Shown here piece after piece: positions 1 to 64,000 of a stretch of 64,000 bases of DNA. How positions within the stretch are numbered: position 1 is the first letter of the stretch; each line of letters begins with the position of its first letter. Location of the stretch: positions 23,042 through 87,041 of the forward strand of contig JANYFT010000365.1 in the NCBI GenBank assembly GCA_025359625.1, written 5' to 3'. The stretch is from Ferruginibacter sp. GTDB taxonomy: Bacteria; Bacteroidota; Bacteroidia; Chitinophagales; Chitinophagaceae. A program made the position numbers and the translations under genes. Below the pieces are notes generated by a model that was given only the letters and a program-made list of their open reading frames with translations, did no database searches and was not told the origin of the DNA.

Positions 1-776
1 GCGTGAAAAGAATATTTAAAGTCGCTGCCCGGGATAGGGAATGATTGCAATTTACTCAGGTTTATTCCAGCATCAGCAATTTTGGTAAGCACTTTAGCCA
101 GGCTGCCTTTTGAATGATCGGTATGAAAGTTAATAGAAGCTTTGTCGGCGTCAATAATTTCTTTAAAGTCTCCGGCTCTTTGCAATATTAAAAAGCGGGT
201 GTAATTATTTTTAAGCGTATGAATATTAGGCGCAATAATATCAAGATCATAAATTTCTGCGGCCAGCTTGCTTGCTATTGCAGCCACATGCTTGCTGCGG
301 TGCTGGTGTACTTGTTTGGCGCTAAGTGCCGTATCTTCTTTCTCTACCAGTTTCCAATTGTATTTATCTAAAAAACCAAAGCATTGCTGAATGGCCATAG
401 GGTGAGAATGTACTTCATTGATGTCTGCCAATTGCACACCTGGGTTTACCATTAAATGCTGGTTGATCTGTAAATAAACTTCGCCAATAATAGTAAGATC
501 GCTTTTTTGCAATAAATTGTAATTTGGTAAAATGCTGCCGGCAATAGAATTTTCTATGGCCATTATGCCTCCATTACTTTGCATTTTATCGCTGGCAATA
601 TTTATCACTTCACGAAAAGTAGAGCAGCAAACAACTTCCACATTTTTGCCGAAAAAATGCCTTGCTGCTTCCTGGTGAAAACATCCTTCAAAGCCTTGTA
701 TAGATACTTTATGCCCACTTCCGTTCCCGGTGTTATTTGTATCAGTAATATTGCCGGAATTGTGCTGATTGCTCAT
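1..776 (-). CDS. pheA: Prephenate dehydratase with C-terminal ACT region, truncated by window edge
   Basis: Manual minus-strand translation from ATG at 776: MSNQHNSGNITDTNNTGNGSGHKVSIQGFEGCFHQEAARHFFGKNVEVV...GGIMAIENSIAGSILPNY...HQHRSKHVAAIASKLAAEIYDL...NNYTRFLIL. Open to position 1; not in the ORF track because it has no stop inside the window. Confidence 0.88.
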   Translation of the reverse strand, partial: MSNQHNSGNITDTNNTGNGSGHKVSIQGFEGCFHQEAARHFFGKNVEVVCCSTFREVINIASDKMQSNGGIMAIENSIAGSILPNYNLLQKSDLTIIGEVYLQINQHLMVNPGVQLADINEVHSHPMAIQQCFGFLDKYNWKLVEKEDTALSAKQVHQHRSKHVAAIASKLAAEIYDLDIIAPNIHTLKNNYTRFLILQRAGDFKEIIDADKASINFHTDHSKGSLAKVLTKIADAGINLSKLQSFPIPGSDFKYSFH

Positions 777-837
777 TTACCACTAATTTAAATAGCTGTC
801 TTTATATATATTGTTCTTTATGTCTTAGCTATAAACA

Positions 838-872
838 AAAATCCCGACCTATTTAGCCGGGATTCTTTTTAT
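838..872 (-). terminator. Rho-independent-like hairpin (AATCCCG...CGGGATT followed by T-run on minus strand)
   Basis: aaaaatcccgacctatttagccgggattcttttt; inverted repeat with T tracts. Confidence 0.6.
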
Positions 873-1108
873 GTTAATCTGTTTTTATTTTTTCAGTGCT
901 TAACAAAAGACTCCCGTTCTATTTTTAAAATAGAAACTAAAATAAAATCGGGTGTTTGTTGTTATATTTTTCATTTGAAAATCGAAAGTAGGGCAATAAA
1001 TTGAATCAGCCAATATTTTTCCAATAATTATCTGGATAGTTTGAAAAAATATCATTGAACCTGCAATTTGCTTTAATATTTTTTACATGACATAATATTA
1101 AAATAGAC

Positions 1109-1130
1109 GCCCCTAAGAATAGGGGCGACT
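1109..1130 (-). terminator. Hairpin CGCCCCT-AAGAAT-AGGGGCG downstream of the small lipoprotein gene
   Basis: Perfect 7-bp inverted repeat about 75 bp 3' of the minus-strand CDS 1206-1424. Confidence 0.5.
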
Positions 1131-1205
1131 TTAACGATTGCTTGCCATATGAAAATTTTTATATAAAACCGGTGTTATTTACAAGCAACCTAACCGGCCT
1201 GATCA

Positions 1206-1424
1206 TTACATTTTTTTAGCTGAATCCATTTTCTTATCCATCTTCTTTGCAGCAGAATCAATTTTAACAGCAGCAGAATCTATCTTCTCAATTGCAGGAG
1301 TTGCAGCTTTAATTGAATCAGCAATTCTTGCAGAATCAATAGAAGTTGTTGCAGGTGTTTCTGTAGAATTGTTACAAGCTGTAAAAGAAGCAGCGATAGC
1401 TAATACGAAAAGTACTTTTTTCAT
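1206..1424 (-). CDS. Small lipoprotein with repeated DSA(A)-type motif
   Basis: MKKVLFVLAIAASFTACNNS: signal peptide and lipobox-like Cys, followed by low-complexity IDSA/MDSAKKM repeats. Confidence 0.65.
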   Translation of the reverse strand: MKKVLFVLAIAASFTACNNSTETPATTSIDSARIADSIKAATPAIEKIDSAAVKIDSAAKKMDKKMDSAKKM

Positions 1425-1464
1425 TTTTTGAGTTTTAATTTGTTATTTATACCCGTTAATACAA

Positions 1465-2121
1465 TTGGTTAAAAAAGGTAACCCAACTTTTTTAAAATAT
1501 TTTTTTTTCGTTGCTTTGGGTTACTATTGCACCCTATTACGTATTAATATAAGACTGGTGAATACTATAGAACAAGATCAATCATTATTGAAGGGATTAG
1601 CTGAAAACGATAAAAATTCTATTGAAACTATTTATCGTTTGAATTATTCGATGATTCAAACCTTTGTATTAAATAACAACGGTTCTGTAGATGATGCCCG
1701 TGATATTTTTCAGGAAGCGATGGTTGTGTTGTATGAAAAATCAAGAGCAACAACATTTTCCCTAAGCTGTCAAATTAAAACTTATGTATATTCCATATGC
1801 CGGCGTTTATGGCTTAAAAGATTGCAACAACTTAGTAAATTCAGTACACAAGTTGAAAGTCTGGAAGATACTGTAACTGTTGATGAGGAAATTGAAGAGC
1901 ACGAAAAGATAAACAATGATTTTATTATAATGGAACATGCCCTGGGTAAAATTGGGGAGCCTTGTAAAAGTTTGCTGGATGCTTATTACCTGCAAAAAAA
2001 GAATATGGTTGAAATAGCAGGAGAATTTGGTTACACCAATGCAGACAATGCAAAAACACAGAAGTATAAGTGTTTGATTAGATTGAAAAAATTATTTTTT
2101 GCACAATATAAAAACGCATAA
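1465..2121 (+). CDS. RNA polymerase sigma factor, sigma-70/ECF-like (start may be downstream, about 1557)
   Basis: Sigma region 2-like segment (ETIYRLNYSMIQTFVLNNNGSVDDARDIFQEAMVVLYEKSR) and a C-terminal HTH-like region (MVEIAGEFGYTNADNAKTQKYKCLIRLKKLF). Confidence 0.8.
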   Translation: MVKKGNPTFLKYFFFVALGYYCTLLRINIRLVNTIEQDQSLLKGLAENDKNSIETIYRLNYSMIQTFVLNNNGSVDDARDIFQEAMVVLYEKSRATTFSLSCQIKTYVYSICRRLWLKRLQQLSKFSTQVESLEDTVTVDEEIEEHEKINNDFIIMEHALGKIGEPCKSLLDAYYLQKKNMVEIAGEFGYTNADNAKTQKYKCLIRLKKLFFAQYKNA

Positions 2122-2126
2122 TTGAG

Positions 2127-3227
2127 ATGGAAGACATTTTACTTTTAGAAACTGTGGAGCGTTACCTGTCCGGAGATATGTCTGCGGAAGAAGTTGTAGT
2201 TTTTGAAGACCTCCGTAAAAAAAATGCAGATGTTGACCAGATGGTAGTTGAGCACACCTACTTTTTACAGGGACTGGATAAATATGGCGTAATTAAATCT
2301 TTTAAACATTCGCTGCATGAAGTGGAAGCTAACCTTTACAATGAAGGAATTTTTGACGCACCAAAATTAACCAGCAAGAAAATGGTTGTTAATTTTTGGA
2401 ATAAGTATAAACGCAACATGGCAGTTGCCGCCTCTATTGCGGGTTTTATATCACTGCTTACGCTTGGCTTAATGATCACTTACACAAAAAAATATAGCAA
2501 TGACCATTATGTCGATTTGGTAAAAGAACTGATTAAAACAAACACAGACGTATCTAAACTAAAGAACAATCATGTAATCCGTCCTGTTAATGAAAAGCCT
2601 GAACCTAAAGTAGATTTCAGGGGCACGGGATTTTTAATTGATGGTAAAGGTTACCTTGTTACCAACGCCCATGTTATTAGCAAGATGAAAAATATTTATG
2701 TAGAAAATACCAAAGGCCAATTTTTTGCTACTGCTACTGTTTACACCGACAACAATGTTGATCTGGCTATTTTAAAGATAAACGATACTGCTTTTAAAGT
2801 TATTACCAGCTTACCCTATAGCATTAAGAAAGCCAATTCAGATCTTGGTGAGCAATTTTTTACTTTGGGTTTTCCACGTGATGAAATTGTATATGGCGAG
2901 GGTTATGTGAGCGCCAAATCGGGGAACGATGGAGACACTACCTCATACCAGTTAACAGTATCTGCCAACCCCGGTAATAGTGGAGGCCCCGTTATTAACA
3001 GCAACGGAGAAATAATTGGAATTATTACTGCCAAAGATTCAAAAGCGGATGGTGTTGTTTATGCCGCTAAATCAAAAAACATTTTTAAACTATTGGATAA
3101 ACTGAAAAAAGAGGACAATAGATATGAATTAATAAAAACGCCGGTCAATACAAATTTAAAAGGATTGGAAAGAACACAGCAGGTAAAGAAAATGGAGGAA
3201 TTTGTTTACATGGTTGTTGGAAATTAA
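2127..3227 (+). CDS. Membrane-anchored trypsin-like serine protease with anti-sigma-like cytoplasmic N-terminus
   Basis: N-term VERYLSGDMSAEEVVVFEDL resembles anti-sigma N-termini; one TM (MAVAASIAGFISLLTLGLMITY); catalytic triad motifs TNAHV, NNVDLAIL and NPGNSGGPV. Confidence 0.82.
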   Translation: MEDILLLETVERYLSGDMSAEEVVVFEDLRKKNADVDQMVVEHTYFLQGLDKYGVIKSFKHSLHEVEANLYNEGIFDAPKLTSKKMVVNFWNKYKRNMAVAASIAGFISLLTLGLMITYTKKYSNDHYVDLVKELIKTNTDVSKLKNNHVIRPVNEKPEPKVDFRGTGFLIDGKGYLVTNAHVISKMKNIYVENTKGQFFATATVYTDNNVDLAILKINDTAFKVITSLPYSIKKANSDLGEQFFTLGFPRDEIVYGEGYVSAKSGNDGDTTSYQLTVSANPGNSGGPVINSNGEIIGIITAKDSKADGVVYAAKSKNIFKLLDKLKKEDNRYELIKTPVNTNLKGLERTQQVKKMEEFVYMVVGN

Positions 3228-3246
3228 AATATTAAATCCCGAAAGC

Positions 3247-3283
3247 AAAAAAAGCGACCTGGTAAAACAGGCCGCTTTTTTAT
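3247..3283 (+). terminator. Hairpin terminator AAAAGCGacCTGgtaaaaCAGgcCGCTTTT
   Basis: Inverted repeat plus T-run just after the protease stop codon. Confidence 0.7.
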
Positions 3284-3374
3284 GTTATTACAGAATACTA
3301 ATTGTATTTATATTTGTATTAATAATTGCTATTGTGAAAAAAAATCCTGAAAAGTAATTGTGTTATAGATTGTC

Positions 3375-4277
3375 TTACACCCATAATGAAGCAGGGTATT
3401 CCCCATCTGCAACCAGTTTATCAACGCTTGCTTTTACTTCCGGCGCATCTTCTTTATAAGTAACCCCAAACCATTGTGCCGACGTAGGTATCACTTTTAC
3501 ACTGCCTTCTTTATTTTTTACCACTTTATCAACTACCAGCGGAATAAAAAATTCACCTTTTGGGTTGTGCAGCTCCCTGTCTAAAAATTCGCCAAAATAA
3601 TTTTCGCTTTGGGTTATAAAGTTGGGAGAAAATGCAAAGAAATTCATACTCACGCTGGAGTCTTCGCTTACTTCGTGCAAACCATCCTGGTCTTCGTAAG
3701 TTATAATGCCTTTATCATTGCGAAAGATGCTTGTACGTTCATTGATATCCACCAGGTTATTTTCATTGTCTATTTTACACACACCACGGCTTACACTACC
3801 ATTATCGCTGAGCGTTTTCTTTAACTCATACCCAATAATGGCATAATTGTTATCAGCCACTTTAGTGGTTAAAAAATCATACGCTTTTTCAAAACCTTCC
3901 CTGCCATAAAAATCATCTGCATTGATTACAGCAAAAGGTTCATTCACTATTCCCTTGCAACAGAGCACTGCATGTGCTGTACCCCAGGGTTTTTTTCTTT
4001 CCTCAGGTATTTGCCTGGCACCAACATATTTCGACAATTCCTGAAAAGCAAAATCAACTTTAATTTTCCCTTCCAGCTTGGCTGAAAATGTTTCTTTAAA
4101 CATATCCAGAAATTCTTCACGGATAAGAAATACCACTTTGCCAAATCCTGCACGGATGGCATCATAAATGGAATATTCCATAATGGTTTCACCGCTTGGG
4201 CCAAAACCCTGAACCTGTTTCATACTGCCATAGCGGCTGGCCATACCTGCTGCTAATACTACAAGAGTTGGTTTCAT
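3375..4277 (-). CDS. NTP transferase / nucleotide-sugar pyrophosphorylase-like protein
   Basis: MKPTLVVLAAGMASRYGSMKQ (LAAGxxxR signature), VINADDFYG. Confidence 0.78.
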   Translation of the reverse strand: MKPTLVVLAAGMASRYGSMKQVQGFGPSGETIMEYSIYDAIRAGFGKVVFLIREEFLDMFKETFSAKLEGKIKVDFAFQELSKYVGARQIPEERKKPWGTAHAVLCCKGIVNEPFAVINADDFYGREGFEKAYDFLTTKVADNNYAIIGYELKKTLSDNGSVSRGVCKIDNENNLVDINERTSIFRNDKGIITYEDQDGLHEVSEDSSVSMNFFAFSPNFITQSENYFGEFLDRELHNPKGEFFIPLVVDKVVKNKEGSVKVIPTSAQWFGVTYKEDAPEVKASVDKLVADGEYPASLWV

Positions 4278-4422
4278 TCTTTATGTAAATTTTATTCCTG
4301 CCTTTTACAGGAGATGGTTAAATATGATATTCTATAAATTTTATTGCAATTAAGATTAATCAACTAAATTAGATTGAGTTGTATATTAACGGGTACGAAA
4401 TTAATCTAATCAGTTTACAAAA

Positions 4423-5319
4423 ATGCTTTTCAATACTTCAAATATATTTATTGACACTATAGCAAACGATTGCCTGAGCGAAAAAAAAATAAGCTTATCT
4501 GTTGTAAGGCTTGATAAAATTCATCCAATTGTGTCTGGTAATAAATTATTTAAGTTGCATTATTTTTTAGAGGAAGCCATGACATTGCTTATACCCGGTA
4601 TAGTTACTTTTGGCGGTGCTTATTCTAATCATTTAGTGGCTACGGCCTTTGCCTGCAAAACAAGCGGGTTAAAAAGTGCGGCCCTTGTAAGAGGTGAAAA
4701 ACCTGCAAAATTATCGCCTACTTTAATAACCTGTATTGCCTATGATATGCAACTCCATTTTATTTCAAGAACCGAATATGAGCAAAAAGAAAAACCTGCA
4801 TTTATAGAAAAAATATTGCAACAGTTTAAAGGTTTTATGGTAGTCCCGGAAGGAGGTTATCATCCAAAAGGGGCTGCTGGCGCTGCTTTGATAAACAATT
4901 TTATTGTAGAAGATACCACCCACATTTGCAGTGCAGTAGGTACCGCCACTACCCTTGCAGGGCTAATAACAGGGGCAAAACAAAATCAACGGGTTATCGG
5001 TATACCTGTTTTAAAAGACATGAACGATATTGCCGGAAGAATAAGTTACTTAGCCAATACGACTCACCAGTTTCAATTGCTGGATGGTTATCATTTTGGC
5101 GGATATGCAAAAAAAACACCAGAGCTTATCCGTTTTATGAATCATTTATATGAGCAATATAAATTACCAACAGACTTTGTTTACACTGCCAAAATGATGT
5201 ATGCGGTTATGGATTGTATAGAGAAAGATTTTTTTGCTCCAGGCAGTAAAATAACCTGCCTGCATACCGGCGGTTTACAGGGCAATGCATCTTTACCTTC
5301 GGGCACTTTAATTTTCTGA
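4423..5319 (+). CDS. PLP-dependent 1-aminocyclopropane-1-carboxylate deaminase / D-cysteine desulfhydrase family
   Basis: RLDKIHPIVSGNKLFKLHYFLEEA; TFGGAYSNHLVATA; SAVGTATTLAGL; LHTGGLQG. Confidence 0.82.
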   Translation: MLFNTSNIFIDTIANDCLSEKKISLSVVRLDKIHPIVSGNKLFKLHYFLEEAMTLLIPGIVTFGGAYSNHLVATAFACKTSGLKSAALVRGEKPAKLSPTLITCIAYDMQLHFISRTEYEQKEKPAFIEKILQQFKGFMVVPEGGYHPKGAAGAALINNFIVEDTTHICSAVGTATTLAGLITGAKQNQRVIGIPVLKDMNDIAGRISYLANTTHQFQLLDGYHFGGYAKKTPELIRFMNHLYEQYKLPTDFVYTAKMMYAVMDCIEKDFFAPGSKITCLHTGGLQGNASLPSGTLIF

Positions 5320-5337
5320 TTTGTTTTAACAGCATGT

Positions 5338-5345
5338 TATATTTG
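5338..5345 (+). promoter_or_regulatory. Bacteroidota-type -7 promoter element TATATTTG
   Basis: Matches TAnnTTTG about 40 bp upstream of ATG 5386; the -33 match is weak. Confidence 0.4.
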
Positions 5346-5385
5346 TAGCTTAAAAAATTTTACCTTTCCTGCGTTTAAAACAATT

Positions 5386-6249
5386 ATGCAAAAAAAGCTT
5401 CTGTTTGTTTTTATGTTAACTGTGGCATTTGCCGGCAATACGTTTGCACAGGATACATTGCCCAGGATTTCGGTAAAAAATATTAGTAGCCAAATAATTA
5501 TTAGCTGGAAAAATAATTACGGTGCCAACATCAGCAATATAAATATTCAACGTTCGCACGATAGTTTAAAAAACTTTATCACCATCGGCACAGTATTAAA
5601 TCCATTAAATAAAGAGAACGGTTATGTAGACAGAAGCGCAACCAATCCCAATATGTTTTACCGGATATTTGTGGCATTTGAAGGAGGGACTTATTTCTTT
5701 TCTCATTCGCACAAACCCGTAATTGATATTCCCGAAAAACTAGCAACTGACACTACTTACAAACCGGAAATGGCGCCCGCCAACAAAGAGGTGATTGATA
5801 CCGCAAACAAACCGGCATCAGACAATTTTACGAAACAACTAATTGAAAATACGGGTTCGGAACGTATGGCTGTACCTGCTAAAGGACAAGATCTTATTCC
5901 TGCAAGAAAATTTCCCAAACTAATAAAACCGATGGGTTTTGTACCTAGTAAATTTATATATGCAAATAAAGAGAATAACCTTATCATCAGTTTACCTGAT
6001 TACGATAAAGTAAAATTTTCGCTGCGTTTTTTTGATGATAAGGACAGGCCGGTTTTTGAAATAAAAAAAATTACTGAACCTTACCTGATAGTAGAAAAAG
6101 TAAATTTCCGGCACACGGGCTGGTTCTATTATCATTTGTATGATGATGGTATTTTGCTGGAAAAATATAAATTCTTTATTGGTAAAGATGGCTGGGTTGG
6201 GTCACCCCCACCGGAAACAAAAAATTCAACAACCGAAGAGCAGCATTAA
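5386..6249 (+). CDS. Secreted hypothetical protein with fibronectin-like N-terminal segment
   Basis: Signal peptide MQKKLLFVFMLTVAFAGNTFAQ; PRISVKNISSQIIISWKNNYGANISNINIQRS. Confidence 0.6.
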   Translation: MQKKLLFVFMLTVAFAGNTFAQDTLPRISVKNISSQIIISWKNNYGANISNINIQRSHDSLKNFITIGTVLNPLNKENGYVDRSATNPNMFYRIFVAFEGGTYFFSHSHKPVIDIPEKLATDTTYKPEMAPANKEVIDTANKPASDNFTKQLIENTGSERMAVPAKGQDLIPARKFPKLIKPMGFVPSKFIYANKENNLIISLPDYDKVKFSLRFFDDKDRPVFEIKKITEPYLIVEKVNFRHTGWFYYHLYDDGILLEKYKFFIGKDGWVGSPPPETKNSTTEEQH

Positions 6250-6253
6250 GCCT

Positions 6254-7045
6254 TTACTGTAATGCTGCACCAAACACTTTTTCAAAATTTGCTTTCACCT
6301 TGTTTTTTGCATCTTCATAATCAACAAAACGGTTTAACTCTTTTTGCAGGGATGTTACTTTTTTATTTTCTATGCCACAGGGAATAATGGTATTGAAATA
6401 ACTAAGGTCGGTGTTAACATTAAATGCAAAGCCATGCATGGTAATCCAGCGGCTGCAACGCACACCCATGGCACAAATTTTTCTTTCGCTGCCGGGTATA
6501 CCAGCATTTATCCATACCCCTGTTTCACCTTTGCTGCGTTCGCCTTTTAAACCATATTCCTGTAGGGTAAGTATAATCACTTCTTCCAGTGAACGAAGGT
6601 ATTTGCCAATATCTGTATAATATTTTTCCAGGTCAATGATAGGATACCCAACAATTTGTTGTGGCCCGTGGAAAGTAATATCTCCTCCCCTGTTGGTTTT
6701 AAAATATTGTATGCCTTTTAGCGCCATTTCTTCTTCGCTAATTAAAATATTTTCAGCATGTCCGCTTTTACCTAAAGTTAATACTGGCGGGTGTTCGCAT
6801 AAAAGAAAATGATGCTGCGTTGCAGGTATTGTTTGTTCTCCTCGTAAATCAGCATTGATAGTCTGCTGGGCCTTACCCGGCTCTAAATTAGTATTTGCAA
6901 GTTCTCTTTTTCTTAGTAAAGATTTAATACCCACATTTTGCTGAAACAATCGCTCCTGATAATCCCAGGCCGACTGGTAATCAATTAAACCTAAATCTTT
7001 AAACAATACAATCTGCTTATCCAAGGTAATTAGTTTATTTTGCAA
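6254..7045 (-). CDS. lipB: Octanoyltransferase (lipoate-protein ligase B)
   Basis: EHPPVLTLGKSGHAENIL; RGGDITFHGPQQIVGYPIIDL; GVWINAG...KICAMGVRCSRWITMHGFAFNV. Confidence 0.93.
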   Translation of the reverse strand: MQNKLITLDKQIVLFKDLGLIDYQSAWDYQERLFQQNVGIKSLLRKRELANTNLEPGKAQQTINADLRGEQTIPATQHHFLLCEHPPVLTLGKSGHAENILISEEEMALKGIQYFKTNRGGDITFHGPQQIVGYPIIDLEKYYTDIGKYLRSLEEVIILTLQEYGLKGERSKGETGVWINAGIPGSERKICAMGVRCSRWITMHGFAFNVNTDLSYFNTIIPCGIENKKVTSLQKELNRFVDYEDAKNKVKANFEKVFGAALQ

Positions 7046-7169
7046 AGTTAATTGAATCGGGTATCATCTAATAAGCAGTGTAGCAGTAGGGAGTATTGAA
7101 TAAAAAGAATAAAACATCAGGTATCAATTAAGCATCATCAATTATCAATTAAAAATTATCAATAAAAAA

Positions 7170-8231
7170 ATGACCAACGAAATAATAGCCACCGCTGAAG
7201 AAGACCTGCAGGAAAATGAAGAGTTGTATGAAAGACTGGTGATTGAAATTGCCAAAGGGCAGGAAGCTCTTCGCATTGATAAATTTTTAATGCATCGCAT
7301 TGAAGGTGCCACCCGCAATAAAATTCAGCAGGGTATTGATAATGAAATGGTGCTGGTGAATGATAAGCCGATAAAGGCTAATTATAAAGTGAAGCCTTAC
7401 GATAAAATTATAGTTTTCGATAACCGCCATCCCGAAAGCAATAATATTATTCCAGAAAATATGCCGCTTAATATTGTGTTTGAAGATGAGGATGTTTTAC
7501 TCATCAACAAACCTGCAGGGCTTGTGGTGCATCCCGGCAGCGGCAATCCCAATGGCACTCTGATTAATGGTGTTGCTTATTATTTACAGCAGCAAAATCC
7601 TGAGCTGGAAGAAAATGGGTTACCCCGTTTTGGGATGGTACACCGGATAGATAAAAACACTACCGGTTTATTGGTGCTGGCCAAAACGCCCAAGGCCATG
7701 ACGGACCTTGCCAAACAATTTTTTAATCATACTGTACACCGCCGCTACATTGCTTTGGTATGGGGCGATTTTGAAGAGAACGAAGGCACCATCCGTGGCC
7801 ATGTGGGCCGCCACCAGCGTTTTAGAAAATTATTTACTACCTACCCTGATGGCGAGCATGGCAAAGAAGCCATCACTCATTATAAAGTGCTGGAACGTTT
7901 TAATTATGTAACACTGATAGAATGTCGCCTTGAAACGGGCCGCACACACCAGATACGGGTACACATGCAATACATTGGCCACCCTTTATTTAATGATGAT
8001 TTTTATGGTGGCGATAAAATTGTAAAAGGTACCATCTTTACCAAATACAAACAGTTTGTAGATAATTGTTTTGCCCTTTGCCAACGGCAAGCATTACATG
8101 CTAAGGAGTTGGGCTTTACACATCCTACTACCAAACAACCCATTTTATTTGAAAGTAATTTACCCGATGATATGTTGGCCGTTATTGAAAAATGGAGAAA
8201 GTACAGTGAAAATAAAAATGATATTGGGTAA
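7170..8231 (+). CDS. RluA/RluD family 23S rRNA pseudouridine synthase
   Basis: S4-like N-term; INKPAGLVVHPGSGN; GMVHRIDKNTTGLLVLAKT; ECRLETGRTHQIRVHMQYIGHPL. Confidence 0.92.
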   Translation: MTNEIIATAEEDLQENEELYERLVIEIAKGQEALRIDKFLMHRIEGATRNKIQQGIDNEMVLVNDKPIKANYKVKPYDKIIVFDNRHPESNNIIPENMPLNIVFEDEDVLLINKPAGLVVHPGSGNPNGTLINGVAYYLQQQNPELEENGLPRFGMVHRIDKNTTGLLVLAKTPKAMTDLAKQFFNHTVHRRYIALVWGDFEENEGTIRGHVGRHQRFRKLFTTYPDGEHGKEAITHYKVLERFNYVTLIECRLETGRTHQIRVHMQYIGHPLFNDDFYGGDKIVKGTIFTKYKQFVDNCFALCQRQALHAKELGFTHPTTKQPILFESNLPDDMLAVIEKWRKYSENKNDIG

Positions 8232-8648
8232 ATATTTTAAAAATTCTATGTAGGCTTGGTTTATTTAAAGATGGATGCAAGTAATAAAAATACTCACTTG
8301 TGGAATTTGTGGAAGCAGTAAGACAATTTATTTTTAATTACCGATAAAGAATTGGTCAAGAAATAAAATGGAATGCTCCTTATTTTTCTTTTATTGCAGG
8401 GAAATTATACCACTCAATCCATAAGAATGTAAAAGATATATTGTAGTATTTAACCTGTTTAAAAAAAATTGCATCCCCTTGGCTTTCCAACCGGGGCAAA
8501 GGTAAACGACCAATCAGGTTTACGGGAAGGCGACAAAGCAGACGGAAGAAAGATAGCCATGTTTTATAGCATGGAAGGCGTAAAATTGAAAGAGAAGATA
8601 ATGAAAAAAGTTATAAAAAGTTGGCTGAAAATATTGAACAAATAAAAC

Positions 8649-9128
8649 TCATACCCTTTCAATTTTACAGATATAACAGCATGCTTCCGCACTGCGTGCA
8701 GGCAGGTATACCACTTCAGGATGTTCATCAAATATTTTCATAATCAGTTCGTCCACATCATCGTCACCAACCAGTTGCGCAATTACCATCATTTGCCATT
8801 TATCATAACCTATAAGTGTTAAATGAAAGTGCTCCTTATCCATTTTTATTGCTGGTGGAAAACGATGAATGTCTTTATATGCTTCCACCTCTTCTTTATT
8901 AATAAATATCGGCCCTGGCTGATTAAATGCGTTGCCAACCATAAATGGATTGTGGGATAAAAGTAACCGCATATCTTCACCTGTTGTAAAAGGTTGCAAA
9001 GAAACCCTGCAGGGGCCTCTTCCGGTTGCCACCTGTTCAATTAAGGTATTGACAAAATAATCCATTTTTGTTTTCCGAATTTTTTGTGCATATTCCGCAC
9101 TTAAAGGAACAATCCTAAATGGTTTCAT
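8649..9128 (-). CDS. DUF1203-like protein
   Basis: FRIVPLSAEYAQKIR...GPCRVSLQPFTTGEDMRLLLSHNPF...GPIFINKEEVEAY...AEACCYICKIERV. Confidence 0.65.
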   Translation of the reverse strand: MKPFRIVPLSAEYAQKIRKTKMDYFVNTLIEQVATGRGPCRVSLQPFTTGEDMRLLLSHNPFMVGNAFNQPGPIFINKEEVEAYKDIHRFPPAIKMDKEHFHLTLIGYDKWQMMVIAQLVGDDDVDELIMKIFDEHPEVVYLPARSAEACCYICKIERV

Positions 9129-9503
9129 TTGTAAAATTTTAGTTCTGCAAAGTTGTACAAATGGGTGCAGAAGAAAAACCCGAAACTTGCTATGTTATGG
9201 TTGTAATTGGGGATATAATCCTGCAATAAAAAGAGCGAGAATGCCGCTGTTAAACTTTATCACAAACAGCAAGAGACTGCACCATAAAAAATTATTATTA
9301 TAAACGGGCTAGCATTGTTTCAAAGCACTAATAATAAACTCAGCCATCTTTTTTAAAAGCGGCTGTATTATATTTTGAACATGCATCCTGTGACTTGGTT
9401 CTTAATACTTCGTAAGGATATTACTCTTTATTTTTTTATAGGATAAAACGGAAAAATAATAAAAAAAAGGATAAGGCCATTTTGTTTTAACTTCAAATTT
9501 ATT

Positions 9504-10544
9504 ATGAATATAGAATTGCTTATACCGATAGCTTTCAAAAACATGCTGCAAAGCAACAATACTAATGCTATTATTTTAGCGGGTGATATTGGTGGCACAA
9601 AAGCTAATATACAACTTAGCCATTATTCAGCGGGTAGCCTGCAAACTATTAAAGAGAGCCGCTATGTTACTAAAAATTTTAACTCATTTAATGATATTCT
9701 TACCCACTTTCTTGAAGGGCAAGCACAGCCTGATAAAATTTGTTTTTCTGTTGCAGGACCCGTAATAGAAGGAAAAGTGAAGTTCACCAACCTTAGCTGG
9801 CAAATTGATACTGTGGAGATAAGCCATCACGTTGGCGGCCGTCCTGTCGCAATTTTAAACGACCTCGAATCTACGGCATATGGACTGGCAGCACTAAAAA
9901 AAGAGGAGTTAAATCTACTTTACTCAGGATCAAATGAAACACCCGGAAATATTGCCATACTTGCTGCTGGTACAGGCCTCGGCGAAGCAGGGCTATTCTT
10001 CGATGGTAACCAATATCACCCTTTTGCTACAGAGGGGGGCCATAGCGATTTCGCACCCCGTTCTTCACAGGACATAAATATGTTGACCTTTTTGCTGGAA
10101 AGACACGAACATGTGAGCTGGGAAAGGTTGCTTAGTGGCAATGGTATTTTTACAATCTGGGAATATCTTACGCTGGTAGAGAAAAAAGAAAGCCCTTCAT
10201 GGCTGCTGCAACAAATGGAAAATACAGATCCTGCCCCCATAATAAGTAAGGCTGCTTTGGAGGGAGCCTGCCCCGTTTGTATGGAAACAATGGAAATTTT
10301 TAACCGCTATTTAGCAACCGAAGCAGTTAACATGATTTTGAAATTAAAAGCTACTGGGGGCATTTATCTTGCTGGTGGCATTGCGCCAAAAATTTTTCCA
10401 CTACTAAACCCTGCTACATGGAAAGATGTTTTTACCAAGAGTGGCCGCATGAGCCAATTGCTCAAAAAAGTATCGGTTTATGTAGTGCTGAATGAAAAAG
10501 CACCAATGCTTGGTGCCAGTTATTTTGCCTGTTTAAATATGTAA
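9504..10544 (+). CDS. glk: Glucokinase
   Basis: ILAGDIGGTKANIQL; KICFSVAGPV; ILAAGTGLGEA; ATEGGHSDFAPRS; GIYLAGGIAPK. Confidence 0.87.
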   Translation: MNIELLIPIAFKNMLQSNNTNAIILAGDIGGTKANIQLSHYSAGSLQTIKESRYVTKNFNSFNDILTHFLEGQAQPDKICFSVAGPVIEGKVKFTNLSWQIDTVEISHHVGGRPVAILNDLESTAYGLAALKKEELNLLYSGSNETPGNIAILAAGTGLGEAGLFFDGNQYHPFATEGGHSDFAPRSSQDINMLTFLLERHEHVSWERLLSGNGIFTIWEYLTLVEKKESPSWLLQQMENTDPAPIISKAALEGACPVCMETMEIFNRYLATEAVNMILKLKATGGIYLAGGIAPKIFPLLNPATWKDVFTKSGRMSQLLKKVSVYVVLNEKAPMLGASYFACLNM

Positions 10545-10674
10545 TGATTTTTGCAGACTTAAGTTTGTGTAAGCAACCATTTTAGATTACAATAACAGCT
10601 TACGGTTAAACAGTAAAAAAATAAATAAACAGGTAATAATATCAAATGTTTTTATTGACTTTCATGCAGGCAAA

Positions 10675-11460
10675 TTATTGCTCACCCAGCTTAATTAATA
10701 TTTTTATACCGGTCATATAATACCAGTCCTTTGCTTCCGGATTACCTCTTATTCTACCTGCAACAGCAGTAGCCGGAGTTTTGTACCGCCATGCCAATTC
10801 TGCTGCTTCGGAGCCCCTGTTGGTCAGCAGCAATTGTGGATTGGCATAAGTGCTGCTTACATCATCCAGATAATCTGTGTTAGTGTAGCGAAAACCTAGT
10901 TCGTAAATAAGGTCGTACCTGTCATTTACTTTATATTTCCAGCCAAGCCCAAAAGGTATGCACGCCCTTGTTAGTGAATACATAAATCTGTTAGGGTATT
11001 CTGCCAACCCCTGTCCCTCTGTTCCAAGAGGTTGCAAAAAAGTTTTTTTATTGTTTTTATCGTACGTATAAGGGTTAAAATGAAAAAAGCCTACCCCTGC
11101 AAACAGGTAAGGATATCCATCATATTCAGCAGGATCCACCAGGTTTATCTCAACGCATAAATTACCTTCCAGGATATTACTTTTGAAACTTAGATTGCGC
11201 CTTTGCAAATCAGTACTCTTACTATTTGCATCACTCCCTTTTATTTTACCATAGCCAATGCCAGCCCGCAGTGCAATAAAATTATTAGGCAGCAGGTATT
11301 TAAGGTTAAGGTTTACTGCAGGTCCCAGTGTTTTAAAATCAACACCAGTAGCGGCCAAATCACCATGATAACCTGTTGCACCAACCATTAATTCTGCCTG
11401 CCATTGCTGCGCAACACAGGTATTAACAAGGAATATAAAAACAACTGTAAAAAATTTCAT
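10675..11460 (-). CDS. DUF6089-like outer membrane beta-barrel protein
   Basis: Signal peptide; AELMVGATGYHGDLA; PYLFAGVGFFHFNPYT; alternating beta-barrel pattern. Confidence 0.65.
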   Translation of the reverse strand: MKFFTVVFIFLVNTCVAQQWQAELMVGATGYHGDLAATGVDFKTLGPAVNLNLKYLLPNNFIALRAGIGYGKIKGSDANSKSTDLQRRNLSFKSNILEGNLCVEINLVDPAEYDGYPYLFAGVGFFHFNPYTYDKNNKKTFLQPLGTEGQGLAEYPNRFMYSLTRACIPFGLGWKYKVNDRYDLIYELGFRYTNTDYLDDVSSTYANPQLLLTNRGSEAAELAWRYKTPATAVAGRIRGNPEAKDWYYMTGIKILIKLGEQ

Positions 11461-11807
11461 AATCAGGATAGCTTTGTTTTGTAAAAATAATACTAAAATA
11501 AGTCTTTTTATTATATTTCTATTATAAAAATACTTGCACTTATGCCTTTTTGTTTCTATTTAATTCTTCATGGCCCTACTTTATAAATGGTGCCAGCAAT
11601 TTAAATACTTCTTAAACGGAGCAACTTTCATTACTGGGTCCGAATTTGCCCTTTAACATTATGCTCTATGACAATTATTACTTCGATATTTTCTGTAACA
11701 ATTTACCGTATAAAACCTATAGCTTATTTGTTAAATAGTGTTTTCGCTTTCAATAAAATGTGGCTTCCTCTAACCCTAAACAATTTTCAGACAAGGAGAA
11801 AAAGAGC

Positions 11808-12728
11808 TTATTTAAAATTAAAGAGTGTTGCGGTAAATATGCCCCTCTCCCGCTTTTTAAAAATTACTTTCCAGTCACCGTTATACCGAATTAATACAGG
11901 TACCAGATAAGTGCCGGCATGTGCCAGTTGTACTTCCATCTGCACTTTAAAATCGTATACGCCTGCATCGTAACTTAATGTATAATTTCGGGCTACCACT
12001 TCAAAGGTTTTATCATTAAACCAGGTAATCATTTCATCAACCACTACACTGTCTTCTTTGCCTGGTTTTACTTTTTGTTTAAAAATATAACAACTTGTTT
12101 GATTGTACTCTGCCATATCCACACTCATATCATAGACGCCGGCCAATTCATCATCATAAATAGCTGTTTTATCCGCAATAAAGGGTAGCCCTTTTATTTT
12201 TTCTCCGGGATTAAAAAACAACATCTTTAATTGTTCCTTATGCTTTTCCAGCCCGGTTTTTCCTGTAGTGCTAAACGTTGAACCGGCCACGATATTATCT
12301 TCCCCGCAAACCATGCCATTGGTAAAAAAAAGTGAGGCATACATTTGGGCAGTGTAATAATTATATTGATGATCATCTGTGTAAAAATCACCGGAACTTT
12401 GTTCTTCCAGTACTTCCATCCGCCTGCAATTACTATCCCTTACCTGTTTGGTTTTACCAAATAACGTTGCCTGGTTGTTGCCGCTTTTATCCAGCATCCT
12501 TACATCATTGATAGCATTATAATTGAGCACACGCAGATTGAGAAACGCTTTATAAAAAGTAGTGTCGTTTTTTACACGGTCAATAAACGCTGGCACGTTT
12601 AATTTATTATTTATAACTACTTCTGTAAGTGTGATTGTTTTTTTTCCAATCAATACTGCACTGTCCTGGGCCATGCTACAAGCACCAGCCAGCATACTAA
12701 AAAAAACAGCAATGATCTTTTTTATCAT
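11808..12728 (-). CDS. Secreted hypothetical protein
   Basis: Signal peptide MIKKIIAVFFSMLAGACSMAQ; long ORF with no recognised domain. Confidence 0.6.
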   Translation of the reverse strand: MIKKIIAVFFSMLAGACSMAQDSAVLIGKKTITLTEVVINNKLNVPAFIDRVKNDTTFYKAFLNLRVLNYNAINDVRMLDKSGNNQATLFGKTKQVRDSNCRRMEVLEEQSSGDFYTDDHQYNYYTAQMYASLFFTNGMVCGEDNIVAGSTFSTTGKTGLEKHKEQLKMLFFNPGEKIKGLPFIADKTAIYDDELAGVYDMSVDMAEYNQTSCYIFKQKVKPGKEDSVVVDEMITWFNDKTFEVVARNYTLSYDAGVYDFKVQMEVQLAHAGTYLVPVLIRYNGDWKVIFKKRERGIFTATLFNFK

Positions 12729-12986
12729 GCCTGCAAATTATTACAATTGTGGTTAAAGGTGTATGGTTTATTGTTTTTAGTTTTATGTTGCTGGATGAGG
12801 TTAGCAATTTATGGTTTACTTATTTTGTTTTTGGATGATGGATTGGCAGGTAACTGTAACTGCCAATTGATGACAAGGTTATGTTTAGGTTTGATATTTT
12901 ACTTTTAAATTGCCGGGACGGTGTTTCCTGACCGTTGTTAACTATCAGGTTAGTTTTTAATTTTTGAGCTATCTTTCAATGGAGTA

Positions 12987-13565
12987 TTATTTAGGGAAAA
13001 CCATCCTGTAATCAACACTGACTTTTCCTTTGGAAATGTCGTTGAGCTTTCTTTTTAATAAAGTTCTTTTTAGTGGCTTGATGTAATCTATAAACAATTT
13101 TCCTTCAATATGATCGTACTCATGCAGTAAAACCCTGGCCGTGATACCATTAAAGGTTTTTGTGTGTGGTTCAAAATTTTCATCAACATAATCCAGGGTT
13201 ACAGATTCTTTACGCAATACATCTTCCCTTATTTTTGGTATGCTAAGGCAACCTTCGGTGTAGCTCCATTCTTCACCAATAAGTTCGGTAATATGAGCAT
13301 TGATGAATACTCCTTTAAACCCTGGTTCATCGGGGTAATCATCATCATCTTCTTCGTCCATATTTTTAAAAACCTGTTCGCTGTCAACTAAAAATAAGCG
13401 GATATTTTTATTAACCTGGGGAGCAGCAATACCCACGCCATTACTGGCATACATAGTTTCCCACATATCCGCAATTAGTTTGGTTAGGCCGGGATAATCA
13501 GCATTGATATCATCACAAATTTTTCTTAATACCGGCGAACCGTAAGCTACTATTGGTAAAATCAT
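12987..13565 (-). CDS. def: Peptide deformylase
   Basis: GVGIAAPQVN; EGCLSIP; LLHEYDHIEGKLF (all three PDF motifs). Confidence 0.95.
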   Translation of the reverse strand: MILPIVAYGSPVLRKICDDINADYPGLTKLIADMWETMYASNGVGIAAPQVNKNIRLFLVDSEQVFKNMDEEDDDDYPDEPGFKGVFINAHITELIGEEWSYTEGCLSIPKIREDVLRKESVTLDYVDENFEPHTKTFNGITARVLLHEYDHIEGKLFIDYIKPLKRTLLKRKLNDISKGKVSVDYRMVFPK

Positions 13566-13568
13566 ATA

Positions 13569-13940
13569 CTATTTTGTAAAGGGTATTATTTCTATCTCTT
13601 TTATTTTGAAAAAAGCGGCATCAGAAGTTGCTAATGAAGCGCCCAAATATTTAGCAGTTGCAGATGATTGCATCAGGCACCTACAAATTATAGGCAAGCC
13701 GAAACTTGATTGCCAATTCATTAGTGAAAGGGTTTGTTTCAATCAGGCTAAGCCCATCCAAAAAGTCTTTTATTATACCTCTTTCTTTTGTTGTTTGTTT
13801 AGGGTTTGTTTGTAACTCAATGTCCGAAATTGAAGAAACAGCAATATTAAATTGAGATATGATTTCTCCTGCATTTAAATTGCCCGAAAAAAAATAAATC
13901 AAACATTAGTATCACAAACAAGCGTTTTATTATTGGCCAT
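13569..13940 (-). pseudogene. VapC-like PIN-domain toxin, degraded by two frameshifts and one internal stop
   Basis: Pieces by manual translation: MANNKTLVCDTNV / LIYFFSGNLNAGEIISQFNIAVSSISDIEL...FTNELAIKFRLAYNL* / VPDAII / ATAKYLGASLATSDAAFFKIKEIEIIPFTK. The order matches a single PIN domain. Confidence 0.75.
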
Positions 13941-14076
13941 TCCTGATACTTTTTTGATACTCCAGCCCATCGCCAAAACTCTTTATTTTACCTAAAGATT
14001 TTGCCAGCCATTCTTTTTTGGATAGCATCTCCTCCCTTTTTTTAGCCGCTTTCTTTTTTGCTTTTGCTTTTTCCAT
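13930..14076 (-). CDS. Small antitoxin-like protein (48 aa), overlaps start of the PIN pseudogene
   Basis: MEKAKAKKKAAKKREEMLSKKEWLAKSLGKIKSFGDGLEYQKSIRNGQ*; its stop overlaps the PIN ATG (ATGGCCAATAA). Confidence 0.5.
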   Translation of the reverse strand: MEKAKAKKKAAKKREEMLSKKEWLAKSLGKIKSFGDGLEYQKSIRNGQ

Positions 14077-14100
14077 AACCCAAAATTACAATTATTTATC

Positions 14101-14514
14101 TTATTGAATACTTTGCAGATACTCCTGCAATATAATGGTGGCGGCTATTATATCCACATTGCCTTTTATGCGGCGGTCCTTCTTTTTCATGCCCATTTGC
14201 AGCATCGCATCTTTGGCCATCTTAGAAGTGTATCGTTCATCTACCGTTTTAATTGGTATTTGGGGAAATTCTTTTTTCAATTTTTTAATGGCGGCTTCCG
14301 CCAGCGGTGTTCCATGGGTATCACTATCGTCCCAATTTTTGGGCAGGCCGATGATGATAAGTTCTACTTCTTCCGTTAAAAAATATTTTTTAAGATAAGG
14401 GAAGAGCTCTTTGGACTCAATGGTAATCAGGCCCGTTGCAATAATCTGTAGCGGATCTGTCACTGCAAGGCCCGTTCTTTTTCCACCATAATCTATTGCC
14501 AGTATTCGTGCCAT
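14101..14514 (-). CDS. ruvX: Holliday junction resolvase-like RuvX/YqgF
   Basis: MARILAIDYGGKRTGLAVTDP; IIIGLPKNWDDSDTHG; VDERYTSKMA. Confidence 0.92.
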   Translation of the reverse strand: MARILAIDYGGKRTGLAVTDPLQIIATGLITIESKELFPYLKKYFLTEEVELIIIGLPKNWDDSDTHGTPLAEAAIKKLKKEFPQIPIKTVDERYTSKMAKDAMLQMGMKKKDRRIKGNVDIIAATIILQEYLQSIQ

Positions 14515-14540
14515 GATCTAATGTAATAATGTTCTAATTT

Positions 14541-14564
14541 GCTAATGTGCTAATGTGCTAATGT
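14541..14564. repeat. 8-bp tandem repeat (gctaatgt) x3
   Basis: gctaatgtgctaatgtgctaatgt just downstream of the ubiA-type gene. Confidence 0.85.
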
Positions 14565-15500
14565 GTTGGAATGCGTAAAAATATCCAGTAAAACGAACAC
14601 GGCGAATACTACCGAAGCTATCCCATTGGCCGTCATAAAGGCGACGTTTACTTTGCTAAGATCGTTTGGCTTAACGATAGAATGCTGATAAATAAGCATG
14701 CCAATAAATACTCCAATGCCAATATAATACCACCAGCCGAAATAGCCATACAGTCCGGCAAATACAACACAGGCAGCCGATAGCAGATGTAATAATTCTG
14801 ACACCCGTAAAGCTTTTGTTTTACCCAGCCAGGCCGGCATTGAAAATAGTTTTTGCGACTGGTCGAACTCCACATCCTGTAGGGCATAAATAATATCAAA
14901 ACCACTTACCCAAAAAATTACGGCCAATGAAAATAAGATGGGTAAAAAAGCAAATGCACCGGTAACAGCAAGATAGGCACCAATGGGAGCAAGACTTAAA
15001 CCAACACCCAATACCAAATGGCAGAGCGGTGTAAAGCGTTTGGTATAACTGTAAAATAAAATAACAAATAACGCCACCGGCGATAAAAAGAAACATATCC
15101 TGTTAATAAAAAAAGTAGCGGTAATAAACAACAGGCAGTTAATGATAACAAAACGTAAGGCACTTTCTTTAGAGATGATGCCAGCAGGTATTTCCCGAAT
15201 GGCAGTACGGGGATTTTTTGCATCAAAGCTTCTATCAAGATATCGGTTGAATGCCATGGCAGCACTTCTTGCGAAGACCATGCAAAGGATTACAAGAACA
15301 AATTTTCCTGCAAATTCATAATTTAGAAATTTTTTCTCAAACTGTTGGAAAACATAAGTCTCTTTATTATCAGGTTGAAAATAATTGATATCTTTTAATC
15401 TGCTAACTATTCCCAAAAAAAATCCAATAATTGCAAACGGCATTGCAAAAATGGTATGACTAAACTTTACTAAACTTAAATACTTTTTTATACTACTCAT
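14550..15500 (-). CDS. UbiA-family prenyltransferase (4-hydroxybenzoate polyprenyltransferase-like; MqnP-type candidate)
   Basis: AMAFNRYLDRSFDAKNPRTAIREIPAG (NxxxDxxxD), second motif SGFDIIYALQDVEFD; multi-TM. Confidence 0.87.
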   Translation of the reverse strand: MSSIKKYLSLVKFSHTIFAMPFAIIGFFLGIVSRLKDINYFQPDNKETYVFQQFEKKFLNYEFAGKFVLVILCMVFARSAAMAFNRYLDRSFDAKNPRTAIREIPAGIISKESALRFVIINCLLFITATFFINRICFFLSPVALFVILFYSYTKRFTPLCHLVLGVGLSLAPIGAYLAVTGAFAFLPILFSLAVIFWVSGFDIIYALQDVEFDQSQKLFSMPAWLGKTKALRVSELLHLLSAACVVFAGLYGYFGWWYYIGIGVFIGMLIYQHSIVKPNDLSKVNVAFMTANGIASVVFAVFVLLDIFTHSNTLAH

Positions 15501-15534
15501 TCAATTAAATATTAAACCGGCAATTCTTCAATAC

Positions 15535-15599
15535 AAAGGTTGCCAACCTTTGCAGCATATTAATAATTTGTTAGTCCCCTTGCTAAGGTTGGCAACTTT
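15535..15599. repeat. Imperfect inverted-repeat element (AAAGGTTGcCAACCTTT ... AAGGTTGGCAACTTT)
   Basis: Read directly; lies between the ubiA-type gene and the trmH stop codon. Confidence 0.7.
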
Positions 15600-16155
15600 A
15601 TAACGCTCCACCTTGTCCCCCTTCAGGGGATAGGGGCTTCCTCACCAACTCCCACAACACAACACCTGCGGCAGTGGCAATGTTCAATGAATGTTTCATA
15701 CCTGCCTGTGGTATTTCAATACAACCTGCACATTGCTGAATGGTGCTTTGCTCTACGCCAGTAACTTCATTGCCAAAAATTACGGCCAGTTTATCGCCTA
15801 CCTTATAATTAACCTCATTCAGCTTGATGCTTTCTTCAACCTGTTCCACTGCAAATACAGTGTACCCCAATTCGTGTAATTCGTGTATTGCTAAATTCGT
15901 GTTATCAAAATGCTTCCACGCAACTGTGTCCTCAGCTCCCAATGCTGTTTTCTTTATCTCCTTATGTGGCGGGGTGCAGGTGTAGCCGCAAATATAAATA
16001 GCTTCCAGTAAAAAGGCGTCTGCTGTTCTAAAAACACTGCCCACATTGTAAGCACTTCGTATATTTTCCAACACGGCAATCACCGGAATTTTTTCCGATT
16101 GCTTAAACTCATCCACAGTCAACCGATTCAGTTCCTCCATGCTCAGTTTTCTCAT
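15598..16155 (-). CDS. TrmH/SpoU family RNA 2'-O-methyltransferase
   Basis: NIRSAYNVGSVFRTADAF; AVIFGNEVTGVE; IPQAGMKHSLNIATAAGVVLWEL. Confidence 0.9.
   Translation of the reverse strand: MRKLSMEELNRLTVDEFKQSEKIPVIAVLENIRSAYNVGSVFRTADAFLLEAIYICGYTCTPPHKEIKKTALGAEDTVAWKHFDNTNLAIHELHELGYTVFAVEQVEESIKLNEVNYKVGDKLAVIFGNEVTGVEQSTIQQCAGCIEIPQAGMKHSLNIATAAGVVLWELVRKPLSPEGGQGGAL
15612..15636. repeat. CCCCTT-rich short hairpin repeat, copy 1 (inside trmH 3' end)
   Basis: cttgtcccccttcaggggatagggg; compare copy at 16297. Confidence 0.75.
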
Positions 16156-16296
16156 TTCAAAAAATTATGTGCAAAAGTAATTCACATTCAGCATAAACAT
16201 TGCCCAAACTAAGTAAAGCCCTATTTTTGCGCCAATCGAACTTAAAAAAAGTGTACGCTTAATTTTAAGTATTTCAGAATAGATAAAACTCAGTTT

Positions 16297-16319
16297 CTTG
16301 TCCCCCTTTAGGGGATAGG
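16297..16319. repeat. CCCCTT-rich short hairpin repeat, copy 2 (5' leader of mutS)
   Basis: cttgtccccctttaggggatagg. Confidence 0.75.
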
Positions 16320-16330
16320 CATCAACGCAC

Positions 16331-18943
16331 ATGGCCAAAGCCACAACAGAAACACCGCTCATGCAGCAACACAATGCCATCAAGGCCCGCTACCCTGATG
16401 CTATTTTGTTATTCAGGGTAGGTGATTTTTACGAAACTTTTGGCCAGGATGCTGTTACAACTTCTGCTGTGCTTGGCATTACGCTGACCAAAAGAAACAA
16501 TGGCGATGCCAATTCTTCGCAGTTAGCGGGTTTCCCCCACCATGCGCTGGATACTTATTTACACAAACTGGTAAAGGCCGGTTACAGGGTTGCCATTTGT
16601 GATCAGTTGGAAGATCCCAAACAAGCCAAAGGAATTGTAAAGCGTGGCGTAACTGAACTGGTTACCCCTGGTGTGGCTACCAGCGATAAATTATTAGAGC
16701 ATAACAGCAACAACTTTTTAGCTGCCATTCATTTTGAAGAAAATAAAACAGGCGTTGCCTTTTTAGATATTAGCACCGGCGAATTTTTTATTGCAGAAGG
16801 CGATAAAGAATATGCGGATAAATTGTTGCAAAGCCTTAAGCCCGCTGAAGTAATTTTTCAACGCAACAGGCAAAAATTTTTTAAAGAATATTTTGGCAAT
16901 AAATTTTTTACCTATGCTTTGGATGAATGGGTATTTGCAGCAGCCTACGCACAAGAAAGTTTATTAAAACATTTTGGCACGCACAGCCTTAAAGGTTTTG
17001 GTATTGAAAGTTTGCACCAGGGTATTATTGCAGCAGGGGCCATCCTTCATTATTTAAAAGATACAGAGCATCCCAACCTGGGGCATATCACTTCTATACA
17101 ACGAATTGACAGGGACGAGCATTTGTGGATGGACCGTTTTACCATCCGTAATTTAGAATTATTTGGCGGCGCCGAAGGCAGCAATACTTTATTAAAAGTG
17201 CTGGACAATACCGTATCGCCTATGGGCGCCCGTATGTTGAAACGCTGGATGGTATTACCTTTAAACAATCTTTCAAAAATTCAGGAGCGGTTAGACACGG
17301 TAGAGTTTTTTATCAAAGAAATTGATATAAGAAATAAAATTACCCAACATGTTAAGCAGGCCGGTGATGTAGAAAGGTTGGTAAGTAAAGTGCCTTTAAA
17401 AAAAGTTAACCCCAGGGAGGTGTTACAAATTGCCAAAGGGCTTCAACAAGTGCAAGCTATCAAAACTATTTGTTTAACACTTAACAACAGCTACCTGCAA
17501 CGTCTGGGTGATTCTTTAAACCCCTGTACTTTTATTGTTGAAAAAATAGTGAAAGAGATCAGTGAAAACCCTCCTGCACTTGCTTCTAAAGGTGGCATGA
17601 TTGCAAGGGGCATTGATGAAGAACTGGATGCTTTAAGAAAGATTAGCAGCGGAGGAAAAGAATACCTGATAGAACTGCAACAGAAGGAAGCACTGGCAAC
17701 CGGCATCTCTTCTTTAAAAATAAGTTTCAACAATGTATTTGGGTATTATTTGGAAGTGACCAACCTGCACAAAAGCAAAGTACCCAACACGTGGATACGC
17801 AAGCAAACACTGGCCAATGCAGAACGGTACATTACGCCTGAGTTAAAAGAATACGAAGAAAAAATTGTTGGTGCAGAGGATAAGATTTTACAGATAGAAA
17901 TGCAGCTCTTTGAAAAGTTATTAAATGAGCTGCAGGATTATATTGCTCCCATGCAAGTGAATGGTAATGTGCTGGCAGTGTTGGATTGCATTACCTGTTT
18001 TGCCAATAATGCATTACAGTTTAACTACAAAAAACCATTGCTGAATGACGGGCATATTTTAGACATCAAAGGTAGCCGTCATCCGGTTATAGAACGGCAC
18101 TTACCCGTTGGCGATAGTTATATTGACAATGATATTGTATTGGATCCGGCAACACAGCAGATCATTATTTTAACCGGCCCAAACATGAGTGGAAAAAGTG
18201 CCATCCTGCGGCAAACAGCCTTGATTACTTTGATGGCGCACATGGGAAGTTTTGTACCGGCAAGCGATGCAAAAATTCCGCTGACGGATAAGATATTTAC
18301 CAGGGTTGGTGCCAGTGATAACCTGAGTGGTGGTGAAAGTACTTTCATGGTAGAGATGAATGAAACCGCCAGTATCATCAACAATATTACTTCCAGAAGT
18401 TTAATTTTACTGGATGAAATTGGAAGAGGCACTTCTACTTACGATGGTATTTCTATTGCCTGGAGCATTGTGGAATATCTGCATAAAAGCAGCCATCAAC
18501 CCAAAACATTATTTGCTACACACTACCACGAACTAAATGAACTGGAGAACAAATTACCGGGTGTAAAAAACTACCACGTTACCAACAAAGAAGTTGGCAA
18601 TAAAATTATTTTTTTACGCAAGTTAGCTCCCGGTGGCAGCATCCATAGTTTTGGTATTCATGTAGCCCGTATGGCAGGAATGCCGCCCAGCCTCATTGAG
18701 AGGGCAAACGAAATTTTACTACAGTTAGAAAAAAGCAGGAACAGTGCTGATGACGACCAGTCTGTAAATCTGGGGCAAACCGTAAAAAATTTACATTCAC
18801 CTAAAGTACAACTCAGTATTTTTGATGCCCATTCAGTTACTTTTGAAGAAATCCGTTCATTACTAAATGCGGTTGACATTAACCGCTTAACACCCGTTGA
18901 GGCCTTGTTGAAATTGCAGGAGATAAAGGCGAAGATCAAATAA
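16331..18943 (+). CDS. mutS: DNA mismatch repair protein MutS
   Basis: RVGDFYETFGQDA; TGPNMSGKSAILRQ Walker A; ILLDEIGRGTSTYDG; LFATHYHELNELE. Confidence 0.98.
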   Translation: MAKATTETPLMQQHNAIKARYPDAILLFRVGDFYETFGQDAVTTSAVLGITLTKRNNGDANSSQLAGFPHHALDTYLHKLVKAGYRVAICDQLEDPKQAKGIVKRGVTELVTPGVATSDKLLEHNSNNFLAAIHFEENKTGVAFLDISTGEFFIAEGDKEYADKLLQSLKPAEVIFQRNRQKFFKEYFGNKFFTYALDEWVFAAAYAQESLLKHFGTHSLKGFGIESLHQGIIAAGAILHYLKDTEHPNLGHITSIQRIDRDEHLWMDRFTIRNLELFGGAEGSNTLLKVLDNTVSPMGARMLKRWMVLPLNNLSKIQERLDTVEFFIKEIDIRNKITQHVKQAGDVERLVSKVPLKKVNPREVLQIAKGLQQVQAIKTICLTLNNSYLQRLGDSLNPCTFIVEKIVKEISENPPALASKGGMIARGIDEELDALRKISSGGKEYLIELQQKEALATGISSLKISFNNVFGYYLEVTNLHKSKVPNTWIRKQTLANAERYITPELKEYEEKIVGAEDKILQIEMQLFEKLLNELQDYIAPMQVNGNVLAVLDCITCFANNALQFNYKKPLLNDGHILDIKGSRHPVIERHLPVGDSYIDNDIVLDPATQQIIILTGPNMSGKSAILRQTALITLMAHMGSFVPASDAKIPLTDKIFTRVGASDNLSGGESTFMVEMNETASIINNITSRSLILLDEIGRGTSTYDGISIAWSIVEYLHKSSHQPKTLFATHYHELNELENKLPGVKNYHVTNKEVGNKIIFLRKLAPGGSIHSFGIHVARMAGMPPSLIERANEILLQLEKSRNSADDDQSVNLGQTVKNLHSPKVQLSIFDAHSVTFEEIRSLLNAVDINRLTPVEALLKLQEIKAKIK

Positions 18944-18980
18944 TTTAAGGAACTGGCCGTGCCAAATACTATAGCCTTAA

Positions 18981-19015
18981 AAAAAGTAAAGCCCCAAAGA
19001 TGGGACTTTACTTTT
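18981..19015. terminator. Bidirectional hairpin AAAAGTAAAG..CCC...GGG.CTTTACTTTT between convergent genes
   Basis: aaaaagtaaagccccaaagatgggactttactttt. Confidence 0.75.
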
Positions 19016-19045
19016 CATTCGCTTTTTATCAATAAAACTCATTTA

Positions 19046-20953
19046 CTATTTTGCCTTCTTTAGATATTTATCTAAAAAAATTTCCATAGCACCATAAAAA
19101 TCAAAACGGTTGTTTTGATTGTGAAAGCCATGGCCTTCATCACTCTTAACCATATATTCTACCTGTATGCCCCTAGCTTGCAAGGCTTTTACCATCTGGT
19201 CACTTTCATCTTTATTTACCCTGGGGTCGTTGGCACCCTGTGCTACAAACAGCGGTACTTTTATTTTATCGGCATGTAATACCGGAGAGGCTTCTGCCAG
19301 CAACACACTATCTTTTGCAGGATCTCCAACCATTTCATGAAACTGGTCAAGATAAGGTTTCCAATATGGAGGAATGGTGTTCATAAAAGTAAAGAGATTA
19401 CTTACACCTACATAGTCAACCGCACAGGCATATAACTCAGGTGTAAAGGTAACACCTGCCAGTGTTGCATAGCCTCCATAGCTGCCCCCGTAAATGGCTA
19501 CACGCTTTGGATCGGCAATACCATTTTTTATAAGATAGGCTACACCATCACTTATATCGTCCTGCATTTTTTTGCCCCATTCTTTAAACGAGGCTTGCCA
19601 AAACTTTTTTCCATAACCGGTGCTGCCGCGATAATTCATCTGCAATACGGCATAACCCCGGTTGGCTAAAAATTGTACTTCCGGATTGTAGCCCCATTCA
19701 TCCCTTGCCCATGGCCCGCCATGCGGATTGATGACCAACGGCAGGTTTGTCGCAACTACTCCATTTGGCAAGGTGAGGTAACCGTCAATAGGTAACCCAT
19801 CCCTTGACATATAGGTAACAGGCTTCATAAAAGCCAGTTCTTTTTCATGGAGCCATGGATAAGCGTCTGCTATTTTTGTGGTGGCCTTTGTGGCAAAATC
19901 ATAAGTATAATAAACGCCGGGTAAGCGATCATTACCAGTCCATACAATGGCTTTTTTTCTTTCATCATCATAAGAAGTAAAATCTACACGATAGTTATTG
20001 AACCTTACTTTTAACCCGTCACTGATTGCTTTACGGCGGGCATCAAAATAATATTCTGCCGCTTTTTTACCCGTCCACGTTACCCGGATCAGTTTTTGTT
20101 CTTTCTTATCATAATCAATACCATCAAGATCATACTCCTTGTTAGCATACAGTTCCTTTTCTTCCTTTTTATTTACAGGATCGTATAAAACCAATGCCAC
20201 TTTATCCCTGCCGATATTGCTTAAGGCATAGAAGTTTTTATTATTTGCATCAAAGGCCTGTGGACTAAACTGCTCTTTAAAATTGGTAGTTAATACTGTA
20301 GCAAAACTGTCTTTTTCAGCAGCACGGTATAAGTAAGTAATATTAACGCCATCTGTTTTAGTAGCCATTCTTATGGTGCCCTTATTATCAACATACCAGC
20401 TATCGTAATTATCTTTATTCTCATACACCAAAGTCAGTTCACCGGTTTCAATATTTATCAGGTAGGGATCAAAATATTCTTTGTTCCTTTTATTTAAATT
20501 GATCATTATTATTTTTTCTTTGCCGGCAATAAAATGAAGATCATCCAGCAAATCTGTGCGATAACCCGGAAAAGGTGTCAAAGCTTTTAAATTTCTGCCA
20601 TCTGTTTGAACTGCAAAAAGTTGAAAATTTTCGTCGCCCCCTACATCCTGCAGATAGAGGATATGATCCCCCTTCCAGAAATAACTGCTGATGCTTCGCA
20701 GCGTATCATTGGTAACCCTGACTGCTTTTGATTCGCCCACCTTTTGCACAAAAATGTTGATCTTTCCTTTATAGTCTGACCGGTATGAAAAATATTTACC
20801 ATTGGGAGAAATACGAAAACCTGATTTTTCGGGGTTTTTAAAAAAAGATTTCATGTCTATCAGCTTTGCAGGATTGGCTTTTGACTGCGGCCCCTGTGAA
20901 ATGGCCTGCACAACTATAACTGAGGCAAGTGTGAACAAAAGTAATTTTTTCAT
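19046..20953 (-). CDS. S9 family prolyl oligopeptidase-like peptidase (start set at MKKLLLFTLASVIVVQAIS)
   Basis: Beta-propeller region followed by alpha/beta hydrolase; VAIYGGSYGGYATLAG; GANDPRVNKDES; DEGHGF. Confidence 0.92.
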   Translation of the reverse strand: MKKLLLFTLASVIVVQAISQGPQSKANPAKLIDMKSFFKNPEKSGFRISPNGKYFSYRSDYKGKINIFVQKVGESKAVRVTNDTLRSISSYFWKGDHILYLQDVGGDENFQLFAVQTDGRNLKALTPFPGYRTDLLDDLHFIAGKEKIIMINLNKRNKEYFDPYLINIETGELTLVYENKDNYDSWYVDNKGTIRMATKTDGVNITYLYRAAEKDSFATVLTTNFKEQFSPQAFDANNKNFYALSNIGRDKVALVLYDPVNKKEEKELYANKEYDLDGIDYDKKEQKLIRVTWTGKKAAEYYFDARRKAISDGLKVRFNNYRVDFTSYDDERKKAIVWTGNDRLPGVYYTYDFATKATTKIADAYPWLHEKELAFMKPVTYMSRDGLPIDGYLTLPNGVVATNLPLVINPHGGPWARDEWGYNPEVQFLANRGYAVLQMNYRGSTGYGKKFWQASFKEWGKKMQDDISDGVAYLIKNGIADPKRVAIYGGSYGGYATLAGVTFTPELYACAVDYVGVSNLFTFMNTIPPYWKPYLDQFHEMVGDPAKDSVLLAEASPVLHADKIKVPLFVAQGANDPRVNKDESDQMVKALQARGIQVEYMVKSDEGHGFHNQNNRFDFYGAMEIFLDKYLKKAK

Positions 20954-21178
20954 CAGCGTTGTTTTGTTTGTTTTTGAAGGATGGTTTGGTAGGCCCGCTA
21001 CAAATATATACAAATTGGGTATGTGTTACAACCGCAGCGGCATGGGAATATTTTTCAAGATAGCTCATATTGCCATTGATACACCAGGTGAATATTATTT
21101 TTAGAGAGACACCCTCAGTGAAAAAAGGTTTTTATCTGGCGATGTAACTGAATTGCAGCACGGTGTTTTTTACATGAA

Positions 21179-21880
21179 CTATTCAACTGATTGATTGATC
21201 ATCCTTGTATTTCGATACACGCTAATACCTCCCATAACAATTAGGTACTGGGCAACACAATAAGTAAACATGATAAAAAAAACGGATTGTGAAAAAGAAT
21301 GATAAAATTTGTTGATAGCCAGCAGGGTATCAGACAATACAAAACTTGTAGCACCTGCAATAAATAGCAGGCCTGTTTTAAAATCTATTTTTTTAGATTG
21401 CCACAAAGCCATATTCATCATGGCGGCCAATACAATAGCATAAACGGTAACAGGAATTTTAAGATCACCCAATGATGGGTATAACTTGTACAATAAAATA
21501 AAAACATAAGCCACTACAGGCAACAATATTAGTAAATTCTGTTGCCGTATTTTTTTAGGTTGCGCCGAAAGCCTGCTAAAATAAAAGATGTAAAAGAGGT
21601 GGCCGCATAAAAAACTGGCCAACCCCAAAATAAAGAATACAGGGTAGCTATTTTCAAACATCAGCAATACATCGCCCAGCCAGCAAAACAATAAACCTGT
21701 TATTAACAACCGGCTGCTATTTGCTTTTGTGTGCAGTGTTTCATTTATAAACAAATATATAAGGCAGGGTATCAGCAATGGCTTTATAGCATAATGCAAA
21801 GCTGCTATATTAAAAGTATTAGTTACAATATCTATGATGCAAAGTATCCAAAAAGTGGAGGTAATTATTTTACTTTTCAT
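21179..21880 (-). CDS. YhhN-family (lysoplasmalogenase-like) membrane protein
   Basis: KPLLIPCLIYLF; LLFCWLGDVLLMF; FVLSDTLLAINKF; multi-TM. Confidence 0.75.
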   Translation of the reverse strand: MKSKIITSTFWILCIIDIVTNTFNIAALHYAIKPLLIPCLIYLFINETLHTKANSSRLLITGLLFCWLGDVLLMFENSYPVFFILGLASFLCGHLFYIFYFSRLSAQPKKIRQQNLLILLPVVAYVFILLYKLYPSLGDLKIPVTVYAIVLAAMMNMALWQSKKIDFKTGLLFIAGATSFVLSDTLLAINKFYHSFSQSVFFIMFTYCVAQYLIVMGGISVYRNTRMINQSVE

Positions 21881-22214
21881 ACCTACAAGATAGAAAGAAA
21901 AAAACTTGTAAAAAGTATTTTCATAGCTTTCTGATGCAAAACAAACCGTTCAATAATAATTTCTGCAATAGTTTGCCTATCGTACATCTGAACTTCACCG
22001 GCATCATTATTTTTCAATCTCTATAAAAAAATATTACAAAAACAGGCAAGTTTTTTATTTCTGTATTTTTCACAAATAATTATCCATCAAATAGGGAATT
22101 TAAAAGGGAACTTTTGTATTTTCCATATTCTATTACTTTATCTTACAAAAAGACTCCTTTTAAAAATTGCTTTAATGAGGAGCGGCCCTATAGCTTTTTA
22201 AAGCATCCTTTATT

Positions 22215-22222
22215 TACCTTTG
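22215..22222 (+). promoter_or_regulatory. Bacteroidota-type -7 element TACCTTTG upstream of the CHU-domain protein
   Basis: TAnnTTTG match 9 bp before ATG 22232. Confidence 0.45.
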
Positions 22223-22231
22223 ACGCATTAT

Positions 22232-24235
22232 ATGATTAAATGTAGGCTAGTTATTATTTTATGTATTTGTTTATTTGCAGTAAATGGATATGCTCAAACC
22301 TGCAATGGTTTGGGGCAAAATCCCGGTACGGCATTTCCAGTTTGTGGCACGTCTAGTTTTATACAGGGTTCAGTGCCCATTTGTGGAGGCAGGGCTGTTC
22401 CAGGGCCCTGTGGCAGCACCTTGTTAACAGATATAAATCCCTACTGGTACAAGTTTACTTGCTTTACATCAGGCACGCTGGCATTTGTTATATCGCCCAA
22501 TATAGCAAGTGATGATTATGACTGGCAACTGTTTGATGTTACCAACAAAAACCCGGGGAATGTGTACACGGATGCTTCTATGTTTGTAGCCTGCAACTGG
22601 AGTGGTGACCCTGGCAATACAGGTGCTAATAACATGGGTACATCTTTGCAAAGATGTGACGGACCAGGTGTACCGGTATTTAGTACTATGCCCACACTTG
22701 TTGCCGGACATCAATATATTTTATTGGTTAGCCATTTTTCAGGAGATTCTCAAAGTGGTTACAGATTAGTATTCGTAGGTGGAACGGCTAATATAACAGA
22801 CCCTGTAAAACCTCATCTGCTGGCTGCAAGGGCCGCCTGCGACGGCACTACAATTTCTGTTAAGCTTAATAAAAATATGAAGTGCAGCAGTGTGAATGCA
22901 GATGGCAGCGATTTTATTGTTACACCAGCCATTGCACCCATCATAGGTGCCATTGGAGTTGGTTGCACCAGCAGTTTCGATATGGATTCTGTTGTAATTA
23001 CGCTTGGTAGTGCGCTGCCACCCGGCAAATACAAGATTACCGTAAAACCGAATGATAATCTTTTAGATAACTGTAATAATTTTATCCCTTCGGAAGATAC
23101 TTTGGACGTTACTGTTTATCCGTTAATACCCACTCCAATGGGAAGCCTTAATCAATTTGGCTGTGCACCAGATGTTTTACAATTGCTTTTCAGAGATCCT
23201 ATCCGTTGTAGTTCTATTGCGGCAGACGGAAGTGATTTTATTGTAACAGGTAGTGCTGCTGTAACAGTTGCAGGCGCTGCAGGAATTTGCAATGCAGATG
23301 GGCTTACAACTATTATCCAGGTAAAATTGGCAGCGCCCATTCAACAGGCTGGTACTTTTAAAATTCAATTGGTAACAGGTTTGGATGGTAATACGATTAT
23401 TAACGAATGCGGGGTAGAAACCGCCACAGGTGGTAGTGTAAATTTTAATACAAAAGATACCGTGTCCGCAGTATTTGCATCCTCCATTCAATATGGATGT
23501 GCTGCAGACGTTATTGAATATACTCATGATGGTAATAATGGAGTAAATACCTGGCTATGGAATTTTGATAATACTGTTATGAGTACAGCAAAAGATACCA
23601 CGATTAATTATACTTTATTTGGACCAAAACAAGCCACGCTCATTGTAAGCAATGGCACTTGCAGGGATACCGCCACTGCTACCATTTTTTTAGACAATGC
23701 CATAAAAGCATTGTTTGAATCAACAGAAAATGTTTGTCCTGGCGACCCTGCAACATTTATTGATAAGAGCACCGGCAGCCTCAATAATTCCTGGGCATGG
23801 ACCTTTAATAACGGTAACGTAAGTACGCTACAGGCCCCGCCAAAACAATTTTACCCATCTTCCAATATTATTCATACTGTGCAGGTTCAGTTAATTGTTA
23901 CAAATAGTATTGGCTGCTCAGATACCGCCACCAAAAGTATTACGGTAGTTGGCAACTGTTTTATTGCTATCCCCAAAGGGTTTTCGCCAAACGGGGATGG
24001 ATTAAATGACTACCTGTACCCTACCAATGCCTATAAAGCAAAAGATCTGTTATTCAGGGTATATAACCGGGTGGGCCAGCAACTTTTTGAAACCCGTGAC
24101 TGGACAAATAAATGGGATGGCACTTATAAAGGAAGTCCTCAGGATCCCGGCACTTATGTATGGGTTTTGAATTATACCAATGTAGATACGGGTAAAAGGT
24201 TTGAATTAAAAGGCACAACGGTACTGATAAGGTAG
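22232..24235 (+). CDS. Secreted PKD-domain protein with gliding-motility-associated (T9SS type B-like) C-terminal domain
   Basis: Signal peptide; PKD-like WNFDN and WAWTFNNG segments; C-term IPKGFSPNGDGLNDYLYP...VYNRVGQQLFETRDWTNKWDGTYKG...GTYVWVLNY. Confidence 0.87.
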   Translation: MIKCRLVIILCICLFAVNGYAQTCNGLGQNPGTAFPVCGTSSFIQGSVPICGGRAVPGPCGSTLLTDINPYWYKFTCFTSGTLAFVISPNIASDDYDWQLFDVTNKNPGNVYTDASMFVACNWSGDPGNTGANNMGTSLQRCDGPGVPVFSTMPTLVAGHQYILLVSHFSGDSQSGYRLVFVGGTANITDPVKPHLLAARAACDGTTISVKLNKNMKCSSVNADGSDFIVTPAIAPIIGAIGVGCTSSFDMDSVVITLGSALPPGKYKITVKPNDNLLDNCNNFIPSEDTLDVTVYPLIPTPMGSLNQFGCAPDVLQLLFRDPIRCSSIAADGSDFIVTGSAAVTVAGAAGICNADGLTTIIQVKLAAPIQQAGTFKIQLVTGLDGNTIINECGVETATGGSVNFNTKDTVSAVFASSIQYGCAADVIEYTHDGNNGVNTWLWNFDNTVMSTAKDTTINYTLFGPKQATLIVSNGTCRDTATATIFLDNAIKALFESTENVCPGDPATFIDKSTGSLNNSWAWTFNNGNVSTLQAPPKQFYPSSNIIHTVQVQLIVTNSIGCSDTATKSITVVGNCFIAIPKGFSPNGDGLNDYLYPTNAYKAKDLLFRVYNRVGQQLFETRDWTNKWDGTYKGSPQDPGTYVWVLNYTNVDTGKRFELKGTTVLIR

Positions 24236-24293
24236 CAATAACTTCATTAAATTTTCCCGTTACAACTAATCAGATGGTTAACTGGGGGCATAG

Positions 24294-24335
24294 GCATATT
24301 AATATGCGACATTGGCACCGGGCAGCACTGGTGCC
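24294..24335. other. Palindrome GCATATTAATATGC followed by hairpin GGCACC...GGTGCC in a convergent intergenic region
   Basis: Perfect 14-bp palindrome 24294-24307; 6-bp stem 24314-24319/24330-24335. Confidence 0.55.
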
Positions 24336-24397
24336 GGTTACCACACAGGATAACTATGTTTCACTGAGATAGCAAATAGAATAAGCAAACCATATTT

Positions 24398-25324
24398 TCA
24401 GTATAAACCGGTAGCTACTCCAGTTTTGTTTCGCCAAAAATATGACTTCATTTTTTGCCCAAAATCCTGCATTTTCCTATTGGGTAAAAACAATCCGTAA
24501 GTCAAAACAAAAATAACTTCAAAACCGTATATCATTAAGAAAATATAGATGCAAACATGAAAAAGTATGCCTGCTACCAGTAAGGGTTTACGCATTTTTT
24601 TTATCCAAATCAGTAGGGGGAAAAGCAATTCAAAAAGCAGGGTACCGTAATTGCTTGCATAATCTAACCACCGCTGCTGAACAATGTATTTATTAAAAGG
24701 TGTGCCAATATATCTTTCCATTGACAAAGCATAATAAGTAGCCTCCCCATGCCACCAAACCGGTTCCATTATTTTTGCTAATCCCGATGAAAAATAAGCA
24801 ATGCAAAGCTGTAACATAATGGAAAGTGCAGCGAGGTTACTTAAAAGGTTTTGAAATTTTCTTTTATCATTATCCCTGTTTTTTTGTTTACACAAAACAA
24901 AATACTGGTACGAATTGGCAAAAATAAGATAGAACAATATCAGCTTTGCCAGTGCATCCCCCCCATTAACAAACGACGAATTCATTTTTTGCAAAGCACA
25001 CTGCAGGGCAAAAAGTAATAATGCAGTAAACCATCTGCCGGTGCCAGCCATGTTCAAAAAAATTACCGCAATATATGTTGCCATAAACCACAGATAATAA
25101 TTCTTTACCAGCAAAAAGCCTCCTGTAGGTAAACGGTTAATGAAATTATTTTTTGATACCACAAAACCTGAATGCCCATATAACAAATCCATGCTGCCCC
25201 AGTTGATACAGACCTCTTTTAATAACCAGCAACTGATGGCTACCCTTAAAAAAGCCAGGTAAAAACATTTATAGTTTTCCAGTTGCAGCCGATGCCAGTA
25301 ATATTTTATTTGCTGTTGTATCAT
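24398..25324 (-). CDS. HTTM-like (vitamin K-dependent carboxylase-related / SdpB-like) multi-TM protein
   Basis: FYLAFLRVAISCWLLKEV; SSFVNGGDALAKLILFYLIFANSYQYF; YFSSGLAKIMEPVWWHGEATYYALSMERY; ELLFPLLIWIKKMRKPLLVAGILFHVCIYIFLMI. Confidence 0.68.
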   Translation of the reverse strand: MIQQQIKYYWHRLQLENYKCFYLAFLRVAISCWLLKEVCINWGSMDLLYGHSGFVVSKNNFINRLPTGGFLLVKNYYLWFMATYIAVIFLNMAGTGRWFTALLLFALQCALQKMNSSFVNGGDALAKLILFYLIFANSYQYFVLCKQKNRDNDKRKFQNLLSNLAALSIMLQLCIAYFSSGLAKIMEPVWWHGEATYYALSMERYIGTPFNKYIVQQRWLDYASNYGTLLFELLFPLLIWIKKMRKPLLVAGILFHVCIYIFLMIYGFEVIFVLTYGLFLPNRKMQDFGQKMKSYFWRNKTGVATGLY

Positions 25325-25974
25325 TGACCAAAAGGCTTAAAGGGAGTTTCAAAAACAAGGGTTTCTTTTGACAATAAATTTGTATTGGACATTTGGTTAA
25401 AAGGGCGGGTTTTTTTTTCTGTAATTACAATTTTTAGTTCTTTATCAGTTGTATCAATCTGCCTTTGCTTTAAAACTATGATAGCATAATTTTTTAAAGT
25501 TGACAGGTAAGCATTATAATTTTTGTTGTATGTAAAAGCTGCTATTGCATTGGATATATACAAAGAATCTTTTGTTTCCGAAAGGCCTTCTGCCGGCTTC
25601 TTTTTATTTGACCAAATGGTAAGCTTAACATTTAGTACGTTATTATTTACAAGATGGTCAATAATATTTTCTCTTTGGTTAAATGGGGCATTATGTTGTT
25701 TTTGCAGCGAAATATTTTCCAGCACTTCTATTGTATCTGTCTTATCCGGCCTGGTGATATCCCTTACAATAAAATATAACCTGTCATTAAAAGTGCTGGG
25801 GGGTGTAAATAATCTCCAGGTAGTACCAAAAATATTTCTAAACCGTGGGGCCCTGCTTATTATAATTTTTTTTGCATGATTTGAAGGCATCGCCAAAATA
25901 AAAATACCTGCCCAATACAAAAAAAAAGTGCCAATGCACAGGTAAGATAATATTCTGTAGAAAGGATTTTTCAT
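25321..25974 (-). CDS. TM-anchored protein, SdpA/DUF5819-like
   Basis: N-terminal TM then FRNIFGTTWRLFTPPSTFNDRLYFIVRD; overlaps the downstream HTTM gene by 4 nt. Confidence 0.55.
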   Translation of the reverse strand: MKNPFYRILSYLCIGTFFLYWAGIFILAMPSNHAKKIIISRAPRFRNIFGTTWRLFTPPSTFNDRLYFIVRDITRPDKTDTIEVLENISLQKQHNAPFNQRENIIDHLVNNNVLNVKLTIWSNKKKPAEGLSETKDSLYISNAIAAFTYNKNYNAYLSTLKNYAIIVLKQRQIDTTDKELKIVITEKKTRPFNQMSNTNLLSKETLVFETPFKPFGQ

Positions 25975-26063
25975 GTGTAATGATCAATAAAAATATTTCA
26001 CTTAAAAAAAGATTTAGTAAATAATAAACATTACACTCCAATCAAATACATTGTCGAAAAAAA

Positions 26064-27191
26064 TCAAACCATTTCCAGCAGCAGTGCAACTACTGTATCT
26101 ACTTCGGCACTGGTATTGTGTTTACAAAAACTAAATCGAACTGTTACCTGATTAGGATTATTATTTACAGCCCTTATTACATGGCTTCCCTGGTCGGCGC
26201 CGCTGGTGCAGGCGCTGCCCCCGCTGGCGCAAATATTATGTATGTCCATATTAAAAAGCAACATCTCCGACTTCTCGGTTTTAGGAAAACTTACACTCAG
26301 TAAAGTGTATAAACTTTTACCAAATACGTCGCCGTTAAACCCTACACCCGAAATATACTTTTTCAGTTCATCATACATATACTTTTTAATTCCGCTAATA
26401 TAGGCACTGTCTTCCACATGAGCTGCTGTGGCCAATTCCAGCGCTTTGGCGAAACCTACAATTCCATATAAGTTTTCTGTGCCGGCACGCATGTTACGCT
26501 CCTGACCGCCGCCGTGTACAAATGGTTTTATGCGTACATTTTCATTGATATATAAAATGCCTGCACCCTTGGGTCCATGAAATTTATGAGCAGAGCCGGT
26601 AATAAAATGCACGGGTGTATTTCTAAGATCAAAAGGGAAATGGCCTACTGTTTGCACGGTATCACAGTGAAAAACAGCGTTGTAAATCTTGCATAAATTT
26701 CCAACAGCAACTATGTCCACAATATTGCCAATCTCGTTGTTGGCATGTAATAAGGTAACCAGTGTTTTTTCTTCGGCAGATGCCAGTAATTTCTCCAGGT
26801 TTTCAAGGTCGATATGACCGTTGTGTAATAGTTTTACATAGCTCACTTTCGCTGCATCAATACTATGTAAATAGTTCACGGTATGCAATGTTGCATGGTG
26901 TTCAATAGCCGAAGTAATGATATGTTTGCAACCAAGGTCTTTTACGGATGCAGTGATGGCAGTATTGCTGCTTTCTGTGCCACCGCTTGTAAAAAATATT
27001 TCTGCCGGATGTGCATTTAAAATTTTAGCCACCGTTTTTCTTGCTTGCTCAATAGCCATTTTTGTTTCACGGCCGTAAGAATAAATAGACGATGGATTAC
27101 CAAATTTTTCAGTAAGATAAGGCATCATGGCTTCCAGTATTAATGGGTCCAGTGATGTAGTTGCTGCGTTATCAAAATAAATTCTTTTCAT
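26064..27191 (-). CDS. Cysteine desulfurase (NifS/IscS class)
   Basis: MKRIYFDNAATTSLDP; FTSGGTESSNTAI; GSAHKFHGPKGAGILYI; ICASGGSACTSGADQGSHV. Confidence 0.93.
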   Translation of the reverse strand: MKRIYFDNAATTSLDPLILEAMMPYLTEKFGNPSSIYSYGRETKMAIEQARKTVAKILNAHPAEIFFTSGGTESSNTAITASVKDLGCKHIITSAIEHHATLHTVNYLHSIDAAKVSYVKLLHNGHIDLENLEKLLASAEEKTLVTLLHANNEIGNIVDIVAVGNLCKIYNAVFHCDTVQTVGHFPFDLRNTPVHFITGSAHKFHGPKGAGILYINENVRIKPFVHGGGQERNMRAGTENLYGIVGFAKALELATAAHVEDSAYISGIKKYMYDELKKYISGVGFNGDVFGKSLYTLLSVSFPKTEKSEMLLFNMDIHNICASGGSACTSGADQGSHVIRAVNNNPNQVTVRFSFCKHNTSAEVDTVVALLLEMV

Positions 27192-27335
27192 ATCCAATAG
27201 CTCCAAACTACCAGGCAGTTTGGATAGGGTATTTTTATTTAAAGTTATTTTCAATGTTGACTAGTAACCGGAATAATTTATTCCTACACAACTTCTTTTA
27301 AAAAGAGACCTGGTGCAATATCAGTTGAAGAACAT

Positions 27336-28715
27336 TTATATCACTTCGTGAATATCCTTCATTAATCTTTTAGCAATATTATCTGCAGTTGTTTCAAAAT
27401 TGCTTTCTGCATAAATTCGGATAATGGGTTCAGTATTACTGGTGCGGAGGTGTACCCAATCATTATCAAATTCTATCTTCAAACCATCTTCTGCATTGAT
27501 GGGATGATTTTTATATTTATCCTGTATCTTTTTAAAAACAGATTGTACATTGACGCCCTTTTCCAAAGTAATTTTATTTTTGCTGATGAAATACCCGGGG
27601 TATGTACTGCGTAACTGTTTTACACTTTTTTTACTATTTGCCAGGTGCGTTAAAAAAAGTGCAATGCCAATTAAAGCATCCCTGCCATAATGCAGATCGG
27701 GTACAATAATTCCGCCATTACCTTCGCCACCGATCACTGCATTTACTGCTTTCATTTTATTAACCACATTTACTTCTCCTACCGCACTGGGAAAGTATTC
27801 TCCGCCATGTTTAACCGTCACATCTTTCAGTGCTTTTGTAGAAGACATATTAGAGACCGTGTTGCCTTTCTTTCTGCTTAACACATAATCAGCTACCGCG
27901 ACCAAAGTATATTCTTCGCCAAACATGCTGCCATCTTCACAAACAAAACATAACCGGTCCACATCCGGATCAACGGCTATGCCAAGACTGGCATTTTGCT
28001 TAACCACTTCATTGCTTAGTTCGCTAAGATGTTCGGGTAAGGGTTCGGGGTTATGGGCAAACTTTCCATTTACTTCTCCATTCAATACAATAATATCCTT
28101 AACACCCAATGCTTTTAATAAGGCAGGTACTGCAATGGCGCCCGTGCTGTTTACAGCATCCAGTACTATTTTAAATTTCGCTTTTTTAATGGCAGCAACA
28201 TCTACCAACTCATAATTGATAACCGCATCAATATGTTTTTGTAAACTCAATTCATCAATGGTGGTATGGCCCAATTTATCTACGGGTACAAAATTAAAAT
28301 CTTCTGCGGCAGCAATTTTCAATACTTCCATTCCTTCTGCGGCATTAATAAATTCGCCTTTGCTATTCAATAGTTTTAATGCATTCCATTCTTTTGGATT
28401 ATGGCTTGCAGTTAGTACGATACCACCGGCTGCATTTTCAAAAACCACGGCCATTTCTACGGTAGGTGTTGTACTGTAATCCAAATCTACCACATCAAAA
28501 CCCAGTGCATTCAATGTACTGATCACCAGGCTTTTTACCATTGCACCACTTATTCTTCCGTCCCTGCCCAGCACAATCTTTCTATTGGCGCCTTCTCTCA
28601 TCAGCAGGGTGCCATAGGCTGCAGTAAATTTTACCACATCCAATGGTGTAAGGTTATCATTTGTTTTGCCCCCAATTGTACCCCTGATGCCTGATATGCT
28701 TTTTATTAATGCCAT
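27336..28715 (-). CDS. glmM: Phosphoglucosamine mutase / phosphohexomutase
   Basis: SGIRGTIGG; GGIVLTASHNPKEWNALK; VDPDVDRLCFV; GEGNGGIIVPDLHYGRDALIG; RTSNTEPIIRIYAE. Confidence 0.9.
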   Translation of the reverse strand: MALIKSISGIRGTIGGKTNDNLTPLDVVKFTAAYGTLLMREGANRKIVLGRDGRISGAMVKSLVISTLNALGFDVVDLDYSTTPTVEMAVVFENAAGGIVLTASHNPKEWNALKLLNSKGEFINAAEGMEVLKIAAAEDFNFVPVDKLGHTTIDELSLQKHIDAVINYELVDVAAIKKAKFKIVLDAVNSTGAIAVPALLKALGVKDIIVLNGEVNGKFAHNPEPLPEHLSELSNEVVKQNASLGIAVDPDVDRLCFVCEDGSMFGEEYTLVAVADYVLSRKKGNTVSNMSSTKALKDVTVKHGGEYFPSAVGEVNVVNKMKAVNAVIGGEGNGGIIVPDLHYGRDALIGIALFLTHLANSKKSVKQLRSTYPGYFISKNKITLEKGVNVQSVFKKIQDKYKNHPINAEDGLKIEFDNDWVHLRTSNTEPIIRIYAESNFETTADNIAKRLMKDIHEVI

Positions 28716-28861
28716 GGTCTGCAAAAAATTAGGTGAGGGGCAAAGATAAACAACCCTGCTTAAATGACCAGCATAGAAGTAGATTGGTATATTAATTCAC
28801 GAAAACGTTTGCAAATGAAAAGAAATGGCTGTAGAGATTTAAAAGTGTAGCCTGAAAATAT

Positions 28862-30778
28862 TTATTTGTTTTCTTCTTTTACAAGTACTACCCTGGCTCT
28901 GTCTGTAGTATATATCTTTGATAAAAAATCGGATAGTGCCACAGCATCTGTCGCAGGAAAGCGGCCACTGTTACGTTGTAAATTTCTTACATAAACAATT
29001 TTACCGGGGCTAACTTTTACGGTAGCGTTATAGGTGCCGAATTTTGTATCAAGTGATACATTTGCCGGAATACTTTCGGGAGTGTAACCGGCAGGCATAT
29101 TTATTTCTACCGAATCAATATCAGTATAAGCAGCAGGTAGTTTAATATCAAATTTCCTGGTGGCAGCACCTGTAATTTTTGATGAAGCTTTATTTAAAAT
29201 ATTGGGCGTAATGAATAATCTTTTGCCACTAATGGTACAAAAATTATTTGCAGTTAGTTCCAGCATTTCGTTTACTACAGGCAGTGTCCCCTTCTCATCA
29301 CTGTAATCAAATTTTGTAATATCATAAGAGGGAAGATTGAGTTGTGTTTTTAAAATCTCCCCCACTTTTTCTTTGGATATAGCCTCTAACATTCCATGCA
29401 AGTCATCCTGCTGTTGTGCCCTGTATTTTGTATTTATGACTGCGGTTAATTTTCCTTCTTCATTTACTAATGCATTAATTTTCCTGGTTTGTAGATTATC
29501 GCTTCTTTTGTAAATAGGCGTATGTACCAGGGTTCCACCATTTTCATCTACCAGTAAAGCATTCCTGTTGCTTGTAAAGCCGCTCAGGTATCCCGTGGGC
29601 AATGTTTGGCTTGTACATTCCAGCCAAATGGAATCTGTTGCTTGTGGCACGCATATAATAATATGGTTGAATTGATTTGCAGATGGAAAATCCGGCAAAA
29701 ATGAATTATTGTTTTCTCCCGCTTTAATCAATGTATAGTAAGATTTAATACCGGCTTCTTTTAATAAAGAATACATGTAATTGCTTAATGCTTTACAATC
29801 ACCATATCCCTTTGTGGCAACATAACTGGCATCAAATGTTTGCCATCCGCCAATGCCCAACTGGATGCTGATGTAATGGGTATTCTTTTGCAGGTATTCA
29901 TACAATATTTTTATTTTTTCTTTGGGCGAAGACAGGTTGTCTGTAAGCGTATGCACCTGTTGCTTAATATTGCCGGGTAACTTATCCCGTCCTGTATTAA
30001 GTGCGTAAATAAATTTACCAAAACCTTTCCAGTCTGTCATGTTACCCGTGTAGTGTTGAATTTCAAAATCGGCAGGCGCTAAAAAAACAGCCGGTGTTAT
30101 TTCATACCACTCAGGGGCATACTTTTCTTCTTCGATAGCAGGTAATTTTTCAACGGCCCATTCGTAAACCTGCGATAGCTTTACACTACTGGTTTGTGGT
30201 TCTTTATTGTAATTAAATGTTTTAAAACGAAGTTGATACGCTATCGGACATTGCACTATCAGTTTACTTTTTTCTACCGCATAATTTTCATCTGCTACAG
30301 GTAACCACCGGGGTAAATAAAATATGCCCTTAAACTCAATAGCAGTTTCATACTCTACTGTGTAGGGATAAATTTTACAATTGAAATCATGCAATTTGAA
30401 TCTGTCATCATCTGCGAGGGAAGATTCGCTTGTGCCTGATACATCCTGCACATCACTTTTTTTAAGAGACTTTATTTTTTTCCCATTTACATCATACAGG
30501 GTGCCATCAATACTTTGTATGCTGATAAGCTGATCATACTGTTCGCTAAAGCGGGCGGCATCATCACCGGCTGCATTCATAATGGTGAGGGCATATTTAT
30601 TGTATATCGTTGCCCGGCCTGCATCTTTAATGTCGATCCTTATTTCTTCCATTCTTTTTACCACATTGGCATGGGGTAACAATTCGGCAGGAATTAATTT
30701 TACATCGTAATTATTTTGGGCAAATGCACCATACAGGCAACTGGTATTGATGAGAAATAAAATAAACTGTTTACTCAT
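28862..30778 (-). CDS. DUF3857 / transglutaminase-like protein (Cys and His retained)
   Basis: ATKGYGDCKALSNYM; SANQFNHIIICV; signal peptide. Confidence 0.82.
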   Translation of the reverse strand: MSKQFILFLINTSCLYGAFAQNNYDVKLIPAELLPHANVVKRMEEIRIDIKDAGRATIYNKYALTIMNAAGDDAARFSEQYDQLISIQSIDGTLYDVNGKKIKSLKKSDVQDVSGTSESSLADDDRFKLHDFNCKIYPYTVEYETAIEFKGIFYLPRWLPVADENYAVEKSKLIVQCPIAYQLRFKTFNYNKEPQTSSVKLSQVYEWAVEKLPAIEEEKYAPEWYEITPAVFLAPADFEIQHYTGNMTDWKGFGKFIYALNTGRDKLPGNIKQQVHTLTDNLSSPKEKIKILYEYLQKNTHYISIQLGIGGWQTFDASYVATKGYGDCKALSNYMYSLLKEAGIKSYYTLIKAGENNNSFLPDFPSANQFNHIIICVPQATDSIWLECTSQTLPTGYLSGFTSNRNALLVDENGGTLVHTPIYKRSDNLQTRKINALVNEEGKLTAVINTKYRAQQQDDLHGMLEAISKEKVGEILKTQLNLPSYDITKFDYSDEKGTLPVVNEMLELTANNFCTISGKRLFITPNILNKASSKITGAATRKFDIKLPAAYTDIDSVEINMPAGYTPESIPANVSLDTKFGTYNATVKVSPGKIVYVRNLQRNSGRFPATDAVALSDFLSKIYTTDRARVVLVKEENK

Positions 30779-30780
30779 GG

Positions 30781-32805
30781 CTATTTCTTTTTAAACACAA
30801 TTTGTTCTGCATGTTTTTTAACAATATAGTCAAAAAAGTTCCTGAGGGTTTCGTAGTCTTCCGGCAAAAAAGTAGCTTTCTCCAATTTTACCCTGGTGCG
30901 TAACATGATAATATCATCAGATTTGGAAATCAGGTATTCAAAGTAACCTTCTCCATCATTAAGACTTACTTTGGCAGATTTAGGAATTTCATCTACTACA
31001 TAACCTTCAGGTATTTCAATTTGAAAATTATAGGTTTCATCCATTTGATAAGGCATTTCCACCGGGTATCTTCTTTCAGCAGCCGTAAAAAAATTATCCT
31101 TATATCCCTCTTTTAACATGGGGTTAAAATAAATAACATTGCTTTTGTCGTCTCCATCTATTGTTATGGAATGAGACATTTTCATGGGTACCTCATCATT
31201 ATTTTCTTCATCATACTTTATGTCTTCAATTGAGTATTCGCCGGTATATGATTCCTTTAATTTCTTTTCGAAAGTTTCTTTTCCCTTTTCGCTAAATTTT
31301 TGCCTTATATTACTGGATTCGTAATATCCTAAAAAGGTATTTAAGGTACCACTCCATTTGCCAGGTTTCTTTTCTTCATTAAAAAGCATCACACTTGTTA
31401 TCTTTGATTCTTTTATGCTATCTGCATAAAAGTACACAGGCTGTGGATCTTTATTAATAATTCTTGCAGGTGCATTTAAACAATATTCAGGCAATTTATT
31501 AAATCCATAATAGGGTTTTGATGCGTCTAAAAAATAACTTACACCATCAATATCGGCTTTACAAATAACATAATTAAACCGGTTTACCAATGGGTAAAAT
31601 TCATTGGTAACACCATTACCACGGGTACTTAAAATAACAGGGGTTGCTGCTATGTTCTCGTGCCTTAGCATGGTCGTTAATAACAGGTTCACATCTTCTG
31701 CATAACCACTTTTATTCCGGAAGGTTTCTTTTAAAGTTGTAGATAAATAGATGCCGTGAATACCATTGGATTTGATATTGTTTTTCACAAAAGCATATAT
31801 TTTTTTTGCTTCCTCCAGTTTGCCGGTTGTTCCCGTCCTTACCAGTTTCATATCATCATTCAACCAGGGATTATCTTTATCTAATTTTTCACCAAAGTCC
31901 TCATCTTTTAACAATGCTTCAGATAAGCTGGCCCAGGTACCTAAAATATCCCGATGTGGGGAATTCGGAAATTGCTGTCCCGACATTTGAAATTCTATCT
32001 TCGATATATGGTTATCCAAAGAAGTGGTAAATTTTTCTTCCTTTAAAGCCGACACATTTTTCATCACCCATCTGCTAAGGGTATTTGTAGATGGGATAAA
32101 ATATGTTTCTGATCTGCCACTCAGATCATCTCCCTTGCCATTTACGGAGTAAGTAGCACTTCTTTCCTTACTTGTTTTTATATCGAACGTATTGTATCCC
32201 TGGGCTAAAAAAACGTACTCGAAAAAATTAGGAAGATCCAGTTGATATTCGCTCCATACACGGGGGTAAGCACCTTGAAAACTCCATGGCTGCAGGTTGA
32301 ATAAAAAATCAGAATTGACGATGTAGGAATATTCTATTATAGAGCCTTCTTTGATTGCGGGCATGGTGAATTTCTTTACCACATGATTTTTGTCCTGCTT
32401 ATCTTTAAAGACAGCATCTTTATCCAGCTTTGTTTCCACTACAACACCGTTTTCCAGGTTGTAAGTACTTGCTTTAAGGCTCTCCAGCTTTTCTTCATCA
32501 TTAGATTTGGTCGAGATGTAAAGGGGTATCTCCACACTTGCCAGGTCAAATCCTTTTTTATTGATTATTTTAATGCGGCGCTGGTGTTTATATATCAAAC
32601 TAAACCAGCCTTTGTTGTTGCCTTCAAAAGAGCTACTTCCAATATCGGCAATTATTACTGCACCATAAGAAGTATCTAGTTTCAATTGGGCAATATTAAA
32701 ATCTTCCGGTAAAACGTGATTGAATTTAATTCCTGGCTTGTCTTGGGCATTGGAGGAACAATATAAAAAAGCAAATACAACCAGGAATACAGGGCGTTTA
32801 TTCAT
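30781..32805 (-). CDS. DUF3857 / transglutaminase-like protein, apparently lacking catalytic Cys and His
   Basis: FRNKSGYAEDVNLLLTTMLRHENI and NRFNYVICKADIDGVSYFLDAS at the corresponding positions; signal peptide. Confidence 0.78.
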   Translation of the reverse strand: MNKRPVFLVVFAFLYCSSNAQDKPGIKFNHVLPEDFNIAQLKLDTSYGAVIIADIGSSSFEGNNKGWFSLIYKHQRRIKIINKKGFDLASVEIPLYISTKSNDEEKLESLKASTYNLENGVVVETKLDKDAVFKDKQDKNHVVKKFTMPAIKEGSIIEYSYIVNSDFLFNLQPWSFQGAYPRVWSEYQLDLPNFFEYVFLAQGYNTFDIKTSKERSATYSVNGKGDDLSGRSETYFIPSTNTLSRWVMKNVSALKEEKFTTSLDNHISKIEFQMSGQQFPNSPHRDILGTWASLSEALLKDEDFGEKLDKDNPWLNDDMKLVRTGTTGKLEEAKKIYAFVKNNIKSNGIHGIYLSTTLKETFRNKSGYAEDVNLLLTTMLRHENIAATPVILSTRGNGVTNEFYPLVNRFNYVICKADIDGVSYFLDASKPYYGFNKLPEYCLNAPARIINKDPQPVYFYADSIKESKITSVMLFNEEKKPGKWSGTLNTFLGYYESSNIRQKFSEKGKETFEKKLKESYTGEYSIEDIKYDEENNDEVPMKMSHSITIDGDDKSNVIYFNPMLKEGYKDNFFTAAERRYPVEMPYQMDETYNFQIEIPEGYVVDEIPKSAKVSLNDGEGYFEYLISKSDDIIMLRTRVKLEKATFLPEDYETLRNFFDYIVKKHAEQIVFKKK

Positions 32806-33007
32806 ATACCAGCAGGGGGTTAAGGTTTAGGAATTAAATATAACAATAAATTTTAAATACAATCAGGTAACGATTTATGCTGCAAATTATTTGATAAGCC
32901 TTAAACTGCAATATGCCTAAAGGAGAAGTTGCGAAGGTTATAAATAATAATAGCTACCCATTTTTAAAGGATAGCTATCATAAGAAATGTGGTATGATTG
33001 ATTTTAT

Positions 33008-34348
33008 TTATTGCATCTTAAAAGTTTCCATAAACTTGGTAGTAAAATTTCCTTGTCTAAAATCTTCGTTCTTCATCAATTGTAAATGGAAGGGAATGGT
33101 TGTTTTTACGCCCTCAATAACATATTCGCTTAAAGCACGGTGCATAGTATCTATGGCTTCTTCCCTGGTTTGTGCCACGGTTATTAATTTACCAATCATA
33201 CTATCATAATAAGGAGGGATAACATAACCTGCGTACACATGGCTATCAACTCTAACACCATGACCCCCTGGTGTGTGCAATACGGTTATTTTACCAGGGC
33301 TGGGGCGGAAGTCGTTGTACGGGTCTTCGGCATTGATACGGCATTCAATAGCATGCATCTGAGGATAATAATTCTGACCGCTTACCTTGTGGCCGGCGGC
33401 TATTTTTATTTGTTCTTTTATTAAATCGTAATTCACTACTTCTTCAGTTACACAATGCTCTACCTGTATACGGGTGTTCATTTCCATAAAATAAAAATTG
33501 CGGTGCTTGTCTACCAAAAACTCAATGGTACCAACGCTTTCATAACTAATTGCGCTGGCGGCTTTAATAGCAGCATTGCCCATTTCTTCCCGTAATTCCG
33601 GCGTCATAAAAGGTGAGGGTGACTCTTCTACCAACTTTTGATGACGACGTTGGATAGAACAATCCCTTTCACTTAAATGGCACACATTACCAAACTGATC
33701 GCCTGCAATTTGTATTTCAATATGGCGGGGTTCTTCTACAAATTTTTCCATGTAGATACCATCATTTTTGAATGATGCTGCCGCTTCTGTTTTAGCATTG
33801 TCAAAAGCTTTTTCCATTTCACTTTCCTGCCACACTACCCGCATTCCTTTACCTCCGCCACCAGCTGTTGCTTTTAATATTACCGGATAACCAACTTCAT
33901 TTTTAGCAAGGCCTATTGCCTGCTCTACACTTTCAAGCAAACCACCACTGCCAGGTACAACCGGTACACCTGCTTTTATCATTGTTTCTTTGGCGGTTAT
34001 TTTGTCCCCCATGGCATTGATCATGTCGGGGGTTGGTCCAATAAATTTTACGCCATGATCAGTACATATCTGCGCAAATTTTGCATTCTCTGCTAAAAAA
34101 CCATAGCCGGGATGTATGGCGTCTGAGTTGGTGATTTCTGCAGCTGCCATAATGTGGTGAATGTTCAGGTAAGAATCCATACTGCTGGGCTTACCGATAC
34201 ACACTGCTTCATCTGCAAACTTTACATGCAGGCTATCTTTATCTGCGGTAGAATAAACGGCCACGGTTTTAATGCCCATCTCTTTACAGGTGCGTATAAT
34301 CCGTAAGGCAATTTCGCCACGATTGGCAATCAATATTTTTTTGAACAT
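33008..34348 (-). CDS. accC: Acetyl-CoA carboxylase, biotin carboxylase subunit
   Basis: [66 protein letters not shown]. Confidence 0.96.
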
Positions 34349-34358
34349 GGTGGTAATA

Positions 34359-34406
34359 AATTTGAAAATGACTTAATTTGAAAATGGCTCAATTTGAAGA
34401 TAATTC
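34359..34406. repeat. 16-bp tandem repeat (aatttgaaaatgrcty) about x3
   Basis: aatttgaaaatgactt / aatttgaaaatggctc / aatttgaagataattc. Confidence 0.75.
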
Positions 34407-34434
34407 TATTTCAAAATAGCTCATACTCAAAACA

Positions 34435-34818
34435 TCAGGAATTTAATAAATAACTAAACGGTGATTTCTTTTTAGAAGTAGACAATATTTTATCTAATAC
34501 TTTATTTACCTCTTCTAATTTAGCCTGAGCTAAAACACACTCAGGATAATTGGTTGAATATTGGCAGAGCCACAACCAGTATTGTGATTCCTCTGCTTCT
34601 TTTGCAGCAATTTTCATTTTATGAATAAAATCTGCTTTGCTTTCTGCGTTCTGTGCTTCCATTGCAGTTGCGCCAATAGAAGTGCCAGACCTAAGAAGTT
34701 GTCTTGCTAAAATATATTTTTTATTGCTTTCCAATTTTTCACAATACTCAATAATCATTAATGAAAAATCAAAAGATAATTTTAAAATAGGGTTGCTATC
34801 AAATAATTCTTTTTTCAT
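34435..34818 (-). CDS. Four helix bundle protein (23S rRNA intervening-sequence/S23 family)
   Basis: ILARQLLRSGTSIGATAMEAQNAESKADFIHKMKIAAKEAEESQYWLWL. Confidence 0.88.
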   Translation of the reverse strand: MKKELFDSNPILKLSFDFSLMIIEYCEKLESNKKYILARQLLRSGTSIGATAMEAQNAESKADFIHKMKIAAKEAEESQYWLWLCQYSTNYPECVLAQAKLEEVNKVLDKILSTSKKKSPFSYLLNS

Positions 34819-34858
34819 TTTTAAATTTTATTGAAAACTAGTTCACCAGAATTTGCTT

Positions 34859-34906
34859 TTTGTAGCTACCCGAAATTTGCAATTTGTAGCTACCCGAAAT
34901 TTGCAA
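34859..34906. repeat. Perfect 24-bp tandem duplication
   Basis: (tttgtagctacccgaaatttgcaa) x2. Confidence 0.9.
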
Positions 34907-34931
34907 ATTGAGGAATTGGCTAATTTTCACA

Positions 34932-35420
34932 TCAATTTGGCTCTACCAAAAACAATGGCTGATCGTATTCAACAGGGCTTGAGTCCTGCACCAATATTTT
35001 TACAACTTTACCACTCACTTCACTTTCAATTTCGTTGAAGAGTTTCATGGCTTCAATAATGCATACCACTTTGCCTACCGTTACTTCGTCACCCACATTA
35101 ATAAAGAGGGGTTTATCCGGGCCAGACTGGCGGTAAAATGTACCGATCATGGGGCTTTTTATAGTGATGTAATTATCTGTTTTGGAAATTTCTGCTGCTG
35201 GTGGCAAAGCTACCGGTACTGGTGGTGGCGAAACAGAAGGAGTTTGTAGTTGTGGTGCGTTGGTATAAATTTGGCCTGACTGGCCCCCTGCGATGATATG
35301 CTGAACAGGGTCTTTTTTTTGTTTAACTGTTATTTTAACGCCTTCTTCTTCTATTGTAATTTCACCAATGTTGGTTTTGTTGATGAGCTTTACCAGCTCC
35401 TGAATTTGCTTGATATCCAT
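34932..35420 (-). CDS. accB: Acetyl-CoA carboxylase biotin carboxyl carrier protein
   Basis: SPMIGTFYRQSGPDKPLFINVGDEV...VCIIEAMKLFNEIESE. Confidence 0.95.
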   Translation of the reverse strand: MDIKQIQELVKLINKTNIGEITIEEEGVKITVKQKKDPVQHIIAGGQSGQIYTNAPQLQTPSVSPPPVPVALPPAAEISKTDNYITIKSPMIGTFYRQSGPDKPLFINVGDEVTVGKVVCIIEAMKLFNEIESEVSGKVVKILVQDSSPVEYDQPLFLVEPN

Positions 35421-35587
35421 ATTGAAAGGTTAATGGTTTTTTATTAGAAACGGGCGGCTAAGGTAGGTAATGATTTATTAATAAAGCCGATTTTGAAAAT
35501 TTAAAAAAATAAGAAAATCATTAAAAAGAGATCAAAAAAGAGTAAAAAGCGCAAAAAAATGGCAAATATGTCCCGCTTTTAAGAAAT

Positions 35588-35623
35588 AAAAAAGGACTGA
35601 TTTTTAAAATCAATCCTTTTTTT
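35588..35623 (-). terminator. Hairpin AAAAAGGACTGAT...ATCAATCCTTTTTTT downstream of efp
   Basis: Inverted repeat with terminal T-run. Confidence 0.6.
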
Positions 35624-35639
35624 ATACAAATTTAATTTA

Positions 35640-36209
35640 TTATTGTTCCTTTACCCTTTCAACATAATCTCCGGTTTTTGTGTTTACCCTGATCAATTCT
35701 CCCTCATTTACAAACAACGGTACGTTTACAGTAGCCCCTGTTTCAACGGTGGCAGGTTTTAGTGTTTTAGTGGCTGTATCGCCCCTCATGCCCGGCTCGC
35801 TATAGGTTACAAGCAACACAATTTTATCTGGTAATTCAACACCCATTGGCATATCTGTATCACCATTGATCAATACAGAAACTTCCTGTCCATCCTTTAA
35901 AAACCTGGGTGCATCCACCATTGATTCCGGTACCGTAATTTGTTCAAAAGTCTCTACGTCCATAAAACTATAACCGGTATCATCTTTATATAAGTATTGG
36001 TAGGCTTTCTTTTCAACACGTACCGGAAAAATAACTTCGCCGCTATTCCAGGTAAGTTCAATGGTGCGGCTGTTATCAACACCTTTTAATTTTGCCCATA
36101 CTTTTGCGGCAGCACGGGCTGTTTTATTTTGCCCAAATTCTATTACGGTGTACAAACTTCCATCTACTTTAATGATGAGGCCTGAGCGCATATCTGCTGT
36201 TGTTGCCAT
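35640..36209 (-). CDS. efp: Translation elongation factor P
   Basis: MATTADMRSGLIIKVDGSLYTVIEFGQNKTARAAAKVWAKLK; C-term GELIRVNTKTGDYVERVKEQ. Confidence 0.95.
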   Translation of the reverse strand: MATTADMRSGLIIKVDGSLYTVIEFGQNKTARAAAKVWAKLKGVDNSRTIELTWNSGEVIFPVRVEKKAYQYLYKDDTGYSFMDVETFEQITVPESMVDAPRFLKDGQEVSVLINGDTDMPMGVELPDKIVLLVTYSEPGMRGDTATKTLKPATVETGATVNVPLFVNEGELIRVNTKTGDYVERVKEQ

Positions 36210-36420
36210 GTTGTTTTATTTATTTACTTGTTAATTTTTTATTGCACCTCCCCTCAATAGCTTTTAAGTGGGTTGCAAAAGTAGCAATAGTAATGGTAAA
36301 ACTAAAATTTAAAGCAACAGCATGCAGTTTACTCCTTTTTAAAAGGTTTAAACTTTATGGAGACACATTCTCCTTAACAGTTGCTTTGCATTTTTAAAAT
36401 TATCTTCACCAAAAATTAAC

Positions 36421-36918
36421 TTGAAAAAATTGTCACTACTAATTGCATTTGTTGTCGGCACAATAATAGTTCAGGCACAAAAAGATTCATCGGCTAAAAA
36501 TCTTTCAAAGTTTGAAAATATTCCTTCATTCAACATGTACACGGTTCCTGACAGCGCCCATTTTTCAAACAAAAACCTTAAGGCAAACAAGCCTTTTATC
36601 ATTATGTTTTTTAGCCCTGATTGTGAGCATTGCCAAAAAGAAACCAAGGAATTGCTGGCCTATAAAAATGAATTAAAAGATATACAAATTTTAATGGCTT
36701 CCCCTAGCAGTTATGGCATGGTGAAACAATTTTACGAAGACTACAATTTATCTACTATGCCTAATATTAAACTTGGTAACGATGTTAACTATGCTTTAGG
36801 CAGTCTCTTTCAATTAAGAACATTCCCTTCAATGTTTGTTTACGACCATACAGGAAAATTAGCCAAAGCTTTTGTAGGTAATATTGGCGTACCAACTATT
36901 TTAGAAGCCGTGAAATAA
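36421..36918 (+). CDS. Thioredoxin-like secreted protein with CEHC motif
   Basis: Signal peptide; IMFFSPDCEHCQKETKELL; cis-Pro region LRTFPSMFVYDHTGKLAK. Confidence 0.82.
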   Translation: MKKLSLLIAFVVGTIIVQAQKDSSAKNLSKFENIPSFNMYTVPDSAHFSNKNLKANKPFIIMFFSPDCEHCQKETKELLAYKNELKDIQILMASPSSYGMVKQFYEDYNLSTMPNIKLGNDVNYALGSLFQLRTFPSMFVYDHTGKLAKAFVGNIGVPTILEAVK

Positions 36919-36954
36919 TTTCCGCTTCACTCATTACACAATAGTGTAATCAGC

Positions 36955-36962
36955 TACCTTTG
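36955..36962 (+). promoter_or_regulatory. Bacteroidota-type -7 element TACCTTTG upstream of mdh
   Basis: TAnnTTTG match 40 bp upstream of ATG 37002. Confidence 0.45.
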
Positions 36963-37001
36963 CAGCGCAAATTATTTTTTCTACTTATAAATATATTTAT
37001 T

Positions 37002-37931
37002 ATGAAAGTTACCGTTGTTGGTGCAGGAGCTGTAGGCGCAACCTGTGCAGATAATATTGCCCGTTTAGCATTGTGCGAAGAACTGGTATTGCTGGATATT
37101 AAAGAAGGCATTGCAGAAGGAAAAGCCATTGACATGATGCAAACCTCTACCCTGCTTGGTTTTGACACCAAGATTATTGGAAGCACCAATGACTACAGCA
37201 AAACAGCCAACAGCGATATTGCGGTAATTACATCAGGCCTGCCCCGTAAACCGGGAATGACAAGAGAAGAGTTGATTGGCATAAATGCAGGCATCGTAAA
37301 AGGTGTTGCCGAAAACATTTTAAAATATTCTCCCGGGGCTATCATCATTATCATCAGTAACCCGATGGACACCATGACTTACCTGGCATTAAAATCTACT
37401 GGCTTACCAAAAAACAGGATCATTGGTATGGGTGGCACTTTGGATAGTGCCCGTTTTAAATATTATTTATCAACAGCTATGGGATGTTCACCAAATGATC
37501 TGCAAGGTTTTGTTGCAGGCGGCCATGGCGATACCACCATGATTCCATTAACAAGGCTGGCTACTTACCAGGGTACACCGGTAAGCAATTATTTAGATGA
37601 GGCAACCTTGAAAAAAGTAGCTGCAGATACTATGGTTGGTGGCGCTACATTAACCGGTTTGTTAGGTACATCTGCCTGGTATGCACCCGGCGCTGCTTGT
37701 GCTGCAATGGTAAAATCTATTGTGAAAGATGAGAAAAAAATATTTACCTGCTGTGTAAGCCTTGATGGTGAATATGGCCAAAAAGATATTTGCATTGGTG
37801 TTCCGGTAACCCTTGGCAAAAAGGGTTGGGAAAAAATTGTTGATTACAAACTTAATGAAGAAGAACAGGCTGCCTTTAATAAAAGTGCAGAAGCTGTAAG
37901 GAGTATGAACAGCGTGTTGAGTACATTGTAA
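37002..37931 (+). CDS. mdh: Malate dehydrogenase
   Basis: MKVTVVGAGAVGATCADNIA; ITSGLPRKPGMTREELIGINA; ISNPMDTMTYLA; GGHGDTTMIPL. Confidence 0.95.
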   Translation: MKVTVVGAGAVGATCADNIARLALCEELVLLDIKEGIAEGKAIDMMQTSTLLGFDTKIIGSTNDYSKTANSDIAVITSGLPRKPGMTREELIGINAGIVKGVAENILKYSPGAIIIIISNPMDTMTYLALKSTGLPKNRIIGMGGTLDSARFKYYLSTAMGCSPNDLQGFVAGGHGDTTMIPLTRLATYQGTPVSNYLDEATLKKVAADTMVGGATLTGLLGTSAWYAPGAACAAMVKSIVKDEKKIFTCCVSLDGEYGQKDICIGVPVTLGKKGWEKIVDYKLNEEEQAAFNKSAEAVRSMNSVLSTL

Positions 37932-37953
37932 ATTTGAGCATTAAAAAGATATT

Positions 37954-37984
37954 AAAAAACCTCCGCATTTTTGGAGGTTTTTTA
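37954..37984 (+). terminator. Terminator AAAAAACCTCCgcatttttGGAGGTTTTTT
   Basis: Perfect hairpin plus T-run after mdh. Confidence 0.88.
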
Positions 37985-38147
37985 TTGCAATCACTTAAAT
38001 ATTTTTTTGCAAATAGTATTGTCCGGGCTAAGAAGCAATAAGGTTCTTCATTGGCAGCCTATCCGCCCCGGGATCGCACATTTGTACATTTATTTCTGTG
38101 GAACTTCAGCTTCCAATTGAGGTAACTCTTAGGAAATTATCCATTAA

Positions 38148-39038
38148 TTAATTAACCCCATCAGTCACCATTTCTTTATTGATTTTTAACACCAATCCCT
38201 GCAATACTTTACCAGGACCAACTTCTGTAAAATGAGTAGTACCATCCGCAATCATGGCTTGCACACTTTGTGTCCACCTCACTGCACCGGTTAACTGATC
38301 TATTAAATTTCTTTTTATTTCAGTTGCATCGGTTACACCTTTTGCAACTATATTTTGGTACACCGGACACAAAGGAATATTAAAGGTTGTTGCTTCAATT
38401 GCAGCAGCCAACTCTTCTTTTGCAGGTAACATTAAAGGTGAATGGAATGCCCCACCAACTGGTAAAACCAATGCCCTTTTAGCACCGGCCGCTTTCATTT
38501 TTTCGCAGGCAATTTCAATACCTTTTATAGAACCACTTATCACCAGTTGCCCCGGGCAATTGTAATTTGCCGGCACAACAATTTCGCCTGTTTCATTTTG
38601 TACGGCAGCACATACTTCTTCAACTTTATCATCTGCCAGAGCCAACACTGCAGCCATTGTAGATGGATTTAATTCACAGGCTTTCTGCATGGCTTTTGCC
38701 CTGATGGAAACTAATTTAAAGGCATCTTCAAAACTTAATGTACCATTGGCAACCAGCGCAGAAAATTCGCCCAACGAATGGCCTGCAACCATATCCGGTT
38801 TTGTATCAGCCAACATTTTAAACGCAATAACAGCGTGTAAAAAAACGGCAGGTTGTGTTACATTGGTTTGCTTCAGGTCTTCATCTGTACCGGTAAACAT
38901 GATATCAGAAATTCGAAAACCTGCTATATCATTTGCCTGTTCAAATAATTCCTTTGCCAGCGGATTGGTATCATACAAAATTTTACCCATCCCGCTAAAC
39001 TGACTTCCCTGACCGGGGAATATGTATGCATGTGCCAT
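38148..39038 (-). CDS. fabD: Malonyl-CoA:ACP transacylase
   Basis: AYIFPGQGSQFSGMGK; VAGHSLGEFSALVA; GAFHSPLM. Confidence 0.95.
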   Translation of the reverse strand: MAHAYIFPGQGSQFSGMGKILYDTNPLAKELFEQANDIAGFRISDIMFTGTDEDLKQTNVTQPAVFLHAVIAFKMLADTKPDMVAGHSLGEFSALVANGTLSFEDAFKLVSIRAKAMQKACELNPSTMAAVLALADDKVEEVCAAVQNETGEIVVPANYNCPGQLVISGSIKGIEIACEKMKAAGAKRALVLPVGGAFHSPLMLPAKEELAAAIEATTFNIPLCPVYQNIVAKGVTDATEIKRNLIDQLTGAVRWTQSVQAMIADGTTHFTEVGPGKVLQGLVLKINKEMVTDGVN

Positions 39039-39072
39039 AAAAACAAGTTTAATTCAAAAATAAATTTTAAAT

Positions 39073-39636
39073 TTGAACAACGAAATTATTATGGAACTAT
39101 CAGACCAAATATTTAAGCCAGAGCGATATACTTACCAAGATTACTTGCTATGGAAGGGCGATTGGGAATTGGTGAATGGTTATCCATACGCAATGGCGCC
39201 ATCTCCCAACAGAACTCATCAATGGTTTTCAAAGAAATTCACAATGCAGGTAAGTAAAGAAATTGACAAAGCTTCTTTAAAATGCAATTGTGAAGCATAT
39301 TATGAACTTGACTGGGTCATTGATGAAAACTCAGTAGTAAGACCTGATTGTATGATAGTTTGTGGCAATTTTACGGAAGACTTTTTAAGGTTTGCACCTG
39401 CACTTATTGTGGAGATTTCTTCAAGAAAAACCAAACTAAGGGATAGAAATACAAAGTATAATTTATACGAATTACAAGGAGTTATATATTACGTGATAGC
39501 CGATACAGAAAAAAGATCAGTTGAAATTTTTGAATTATTTAATGGAAAATATATACCAAAAAGTGATACACAATTTCAACTTATGCCTGAATGTGTCATT
39601 GATTTTGACATATCCGGCATTTGGCAATTAATGTAG
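39073..39636 (+). CDS. Uma2 family (DUF820) PD-(D/E)XK endonuclease-like protein
   Basis: [65 protein letters not shown]. Confidence 0.87.
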
Positions 39637-40224
39637 TTTAGCACTGATTAGTTTTACAAACTCACTCCGGGTTTCATTCTTTTCAAACTCGCCCCAAAAA
39701 GCAGAAGTAGTAGTAACGGAATTTTGTTTTTGCACCCCCCTCATCATCATGCATAAATGTGATGCTTCAATAACAACAGCAACACCAAGCGGATTCAACG
39801 TTTCTTTTATTGAATTTAATATCTGGTGCGTTAATCTTTCCTGCACCTGCAAACGCCTGCTATACACATCCACTACCCTTGCAATCTTACTCAACCCGGT
39901 TATCCATCCGTTAGGTATATATGCTACGTGCGCTTTGCCATAAAAAGGTAACATATGGTGCTCGCACATGCTATACAATTCAATATCTTTTACGATGATC
40001 ATTTCGCTAACCTCTTCATGAAATTTGGCAGAATTTAAAATGGCGTTAGCATCCTGCTGATAACCCTGGGTTAAAAACTGCATTGCTTTTGCCATTCTTT
40101 CCGGTGTTTTTTCGAGCCCTTCCCTCTTGGTATCTTCTCCTAGTAAATCCAGCGCTGCTTTGTAATTTTTTATCAATCCTGAAGTGACCGCTTCATCATA
40201 CTGTTCTATTTTTTTATACGCCAT
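39628..40224 (-). CDS. folE: GTP cyclohydrolase I
   Basis: [72 protein letters not shown]. Confidence 0.96.
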
Positions 40225-40327
40225 TTGCTTGTGTTATAATTATTTTTTGTTTAATTGTATCAATCACATCATACAGCAATTTTTATTCTCGCCGCCGCTT
40301 TTATTTTTATCCGTTTAATGTTTGTTA

Positions 40328-40756
40328 TCAAATAGCAGGATATTCTACAAAATTTCTTTCCGTTTCGTACAAGCGTACCTGCAAGTCAAAACGGGGGTCA
40401 ATCTTCTCTCTCAAAATAGTATAAATAACCACTACAATATTTTCTGCACTGGGATTTATATTTTTAAACTCCGCAGTATCCAGGTTTAAATTTTTATGAT
40501 CAAAGCGGTCCAATACATTTTCCTTTATCAGGCCGCTTAATAATTTCATGTCGTATACATAACCTGTCGCTTCATCAGGCACACCAATAACTTTTACTAT
40601 CAATTCATAATTATGACCATGAAAATGTGGATTATTACATTTGCCAAATATCCTTGCATTGGTAGCATCATCCCAGAATGGATTGTTTAAACGATGGGCG
40701 GCATTAAAATGTTCTCTCCGGAAAACTGCTACTTTGTTATTCATGATGTTTGCCAA
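40328..40756 (-). CDS. 6-pyruvoyltetrahydropterin / 6-carboxytetrahydropterin synthase family, paralog A
   Basis: REHFNAAHRLNNPFWDD; GKCNNPHFHGHNYELIV; DRFDHKNLN; LYETERNFVEY. Confidence 0.9.
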   Translation of the reverse strand: MANIMNNKVAVFRREHFNAAHRLNNPFWDDATNARIFGKCNNPHFHGHNYELIVKVIGVPDEATGYVYDMKLLSGLIKENVLDRFDHKNLNLDTAEFKNINPSAENIVVVIYTILREKIDPRFDLQVRLYETERNFVEYPAI

Positions 40757-40922
40757 CTTTAATTACAATAATTAAAATACACTTAAAATCTTAAGATTGA
40801 GATTTTTTTTAACCGTTCAAGATAATTTTCTGGATATAATACAGAAGTGTGCTGTTTAAACAATTCAGGTTTTAAGATCAATAACAAATCATGATGCAAT
40901 TTTGTTTGCAACACCTTATGGT

Positions 40923-41333
40923 TCAATTGCCATAATACTCCACAAAAATACGTGGTGTTTCATATAATTTAAGACAATGCAATTGAACCCCCATTGGCAA
41001 ATGCGGTGTTAACTGTTCCCAAATGGCGATCACTAAATTTTCGATTGAACAAAGTTTACCAGCCATAAAATCAACATCCACGTTCAGGTTTTTGTGATCC
41101 AATTTATCTATCACCTTTTCGTTTACAATAATGCTTAACTTTTTTACATCATAAACAAAACCAGTATCAGGGTTCGGATCGCCCTTTATAGTAACATATA
41201 ACTCAAAGTTGTGCCCATGCCAGTTCTCATTGGCGCATTTGCCAAATACCTGCTCATTTTGTTCATGGCTCCATGCCGGGTTAAATAAGCGGTGAGCAGC
41301 ATTAAAATGTTCTATACGTGTTATGTAAACCAT
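40923..41333 (-). CDS. 6-pyruvoyltetrahydropterin / 6-carboxytetrahydropterin synthase family, paralog B
   Basis: RIEHFNAAHRLFNPAW; GKCANENWHGHNFELYV; DKLDHKNLN; LYETPRIFVEY. Confidence 0.9.
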   Translation of the reverse strand: MVYITRIEHFNAAHRLFNPAWSHEQNEQVFGKCANENWHGHNFELYVTIKGDPNPDTGFVYDVKKLSIIVNEKVIDKLDHKNLNVDVDFMAGKLCSIENLVIAIWEQLTPHLPMGVQLHCLKLYETPRIFVEYYGN

Positions 41334-41378
41334 CCCCCTGGTAAAATTTTCGCAAAGGTAATTGCTAAATACTGAAAT

Positions 41379-42059
41379 ATGAAGCGTAAGTACGAATTTT
41401 GCAAAATGTACATTTTACTCGTTTCGGCTACCAGATTTGAAATACAACCTATTTTATTGTTATTGGAAAAAGAACAATATCACCTAAACGGGCATACGAT
41501 TGATATTTTAATTACCGGTGTAGGACAAGTTAATACCACTTATTTTTTAACAGTAAACCTGGATAGCAAAAAACCAGACCTGGTAATACAGGCAGGTATT
41601 GCAGGAGCTTTTACCAATGCCTTCAGTTTAGGCCAACCTATTTTAATAACGCAGGATACTTTCGGTGATGTTGGAATGGAAGAGAAGCAAAAGTTTACCA
41701 CCCTTTTTGATGCAGGCTTTGCTGATAAAGATGATTTTCCGTTTACTAACGGGTGGCTGATGAATACAAATAAATTATTCCATCATTCGGTGTTAGAAAC
41801 AGTTAAGGCAATAACTGTAAACAAAGTAAGCGATAGCTTGTTTCAAAGACAGCAATTGATGAATCATTTTGCACCCGAAATAGAAAGTATGGAAGGTGCC
41901 GCATTTCATTATGTTTGTTTGCAGCAAAAAGTTCCTTTTATACAAATAAGAAGCATTAGCAATGCTGTAGGCGAAAGGGATAAAAGCAAATGGCAGATAA
42001 AGGATGCCATCATCAATTTAAATATTGAATTACAGAAACTGATCAACAACCTGAAATGA
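41379..42059 (+). CDS. mqnB: Futalosine hydrolase (probable start 41406)
   Basis: MYILLVSATRFEIQP; LVIQAGIAGAFTN; ESMEGAAFHYVCLQQKVPFIQIRSISNAVG; directly followed by mqnD. Confidence 0.88.
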   Translation: MKRKYEFCKMYILLVSATRFEIQPILLLLEKEQYHLNGHTIDILITGVGQVNTTYFLTVNLDSKKPDLVIQAGIAGAFTNAFSLGQPILITQDTFGDVGMEEKQKFTTLFDAGFADKDDFPFTNGWLMNTNKLFHHSVLETVKAITVNKVSDSLFQRQQLMNHFAPEIESMEGAAFHYVCLQQKVPFIQIRSISNAVGERDKSKWQIKDAIINLNIELQKLINNLK

Positions 42060-42883
42060 AATTTACAATAGGATTTTCCCCCTGCCCAAACGATACTTTT
42101 ATTTTTGATGCACTGGTAAATAAAAAAATTGATACCGGCAACATCGAATTTGATGCAGTACTGGAAGATGTGCAAACCCTTAACCAATGGGCAATACAGG
42201 ATAAACTGGATATTACAAAACTAAGCTATGGTGTATTACCATTGGTATTGGATAACTATGCAGTATTAAAAAGCGGCAGCGCTTTAGGCCGGGGTGTTGG
42301 GCCATTATTAATTGCTAATAACAATACGCTGCCAACAAAAGTGGAGGATAATATTATTGCCATACCAGGCGAACAAACAACCGCTCATTTACTTTTTTCA
42401 CTGGCATATCCTGATGCAAAAAGAAAGGTATTTTTGCGCTATGATGTTATTGAAAACTTTGTTGCTGAAGGAAAAGGGTTAGGCGTTATCATTCACGAAA
42501 ACCGATTTACCTACGCTGGTAAAGGATTAAAAAAAATAACAGACCTGGGTGATTTTTGGGAAAAAGAAACAGGTAATGCCATACCACTGGGAGGCATTGT
42601 TATCAACAGAAAAATTGATAACTGCCTTCAACAGAAAATTGACGGGCTTATAAAAAAAAGTATTGAATATGCTTTTACTAATTATCCTGAATTAAATGAT
42701 TATATCCGCAGCAATGCACAGGAAATGAGCGAAGAAGTAATGCGAAAACACATTGATCTTTATGTAAATGATTATTCTATAAACTTAGGTGAAGAAGGAG
42801 AAAATACAGTAAAAAAATTATTGCAGGTGTATCAGCAAACCAACAATTGCACCATTGATTATAATCAGATTTTTATCAAATAA
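42056..42883 (+). CDS. mqnD: 1,4-dihydroxy-6-naphthoate synthase
   Basis: MKFTIGFSPCPNDTFIFDALV; LDITKLSYGVLPLV; ATG overlaps the mqnB stop. Confidence 0.92.
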   Translation: MKFTIGFSPCPNDTFIFDALVNKKIDTGNIEFDAVLEDVQTLNQWAIQDKLDITKLSYGVLPLVLDNYAVLKSGSALGRGVGPLLIANNNTLPTKVEDNIIAIPGEQTTAHLLFSLAYPDAKRKVFLRYDVIENFVAEGKGLGVIIHENRFTYAGKGLKKITDLGDFWEKETGNAIPLGGIVINRKIDNCLQQKIDGLIKKSIEYAFTNYPELNDYIRSNAQEMSEEVMRKHIDLYVNDYSINLGEEGENTVKKLLQVYQQTNNCTIDYNQIFIK

Positions 42884-42914
42884 AAAATGTGCAAATCCTA
42901 AAACCACAGATAAC

Positions 42915-44225
42915 CTATGGCTGTTTCTTTAAAGCATTGCCATATACTTTCAAACAACGTCTCCTTGCAAACTCATGATCCACTATGGGTTGGGGATAAT
43001 CGAAACTATCCAGTTCAGGAACCCAATGCCGGATGTACTTTAACTGTTTATCAAATTTTTCTGTTTGTAACCGTGGATTAAATATCCTGAAGTATGGTGC
43101 TGCATCACAACCGCTCCCTGCCGCCCATTGCCATCCGCCATTGTTAGCTGCCAGGTCAAAGTCTAATAATTTTTGCGCAAAATAAGCTTCGCCTAACCTC
43201 CAGTCTAATAATAAATGTTTCGATAAAAAAGAGGCTACGATCATTCGTACACGGTTATGCATAAAACCGGTAGCATTCAATTCACGCATGCCTGCATCTA
43301 CAATAGGGTAACCCGTTTGCCCATTACACCATTTGTCAAATTCACCAGTATCATTTCTCCACTGTATGTTATCATATTGCGGCTTAAAAGCTTTACCCAT
43401 ACCAATCTTGGGGAAATGCCATAGGATCATGTGGTAAAAATCCCTCCATATCAGTTCATTCAAATAAGTTTCAGAAAGCTCCTTGCTGTTGCCCGCCAAT
43501 TCCCTGATACTGATGGTACCAAAACGTAAATGAACCCCCAATTTTGAAGTGCCGGCAATGGCAGGAAAATTTCGTTGCTCAGCATATTTTTTAATCAACT
43601 CTTCCTTTAGTGCTTTCGAAGGAAATGGTTTATCAATTACTACAAAACCCATTGATGCTAAAGTAGGGATTTGTTGAGGGGCTTGCTTATAAAAGTTTTT
43701 AAAATATTTTTTTGTAGGATAAGGCTTTAGATGAAAATCAGTGAGAACAGATTTCCATTTTCTGCTATAAGGCGTAAACACCGTGTAAGGGGTTCCATCA
43801 TCTTTTACTACTTCTGCCTTCTCTAACAAAACCTGGTCTTTAAATGTAAGTAAAGATGCCTGCTGCTCTTTTAATAATTTTACAATCGCCAACTCCCGCT
43901 CAAGTGCATAAGGCTCATAATCATGATTGGCAAATACTTTTTCAATGTTATATTTCACCAAAAGTTTTTTATAAACTTCAACTGGTGTGCCATAATATAC
44001 TTCAAGCGATGATCCAATAGCAGTTAAACTGCTTTGCATTTCTTCCAATGCTGCATGAATAAATTCTACCCTCCTATCCGCTTTATCTTCCAATTTATCC
44101 AGTATGTTTTTATCAAAGATAAAAACAGGTATTACCGCCCTGCTACTCTTTAAGGCATGGTAAAGGCCTGCATTATCCTGCAACCTCAAATCCCTGCGAA
44201 ACCAAAATATATTTACTGGCTCCAT
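42915..44225 (-). CDS. Deoxyribodipyrimidine photolyase / cryptochrome family
   Basis: NIFWFRRDLRLQDNAGLYHAL; GYPIVDAGMRELNATGFMHNRVRMIVASFLSKHLLLDWRLGE; DAAPYFRIFNP. Confidence 0.94.
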   Translation of the reverse strand: MEPVNIFWFRRDLRLQDNAGLYHALKSSRAVIPVFIFDKNILDKLEDKADRRVEFIHAALEEMQSSLTAIGSSLEVYYGTPVEVYKKLLVKYNIEKVFANHDYEPYALERELAIVKLLKEQQASLLTFKDQVLLEKAEVVKDDGTPYTVFTPYSRKWKSVLTDFHLKPYPTKKYFKNFYKQAPQQIPTLASMGFVVIDKPFPSKALKEELIKKYAEQRNFPAIAGTSKLGVHLRFGTISIRELAGNSKELSETYLNELIWRDFYHMILWHFPKIGMGKAFKPQYDNIQWRNDTGEFDKWCNGQTGYPIVDAGMRELNATGFMHNRVRMIVASFLSKHLLLDWRLGEAYFAQKLLDFDLAANNGGWQWAAGSGCDAAPYFRIFNPRLQTEKFDKQLKYIRHWVPELDSFDYPQPIVDHEFARRRCLKVYGNALKKQP

Positions 44226-44290
44226 ATAATTTTATTCATATTTTATTAAGCTTCGTGCAGGTTCACAAAGCTCATCTAACAAAAAAATCA

Positions 44291-45127
44291 TCAGATAGTT
44301 GGAATAATAGCAGCATAAATTTTTTGGGTAATTCTATTTGCATATACTTTATCATCTATACGCTGCACCCACCTGATGTTGTATATGCTATTAGTAAAAA
44401 AAACTTCGTCTGCATTTAGCAGTTCATTTGTAGTAATTTCTTTTTCAACAATGTTCCAGCTAAGATGTATCAGTTCCTGGATTATTTTCTTTCGCATTAT
44501 ACCTGCCACACCACCTTCTTTTAATGCGGGTGTGCTGATGACTTCTCCGTTTATTAAAAAAATATTGGCAATAGTGGTGTCGCAGATCCTTCCAAAAGTA
44601 TTCAACATAACAGCGTCATTCCATTTTTCTTTTTTGGCTTTTATTGCTCCTAAAACATAGGCCAGGTAATTGTTATGCTTTAAATTACTAAGTATATCGC
44701 ATGCCTTTTTTGCTTCTTCATAAATACCTGCAACTAAGCCATTGCTGTTCCATTCTCCTGCCCCTTCGGGTAATGCCCAGCTTTGAATAATGTAATTGGG
44801 TATATTATTTTTTGCATCGTACAAACCTCCATCCCCTCTAAAAACATGTAGTCTTATCCTGGTATTATTTTCATGATTGTTCTTTTTTATCAACACGCTA
44901 ATTTCTTTCTGCAATTTACCAGGTGTAAAATGTATAGGAATATCAAATTGTAAAACAACCATTCCTTTCCATAACCTGGCAAAATGTTCATCTTCCAATA
45001 TCAGTAGCCCATCTTTCATTTTCATGGTTTCAAATAAACCGTCGCCATACCGAAGGGCACGGCTGTCTGCACCAACTACCAAAGATCCTTCGGTAAAAAG
45101 TTTTCCGTTGCAATTAAAATAAATCAT
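44291..45127 (-). CDS. Class IV aminotransferase (branched-chain AT / ADC lyase-like)
   Basis: ALRYGDGLFETMKM; NLKHNNYLAYVLGAIKAKK; GGVAGIMRKKI; ADEVFFTNSIYNIRWV. Confidence 0.85.
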   Translation of the reverse strand: MIYFNCNGKLFTEGSLVVGADSRALRYGDGLFETMKMKDGLLILEDEHFARLWKGMVVLQFDIPIHFTPGKLQKEISVLIKKNNHENNTRIRLHVFRGDGGLYDAKNNIPNYIIQSWALPEGAGEWNSNGLVAGIYEEAKKACDILSNLKHNNYLAYVLGAIKAKKEKWNDAVMLNTFGRICDTTIANIFLINGEVISTPALKEGGVAGIMRKKIIQELIHLSWNIVEKEITTNELLNADEVFFTNSIYNIRWVQRIDDKVYANRITQKIYAAIIPTI

Positions 45128-45183
45128 GGTGCAAATATGCTACAAAGTTTTGCTTCATACATGCTTTGTTTTAGCAGCATAAC

Positions 45184-45212
45184 AAAAAAATCCCACCAAA
45201 GTTGGTGGGACA
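45184..45212 (-). terminator. Hairpin TCCCACCaaagttGGTGGGA downstream of a response regulator
   Basis: Inverted repeat with minus-strand T-run (gggatttttttg). Confidence 0.75.
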
Positions 45213-45263
45213 TTTCTTCGTCGGGGTTTAAAGAGAAAAAAGAGTTAAAGCAATATCATTCAT

Positions 45264-45929
45264 TTACAGATCTTCATTTAATATATTATTTTTTACGGCA
45301 TACATAATTAATCCTGCAGTGCTTTTTGCTCCGGTTTTCACTTTTAACTTGTCACGGATTGCTTCTACAGTACGTGGGCTCAGGTCAACCATATCCGCAA
45401 TTTCCTTTGTACTTTTTTCCTGGCACATTAATTTTAGAATCAACATTTCCTTATCGTTTAAATTTGCTTCCTGTTGTACTAATTTTTGTGGAGTAACCAG
45501 GTTACGTTGCTTTAAGTTGGTAAGTAACGCTTTATTGGTAAGCGCATTAAAAAAATAATCCTGCTCAAAACAAGTTTTAATGGCTTCGTATATAATTTCA
45601 ATATCGCTGGTTTTACTGAGGTAACTGTTAGCGCCTAATTCCATTAATTTTGTTATCATGCTGTGATCTTCCAACATGGTTAGCATAATTACTTTGATAT
45701 GTGGCCAGTTTTTTTTTATTTCGGGCAATGCACTGATACCATCCATTACCGGCATTTGAATATCCAATAATATTACGTCTGGCTGCGTCATTTTCAACAT
45801 GTTGAGTAAATGCATACCATTGTCTGCTTCTGCAATTACCTTAACGTCATTTTTTGAACTTAAGGCTGTTTTTACTCCAGCACGGTATAGTACGTGATCA
45901 TCTGCAATTAATACTTTTATGGGTTCCAA
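45264..45929 (-). CDS. NarL/FixJ-type response regulator
   Basis: Receiver DVILLDIQMPVMDG; LuxR-type HTH LNDKEMLILKLMCQEKSTKEIADMVDLSPRTVEAIRDKLKVK. Confidence 0.93.
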   Translation of the reverse strand: MEPIKVLIADDHVLYRAGVKTALSSKNDVKVIAEADNGMHLLNMLKMTQPDVILLDIQMPVMDGISALPEIKKNWPHIKVIMLTMLEDHSMITKLMELGANSYLSKTSDIEIIYEAIKTCFEQDYFFNALTNKALLTNLKQRNLVTPQKLVQQEANLNDKEMLILKLMCQEKSTKEIADMVDLSPRTVEAIRDKLKVKTGAKSTAGLIMYAVKNNILNEDL

Positions 45930-46257
45930 TTGGTAAAGTTTAAAAAATAAAAAGGGTATTTAATAAGATTTAAAAAACAGCCCTGAATAAGAAATGCAAT
46001 ATCCCCCTATTTATTTTAAGTATAATAGGATATTTACTTGTTATTTTGAGTAGGAATTTTACGATTTTAAAAGTACAAACCCCATAGCAAAAATATTAAA
46101 TTGTTAATATATTATTTTTGATAACTTTAAAATATCAGTAAATCAATAATTTAAAAGCTACCAAGACCTTATATTATTAATTCATAACGCTTAATAAATA
46201 TCTGTCTGCAATAAATTGAATCATTATTTTCGAAAGGAATTCCATGCTGCTAAAAAA

Positions 46258-46929
46258 TTATTCAATTAACTTATTTCGCATGCCATACATTATTAAACCT
46301 CCTATGGTTTTGGCATTTACTTTTATTTTCATGTTTTGACGAATTGTTTCTATCGTCCGCGGACTTAGAAAAATTGCTTTGGATATTTCCTCGGTAGTTT
46401 TATCTTCTGCAAGCATTTGCAAAATTTTTAATTCCTTTTCGTTAAAATGTATGGCAATGTTAGCACTATAATGCTGACGAACATTTTTTTTCTGCATTAG
46501 CTTTCCCATCACCGCTTTATTAACCAAGTCGTTAAAATAGAAATCTTCGTTCATGCAGGTAAGGATGGCTTCGTAAATTTCTTCTGGGTCAGTAGTTTTT
46601 GTAAGGTATGCGTTGGCTCCCATCTCCATCATTTTGCTGATCATTTGATGGTCATCATACATGCTTAATACTATAATTTTAATTCCATCATATTCTTTTC
46701 TTATCAATTCAATACCATTAATCCCATCTATTTCAGGCATTCTTATATCCATTAACAAAACCTCTGGTTTTTTGATGGCAATTTTGTGCATCATATCTTT
46801 TCCATCCTCTGCTTCCCAAAGCATTTTAAGATTCGCTTTTCCGGAAAGTGCCATTTTAATCCCATCTCTAAATATTTTATGGTCATCAGCAATAGCAATT
46901 TTAATCGAATAATCCGCAGAGATAGACAT
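46258..46929 (-). CDS. NarL/FixJ-type response regulator
   Basis: Receiver EVLLMDIRMPEIDG; HTH FNEKELKILQMLAEDKTTEEISKAIFLSPRTIETIRQNMKIK. Confidence 0.93.
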   Translation of the reverse strand: MSISADYSIKIAIADDHKIFRDGIKMALSGKANLKMLWEAEDGKDMMHKIAIKKPEVLLMDIRMPEIDGINGIELIRKEYDGIKIIVLSMYDDHQMISKMMEMGANAYLTKTTDPEEIYEAILTCMNEDFYFNDLVNKAVMGKLMQKKNVRQHYSANIAIHFNEKELKILQMLAEDKTTEEISKAIFLSPRTIETIRQNMKIKVNAKTIGGLIMYGMRNKLIE

Positions 46930-47619
46930 AAGATAATGGGTTAGTTTGGTGTTATCACTAAATTAGATATTTGCACTTAGTTACATTCAATTTTACTTAA
47001 AATTTTATAGTTTTCGCATTCCATTTAATTTACATGTCATATAATTTATAGCATTCCCTTAACGGATTTTTAACACAAATATTGCGTACCTGTACTGAGT
47101 ATTTATACCAATTTTTACAATACCATGATATAAAAATCCAATTGCTTTTGCCAAACATTCATTAGAATCAAGAGGTTCTTTGCCTTTATAATACAGATAG
47201 TAAATTGCACCTAAAAATATCAAAAATATTAAGTACAATATCAAATTTTACTTACCTACTATCTTATAAAAAATATTTTAATACAGCTTCGTAATACTAC
47301 TGTAGTAACATTACCGGAAAACTGAATAGTAATTTTACTATTTAAGTTCCGTACATTTACCCAATCTTTAAAAGTTCTTACGTAGTATTTTTCTTTGTAA
47401 GTCTTATAGCCACTACGTTTTAGCAAAATTGCATTTTTTGTACTGCAATATACCTATTGTTTACGCTATTCTTTTAATTGAAGTTTACAATTCGAAACCA
47501 TTTTTAAAAAACTAAAATTATTTACTATGTACGCAGGTTTAATCAGAAGGTAGCCAAATTGGTATCACTTTTAATGAATTAATTAATAAATTTTGATTTT
47601 GATAGTTAGTTAGTTATTT

Positions 47620-48354
47620 TTGAATAAACTATCTGATATCATTGAAATTTTATTAAATATTAATTATTGCACAGAAATTATCCCTTTAATATTTTGTTTG
47701 GTTTTTGCAAAAAAAATTACAACAGATTCATTAAAGGTTTTTTTTGTGTATACTGCTGTATCGGCAGTATTTGTTTGTTTATCATTAATAGCGCAAAGGT
47801 ATTTTTATTCCTACTATTTTAATGTAGTATTGATAAGGCTTTTTGAAGGGTTCGAATTTATTTTGATCTGTATTTTTTATAGAACGTTATTTAAAAATGC
47901 TAAAATAAAAAATATACTGATTTTTGCAGCTTTCTTTTTCGTGATTTTTTGTATTTACAATTTTATACAAAGCCCCAAAGCAGAATTTGATTTTATACCC
48001 TTAGTTGTAGAATGTTTCTTTTTTACGGTTGTAATACTTTATTATTTCTTCGAGGCAATGCGTGAAAATTTTACAACACCTCTGTTTCATCTACCCGTTT
48101 TTTGGATCTCCATCGCTTTTTTAATATATTTTTCAGGCAATTTCTTTCTATTTTTATTTACAAAATCAATGGAAAATGAGCCTAATTTTAAAAGTCAATA
48201 TTTTATTATTGTTTCCACAATTACCATCATTAAAAATATTTTACTTTGCACCGCCGTTATTGTTAATAAAAATTTAGCCGTCCACAAAAACAATACATCT
48301 ATTCCCTCCAACTTAAACTTAGATAACTTTGAACCATTTAATAACAAAAACTAA
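47620..48354 (+). CDS. Multi-TM membrane protein preceding a histidine kinase
   Basis: About 6-7 hydrophobic segments; stop lies 15 bp before the kinase start. Confidence 0.7.
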   Translation: MNKLSDIIEILLNINYCTEIIPLIFCLVFAKKITTDSLKVFFVYTAVSAVFVCLSLIAQRYFYSYYFNVVLIRLFEGFEFILICIFYRTLFKNAKIKNILIFAAFFFVIFCIYNFIQSPKAEFDFIPLVVECFFFTVVILYYFFEAMRENFTTPLFHLPVFWISIAFLIYFSGNFFLFLFTKSMENEPNFKSQYFIIVSTITIIKNILLCTAVIVNKNLAVHKNNTSIPSNLNLDNFEPFNNKN

Positions 48355-48369
48355 CCACTAAACCTGCAA

Positions 48370-49197
48370 ATGATTTTTTTACAAGCAGCTACTAATACTT
48401 CGGGGTTTAACTATATTATGCTTTTTGGCACACTTGCCATGCTTAGCCTTACCCTTGGTATTGTGTTCTTTGTAATCTTTCATCAACGGAAAGTTATTCG
48501 TTTTAATGATCAGCTAAAAAAACTGGAAGACGATAAGCAACAGATATTGTTGAATGCTTCTATTAAATTCCAGGAAGAAGAACGCAACCGCATTGCAGCC
48601 GATCTTCATGATGATGTAGGGCCGTTATTAGCTACTGCCCGCCTTTACCTGAACGAAAACTTAATTAACCAGGAACCTGCATCTCAGCTACAGTCTATAT
48701 TTAGCGCCAAGCAGATAATAGATGATGCCATACAACTTATTCGCAACATCAGCCATAGCATGATGCCGCCAACGTTAAAAAACTTTGGGCTCGAAAGTGC
48801 GATGAGTGATCTTTTCCAGAAGATAAATGGAAGCGGTACATTGAATGCCAGCGTACGTTTTCATGACTACCGTACCCGTTTAAAAATTGAACAGGAATTA
48901 CTGATATTTCGTGTAATACAGGAATTGGTAAATAACATTATTAAACACAGTAGTGCAGGCTTTATACACCTTACACAAAATGCCAATTCTACACACAGTT
49001 ATTTCCGGCTTCACCATGATGGACAGGGTATAGTACAAACAGAATTTGATCGTCTGAACCATGTTTCTACTGGTTTGGGATTGAAAAATATAGCCAGTCG
49101 CATTAAGGTTTTAAATGGCCGCATTTTTTTTGAAATCGATCCCAGTCATACTTATTATAAAGTGACTTTAGAGATACCTAAAGATTCAACCTATTAA
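48370..49197 (+). CDS. Sensor histidine kinase, HisKA_3/NarX-like, minimal N-terminal TM
   Basis: EEERNRIAADLHDDVGPLLATARLYL; ELVNNIIKHSSAG; GLGLKNIASRIKVLNGRIFFE. Confidence 0.92.
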   Translation: MIFLQAATNTSGFNYIMLFGTLAMLSLTLGIVFFVIFHQRKVIRFNDQLKKLEDDKQQILLNASIKFQEEERNRIAADLHDDVGPLLATARLYLNENLINQEPASQLQSIFSAKQIIDDAIQLIRNISHSMMPPTLKNFGLESAMSDLFQKINGSGTLNASVRFHDYRTRLKIEQELLIFRVIQELVNNIIKHSSAGFIHLTQNANSTHSYFRLHHDGQGIVQTEFDRLNHVSTGLGLKNIASRIKVLNGRIFFEIDPSHTYYKVTLEIPKDSTY

Positions 49198-49322
49198 TGT
49201 ATTTATATATGAAAGGTGGCCTCTTTTTTGGTAAAACAAATTTATTCGTTGTCAATTTGCATCACCAGTGCTTGCAATTGAAAGCCGATTCTTTTTCATA
49301 AATTTGCCTAACCCAAATTTTT

Positions 49323-49973
49323 ATGGATATTATTAAAGTCGCTATAGCGGATGATCATCAAATTTTTAGAAAGGGAGTAATCCTTTCTATGCGTTCGTAT
49401 ACCGAGTTTAAATTTGTGATGGAAGCTGAAAATGGTGAAGAACTTTTAGCTAAAATTCCTGAATACACCCCGGATGTAATTTTATGCGATTTAAAGATGC
49501 CTGTAAAAGATGGAATTGATACTACCAAGCAAATCACCAAAGATTTTCCGCATATTAGAGTAATCATTTTAACAATGTACGAGGATGAACGTTTTGTTGG
49601 CCACCTGATGGATTGTGGAGCTGCCGGTTATTTGTTAAAAAGTACAGACCCTTCAGAAATAAAAAAAGCTATTTTGGAAGTGATGCGTACCGGCTTCTAC
49701 CTTAATCCTTTTGTAAATAAAATTTTGATAAAAAAGAATTACAGCGGGCAAAAATTTAATCCCTCCCTAACCACAGAAATTATTGTAACAGAACGTGAAA
49801 AAGAAGTGCTCACCCTGGTTTGCATGGAATTTACCGCTGCCGAAATAGCCCAGAAAATGGACATCAGTTCCAGAACCGTGGAAGCCATCAAAGACAGGTT
49901 AATGGAACGTTTTGGTGTAAAAAATTCTGTAGGGCTTGTTTTTTATGCGATGAAAAACCAGTTGATAGATTAA
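49323..49973 (+). CDS. NarL/FixJ-type response regulator
   Basis: Receiver DVILCDLKMPVKDG; HTH VTEREKEVLTLVCMEFTAAEIAQKMDISSRTVEAIKDRLMERFGVK. Confidence 0.93.
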   Translation: MDIIKVAIADDHQIFRKGVILSMRSYTEFKFVMEAENGEELLAKIPEYTPDVILCDLKMPVKDGIDTTKQITKDFPHIRVIILTMYEDERFVGHLMDCGAAGYLLKSTDPSEIKKAILEVMRTGFYLNPFVNKILIKKNYSGQKFNPSLTTEIIVTEREKEVLTLVCMEFTAAEIAQKMDISSRTVEAIKDRLMERFGVKNSVGLVFYAMKNQLID

Positions 49974-50140
49974 TTATTTTTTATCCTCCTGCAAAAGGCC
50001 TCCGTTAAAATTGTTGGTTTCTATGGTGTAATATTCTTTGAGTATCAATTCTTCTTTTATAAACTTCTCCCAAAAATTGATTCGTAAAATTTATTTATTT
50101 TTGGATCAGATGATTGTATTTTTCTCACAAAGCTTTTGTA

Positions 50141-50770
50141 TTAATCAGCTTCTTCAGATTCCTTTAATTCATTGAGAAAAGCAATGGACTCTTTTAAATT
50201 GCTGTCCTTTTTACCTGGGAATTTTTTAAGTACAAAAACGAGTATGACCGCTACTATTACAGCACCAAAAGTATAGTACAGCAAGACCTTTCCAAAAATC
50301 CCAAAAGAATATAAATTAATATTCAACACAGCCTTTGCTACCACAATGGCAAATGGTGCTGAAAATAATGGAATGATAAAATACAGTGATTGCAGACTTT
50401 GGAGTTCCAGACTCTTTAAGCGTTCTATTTTATATTGCGTTTCAATAACAGAAAGCCCGGGATTGATGGAAAAGTATATTTTTAGTTTATGAATACTAAG
50501 TATAAAACCATAGATTGCCATGCTTAGTAATACGAGCGCCTGGAGGGAAAATTTGTAATCCCATAAATTGTGAACAATAAAACCCACCAAAAAATATAAC
50601 CAGAAAAAGTCAACAAACAATTCAGAAAAAGCAGTCCATTTTATCTCAAATAACCCAGATCTTATTTTTTTAAATGCCACTTCTTTAATCAATTTGCGAT
50701 TTATTTGAACGTTCGTTTTTAGTTCAGTGTCTGAACTGTTCCAGATGCTGATTAATTCTTGGTATTCCAT
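50141..50770 (-). CDS. Membrane protein of unknown function, co-directional with a sigma factor
   Basis: Four hydrophobic segments; start lies 5 bp after the sigma factor stop. Confidence 0.65.
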   Translation of the reverse strand: MEYQELISIWNSSDTELKTNVQINRKLIKEVAFKKIRSGLFEIKWTAFSELFVDFFWLYFLVGFIVHNLWDYKFSLQALVLLSMAIYGFILSIHKLKIYFSINPGLSVIETQYKIERLKSLELQSLQSLYFIIPLFSAPFAIVVAKAVLNINLYSFGIFGKVLLYYTFGAVIVAVILVFVLKKFPGKKDSNLKESIAFLNELKESEEAD

Positions 50771-50774
50771 TTGA

Positions 50775-51281
50775 TTAGTTTTTTACTGTTGTTAAATGTG
50801 TGCTGAGTATTTCTTTTATCCGTTGCAACCTGGTGGATACATTGGTAGGTTTGATCCCCAATATTTCTGCCAGTTCCTTATTTTTAACGCCATCTAAATG
50901 CAGGATAATAATTGCCTTATCCAGCGGTTTTAGAAAATTTATATAATGATATAATTGCTCCAATTTTTCATTGGTAAAATGGGCATCCCATTGTATAAAG
51001 CCGGCTTGTTGCTCGTAAACTTCCTGTGTTTTTTTCCTGGTGGTGATCTTTCTTAAGTAAGAAATGGAAACATTCAATGCAATTCTGTAAGTCCATGTAG
51101 AGATGGAGCTTGACTCATCAAACTTTGGATAGGCCCGCCAAAGCTGCAAAATTATATCCTGGATTAAATCCCTTCTTTCATCATGATCATAGCAATACAC
51201 ACCCGCTACTTTCACAATCAATCCTTTGTTCTTTTCAAGAAAATCAATGAATAGTTCTTCCTGTAATTTTGACTCTTTCAA
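50775..51281 (-). CDS. RNA polymerase sigma-70 family (ECF) factor
   Basis: YDHDERRDLIQDIILQLWRAYPKFDESSSISTWTYRIALNVSISYLRK; LDGVKNKELAEILGIKPTNVSTRLQRIKEIL. Confidence 0.9.
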   Translation of the reverse strand: MKESKLQEELFIDFLEKNKGLIVKVAGVYCYDHDERRDLIQDIILQLWRAYPKFDESSSISTWTYRIALNVSISYLRKITTRKKTQEVYEQQAGFIQWDAHFTNEKLEQLYHYINFLKPLDKAIIILHLDGVKNKELAEILGIKPTNVSTRLQRIKEILSTHLTTVKN

Positions 51282-51433
51282 CTTGCTGATTTTTTATACA
51301 TTTATTACCTGTATTATATTATTCGCAGGCATGTTTAAATTGTCACAAAATATCTCTTTTATTTTTCCCGCTTAAGACTTACGAAGTTCAGACTTCACAA
51401 TCTTTTATGGACTTTCAAATAAAACTACGGAAG

Positions 51434-51528
51434 TGTGTGGAGGTTAGTTCTCGTATCCGGTTGAGGCGGTGGCCTCACTAACGGCTTAGTTTCGGTGGTG
51501 ATGCCAATCCTTCTGCGCCTACCACACA
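51434..51528. other. GC-richer intergenic element with nested complementary segments (candidate structured RNA or mobile palindromic element)
   Basis: TGTGTGGAGG (51434-51443) complementary to CCT(a)CCACACA (51518-51528); internal GAGGC-ggtg-GCCTC hairpin (51463-51476). Confidence 0.45.
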
Positions 51529-51723
51529 ACATCAACAATGGCGCTTGCTTTTTTGGGTTATCAACAAGGGTAAGAGTAATTACGTGTTAATTTCGAAATA
51601 TCAAAAACGATCAACCACAATCCTTGATAAATAAAAATTTTTTTTTACGTACAAAAAAAACATATTTTTATTTAGTTATAGCGATCAACCCAATAATATT
51701 TGTCCACCTAAACCAGCGCCATT

Positions 51724-52818
51724 ATGAGAATGTTCAGCCTTGCCATTTCTATATTTTTGCTATGTTCTTCCGTTTACTGCCAGCAACAATATCTTCCGGG
51801 TTATATAGTAACCAACAATGGAGATACAATGCGTGTCATTTTACAGGAAGAAAGTATGAGAGATATCACACAAGCAATAAAGTTTAAGAAGGACTTGCAA
51901 TCTGCAGCAACTACTTTTAAGCCAGGTGAAATATCATCTTTTGGCTACAATAACGGAGGGTCGTATAAGTCCATTCTATTCCCGGATAATCCTTCCGATT
52001 CTACGGACCTAAAATATTATTTTGCCGAACAGTTATTGGCAGGTACCTATGACCTGTTTCTTTACCAAAGGAAAGACCACCCTGCCTATACAGTTAGGAA
52101 AGACAATCATTACTATGTGCTAACGAACACAACTTACACGGGCCGGGGAGAAATTAATGATGTCGGCAATTATCAAAACCTATTGCTTTTTTTAACTGTA
52201 AATTGCGGGATAACGCCAAGGGATATAGAAGGTGTTGGCTACAATGATAAAAGCATGATTAAAATTATCACGCAACTAAATTATTGTGCAAACCCCGGCG
52301 CAAAAGTTATCAGTTTCGATCGCCCACACAATAGTAAATTTGAAATAATAGCTTTTGCAGGTGCATTTCCAGCAGTACAATCCTTTCAGATTGCTGCAGA
52401 AATTATAGCAAGGTTTCCCTATCCAAAAATAAGCCGTAACCTGTATATTAATGTAGGTATTCATTTTTCCAGCACTCCTTCTCTTTATAATCAACCCAAT
52501 AGCTATTACTTCTTTAATAAAGCACCAACCACTGACCTGCTCTTTTCTGTACCTGTTACTGCGCAATACAATTTCATCCGGGGCATTATACAACCATACA
52601 TTGCTGCCGGAGGATTAATAGGGGTGCTTAATGAAACTATAGATGCTACTTCCTTCGGAAAGGGCAAGTTCCATTTTAACAATGGATTTAAATTTTCAGC
52701 GATTGGCGAAGTCGGTATTGAAGCTACGGTAACAAGGAACTTACTCATTAAAACTGCGTGGCGTTATGAAGGAATGGTTGAATACCCTGTTGTTGGAATC
52801 GCGTATAAGTTCAAATAA
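51724..52818 (+). CDS. Secreted hypothetical protein with outer-membrane-like C-terminal half
   Basis: Signal peptide MRMFSLAISIFLLCSSVYCQQ; GYIVTNNGDTMRVILQEES; alternating aromatic C-term TAWRYEGMVEYPVVGIAYKFK. Confidence 0.65.
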   Translation: MRMFSLAISIFLLCSSVYCQQQYLPGYIVTNNGDTMRVILQEESMRDITQAIKFKKDLQSAATTFKPGEISSFGYNNGGSYKSILFPDNPSDSTDLKYYFAEQLLAGTYDLFLYQRKDHPAYTVRKDNHYYVLTNTTYTGRGEINDVGNYQNLLLFLTVNCGITPRDIEGVGYNDKSMIKIITQLNYCANPGAKVISFDRPHNSKFEIIAFAGAFPAVQSFQIAAEIIARFPYPKISRNLYINVGIHFSSTPSLYNQPNSYYFFNKAPTTDLLFSVPVTAQYNFIRGIIQPYIAAGGLIGVLNETIDATSFGKGKFHFNNGFKFSAIGEVGIEATVTRNLLIKTAWRYEGMVEYPVVGIAYKFK

Positions 52819-52829
52819 AAGAGCAGTTT

Positions 52830-53440
52830 GCTCGAAATGCGCAGTGGCAAAGGATTCCACCAGCCACTGCCCAGCATAAAACCGGCAACGTTATTTCCTT
52901 TCTTCACCATAGCTGTAATATCAGACACCGAATACAGCACTTCTTTTTTATACGTTATAAAGCCAGGATTAAGCACATGGTCGCCAATTTTTTTTTCCAT
53001 TTTAAAAAGCTTCATCATAACTAAGCCCACTGATGTACAATCTTGCTGTTGCAATTTTTTACCGGTAACAAATTCTTTTCTAAGCGTAGGCATCCGGTCC
53101 TCCTTATAATAATCCTCATCCGGTTCGGGGTTCTTACTGTCATCACCGATCCATTTGGCCGTCCAGTCTTTTGTATCCAGCATGGCAGTTTCAAACCAGT
53201 TGATCTCATTCCAGTTAGAGGTTTCATTTTGGTGGTGCATCACTCTTACACGCCAGTAATATTTTGTAAATGATCGCAATGCCTTACCTGCATACTCCAC
53301 TTGTATGCTTTGTGGCGATACAATTTTTCCGGGTGCCTATTGATCATCTTTGCCCTGTTGTAGATTATCACTTACAATAATTTCATAGAAGCAACAGGCC
53401 ACCTGCTATAGTGAGGGCAAATTCTTTTTTCATAGCATTA
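52830..53440 (-). pseudogene. Alpha-L-rhamnosidase (GH78) N-terminal remnant
   Basis: MKKEFALTIAGGLLL signal start, then YEIIVSDNLQQGKDDQ* (TAG), then APGKIVSPQSIQVEYAGKALRSFTKYYWRVRV...NWFETAMLDTKDWTAKWIG...NVAGFMLGSGWWNPLPLRI, then homology lost. Confidence 0.78.
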
Positions 53441-53499
53441 ATTTTTATACATAAAATGTAAGCCATATTTATGAGGCGGTCAAGAACAAACATGACAAA

Positions 53500-54351
53500 T
53501 TATTTTTTCAACAAGTCTTTATAACTGATGAGCTGAATATCTTTTTCTTTTATGAAAGCCTTTACTTTTTCATTGGTAAAAAGGTCTGTAACGCCCTGCC
53601 TGTCTGCGGCTACATTTTCGTACCCGATATGATGAATGCCCTGGAGTTCGCTGTTGTTCAAACCAGGATGATCTACAAAAATATAGGTGTTACCAACCTG
53701 CAGCTTATTGAGCATATTTATAAAACTCTGTACTTTTTCTGCCGCTGTTTTGTGGGCTCCATCATAACCCGAATACTTTACATTCAATGCTTCGGGATCA
53801 ATATTTATTTTATATTCAATGGCCAATTTTTTTGTCATTGCTTTTATTTCGGTGCTTAGTTCTGTACAGCCCATGTGTGCAGAGACATGGCTGATACGGG
53901 GAATTTTTTTAAGTGCCATTTCTATCTGTGCCCGAAATTCTTTTTCGATATCGGTTATGTTCCAGGTATTTTCTTTAATGGACTGACCGGGATAATTTGT
54001 ATTGGGATACACCATCGGGTAAAAATATCCATCTTTGTCTTTAATGCTGGCGCAATCCGTCAACGGCCGCCATTTAATATTGCTCCATTCACTGGTAATG
54101 GCCAAATGTACACCCACATCAACCGTTGGATTTTCTTCCAGTAATTTCACTGCCTCCGGAAACCAGGGTGATGGCACAATCACTTCAATGGATTTTTCAA
54201 TGCCATTTTTGTAACAGGTTATCAGGGCTTCATTGCCAGCATGGGCATAGCCCATATCATCGCCACGAATTATCAGCCTGATTGTTTTGTTCTGCGATTT
54301 TGCTGTAGTTAATACCAGCAACATCATGCCGGCAAATAAAACTTTTTTCAT
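53500..54351 (-). CDS. ChbG/YdjC-like carbohydrate deacetylase
   Basis: RLIIRGDDMGYAHAGNEA; VDVGVHLAITSEW; RISHVSAHMGC. Confidence 0.82.
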   Translation of the reverse strand: MKKVLFAGMMLLVLTTAKSQNKTIRLIIRGDDMGYAHAGNEALITCYKNGIEKSIEVIVPSPWFPEAVKLLEENPTVDVGVHLAITSEWSNIKWRPLTDCASIKDKDGYFYPMVYPNTNYPGQSIKENTWNITDIEKEFRAQIEMALKKIPRISHVSAHMGCTELSTEIKAMTKKLAIEYKINIDPEALNVKYSGYDGAHKTAAEKVQSFINMLNKLQVGNTYIFVDHPGLNNSELQGIHHIGYENVAADRQGVTDLFTNEKVKAFIKEKDIQLISYKDLLKK

Positions 54352-54405
54352 TTTTACTTATTTTAAAAGTCAATTATAAAAAATACAAGCCGGTTAAAAT
54401 ATTTT

Positions 54406-55704
54406 TTATTTATCCATCACATGCCTGAATTTTGGCACCATCAAATGCATGATGAGCCAGGCTGTAATATAGGCAAGCCCGCAAATAATAAACATGATGT
54501 AGTAACCGGTTTCAATATGGCCTGCTGCTTTATAATGATCAAATAATTTTCCTGCTAAACGGGCAATCAGTATTCCTCCTACAGCACCCGCCATACCACC
54601 AATGCCAGTAACAGAAGCCACCATCTTTTTTGGAAACATATCAGATACTGTTGTATAAATATTGGCACTCCAGGCAGCATGTGCCGAAGCGGCCAAACCA
54701 ATAATAAGCACTGCAAACCACATATTAAAACTGCCCAACCATTGTGCAAATACAACCGGCAAAACACAAAGGGCATAAATAAGCATGGAAGTTTTACGTG
54801 CCTTAAAAACCGGCCAGTTCTTTTTAATCAGGTGCAGGGGCAACCAGCCACCGCCAATGCTTCCAAAGCATGCCATGGTATACACCAGTGTAACCGGCAG
54901 TACAATATCAGTACCTTCAATTTGGTATTGTGCTTTTAAAAATGCTGGTAGCCAAAATAAATAAAACCACCAAATGGGGTCGGTTAAAAATTTGCCCAGC
55001 ACAAAAGCACGGGTTTGTTTAAAGCTTAATAACTTTAGCCAGGATATTTTTTCAACGGAGGATGTTTGGGAATGCCCCTCATCCATATCACTGTGTATAT
55101 AATCAAACTCAGTCTTTGATAAACGATGTTGTTTTGCCGGTATCTCATAAAAATAAAACCACAAAACCAGCCAGATAAAACCAATACTTCCTGTAATGAT
55201 AAATGCCCATTGCCAACCCATATTTTTAGCGATCCAGGGCACAGTAAGCGGTGCTAAAATTGCACCAATATTGGCACCGGAATTAAAAACGCCGGTGGCA
55301 AATGCACGTTCTTTTTTTGGGAACCATTCTGCTACTGTTTTGATAGCTGCCGGAAAATTACCTGCCTCACTCAGCCCCAAGGCGGCACGGGCAAAACCAA
55401 AACCGAAGGTGCTCCTAACAAGTGCATGGCCCATTGCAGCTATGCTCCATAAAAAAGTAAATGCTGCGTAACCCAGCCTGGTGCCAATTTTATCAATGAT
55501 CCTGCCAGCACCTAACATACCCGTAGCATAAGCCACCTGAAAAGCGATGACAATATTGGAGTAATCAGTTTCTGTCCAGTGAAATTCTTTTGTGAGGTCA
55601 GATTTGAGCAGGCTGATTACTGCCCGGTCTAAATAATTTATTGTTGTTGCAAAAAAGATAAGTGAACAAATCGTCCAGCGATATTTTTCAATGGGCTGTT
55701 GCAT
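54406..55704 (-). CDS. MFS transporter, hexuronate/ExuT-like
   Basis: 12-TM pattern; INYLDRAVISLLKSDLTKEF; FGFGFARAALGLSEAGNFPAAIKTVAEWFPKKERAFATGVFNSGANIGAI. Confidence 0.88.
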   Translation of the reverse strand: MQQPIEKYRWTICSLIFFATTINYLDRAVISLLKSDLTKEFHWTETDYSNIVIAFQVAYATGMLGAGRIIDKIGTRLGYAAFTFLWSIAAMGHALVRSTFGFGFARAALGLSEAGNFPAAIKTVAEWFPKKERAFATGVFNSGANIGAILAPLTVPWIAKNMGWQWAFIITGSIGFIWLVLWFYFYEIPAKQHRLSKTEFDYIHSDMDEGHSQTSSVEKISWLKLLSFKQTRAFVLGKFLTDPIWWFYLFWLPAFLKAQYQIEGTDIVLPVTLVYTMACFGSIGGGWLPLHLIKKNWPVFKARKTSMLIYALCVLPVVFAQWLGSFNMWFAVLIIGLAASAHAAWSANIYTTVSDMFPKKMVASVTGIGGMAGAVGGILIARLAGKLFDHYKAAGHIETGYYIMFIICGLAYITAWLIMHLMVPKFRHVMDK

Positions 55705-55784
55705 AAACCGTTATTTTTTTTAATGATGCATTTACATATAGCAGTCCTTTGTGGGTATGTTAAACTATCAGGCTATTTTACAAA

Positions 55785-56450
55785 TCACTTGTTTTTAATT
55801 TTTTTAACCAATTGTAAAACGGCCGCTGTTTGCTCCTGCAATTCATCAAACTTTTTTTCTTCCATCATTTTTTTTGTAATGAGTTTACTGCCCATGCCTA
55901 CCGCACATACGCCATTATCAAACCAGGCTTTCAAATTTTCTTCAGTGGTATCCACGCCACCAGTAGGCATAAACAAAAGGTTAGGAAACAACTCTTTTAT
56001 AGCGGTTATGTAAGACGGGCCTACCACACTGCCTGAAAATATTTTAACTATTGAAGCCCCGCTCATTTCTGCCGTATGAATTTCTGTGGAAGTCATGCAG
56101 CCCGGAATCCACAGCAGGCCTGCCTTTTGCACTATTGCACCTACTGCAGGATCAATGATGGGGCAGATGATAAAATTGGCGCCCGCAGCAATAAAGGCTT
56201 CTGCGGTGGCGATACTTTTAATGGTACCAATACCCAGGTGCATGCCGGGCATTTCTTCTTTTGCCATTTGTAGCAGCAGGGTAAAATTAGTCAGGGCATT
56301 TTCGCCACGGTTGGTATATTCCACTGCACGTATACCCGCCTGGTATAAGGCTTTTAAAATGGTTATACTTACCCCGCTGCTTTCGTGGTAATACAAGGGA
56401 AGTATTCCCTGCTTAATGATGAGTTGTTGTATACTTTCTTTTTTAGTCAT
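55785..56450 (-). CDS. KDPG/KHG aldolase
   Basis: AGIRAVEYTNRGENA; GIGTIKSIATAEAFIAAGANFIICP; FMPTGGVDTTEENLKAWFDNGVCAVGMGSKL. Confidence 0.9.
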   Translation of the reverse strand: MTKKESIQQLIIKQGILPLYYHESSGVSITILKALYQAGIRAVEYTNRGENALTNFTLLLQMAKEEMPGMHLGIGTIKSIATAEAFIAAGANFIICPIIDPAVGAIVQKAGLLWIPGCMTSTEIHTAEMSGASIVKIFSGSVVGPSYITAIKELFPNLLFMPTGGVDTTEENLKAWFDNGVCAVGMGSKLITKKMMEEKKFDELQEQTAAVLQLVKKIKNK

Positions 56451-57459
56451 GTTGTTGTATGAATGCTTTTACTTCGTCGGGTGTTTTATCGGTGGCATCG
56501 CCGGTAATGAATATTTTTTGAAAGGCTGCCGCCGTTGCATAATCCAGCATTTGCTGCGGCGGGTTGTTATGGTAATTTCCGTAGATCAGTCCTGCCATAA
56601 AACAATCACCGCTGCCCACTTTATCTGTAACAGTATTGGTGTGATATTCGGCGGAAACATAAAGTTGTTGCTGGTGAAACAAAGTGGTATAATAACTTAA
56701 AGCAGCATCACCAAAACGAAAAGTATTGGCTACCATTTTGCAATTGGGAAATTGCTGCATGATCTTTATCGAGGTCGCCTTGCTTTGCTGCAAATAATTA
56801 TCTTTTTTATCAATCGCTTTGACATCTTCATCAAAACTAATACCCAGCATGGTTTCAGCAGCCCAGATATTGCCCATTATAATGGAACAATACTTTACTA
56901 AAGCGGGCATAACATCAAAAGGCTGCTGGCCGTATTGCCATAATTTTGAGCGGTAATTCAGATCTATTGAAATAGTTATATTTTTTGCTGCACAAGCTTT
57001 TAATGCTTCTTCACACACCTGTGCAGCAGCTTCAGATATCGCAGGGCAAATGGCACTGAAATGAAACAAGCCTACTTCTTCCAGCACCTTATTCCAATCA
57101 ATCATACCCGTTTTTAATTCTGCAAAAGAAGAGTTGGCCCTGTCATAAATTACACCGGCATTTTTTAAATCAGCGCCCTGTGGTAAATAATAAGTGCCTA
57201 TCCGTTTGCCAGAAAAGTTGATAGCTGAAATGTCTATATTTTCCGTGGCAATATTTTTAATAATGTCACGGCTAAGATAATTATCGGGTATGGCAGTAAG
57301 GTATTTCACTGGCACATCCCATAAGGCCAATGCATGGGCCACATTTAATTCGGCACCGCCAATGTACACCGGCATTATGTTTTGGTGCATCCATTCACCG
57401 CCCAATACAGGCGAGAAACGCATCAGTAGTTCGCCAAAACAAAGCACTTTATTTCTCAA
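56443..57459 (-). CDS. PfkB-family sugar kinase (2-keto-3-deoxygluconate kinase-like)
   Basis: VLCFGELLMRFSPV; GGAELNVAHALALW; TVTDKVGSGDCFMAGLIYG. Confidence 0.87.
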   Translation of the reverse strand: MRNKVLCFGELLMRFSPVLGGEWMHQNIMPVYIGGAELNVAHALALWDVPVKYLTAIPDNYLSRDIIKNIATENIDISAINFSGKRIGTYYLPQGADLKNAGVIYDRANSSFAELKTGMIDWNKVLEEVGLFHFSAICPAISEAAAQVCEEALKACAAKNITISIDLNYRSKLWQYGQQPFDVMPALVKYCSIIMGNIWAAETMLGISFDEDVKAIDKKDNYLQQSKATSIKIMQQFPNCKMVANTFRFGDAALSYYTTLFHQQQLYVSAEYHTNTVTDKVGSGDCFMAGLIYGNYHNNPPQQMLDYATAAAFQKIFITGDATDKTPDEVKAFIQQHD

Positions 57460-57565
57460 GATTGGCTTATTTGTTTATTGTAAATAATTTTTACTTTCAA
57501 AAATATAGTGTTCATCATTTATAAAAAAATCAAATTTAGCCTGCTTCAATAGATCATAAGTTTTA

Positions 57566-57642
57566 CAAAACTAACACCAGTCAAACGGGAATCTCAAAAC
57601 TAACACCAGTCAGACGGGGACGTCAGACTGGTGTTAGTTTTG
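57566..57642. repeat. Two direct arms and one inverted arm of CAAAACTAACACCAGTC
   Basis: Direct copies 57566-57582 and 57595-57611; inverted GACTGGTGTTAGTTTTG 57626-57642. Confidence 0.92.
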
Positions 57643-58545
57643 CTCTGCGGAATAGCCACTTTTTTTTAACTGGTCAAAAAGCTCTGTAGTCTTTTGTATG
57701 GCTGCATCATTATTGATATTAAAAAGGCGGAAGGTTTCTTTATCGCCTTTATACAAAGGATTTTCCTGCATGTCGCCCTGTGATTTGTACGCAGCAATTA
57801 CCCACTGGGCAACTGTTTTATAAGATACCTGTTTTCCATGCCCAAAACGTGTAGCTACATCCAGGTAAAAGGAAGGGGCATTTTTCTTAATGGTAGTTTC
57901 CGGAAAACCATCCAGCATCGTATAAGTCTCAGGGGTTTCATCTTTATAAGTGCTTCCCGCAATGATGATGGGGCGTTTCTCTCCTTTGTACCGCTGCAAA
58001 GCACGCAGGGCCATAATTACAGCCGTTTTATGATGACCGTGCTGGCCTGCATACGGAAGCATTGTTATTATAAAATCGTATTGCCGGGCGGCCAGTATCT
58101 GATCTAATTTTTTTTCAATAAAAGGAACATCCCAATTTTTTCCTGTTACATAAGGAATGGGATTTAGATTATAATAATCATCCTTTTGGTCAAAAAAAAA
58201 GTATTGTCGTATACCCATGATATCACCGGCTTGCATCAGTTCCTGCTTCCGTATTCTTGGCAACTCTGCCCGGCCCACTGTTGAATCTGTCAGTTTAAAT
58301 CCATAATAAACCGAGCCCAGTTCTGACCCGTTAAAACCGCCCTGCCCATCTGTTATCAAAGCAAGGTCCACTGTACCTTTAAGGTCATGTGTAATTTTGT
58401 ACAGAATAATAGGGAAGCTGGTTTCATCATCCGGATGTGCATTTACCACCAGCACTTTCGGGCCTGATTGGGCAAAGAGTATAGCAGAAGAAAATGGCAT
58501 ACAGCAAAGGGCAAAACTTAGATATTTAAGACAAAAGCATTTCAT
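57634..58545 (-). CDS. PIG-L family (GlcNAc-PI de-N-acetylase-like) deacetylase
   Basis: KVLVVNAHPDDETSFPIILYKI; ALITDGQGG; YAGQHGHHKTAVIMALRAL. Confidence 0.9.
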   Translation of the reverse strand: MKCFCLKYLSFALCCMPFSSAILFAQSGPKVLVVNAHPDDETSFPIILYKITHDLKGTVDLALITDGQGGFNGSELGSVYYGFKLTDSTVGRAELPRIRKQELMQAGDIMGIRQYFFFDQKDDYYNLNPIPYVTGKNWDVPFIEKKLDQILAARQYDFIITMLPYAGQHGHHKTAVIMALRALQRYKGEKRPIIIAGSTYKDETPETYTMLDGFPETTIKKNAPSFYLDVATRFGHGKQVSYKTVAQWVIAAYKSQGDMQENPLYKGDKETFRLFNINNDAAIQKTTELFDQLKKSGYSAEQN

Positions 58546-58678
58546 TTTTTAGATAGATTTTTGATTTTTAAATTATGAAGATTTTTTATTGTAATTGTAA
58601 AAGAAGTGGAATTGTTGAACTTGTTTTCTCTGTTTAAAAAAAATTATTTGTTGATAAAATATTTTTAAAAAAATACAT

Positions 58679-59407
58679 TTACGGTAATTCGCTTGCCGCT
58701 TCCTCATCAAGTAAAATCAATCCATTGGGATGTTCTCTTATAAAACTTGCCGGTACAGAAACAGCAATATTTTCCTGAAGGGTTTTATGTATTATGCCTG
58801 CTTTGTTTTTTCCATTAGCCAATAATAATACTTTACCGGAAGCCATGATTTGCGCTATCCCTAAAGTAATACCTTTTGTGAGTTCCCTGTTTTCTTTAAA
58901 ATATTTTTGCCCTACTTTACTTGTAACGGCATCTAATACTACTACGTGTGCATTTAGGTTCGGATCAAAGCCGGGTTCATTAAAGCCAACATGCCCATTC
59001 ATGCCAATACCAACCAATGTAAGGTCTATCCCACCAAGCACATTAATGATGTTATCTATTCGTAAACATTCTGTCTCCGGATCATTTTCGATTGCATCAA
59101 AAAAGTGAATATGGTTCAGTTGTATGGATAAGGGAGCAAATAGTAGTTCATTTAAAAAATTATAACAACTGCCCTCAATAGTTGGCCCAATACCAATCCA
59201 TTCATCCAGCCCGATAAATATAGCAGCCGAAAAATCTACCTTTCTTTCCTTTGCCAAAGCAACTACCTTTTGATAGGTAAGCTTTGGGGTATTGCCGGCA
59301 GCCAAACATAGCACTGCCGCTGGTTTTTGTTGCACTACACTGATAATTTGTTCGGCTGCAAACACAGATAATTCCTCATAATTTTTAAAGACTGAAACCA
59401 TGGCCAT
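58679..59407 (-). CDS. Glucosamine-6-phosphate deaminase-like (NagB family)
   Basis: VLCLAAGNTPKLTYQKV; IFIGLDEWIGI; DLTLVGIGMNGHVGFNEPG. Confidence 0.85.
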   Translation of the reverse strand: MAMVSVFKNYEELSVFAAEQIISVVQQKPAAVLCLAAGNTPKLTYQKVVALAKERKVDFSAAIFIGLDEWIGIGPTIEGSCYNFLNELLFAPLSIQLNHIHFFDAIENDPETECLRIDNIINVLGGIDLTLVGIGMNGHVGFNEPGFDPNLNAHVVVLDAVTSKVGQKYFKENRELTKGITLGIAQIMASGKVLLLANGKNKAGIIHKTLQENIAVSVPASFIREHPNGLILLDEEAASELP

Positions 59408-59526
59408 CTATTTTAATTTACATTGAACAAGTTACTTCCATTTCATTGATTTGCGCATTCCGATCTGTAAGATATTGTATGCCTATTTTAAAAATTGCAG
59501 GCTTGCCTGCAGAACAGCCTCCATTG

Positions 59527-59722
59527 CTACTGGCAGATCGGCCAGGGATGTTTTATTCCAAAAACATGATCACTTTCTACAGTAAATATTTGAGCGTTAG
59601 GCTGCCAGCCTTTTAATTCAAAAGCCTTTTCAATTGGCACTGCATTATCCATTATGCCATTGCAAATCAATATGGGAATATCAAGATTTTTGATGGCTTT
59701 GTTTATATGAGTGGGAACCTGG
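59527..59722 (-). pseudogene. Alpha/beta-hydrolase C-terminal fragment
   Basis: Manual translation: VPTHINKAIKNLDIPILICNGIMDNAVPIEKAFELKGWQPNAQIFTVESDHVFGIKHPWPICQ*; no upstream domain present. Confidence 0.65.
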
Positions 59723-59736
59723 GAGTGCTTTCTATC

Positions 59737-60586
59737 CTATAACTTATCAATTTCTGTTTCAGACAGTCCTGTAGCTTTAATAATTATTTCTGTCGAAACA
59801 CCATTTTCTTTGAGTGTTTTAGCAACTTCCATTTTACCTTCTATTTTGCCCTCCATTTTACCTTCGTCGTAAGCTGTGTCAATAACACCTTTCAAATCTC
59901 TGTAAATTTTTAAACTGTTTTCGTAACTATCCAATTCTGCTTGCCCAAATTTAGCCAGTTCGGCCTTTTCAAAAGCCTGGGTAAAAACTTTATCTTTAAA
60001 AATTGTTGGAATGGTTTCAAAATCTTCCAAATGTTTAATAAAGTACAACCATTTGTCCAAACGGGTTATCAGCTCATCTTCCTGTTGTTTAAAATTCGGC
60101 ATTTCAAGATAAATATAAGTGAGCTTTATCGTAGAAAGTTTTGCCATGTTGATTTTTCAATTCAATGGTATGGACAACTTCATTTTTTTCGGGTTCATTT
60201 TCATAATCATCAAATGTAAAGTCCAAAATACCTACACAATAAACGGCTTTTAAATGATAGTTCCATAAGCCTTTTGCAGCTTGTTCCCTTATTGGAAAAG
60301 TAGAATAATAAATAGTCCTTTCTTTAAAATAATTTTGCCTCGCTTTTTGTAGTGCTACAATAAATTTCTCACCATTTTCATTTTCACAATAAATGTCATA
60401 AATGGCTTTTCTATCAGTCTCCGTCTGTCCAAGTTGCTCCAAATTTTTAAAAGACAGATTTGTTATTTTATTTTGTTGAGGCAATTAGGCATTCAAAAAA
60501 TCAAGCAACAGCGGTTTGCTTGCTTCTTCTCCGAAGATCTTTTTAAATCCGAAGTCTGTAAATGGGTTGATATATTTTGCCCTCAT
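59737..60586 (-). pseudogene. Rpn/PD-(D/E)XK nuclease family putative transposase, disrupted by one stop and one frameshift
   Basis: MRAKYINPFTDFGFKKIFGEEASKPLLLDFLNA*LPQQNKITNLSFKNLEQLG...IELKNQHGKTFYDK / LTYIYLEMPNFKQQEDELITRLDKWLYFIKHLEDF...YDEGKMEGKIEGKMEVAKTLKENG. Confidence 0.87.
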
Positions 60587-60780
60587 CTTATTTTGTAAAA
60601 GTTAATCAATTTACGTATATCCTGCTTATTTGCACTGGCGGTTTTTCAAAGGGGTACAGTTCAAACACGATATCTCTAAGCTGCATCTGGCTTTATCATT
60701 GTATAAAGCTGATATTCGGTTTTAATAAGCCTGCGCAATCATGTTATGACTTGCAGGAAAGACATCCACTATTTAAAGCC

Positions 60781-61383
60781 TTACAAAACAATCGTCCTAA
60801 ACGTCAAATTTATTCTTGGTTTGCTGATCTTTGTAGTCTTTGGCAAACTGTGTAACCAGTTAGTTTGCGTGGCGCCTTTCATTATCAGCAAACTGCCATT
60901 TTGCAATACAATTGAAACGGTTTGTTTGGTTTGCTTGTGTTTTAATGAAAATTTTCTTTCTGCCCCAAAACTCAAGGAAGCAATGGTAGTGTTAGGTCCT
61001 AGTGATTTTTCATCATCACTGTGCCAAGCCATTCCTTCGCTGCCATCATGGTACAAATTCAGCAGGCAACTATTAAATGTTGTTCCCGCCATTTCTTCAA
61101 CCAATGCCTTTAGCAGTAGCAGTTCTTTTGTAAATGGCAATGCCTGTTTAGTAGTGTTGGAATAGGTGTAGGTGTAATCCCTGTCGCCATACCAGGCTGC
61201 CTTGCGTTTGGTAATTATGTGCTTTCCAAAAATTACGGCTTCATCATTTTTCCAGGCAATGGTATGCAATAAAGTATCCAGGTAAAAGGCGGTTTGCGGA
61301 TGCGGTATCACCTTTCCGTAATAATGTATTATACCATCGTTTGGCAAAAGGTTGGTGATTGGTTCTGCATTAAATAAGTCCAT
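60781..61383 (-). CDS. alkB: AlkB-like 2OG-Fe(II) alkylated-DNA dioxygenase
   Basis: FNSCLLNLYHDGSEGMAWHSDDEKSLGPNTTIASLSFGAERKFSLKHK; LPKTTKISKPRINLTFRTIVL. Confidence 0.92.
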   Translation of the reverse strand: MDLFNAEPITNLLPNDGIIHYYGKVIPHPQTAFYLDTLLHTIAWKNDEAVIFGKHIITKRKAAWYGDRDYTYTYSNTTKQALPFTKELLLLKALVEEMAGTTFNSCLLNLYHDGSEGMAWHSDDEKSLGPNTTIASLSFGAERKFSLKHKQTKQTVSIVLQNGSLLIMKGATQTNWLHSLPKTTKISKPRINLTFRTIVL

Positions 61384-61615
61384 GTTTCCATTTTTGATAA
61401 CTGCTTTTCATGCAATGTCCGCAAGGCCGGAAACCATTTTCAATAGCTTCTGTTTCGGTTGCAAAAAATACCCGGTTAATTCTTTTTAAACGCTTGCCGG
61501 ATTTGCATTGCAGCAGCCCGTAAATTTTCAAATTCATGTTGCCTCCAAAGCAAATTGCCTGTTGTTTAATTTGTCTTCTTACATCAACGTTGCTGATGGT
61601 GCTGTGCTGTATCAT
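61370..61615 (-). CDS. Stand-alone Ada-type metal-binding (methylphosphotriester) domain protein
   Basis: NLKIYGLLQCKSGKRLKRINRVFFATETEAIENGFRPCGHCMKSSYQKWK (C...CGHC cysteine pattern). Confidence 0.82.
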   Translation of the reverse strand: MIQHSTISNVDVRRQIKQQAICFGGNMNLKIYGLLQCKSGKRLKRINRVFFATETEAIENGFRPCGHCMKSSYQKWKHGLI

Positions 61616-61619
61616 GTTG

Positions 61620-62333
61620 CTAACTCAATGCATCGTGAAAAATAATTCCCAGCGTATGCCTTTCGCCACTTTGTAATTCGCTTACCCCGTGTTTCATATT
61701 CACCCGATAATAACCCTTGCTTCCTTTTACCGGTCGAAAATTGGTAGTGAAAATAAGCATATCCCCTTTCTTTGGCTGCAATACAATGGCTTTTGATTGT
61801 GCCCTTGGTGTTTGTTGCGTCAATACAAATTCGCCACCGGTAAAGTCTTTGACGGGTTCGTTTAAAAACAGCACTGTTTGAAGCGGAAAGAATATATCTC
61901 CATATAAATCCTGGTGCAAAGTATTGTGTCCGCCTATGCCATATTTCAAAATTAATACCGTTGGTTTCAGTTGATTATTGTGCCGGCAAAGCATTTGTAA
62001 TTCCCCAAAACTATCCGGAAATCCTGTATCAATATTTAGCAGCTTCATCCAATTGTTGGCAATGGGGGCAAGCGCTGGATAAATATTTTCCCGGATGGTT
62101 TGAATTAAATCCGGCAACGGATAATTAAAATATTTGTATTCGCCCAAACCAAAACGGTAGCGTTCCATTACCACCGTTTTTCTGTAATTTCCCGGATTGT
62201 CGTACTCCTTTATCAGGTCTTCACATTGTTCATTTGACAATAATCCGGGTACGATAACAAACCCTTTTTCGTTCATTGATTCCGTTAGCGCTTCCCGGTT
62301 AATTCTTGCTATTTTTTCTTTTATATTTTGCAT
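61620..62333 (-). CDS. 2OG-Fe(II) oxygenase (Oxygenase-NA / DUF2086-like)
   Basis: HNTLHQDLYGDIFFPLQTVLFLNEPVKDFTGGEFVLTQQ; YYRVNMKHGVSELQSGERHTLGIIFHDA. Confidence 0.85.
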   Translation of the reverse strand: MQNIKEKIARINREALTESMNEKGFVIVPGLLSNEQCEDLIKEYDNPGNYRKTVVMERYRFGLGEYKYFNYPLPDLIQTIRENIYPALAPIANNWMKLLNIDTGFPDSFGELQMLCRHNNQLKPTVLILKYGIGGHNTLHQDLYGDIFFPLQTVLFLNEPVKDFTGGEFVLTQQTPRAQSKAIVLQPKKGDMLIFTTNFRPVKGSKGYYRVNMKHGVSELQSGERHTLGIIFHDALS

Positions 62334-62343
62334 TTAATTTAAT

Positions 62344-63192
62344 TTAGTTGGAGGCATAAACTTTTGCAGCTTCCCAGCCAATGATGGCGGTTTTTCTTGT
62401 TGCTCCCCACATATAACCACCAAAGGTTCCGGTTGATTGTATTACCCGGTGACAGGGAATTAAAAAAGCAACCGGATTGCTCCCAATAGCGGTGCCTACT
62501 GCTCTTGAAGCATTGGGGTTATTAATTTGCCCGGCAATGGTTCCATAAGTAGCCAATTGCCCCATCGGGATTTTCAATAATATTTCCCAAACTTTTAATT
62601 GAAAATCTGTTCCTTTTAAATGAAGTTTCACTTGCTGCAATTTTTGCCAGTCTTGCGTAAAAATAAACAGCGCATTTTGCTGAATAATATCCAGCTTCTG
62701 TTTAAATATCGCATTAGGAAAATGAGTTTGCAATATTTCAAAAGCTTGCCTTTCTTCTTCAAAAAAAGCCAGGTGGCAAATGCCTTTATTGGTAGAGGCC
62801 ACCATAATATTGCCAAACGGACTTTCGGCAAAACTGTAATTGATGAACAAATTTTTGCCACCGTTTTTATATTCGGCTGGCGTCATTCCTTCTATGTTGA
62901 TGAACAGGTCGTGCAGGCGGCTGGTGCCGGAAAGGCCTGTATCGAAGGCTGCATCAAACAAAGTGGCCTGTTTGTCTTGCAGTAGTTGTTTGGCATGTTC
63001 AACACTAATGTATTGCAAAAATTTTTTTGGACTAACACCTGCCCAGTCAGTAAAAAGCCGCTGAAAATGAAAGGGGCTTAAATGTACTTTTTCTGCAACC
63101 ACATCTAAGTTGGGTTGTTCTTTGAAATTTTGTTTTATGTAATCTATTGCTTCTGCAATGCGGTTATAATTAATTGATTCCTGCTCGTTCAT
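62344..63192 (-). CDS. AraC-type HTH plus methylated-DNA-[protein]-cysteine S-methyltransferase (Ada-like, without N-terminal metal domain)
   Basis: HTH PFHFQRLFTDWAGVSPKKFLQY; MGMT ATYGTIAGQINNPNASRAVGTAIGSNPVAFLIPCHRVIQSTGTFGGYMWG. Confidence 0.93.
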   Translation of the reverse strand: MNEQESINYNRIAEAIDYIKQNFKEQPNLDVVAEKVHLSPFHFQRLFTDWAGVSPKKFLQYISVEHAKQLLQDKQATLFDAAFDTGLSGTSRLHDLFINIEGMTPAEYKNGGKNLFINYSFAESPFGNIMVASTNKGICHLAFFEEERQAFEILQTHFPNAIFKQKLDIIQQNALFIFTQDWQKLQQVKLHLKGTDFQLKVWEILLKIPMGQLATYGTIAGQINNPNASRAVGTAIGSNPVAFLIPCHRVIQSTGTFGGYMWGATRKTAIIGWEAAKVYASN

Positions 63193-63388
63193 GTTCCTTA
63201 ATTTTATGACACAAAAGTAAAGCCTATTTTACTGTGATAAAATCCGATACTTGCTACATTAAAAAAGGAGTTATAGAACTTCTGGAGAGATGAACAAATG
63301 CCAATGTTTGAAAAGTAGTATTACTGATATTAACTTCTATACATTTTAGAATTATATGAATGTTTGGAATTCTTATTCGGCTTATATA

Positions 63389-64000
63389 TCATAACCATCC
63401 AAATCTTTCTACCAATTTTTCTTTTTTATTTCTTGCCACGGGTATATTTTCATCATTGCTCATGATGAGGTAATTGCCTTCGCCTCGTACATATTTTTTT
63501 ATATGATCAAGGTTTACGAGATATTGACGGTGCACCCTTAAAAAATTTCTTTCTTCCAGTACTTCCTGTATATCTCCCAGCGTTTTACTCACCAGGTATT
63601 GCTGTCCCCCAGCCACGTGAAAACGGGTATAGTTATTATCTGCTTCGCAATACAGCACACTTTTTATTTCGGTAAATGTTACACCATTCTGGTAAGGTAG
63701 GGCTATTTTATCGGGATGGAATTTTTCTCCGCCTTGCAATTGCTGCTTCATTAACTGCAATTGATGCGGATCTGGCTTTTGCTGCATCGCCTTTTCCACA
63801 GCCAGTTTTAGGTCTTTGCCATCGATGGGTTTTAATAGATAATCCAGTGCATTAAAGCGAAAAGCTTTTACAGCAAACTGATCGTATGCAGTTACAAACA
63901 CCAGGCTAAAATTAATGTGGCCGATCTTTTCCAATAACTGAAACCCGTTCATCACCGGCATTTCAATGTCTAAAAAAACAATGTCAGGTTGCAATTCTTT
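63389..64000 (-). CDS. LytTR-family response regulator, truncated by window edge
   Basis: PDIVFLDIEMPVMNGFQLLE; LytTR region VLYCEADNNYTRFHVAGGQQYLVSKTLGDIQEVLEERNFLRVHRQYLVNLDHI; frame open to 64000. Confidence 0.9.
   Translation of the reverse strand, partial: KELQPDIVFLDIEMPVMNGFQLLEKIGHINFSLVFVTAYDQFAVKAFRFNALDYLLKPIDGKDLKLAVEKAMQQKPDPHQLQLMKQQLQGGEKFHPDKIALPYQNGVTFTEIKSVLYCEADNNYTRFHVAGGQQYLVSKTLGDIQEVLEERNFLRVHRQYLVNLDHIKKYVRGEGNYLIMSNDENIPVARNKKEKLVERFGWL

Follow-up and report, generated by a model that had tools for sequence, protein, structure and literature searches.

An autoregulated ECF sigma factor circuit, in which the site-1 protease is part of the membrane anti-sigma factor itself, is the account that we favour, with somewhat better than even confidence, for a gene pair in the window (the whole 64,000-nucleotide stretch of Ferruginibacter sp. 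DNA that was analysed). The domain make-up, the gene adjacency, the catalytic triad, the topology signals, the XAA motif in the transmembrane (TM) helix and the shared promoter motifs were established by sequence comparison. The kind of pathway is already known; what would be new here is RseA/DegS-type regulated proteolysis within one polypeptide and, if self-cleavage is true, the pair would represent the sigmaE envelope-stress pathway in minimal form.

The gene pair and its conservation

The pair and the parts of the second protein were located as follows.

1558 to 2121, plus strand: ECF sigma factor, 187 aa, GTG start, NCBIfam match
2127 to 3227, plus strand: whole gene of the 366-aa fusion protein, a putative membrane anti-sigma and protease
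2127 to 2351, plus strand: residues 1-75, three-helix cytoplasmic domain predicted to bind sigma (anti-sigma) from profile, covariation and model
2400 to 2489, plus strand: residues 92-121, single TM helix with a basic juxtamembrane stretch before it
2424 to 2432, plus strand: XAA motif V100-A101-A102 in the TM helix, Ala-Ala invariant
2490 to 2603, plus strand: residues 122-159, helical linker of variable sequence on the outer side of the inner membrane, presumed zone of site-1 cleavage
2604 to 3116, plus strand: residues 160-330, S1C (DegS/HtrA-like) protease domain, PDZ-less
2670 to 2672, 2760 to 2762 and 2979 to 2981, plus strand: codons of the triad H182, D212 and S285
3117 to 3224, plus strand: residues 331-366, C-terminal extension where a PDZ domain would be, with R349 and Q352 nearly invariant

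The product of the first gene matched the NCBIfam model sigma70-ECF (TIGR02937) with 57.9 bits, against a cut-off of 42.9, and Pfam Sigma70_r2 at cut-off; its sigma70-ECF superfamily match, with regions 2 and 4 present and region 3 absent, places it in the ECF class. A second sigma paralogue, with 37% identity, was present in the same genome (G000:C201:9485-10003, L203), whose assembly comprises 4.97 Mb in 461 contigs. The sigma gene stops at 2121 and the ATG of the fusion gene lies at 2127, leaving the 5-bp gap (2122-2126) that the first-pass annotation had described. Directly 3′ of the protease gene, a hairpin followed by a T-run (3244-3282) is likely to be the terminator of the two-gene operon.

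Because the fusion protein has one dominant hydrophobic segment (residues ~99-117), with K/R-rich residues just before it, and its N-terminus shows no signal-peptide-like start, the sequence implies an N-in/C-out topology. The protease domain matched Pfam Trypsin_2 (E 1.6e-23), had DegS as its best PDB sequence match (E 6e-18) and, as a predicted fold, superposed on DegS-deltaPDZ and HtrA1. Its trypsin-like fold and H-D-S triad are those of the S1C/HtrA-DegS peptidases, and the earlier description of a single TM followed by a trypsin-like domain with an intact triad was confirmed with H182, D212 and S285. Neither Pfam nor NCBIfam gave a PDZ match in the fusion protein, and the chain stops 36 residues beyond the protease domain, so that we did not file it as DegS or DegP; no known sensor domain, PDZ or other, was found in it.

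The sigma gene was located directly upstream of the fusion gene, on the same strand, in 99 of 101 distinct relatives, contig ends cutting off the remaining two, and the spacing was mostly at most 15 nt or the genes overlapped. This consistent adjacency, a survey of which had been proposed with the initial annotation, is what would be expected of a membrane anti-sigma gene adjoining its cognate ECF sigma gene across genomes. The window belongs to a Ferruginibacter-like Chitinophagaceae genome, judged by its nearest relatives. Relatives occurred in most Ferruginibacter-group genomes, and 79 loci represented Chitinophaga, Terrimonas, Thermoflavifilum, Spirosoma, Rudanella, Flavobacterium and many uncultured Chitinophagales. 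Judged by these comparisons, the sigma and fusion pair is a conserved system in soil and water Bacteroidota.

Conservation was uneven along the fusion protein. H182, D212 and S285 were invariant in every relative covering them, R349 and Q352 of the C-terminal extension were nearly invariant among relatives, and the linker (residues 122-159) was the least conserved part. The strict conservation bears on whether the domain cuts at all, since it might instead act as a non-cutting binding sensor, like the S1C domain of Clostridium thermocellum RsgI9, which has been described as cellulose-binding (PMC12203970). Despite that precedent we consider a sensor of this kind highly improbable: the triad and the GNSGGP core remained unchanged in relatives down to about 31% identity, which argues for catalysis, and an invariant triad sets the domain apart from that of RsgI9.

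The N-terminal domain

The first-pass annotation had likened the N-terminus to FecR-type proteins, a likeness that was not borne out, as Pfam gave no FecR match in the fusion protein or in the N-termini of 48 relatives; 7 of these 48 matched zf-HC2 weakly (best E 0.036). With the N-terminal profile, no credible relative turned up among PDB sequences and none of the named anti-sigma families was matched with confidence; its matches to nuclear receptor and hemerythrin entries (PDB, Pfam) were dismissed as chance-like. No paralogue of the N-terminus was detected in its own genome, even at E 10.

When 297 Bacteroidota genomes were searched with a profile of residues 1-121, proteins of ~200-275 aa were matched alongside the protease fusions, with E-values down to 1e-10. 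Sixteen such places were read, one of them holding another protease fusion that has a sigma of its own. The 15 others were single-TM proteins whose tails were mostly TPR and, in one case, HEAT repeats. Fourteen of them lay directly behind a sigma-like gene, the remaining one having no adjacent sigma-like gene, and all ten upstream genes that were checked matched sigma70 models, one only weakly. These proteins share with the fusion protein a homologous cytoplasmic domain, an Ala-rich TM start and the gene order from sigma to membrane protein, and differ from it in having TPR or HEAT in place of the protease as the outer part. The N-terminal helices thus stand next to various unrelated ECF sigmas and are joined to outer parts that are likewise unrelated, the pattern that a sigma-binding module would be expected to show.

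The TPR/HEAT-tailed anti-sigma-like proteins (L205-L219) are in themselves a broad, unnamed Bacteroidota family behind ECF sigmas. In Bacteroidetes, a class I anti-sigma can be recognised in the neighbourhood of only about 6% of the ECF sigmas, a far smaller share than in other phyla (PMC7406223), and many anti-sigmas that have been reported as absent from Bacteroidota could be explained by this family. The N-terminal domain profile finds anti-sigma-like proteins beside such ECF sigmas, the protease fusion being the most self-contained of them.

A joint AlphaFold2 model of sigma and N-terminus was obtained for a relative (L109) whose sigma stop lies in frame with the next gene. This model of 313 residues, with a pLDDT of 92.1 and a pTM of 0.82, was a read-through single chain, with Gly in place of the sigma stop and a 7-residue linker that in itself forces proximity. 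Since sigma alone makes up ~60% of the chain, we take the pTM to imply a confident relative placement of sigma and N-terminus. Among the nearest PDB chains were sigmas solved with anti-sigmas (AlgU-MucA, BldN-RsbN and SigE-RseA), with weak E-values; the weakness of these Foldseek matches is probably due to a differing domain arrangement. In the models, the N-terminus formed three helices, and a single further helix lay next to the membrane (juxtamembrane). The covariation analysis drew on 89 sequence pairs (Neff 61); columns of the N-terminus represented 22% of the partner columns but 42% of the top 50 sigma-partner couplings, and their covariation with sigma was higher than that of entropy-matched protease columns, none of 2000 resamples reaching it.

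That residues 1-75 would bind sigma as an anti-sigma domain is well supported by modelling, homology and covariation. The two genes might, on the contrary, be merely co-transcribed, with an N-terminus that does not bind sigma and a protease that is simply a member of the regulon, as the N-terminus without a family match could suggest; such an arrangement seems highly improbable to us in view of the homologous N-termini that stand behind unrelated ECF sigmas with non-protease tails, of the pTM of the joint model and of the covariation between sigma and N-terminus.

In the Cytophagales and Flavobacterium relatives (L102, L103, L106, L107 and L220) the first two N-terminal helices were absent, so the binding mode must vary; in these loci only the long helix that remains and the juxtamembrane one would be left to hold sigma.

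Proposed regulated proteolysis and known systems

The Ala-Ala pair at the start of the TM helix (A101-A102) was invariant in 100 of 100 relatives covering it and was preceded by V in 73 and by I in 12 of them, giving the XAA motif that marks substrates of regulated intramembrane proteolysis. In RsgI anti-sigmas, XAA motifs of the TM, exposed by RseP, constitute a ClpXP recognition element (PMC12203970). The genome of the window carries one M50 protease gene (PF02163, E 4e-53), the site-2 protease of this type of proteolysis, and, because it still encodes this separate enzyme, at most the site-1 step would be built into the fusion protein. The low conservation of the linker is consistent with a cleavable tether, and no conserved cleavage site was visible in residues 122-159 among the relatives. 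Self-cleavage as the first cut, either within a chain or between neighbours, would be the simplest reading, and we rate its chances as about even. The original proposal that anti-sigma and protease are joined in one chain, so that proteolysis at the envelope could be tied directly to the release of sigma, was thus supported in its first half by adjacency, N-terminal homology, covariation, the joint model and the XAA motif, whereas the self-cleavage, like the activating signal and the order of the proteolytic steps, is something that we infer.

In the favoured circuit, the N-terminal helices (residues 1-75) would keep sigma at the cytoplasmic face of the inner membrane at rest. An envelope signal would switch on the outer DegS-like domain, which would then cut the linker of its own chain or of a neighbour. 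RseP would next cut within the TM helix, at the invariant XAA motif, and ClpXP would degrade the freed N-terminal fragment, so that the freed sigma could transcribe its own operon, the divergent Lpp-like lipoprotein described below and other targets.

The TPR- and HEAT-tailed proteins carry the same N-terminus and must be released otherwise. This, together with a linker lacking a conserved self-cleavage site, speaks for a different role of the protease, in which the anti-sigma is real and the protease is an output of the circuit, made under stress as a membrane-tethered enzyme of envelope quality control, with sigma set free either through a change of conformation or by a site-1 protease distinct from the fusion protein. 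Autoregulation would lift the protease level along with that of sigma, and the genome also encodes one or more further HtrA-like proteins. The feedback would nevertheless be odd, as destruction of the inhibitor on release would also detach or lose the protease, and in the best-known case it is the DegS domain type that performs site-1 cleavage. We regard a protease acting as output as possible, although clearly short of probable.

An anti-sigma that contains its own site-1 protease, as we favour, would have several counterparts. The pair has in common with the sigmaE-RseA-DegS-RseP-ClpXP pathway of E. coli and with AlgU-MucA-AlgW an ECF sigma with an adjacent N-in membrane anti-sigma, a DegS-type protease domain and an M50 protease in the genome, and the Ala-Ala at the TM start is found as VAAC in E. 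coli RseA and as VAAS here. In E. coli, however, the inhibitor RseA and the protease DegS are separate and here they form one polypeptide, which lacks the PDZ sensor domain that defines DegS; in addition, unlike in the E. coli sigmaE operon, no RseB or RseC gene lies directly behind, and the promoter motif differs. RsgI9 also unites an anti-sigma N-terminus, a TM with an XAA motif and an S1C-type domain in one chain and is the closest published architecture, but it is an orphan of the sigmaI type with a self-cleaving periplasmic domain, whereas here an ECF sigma, identified by model match, is adjacent; we consider the fusion related to it but distinct. BlaR1/MecR1 combine signal sensing and a regulatory protease in one membrane protein (PMC7593790), although this is a metalloprotease with a penicillin-binding sensor and without an anti-sigma factor, and here an anti-sigma is combined with an S1C domain. 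In IutY of P. putida, sigma is fused to the anti-sigma and the protease Prc is separate (PMC8999054), so both proteins fuse two parts of a sigma/anti-sigma pathway, the anti-sigma being joined here to the protease. In the open literature that was searched, no account of a fusion between an ECF anti-sigma and an active protease of the HtrA type came up, although the ECF classification may list the family.

Divergent promoters and predicted targets

Upstream of the sigma gene, the following features were located.

1206 to 1424, minus strand: divergent small lipoprotein, 72 aa, beginning MKKVLFVLAIAASFTACNN...
1456 to 1484, minus strand: divergent promoter motif GGGTTAC-N15-GTATTAA, followed after 31 nt by the ATG of the lipoprotein, with at most one mismatch in 90 of 96 loci
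1518 to 1547, plus strand: promoter motif GGGTTAC-N16-GTATTAA on the sigma side, presumably an autoregulated promoter, without mismatch in 90 of 96 loci

The motif GGGTTAC-N14-17-GTATTAA was present at most 160 nt upstream of sigma in all 96 loci, 90 of them exact and none with more than two mismatches, while shuffled sequence gave three or more mismatches; the divergent copy was likewise found in 96 of 96 loci with two mismatches or fewer. A sigma start at TTG 1465 was ruled out, since 1465-1557 is promoter DNA, conserved as DNA and with in-frame stops in some relatives. For these reasons, and because of its position 10 nt past the -10-like element, a spacing conserved in relatives (here within 1541-1560), GTG 1558 most likely replaces it as the true start. 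The first in-frame start past the motif was a GTG located 9-14 or 3 nt downstream in 87 of 96 loci, most commonly 10, and a GTG so close behind the promoter motif indicates that the sigma mRNA is probably leaderless. From the logic of autoregulation and from co-conservation, we infer that this sigma reads GGGTTAC-N15/16-GTATTAA.

The exact motif occurred in 65 of 118 genomes, mostly as the divergent pair with 0-2 further sites, and a reversed control motif gave few matches across the same 118 genomes. Sixteen of the 28 further sites that were read precede CBM48/AMPK1-CBM-like genes (L111, L149, L152, L155-L162, L164, L165 and L169-L171), including one in the genome of the window (L111, C167:5090). 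Other sites lie ahead of genes for BON and DUF4836 lipoproteins, for a lipoprotein resembling DUF4349 and for a DUF2459 protein; the BON lipoprotein, with a site in two relatives, was dropped as a target because its homologue in the genome of the window has no site. The CBM48/AMPK-glycogen-binding-like proteins, which follow the motif in many genomes, are small and have no signal peptide, and an envelope-type sigma is thereby linked to glucan binding for no obvious reason.

The lipoprotein of the window is rich in Asp, Ser, Ala and Lys and has no aromatic residue past the lipobox Cys. A divergent small lipoprotein was encoded in 95 of 96 loci, its start mostly 29-41 nt behind the divergent motif. 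In relatives these proteins have 56-84 aa, have much Ala, Thr, Lys, Ser and Asp and nearly no aromatics, often contain seven-residue repeats and, in 75 of the 95, end in Lys, features that recall Braun's lipoprotein and would make them Lpp-like. An extended form of the favoured circuit, to which we attach a rather low probability, would have the PDZ-less anti-sigma act as its own site-1 protease with the sigma-made lipoprotein as its sensed ligand or feedback brake, for instance through an unsorted form or a Lys-rich tail that activates or occupies the protease domain. The promoter motif, the conserved lipoprotein and the predicted targets make the circuit directly testable in strains that are in culture, for example Ferruginibacter paludis or Chitinophaga pinensis. 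At one locus (L151) the divergent lipoprotein was duplicated in tandem, each copy having its own copy of the promoter.
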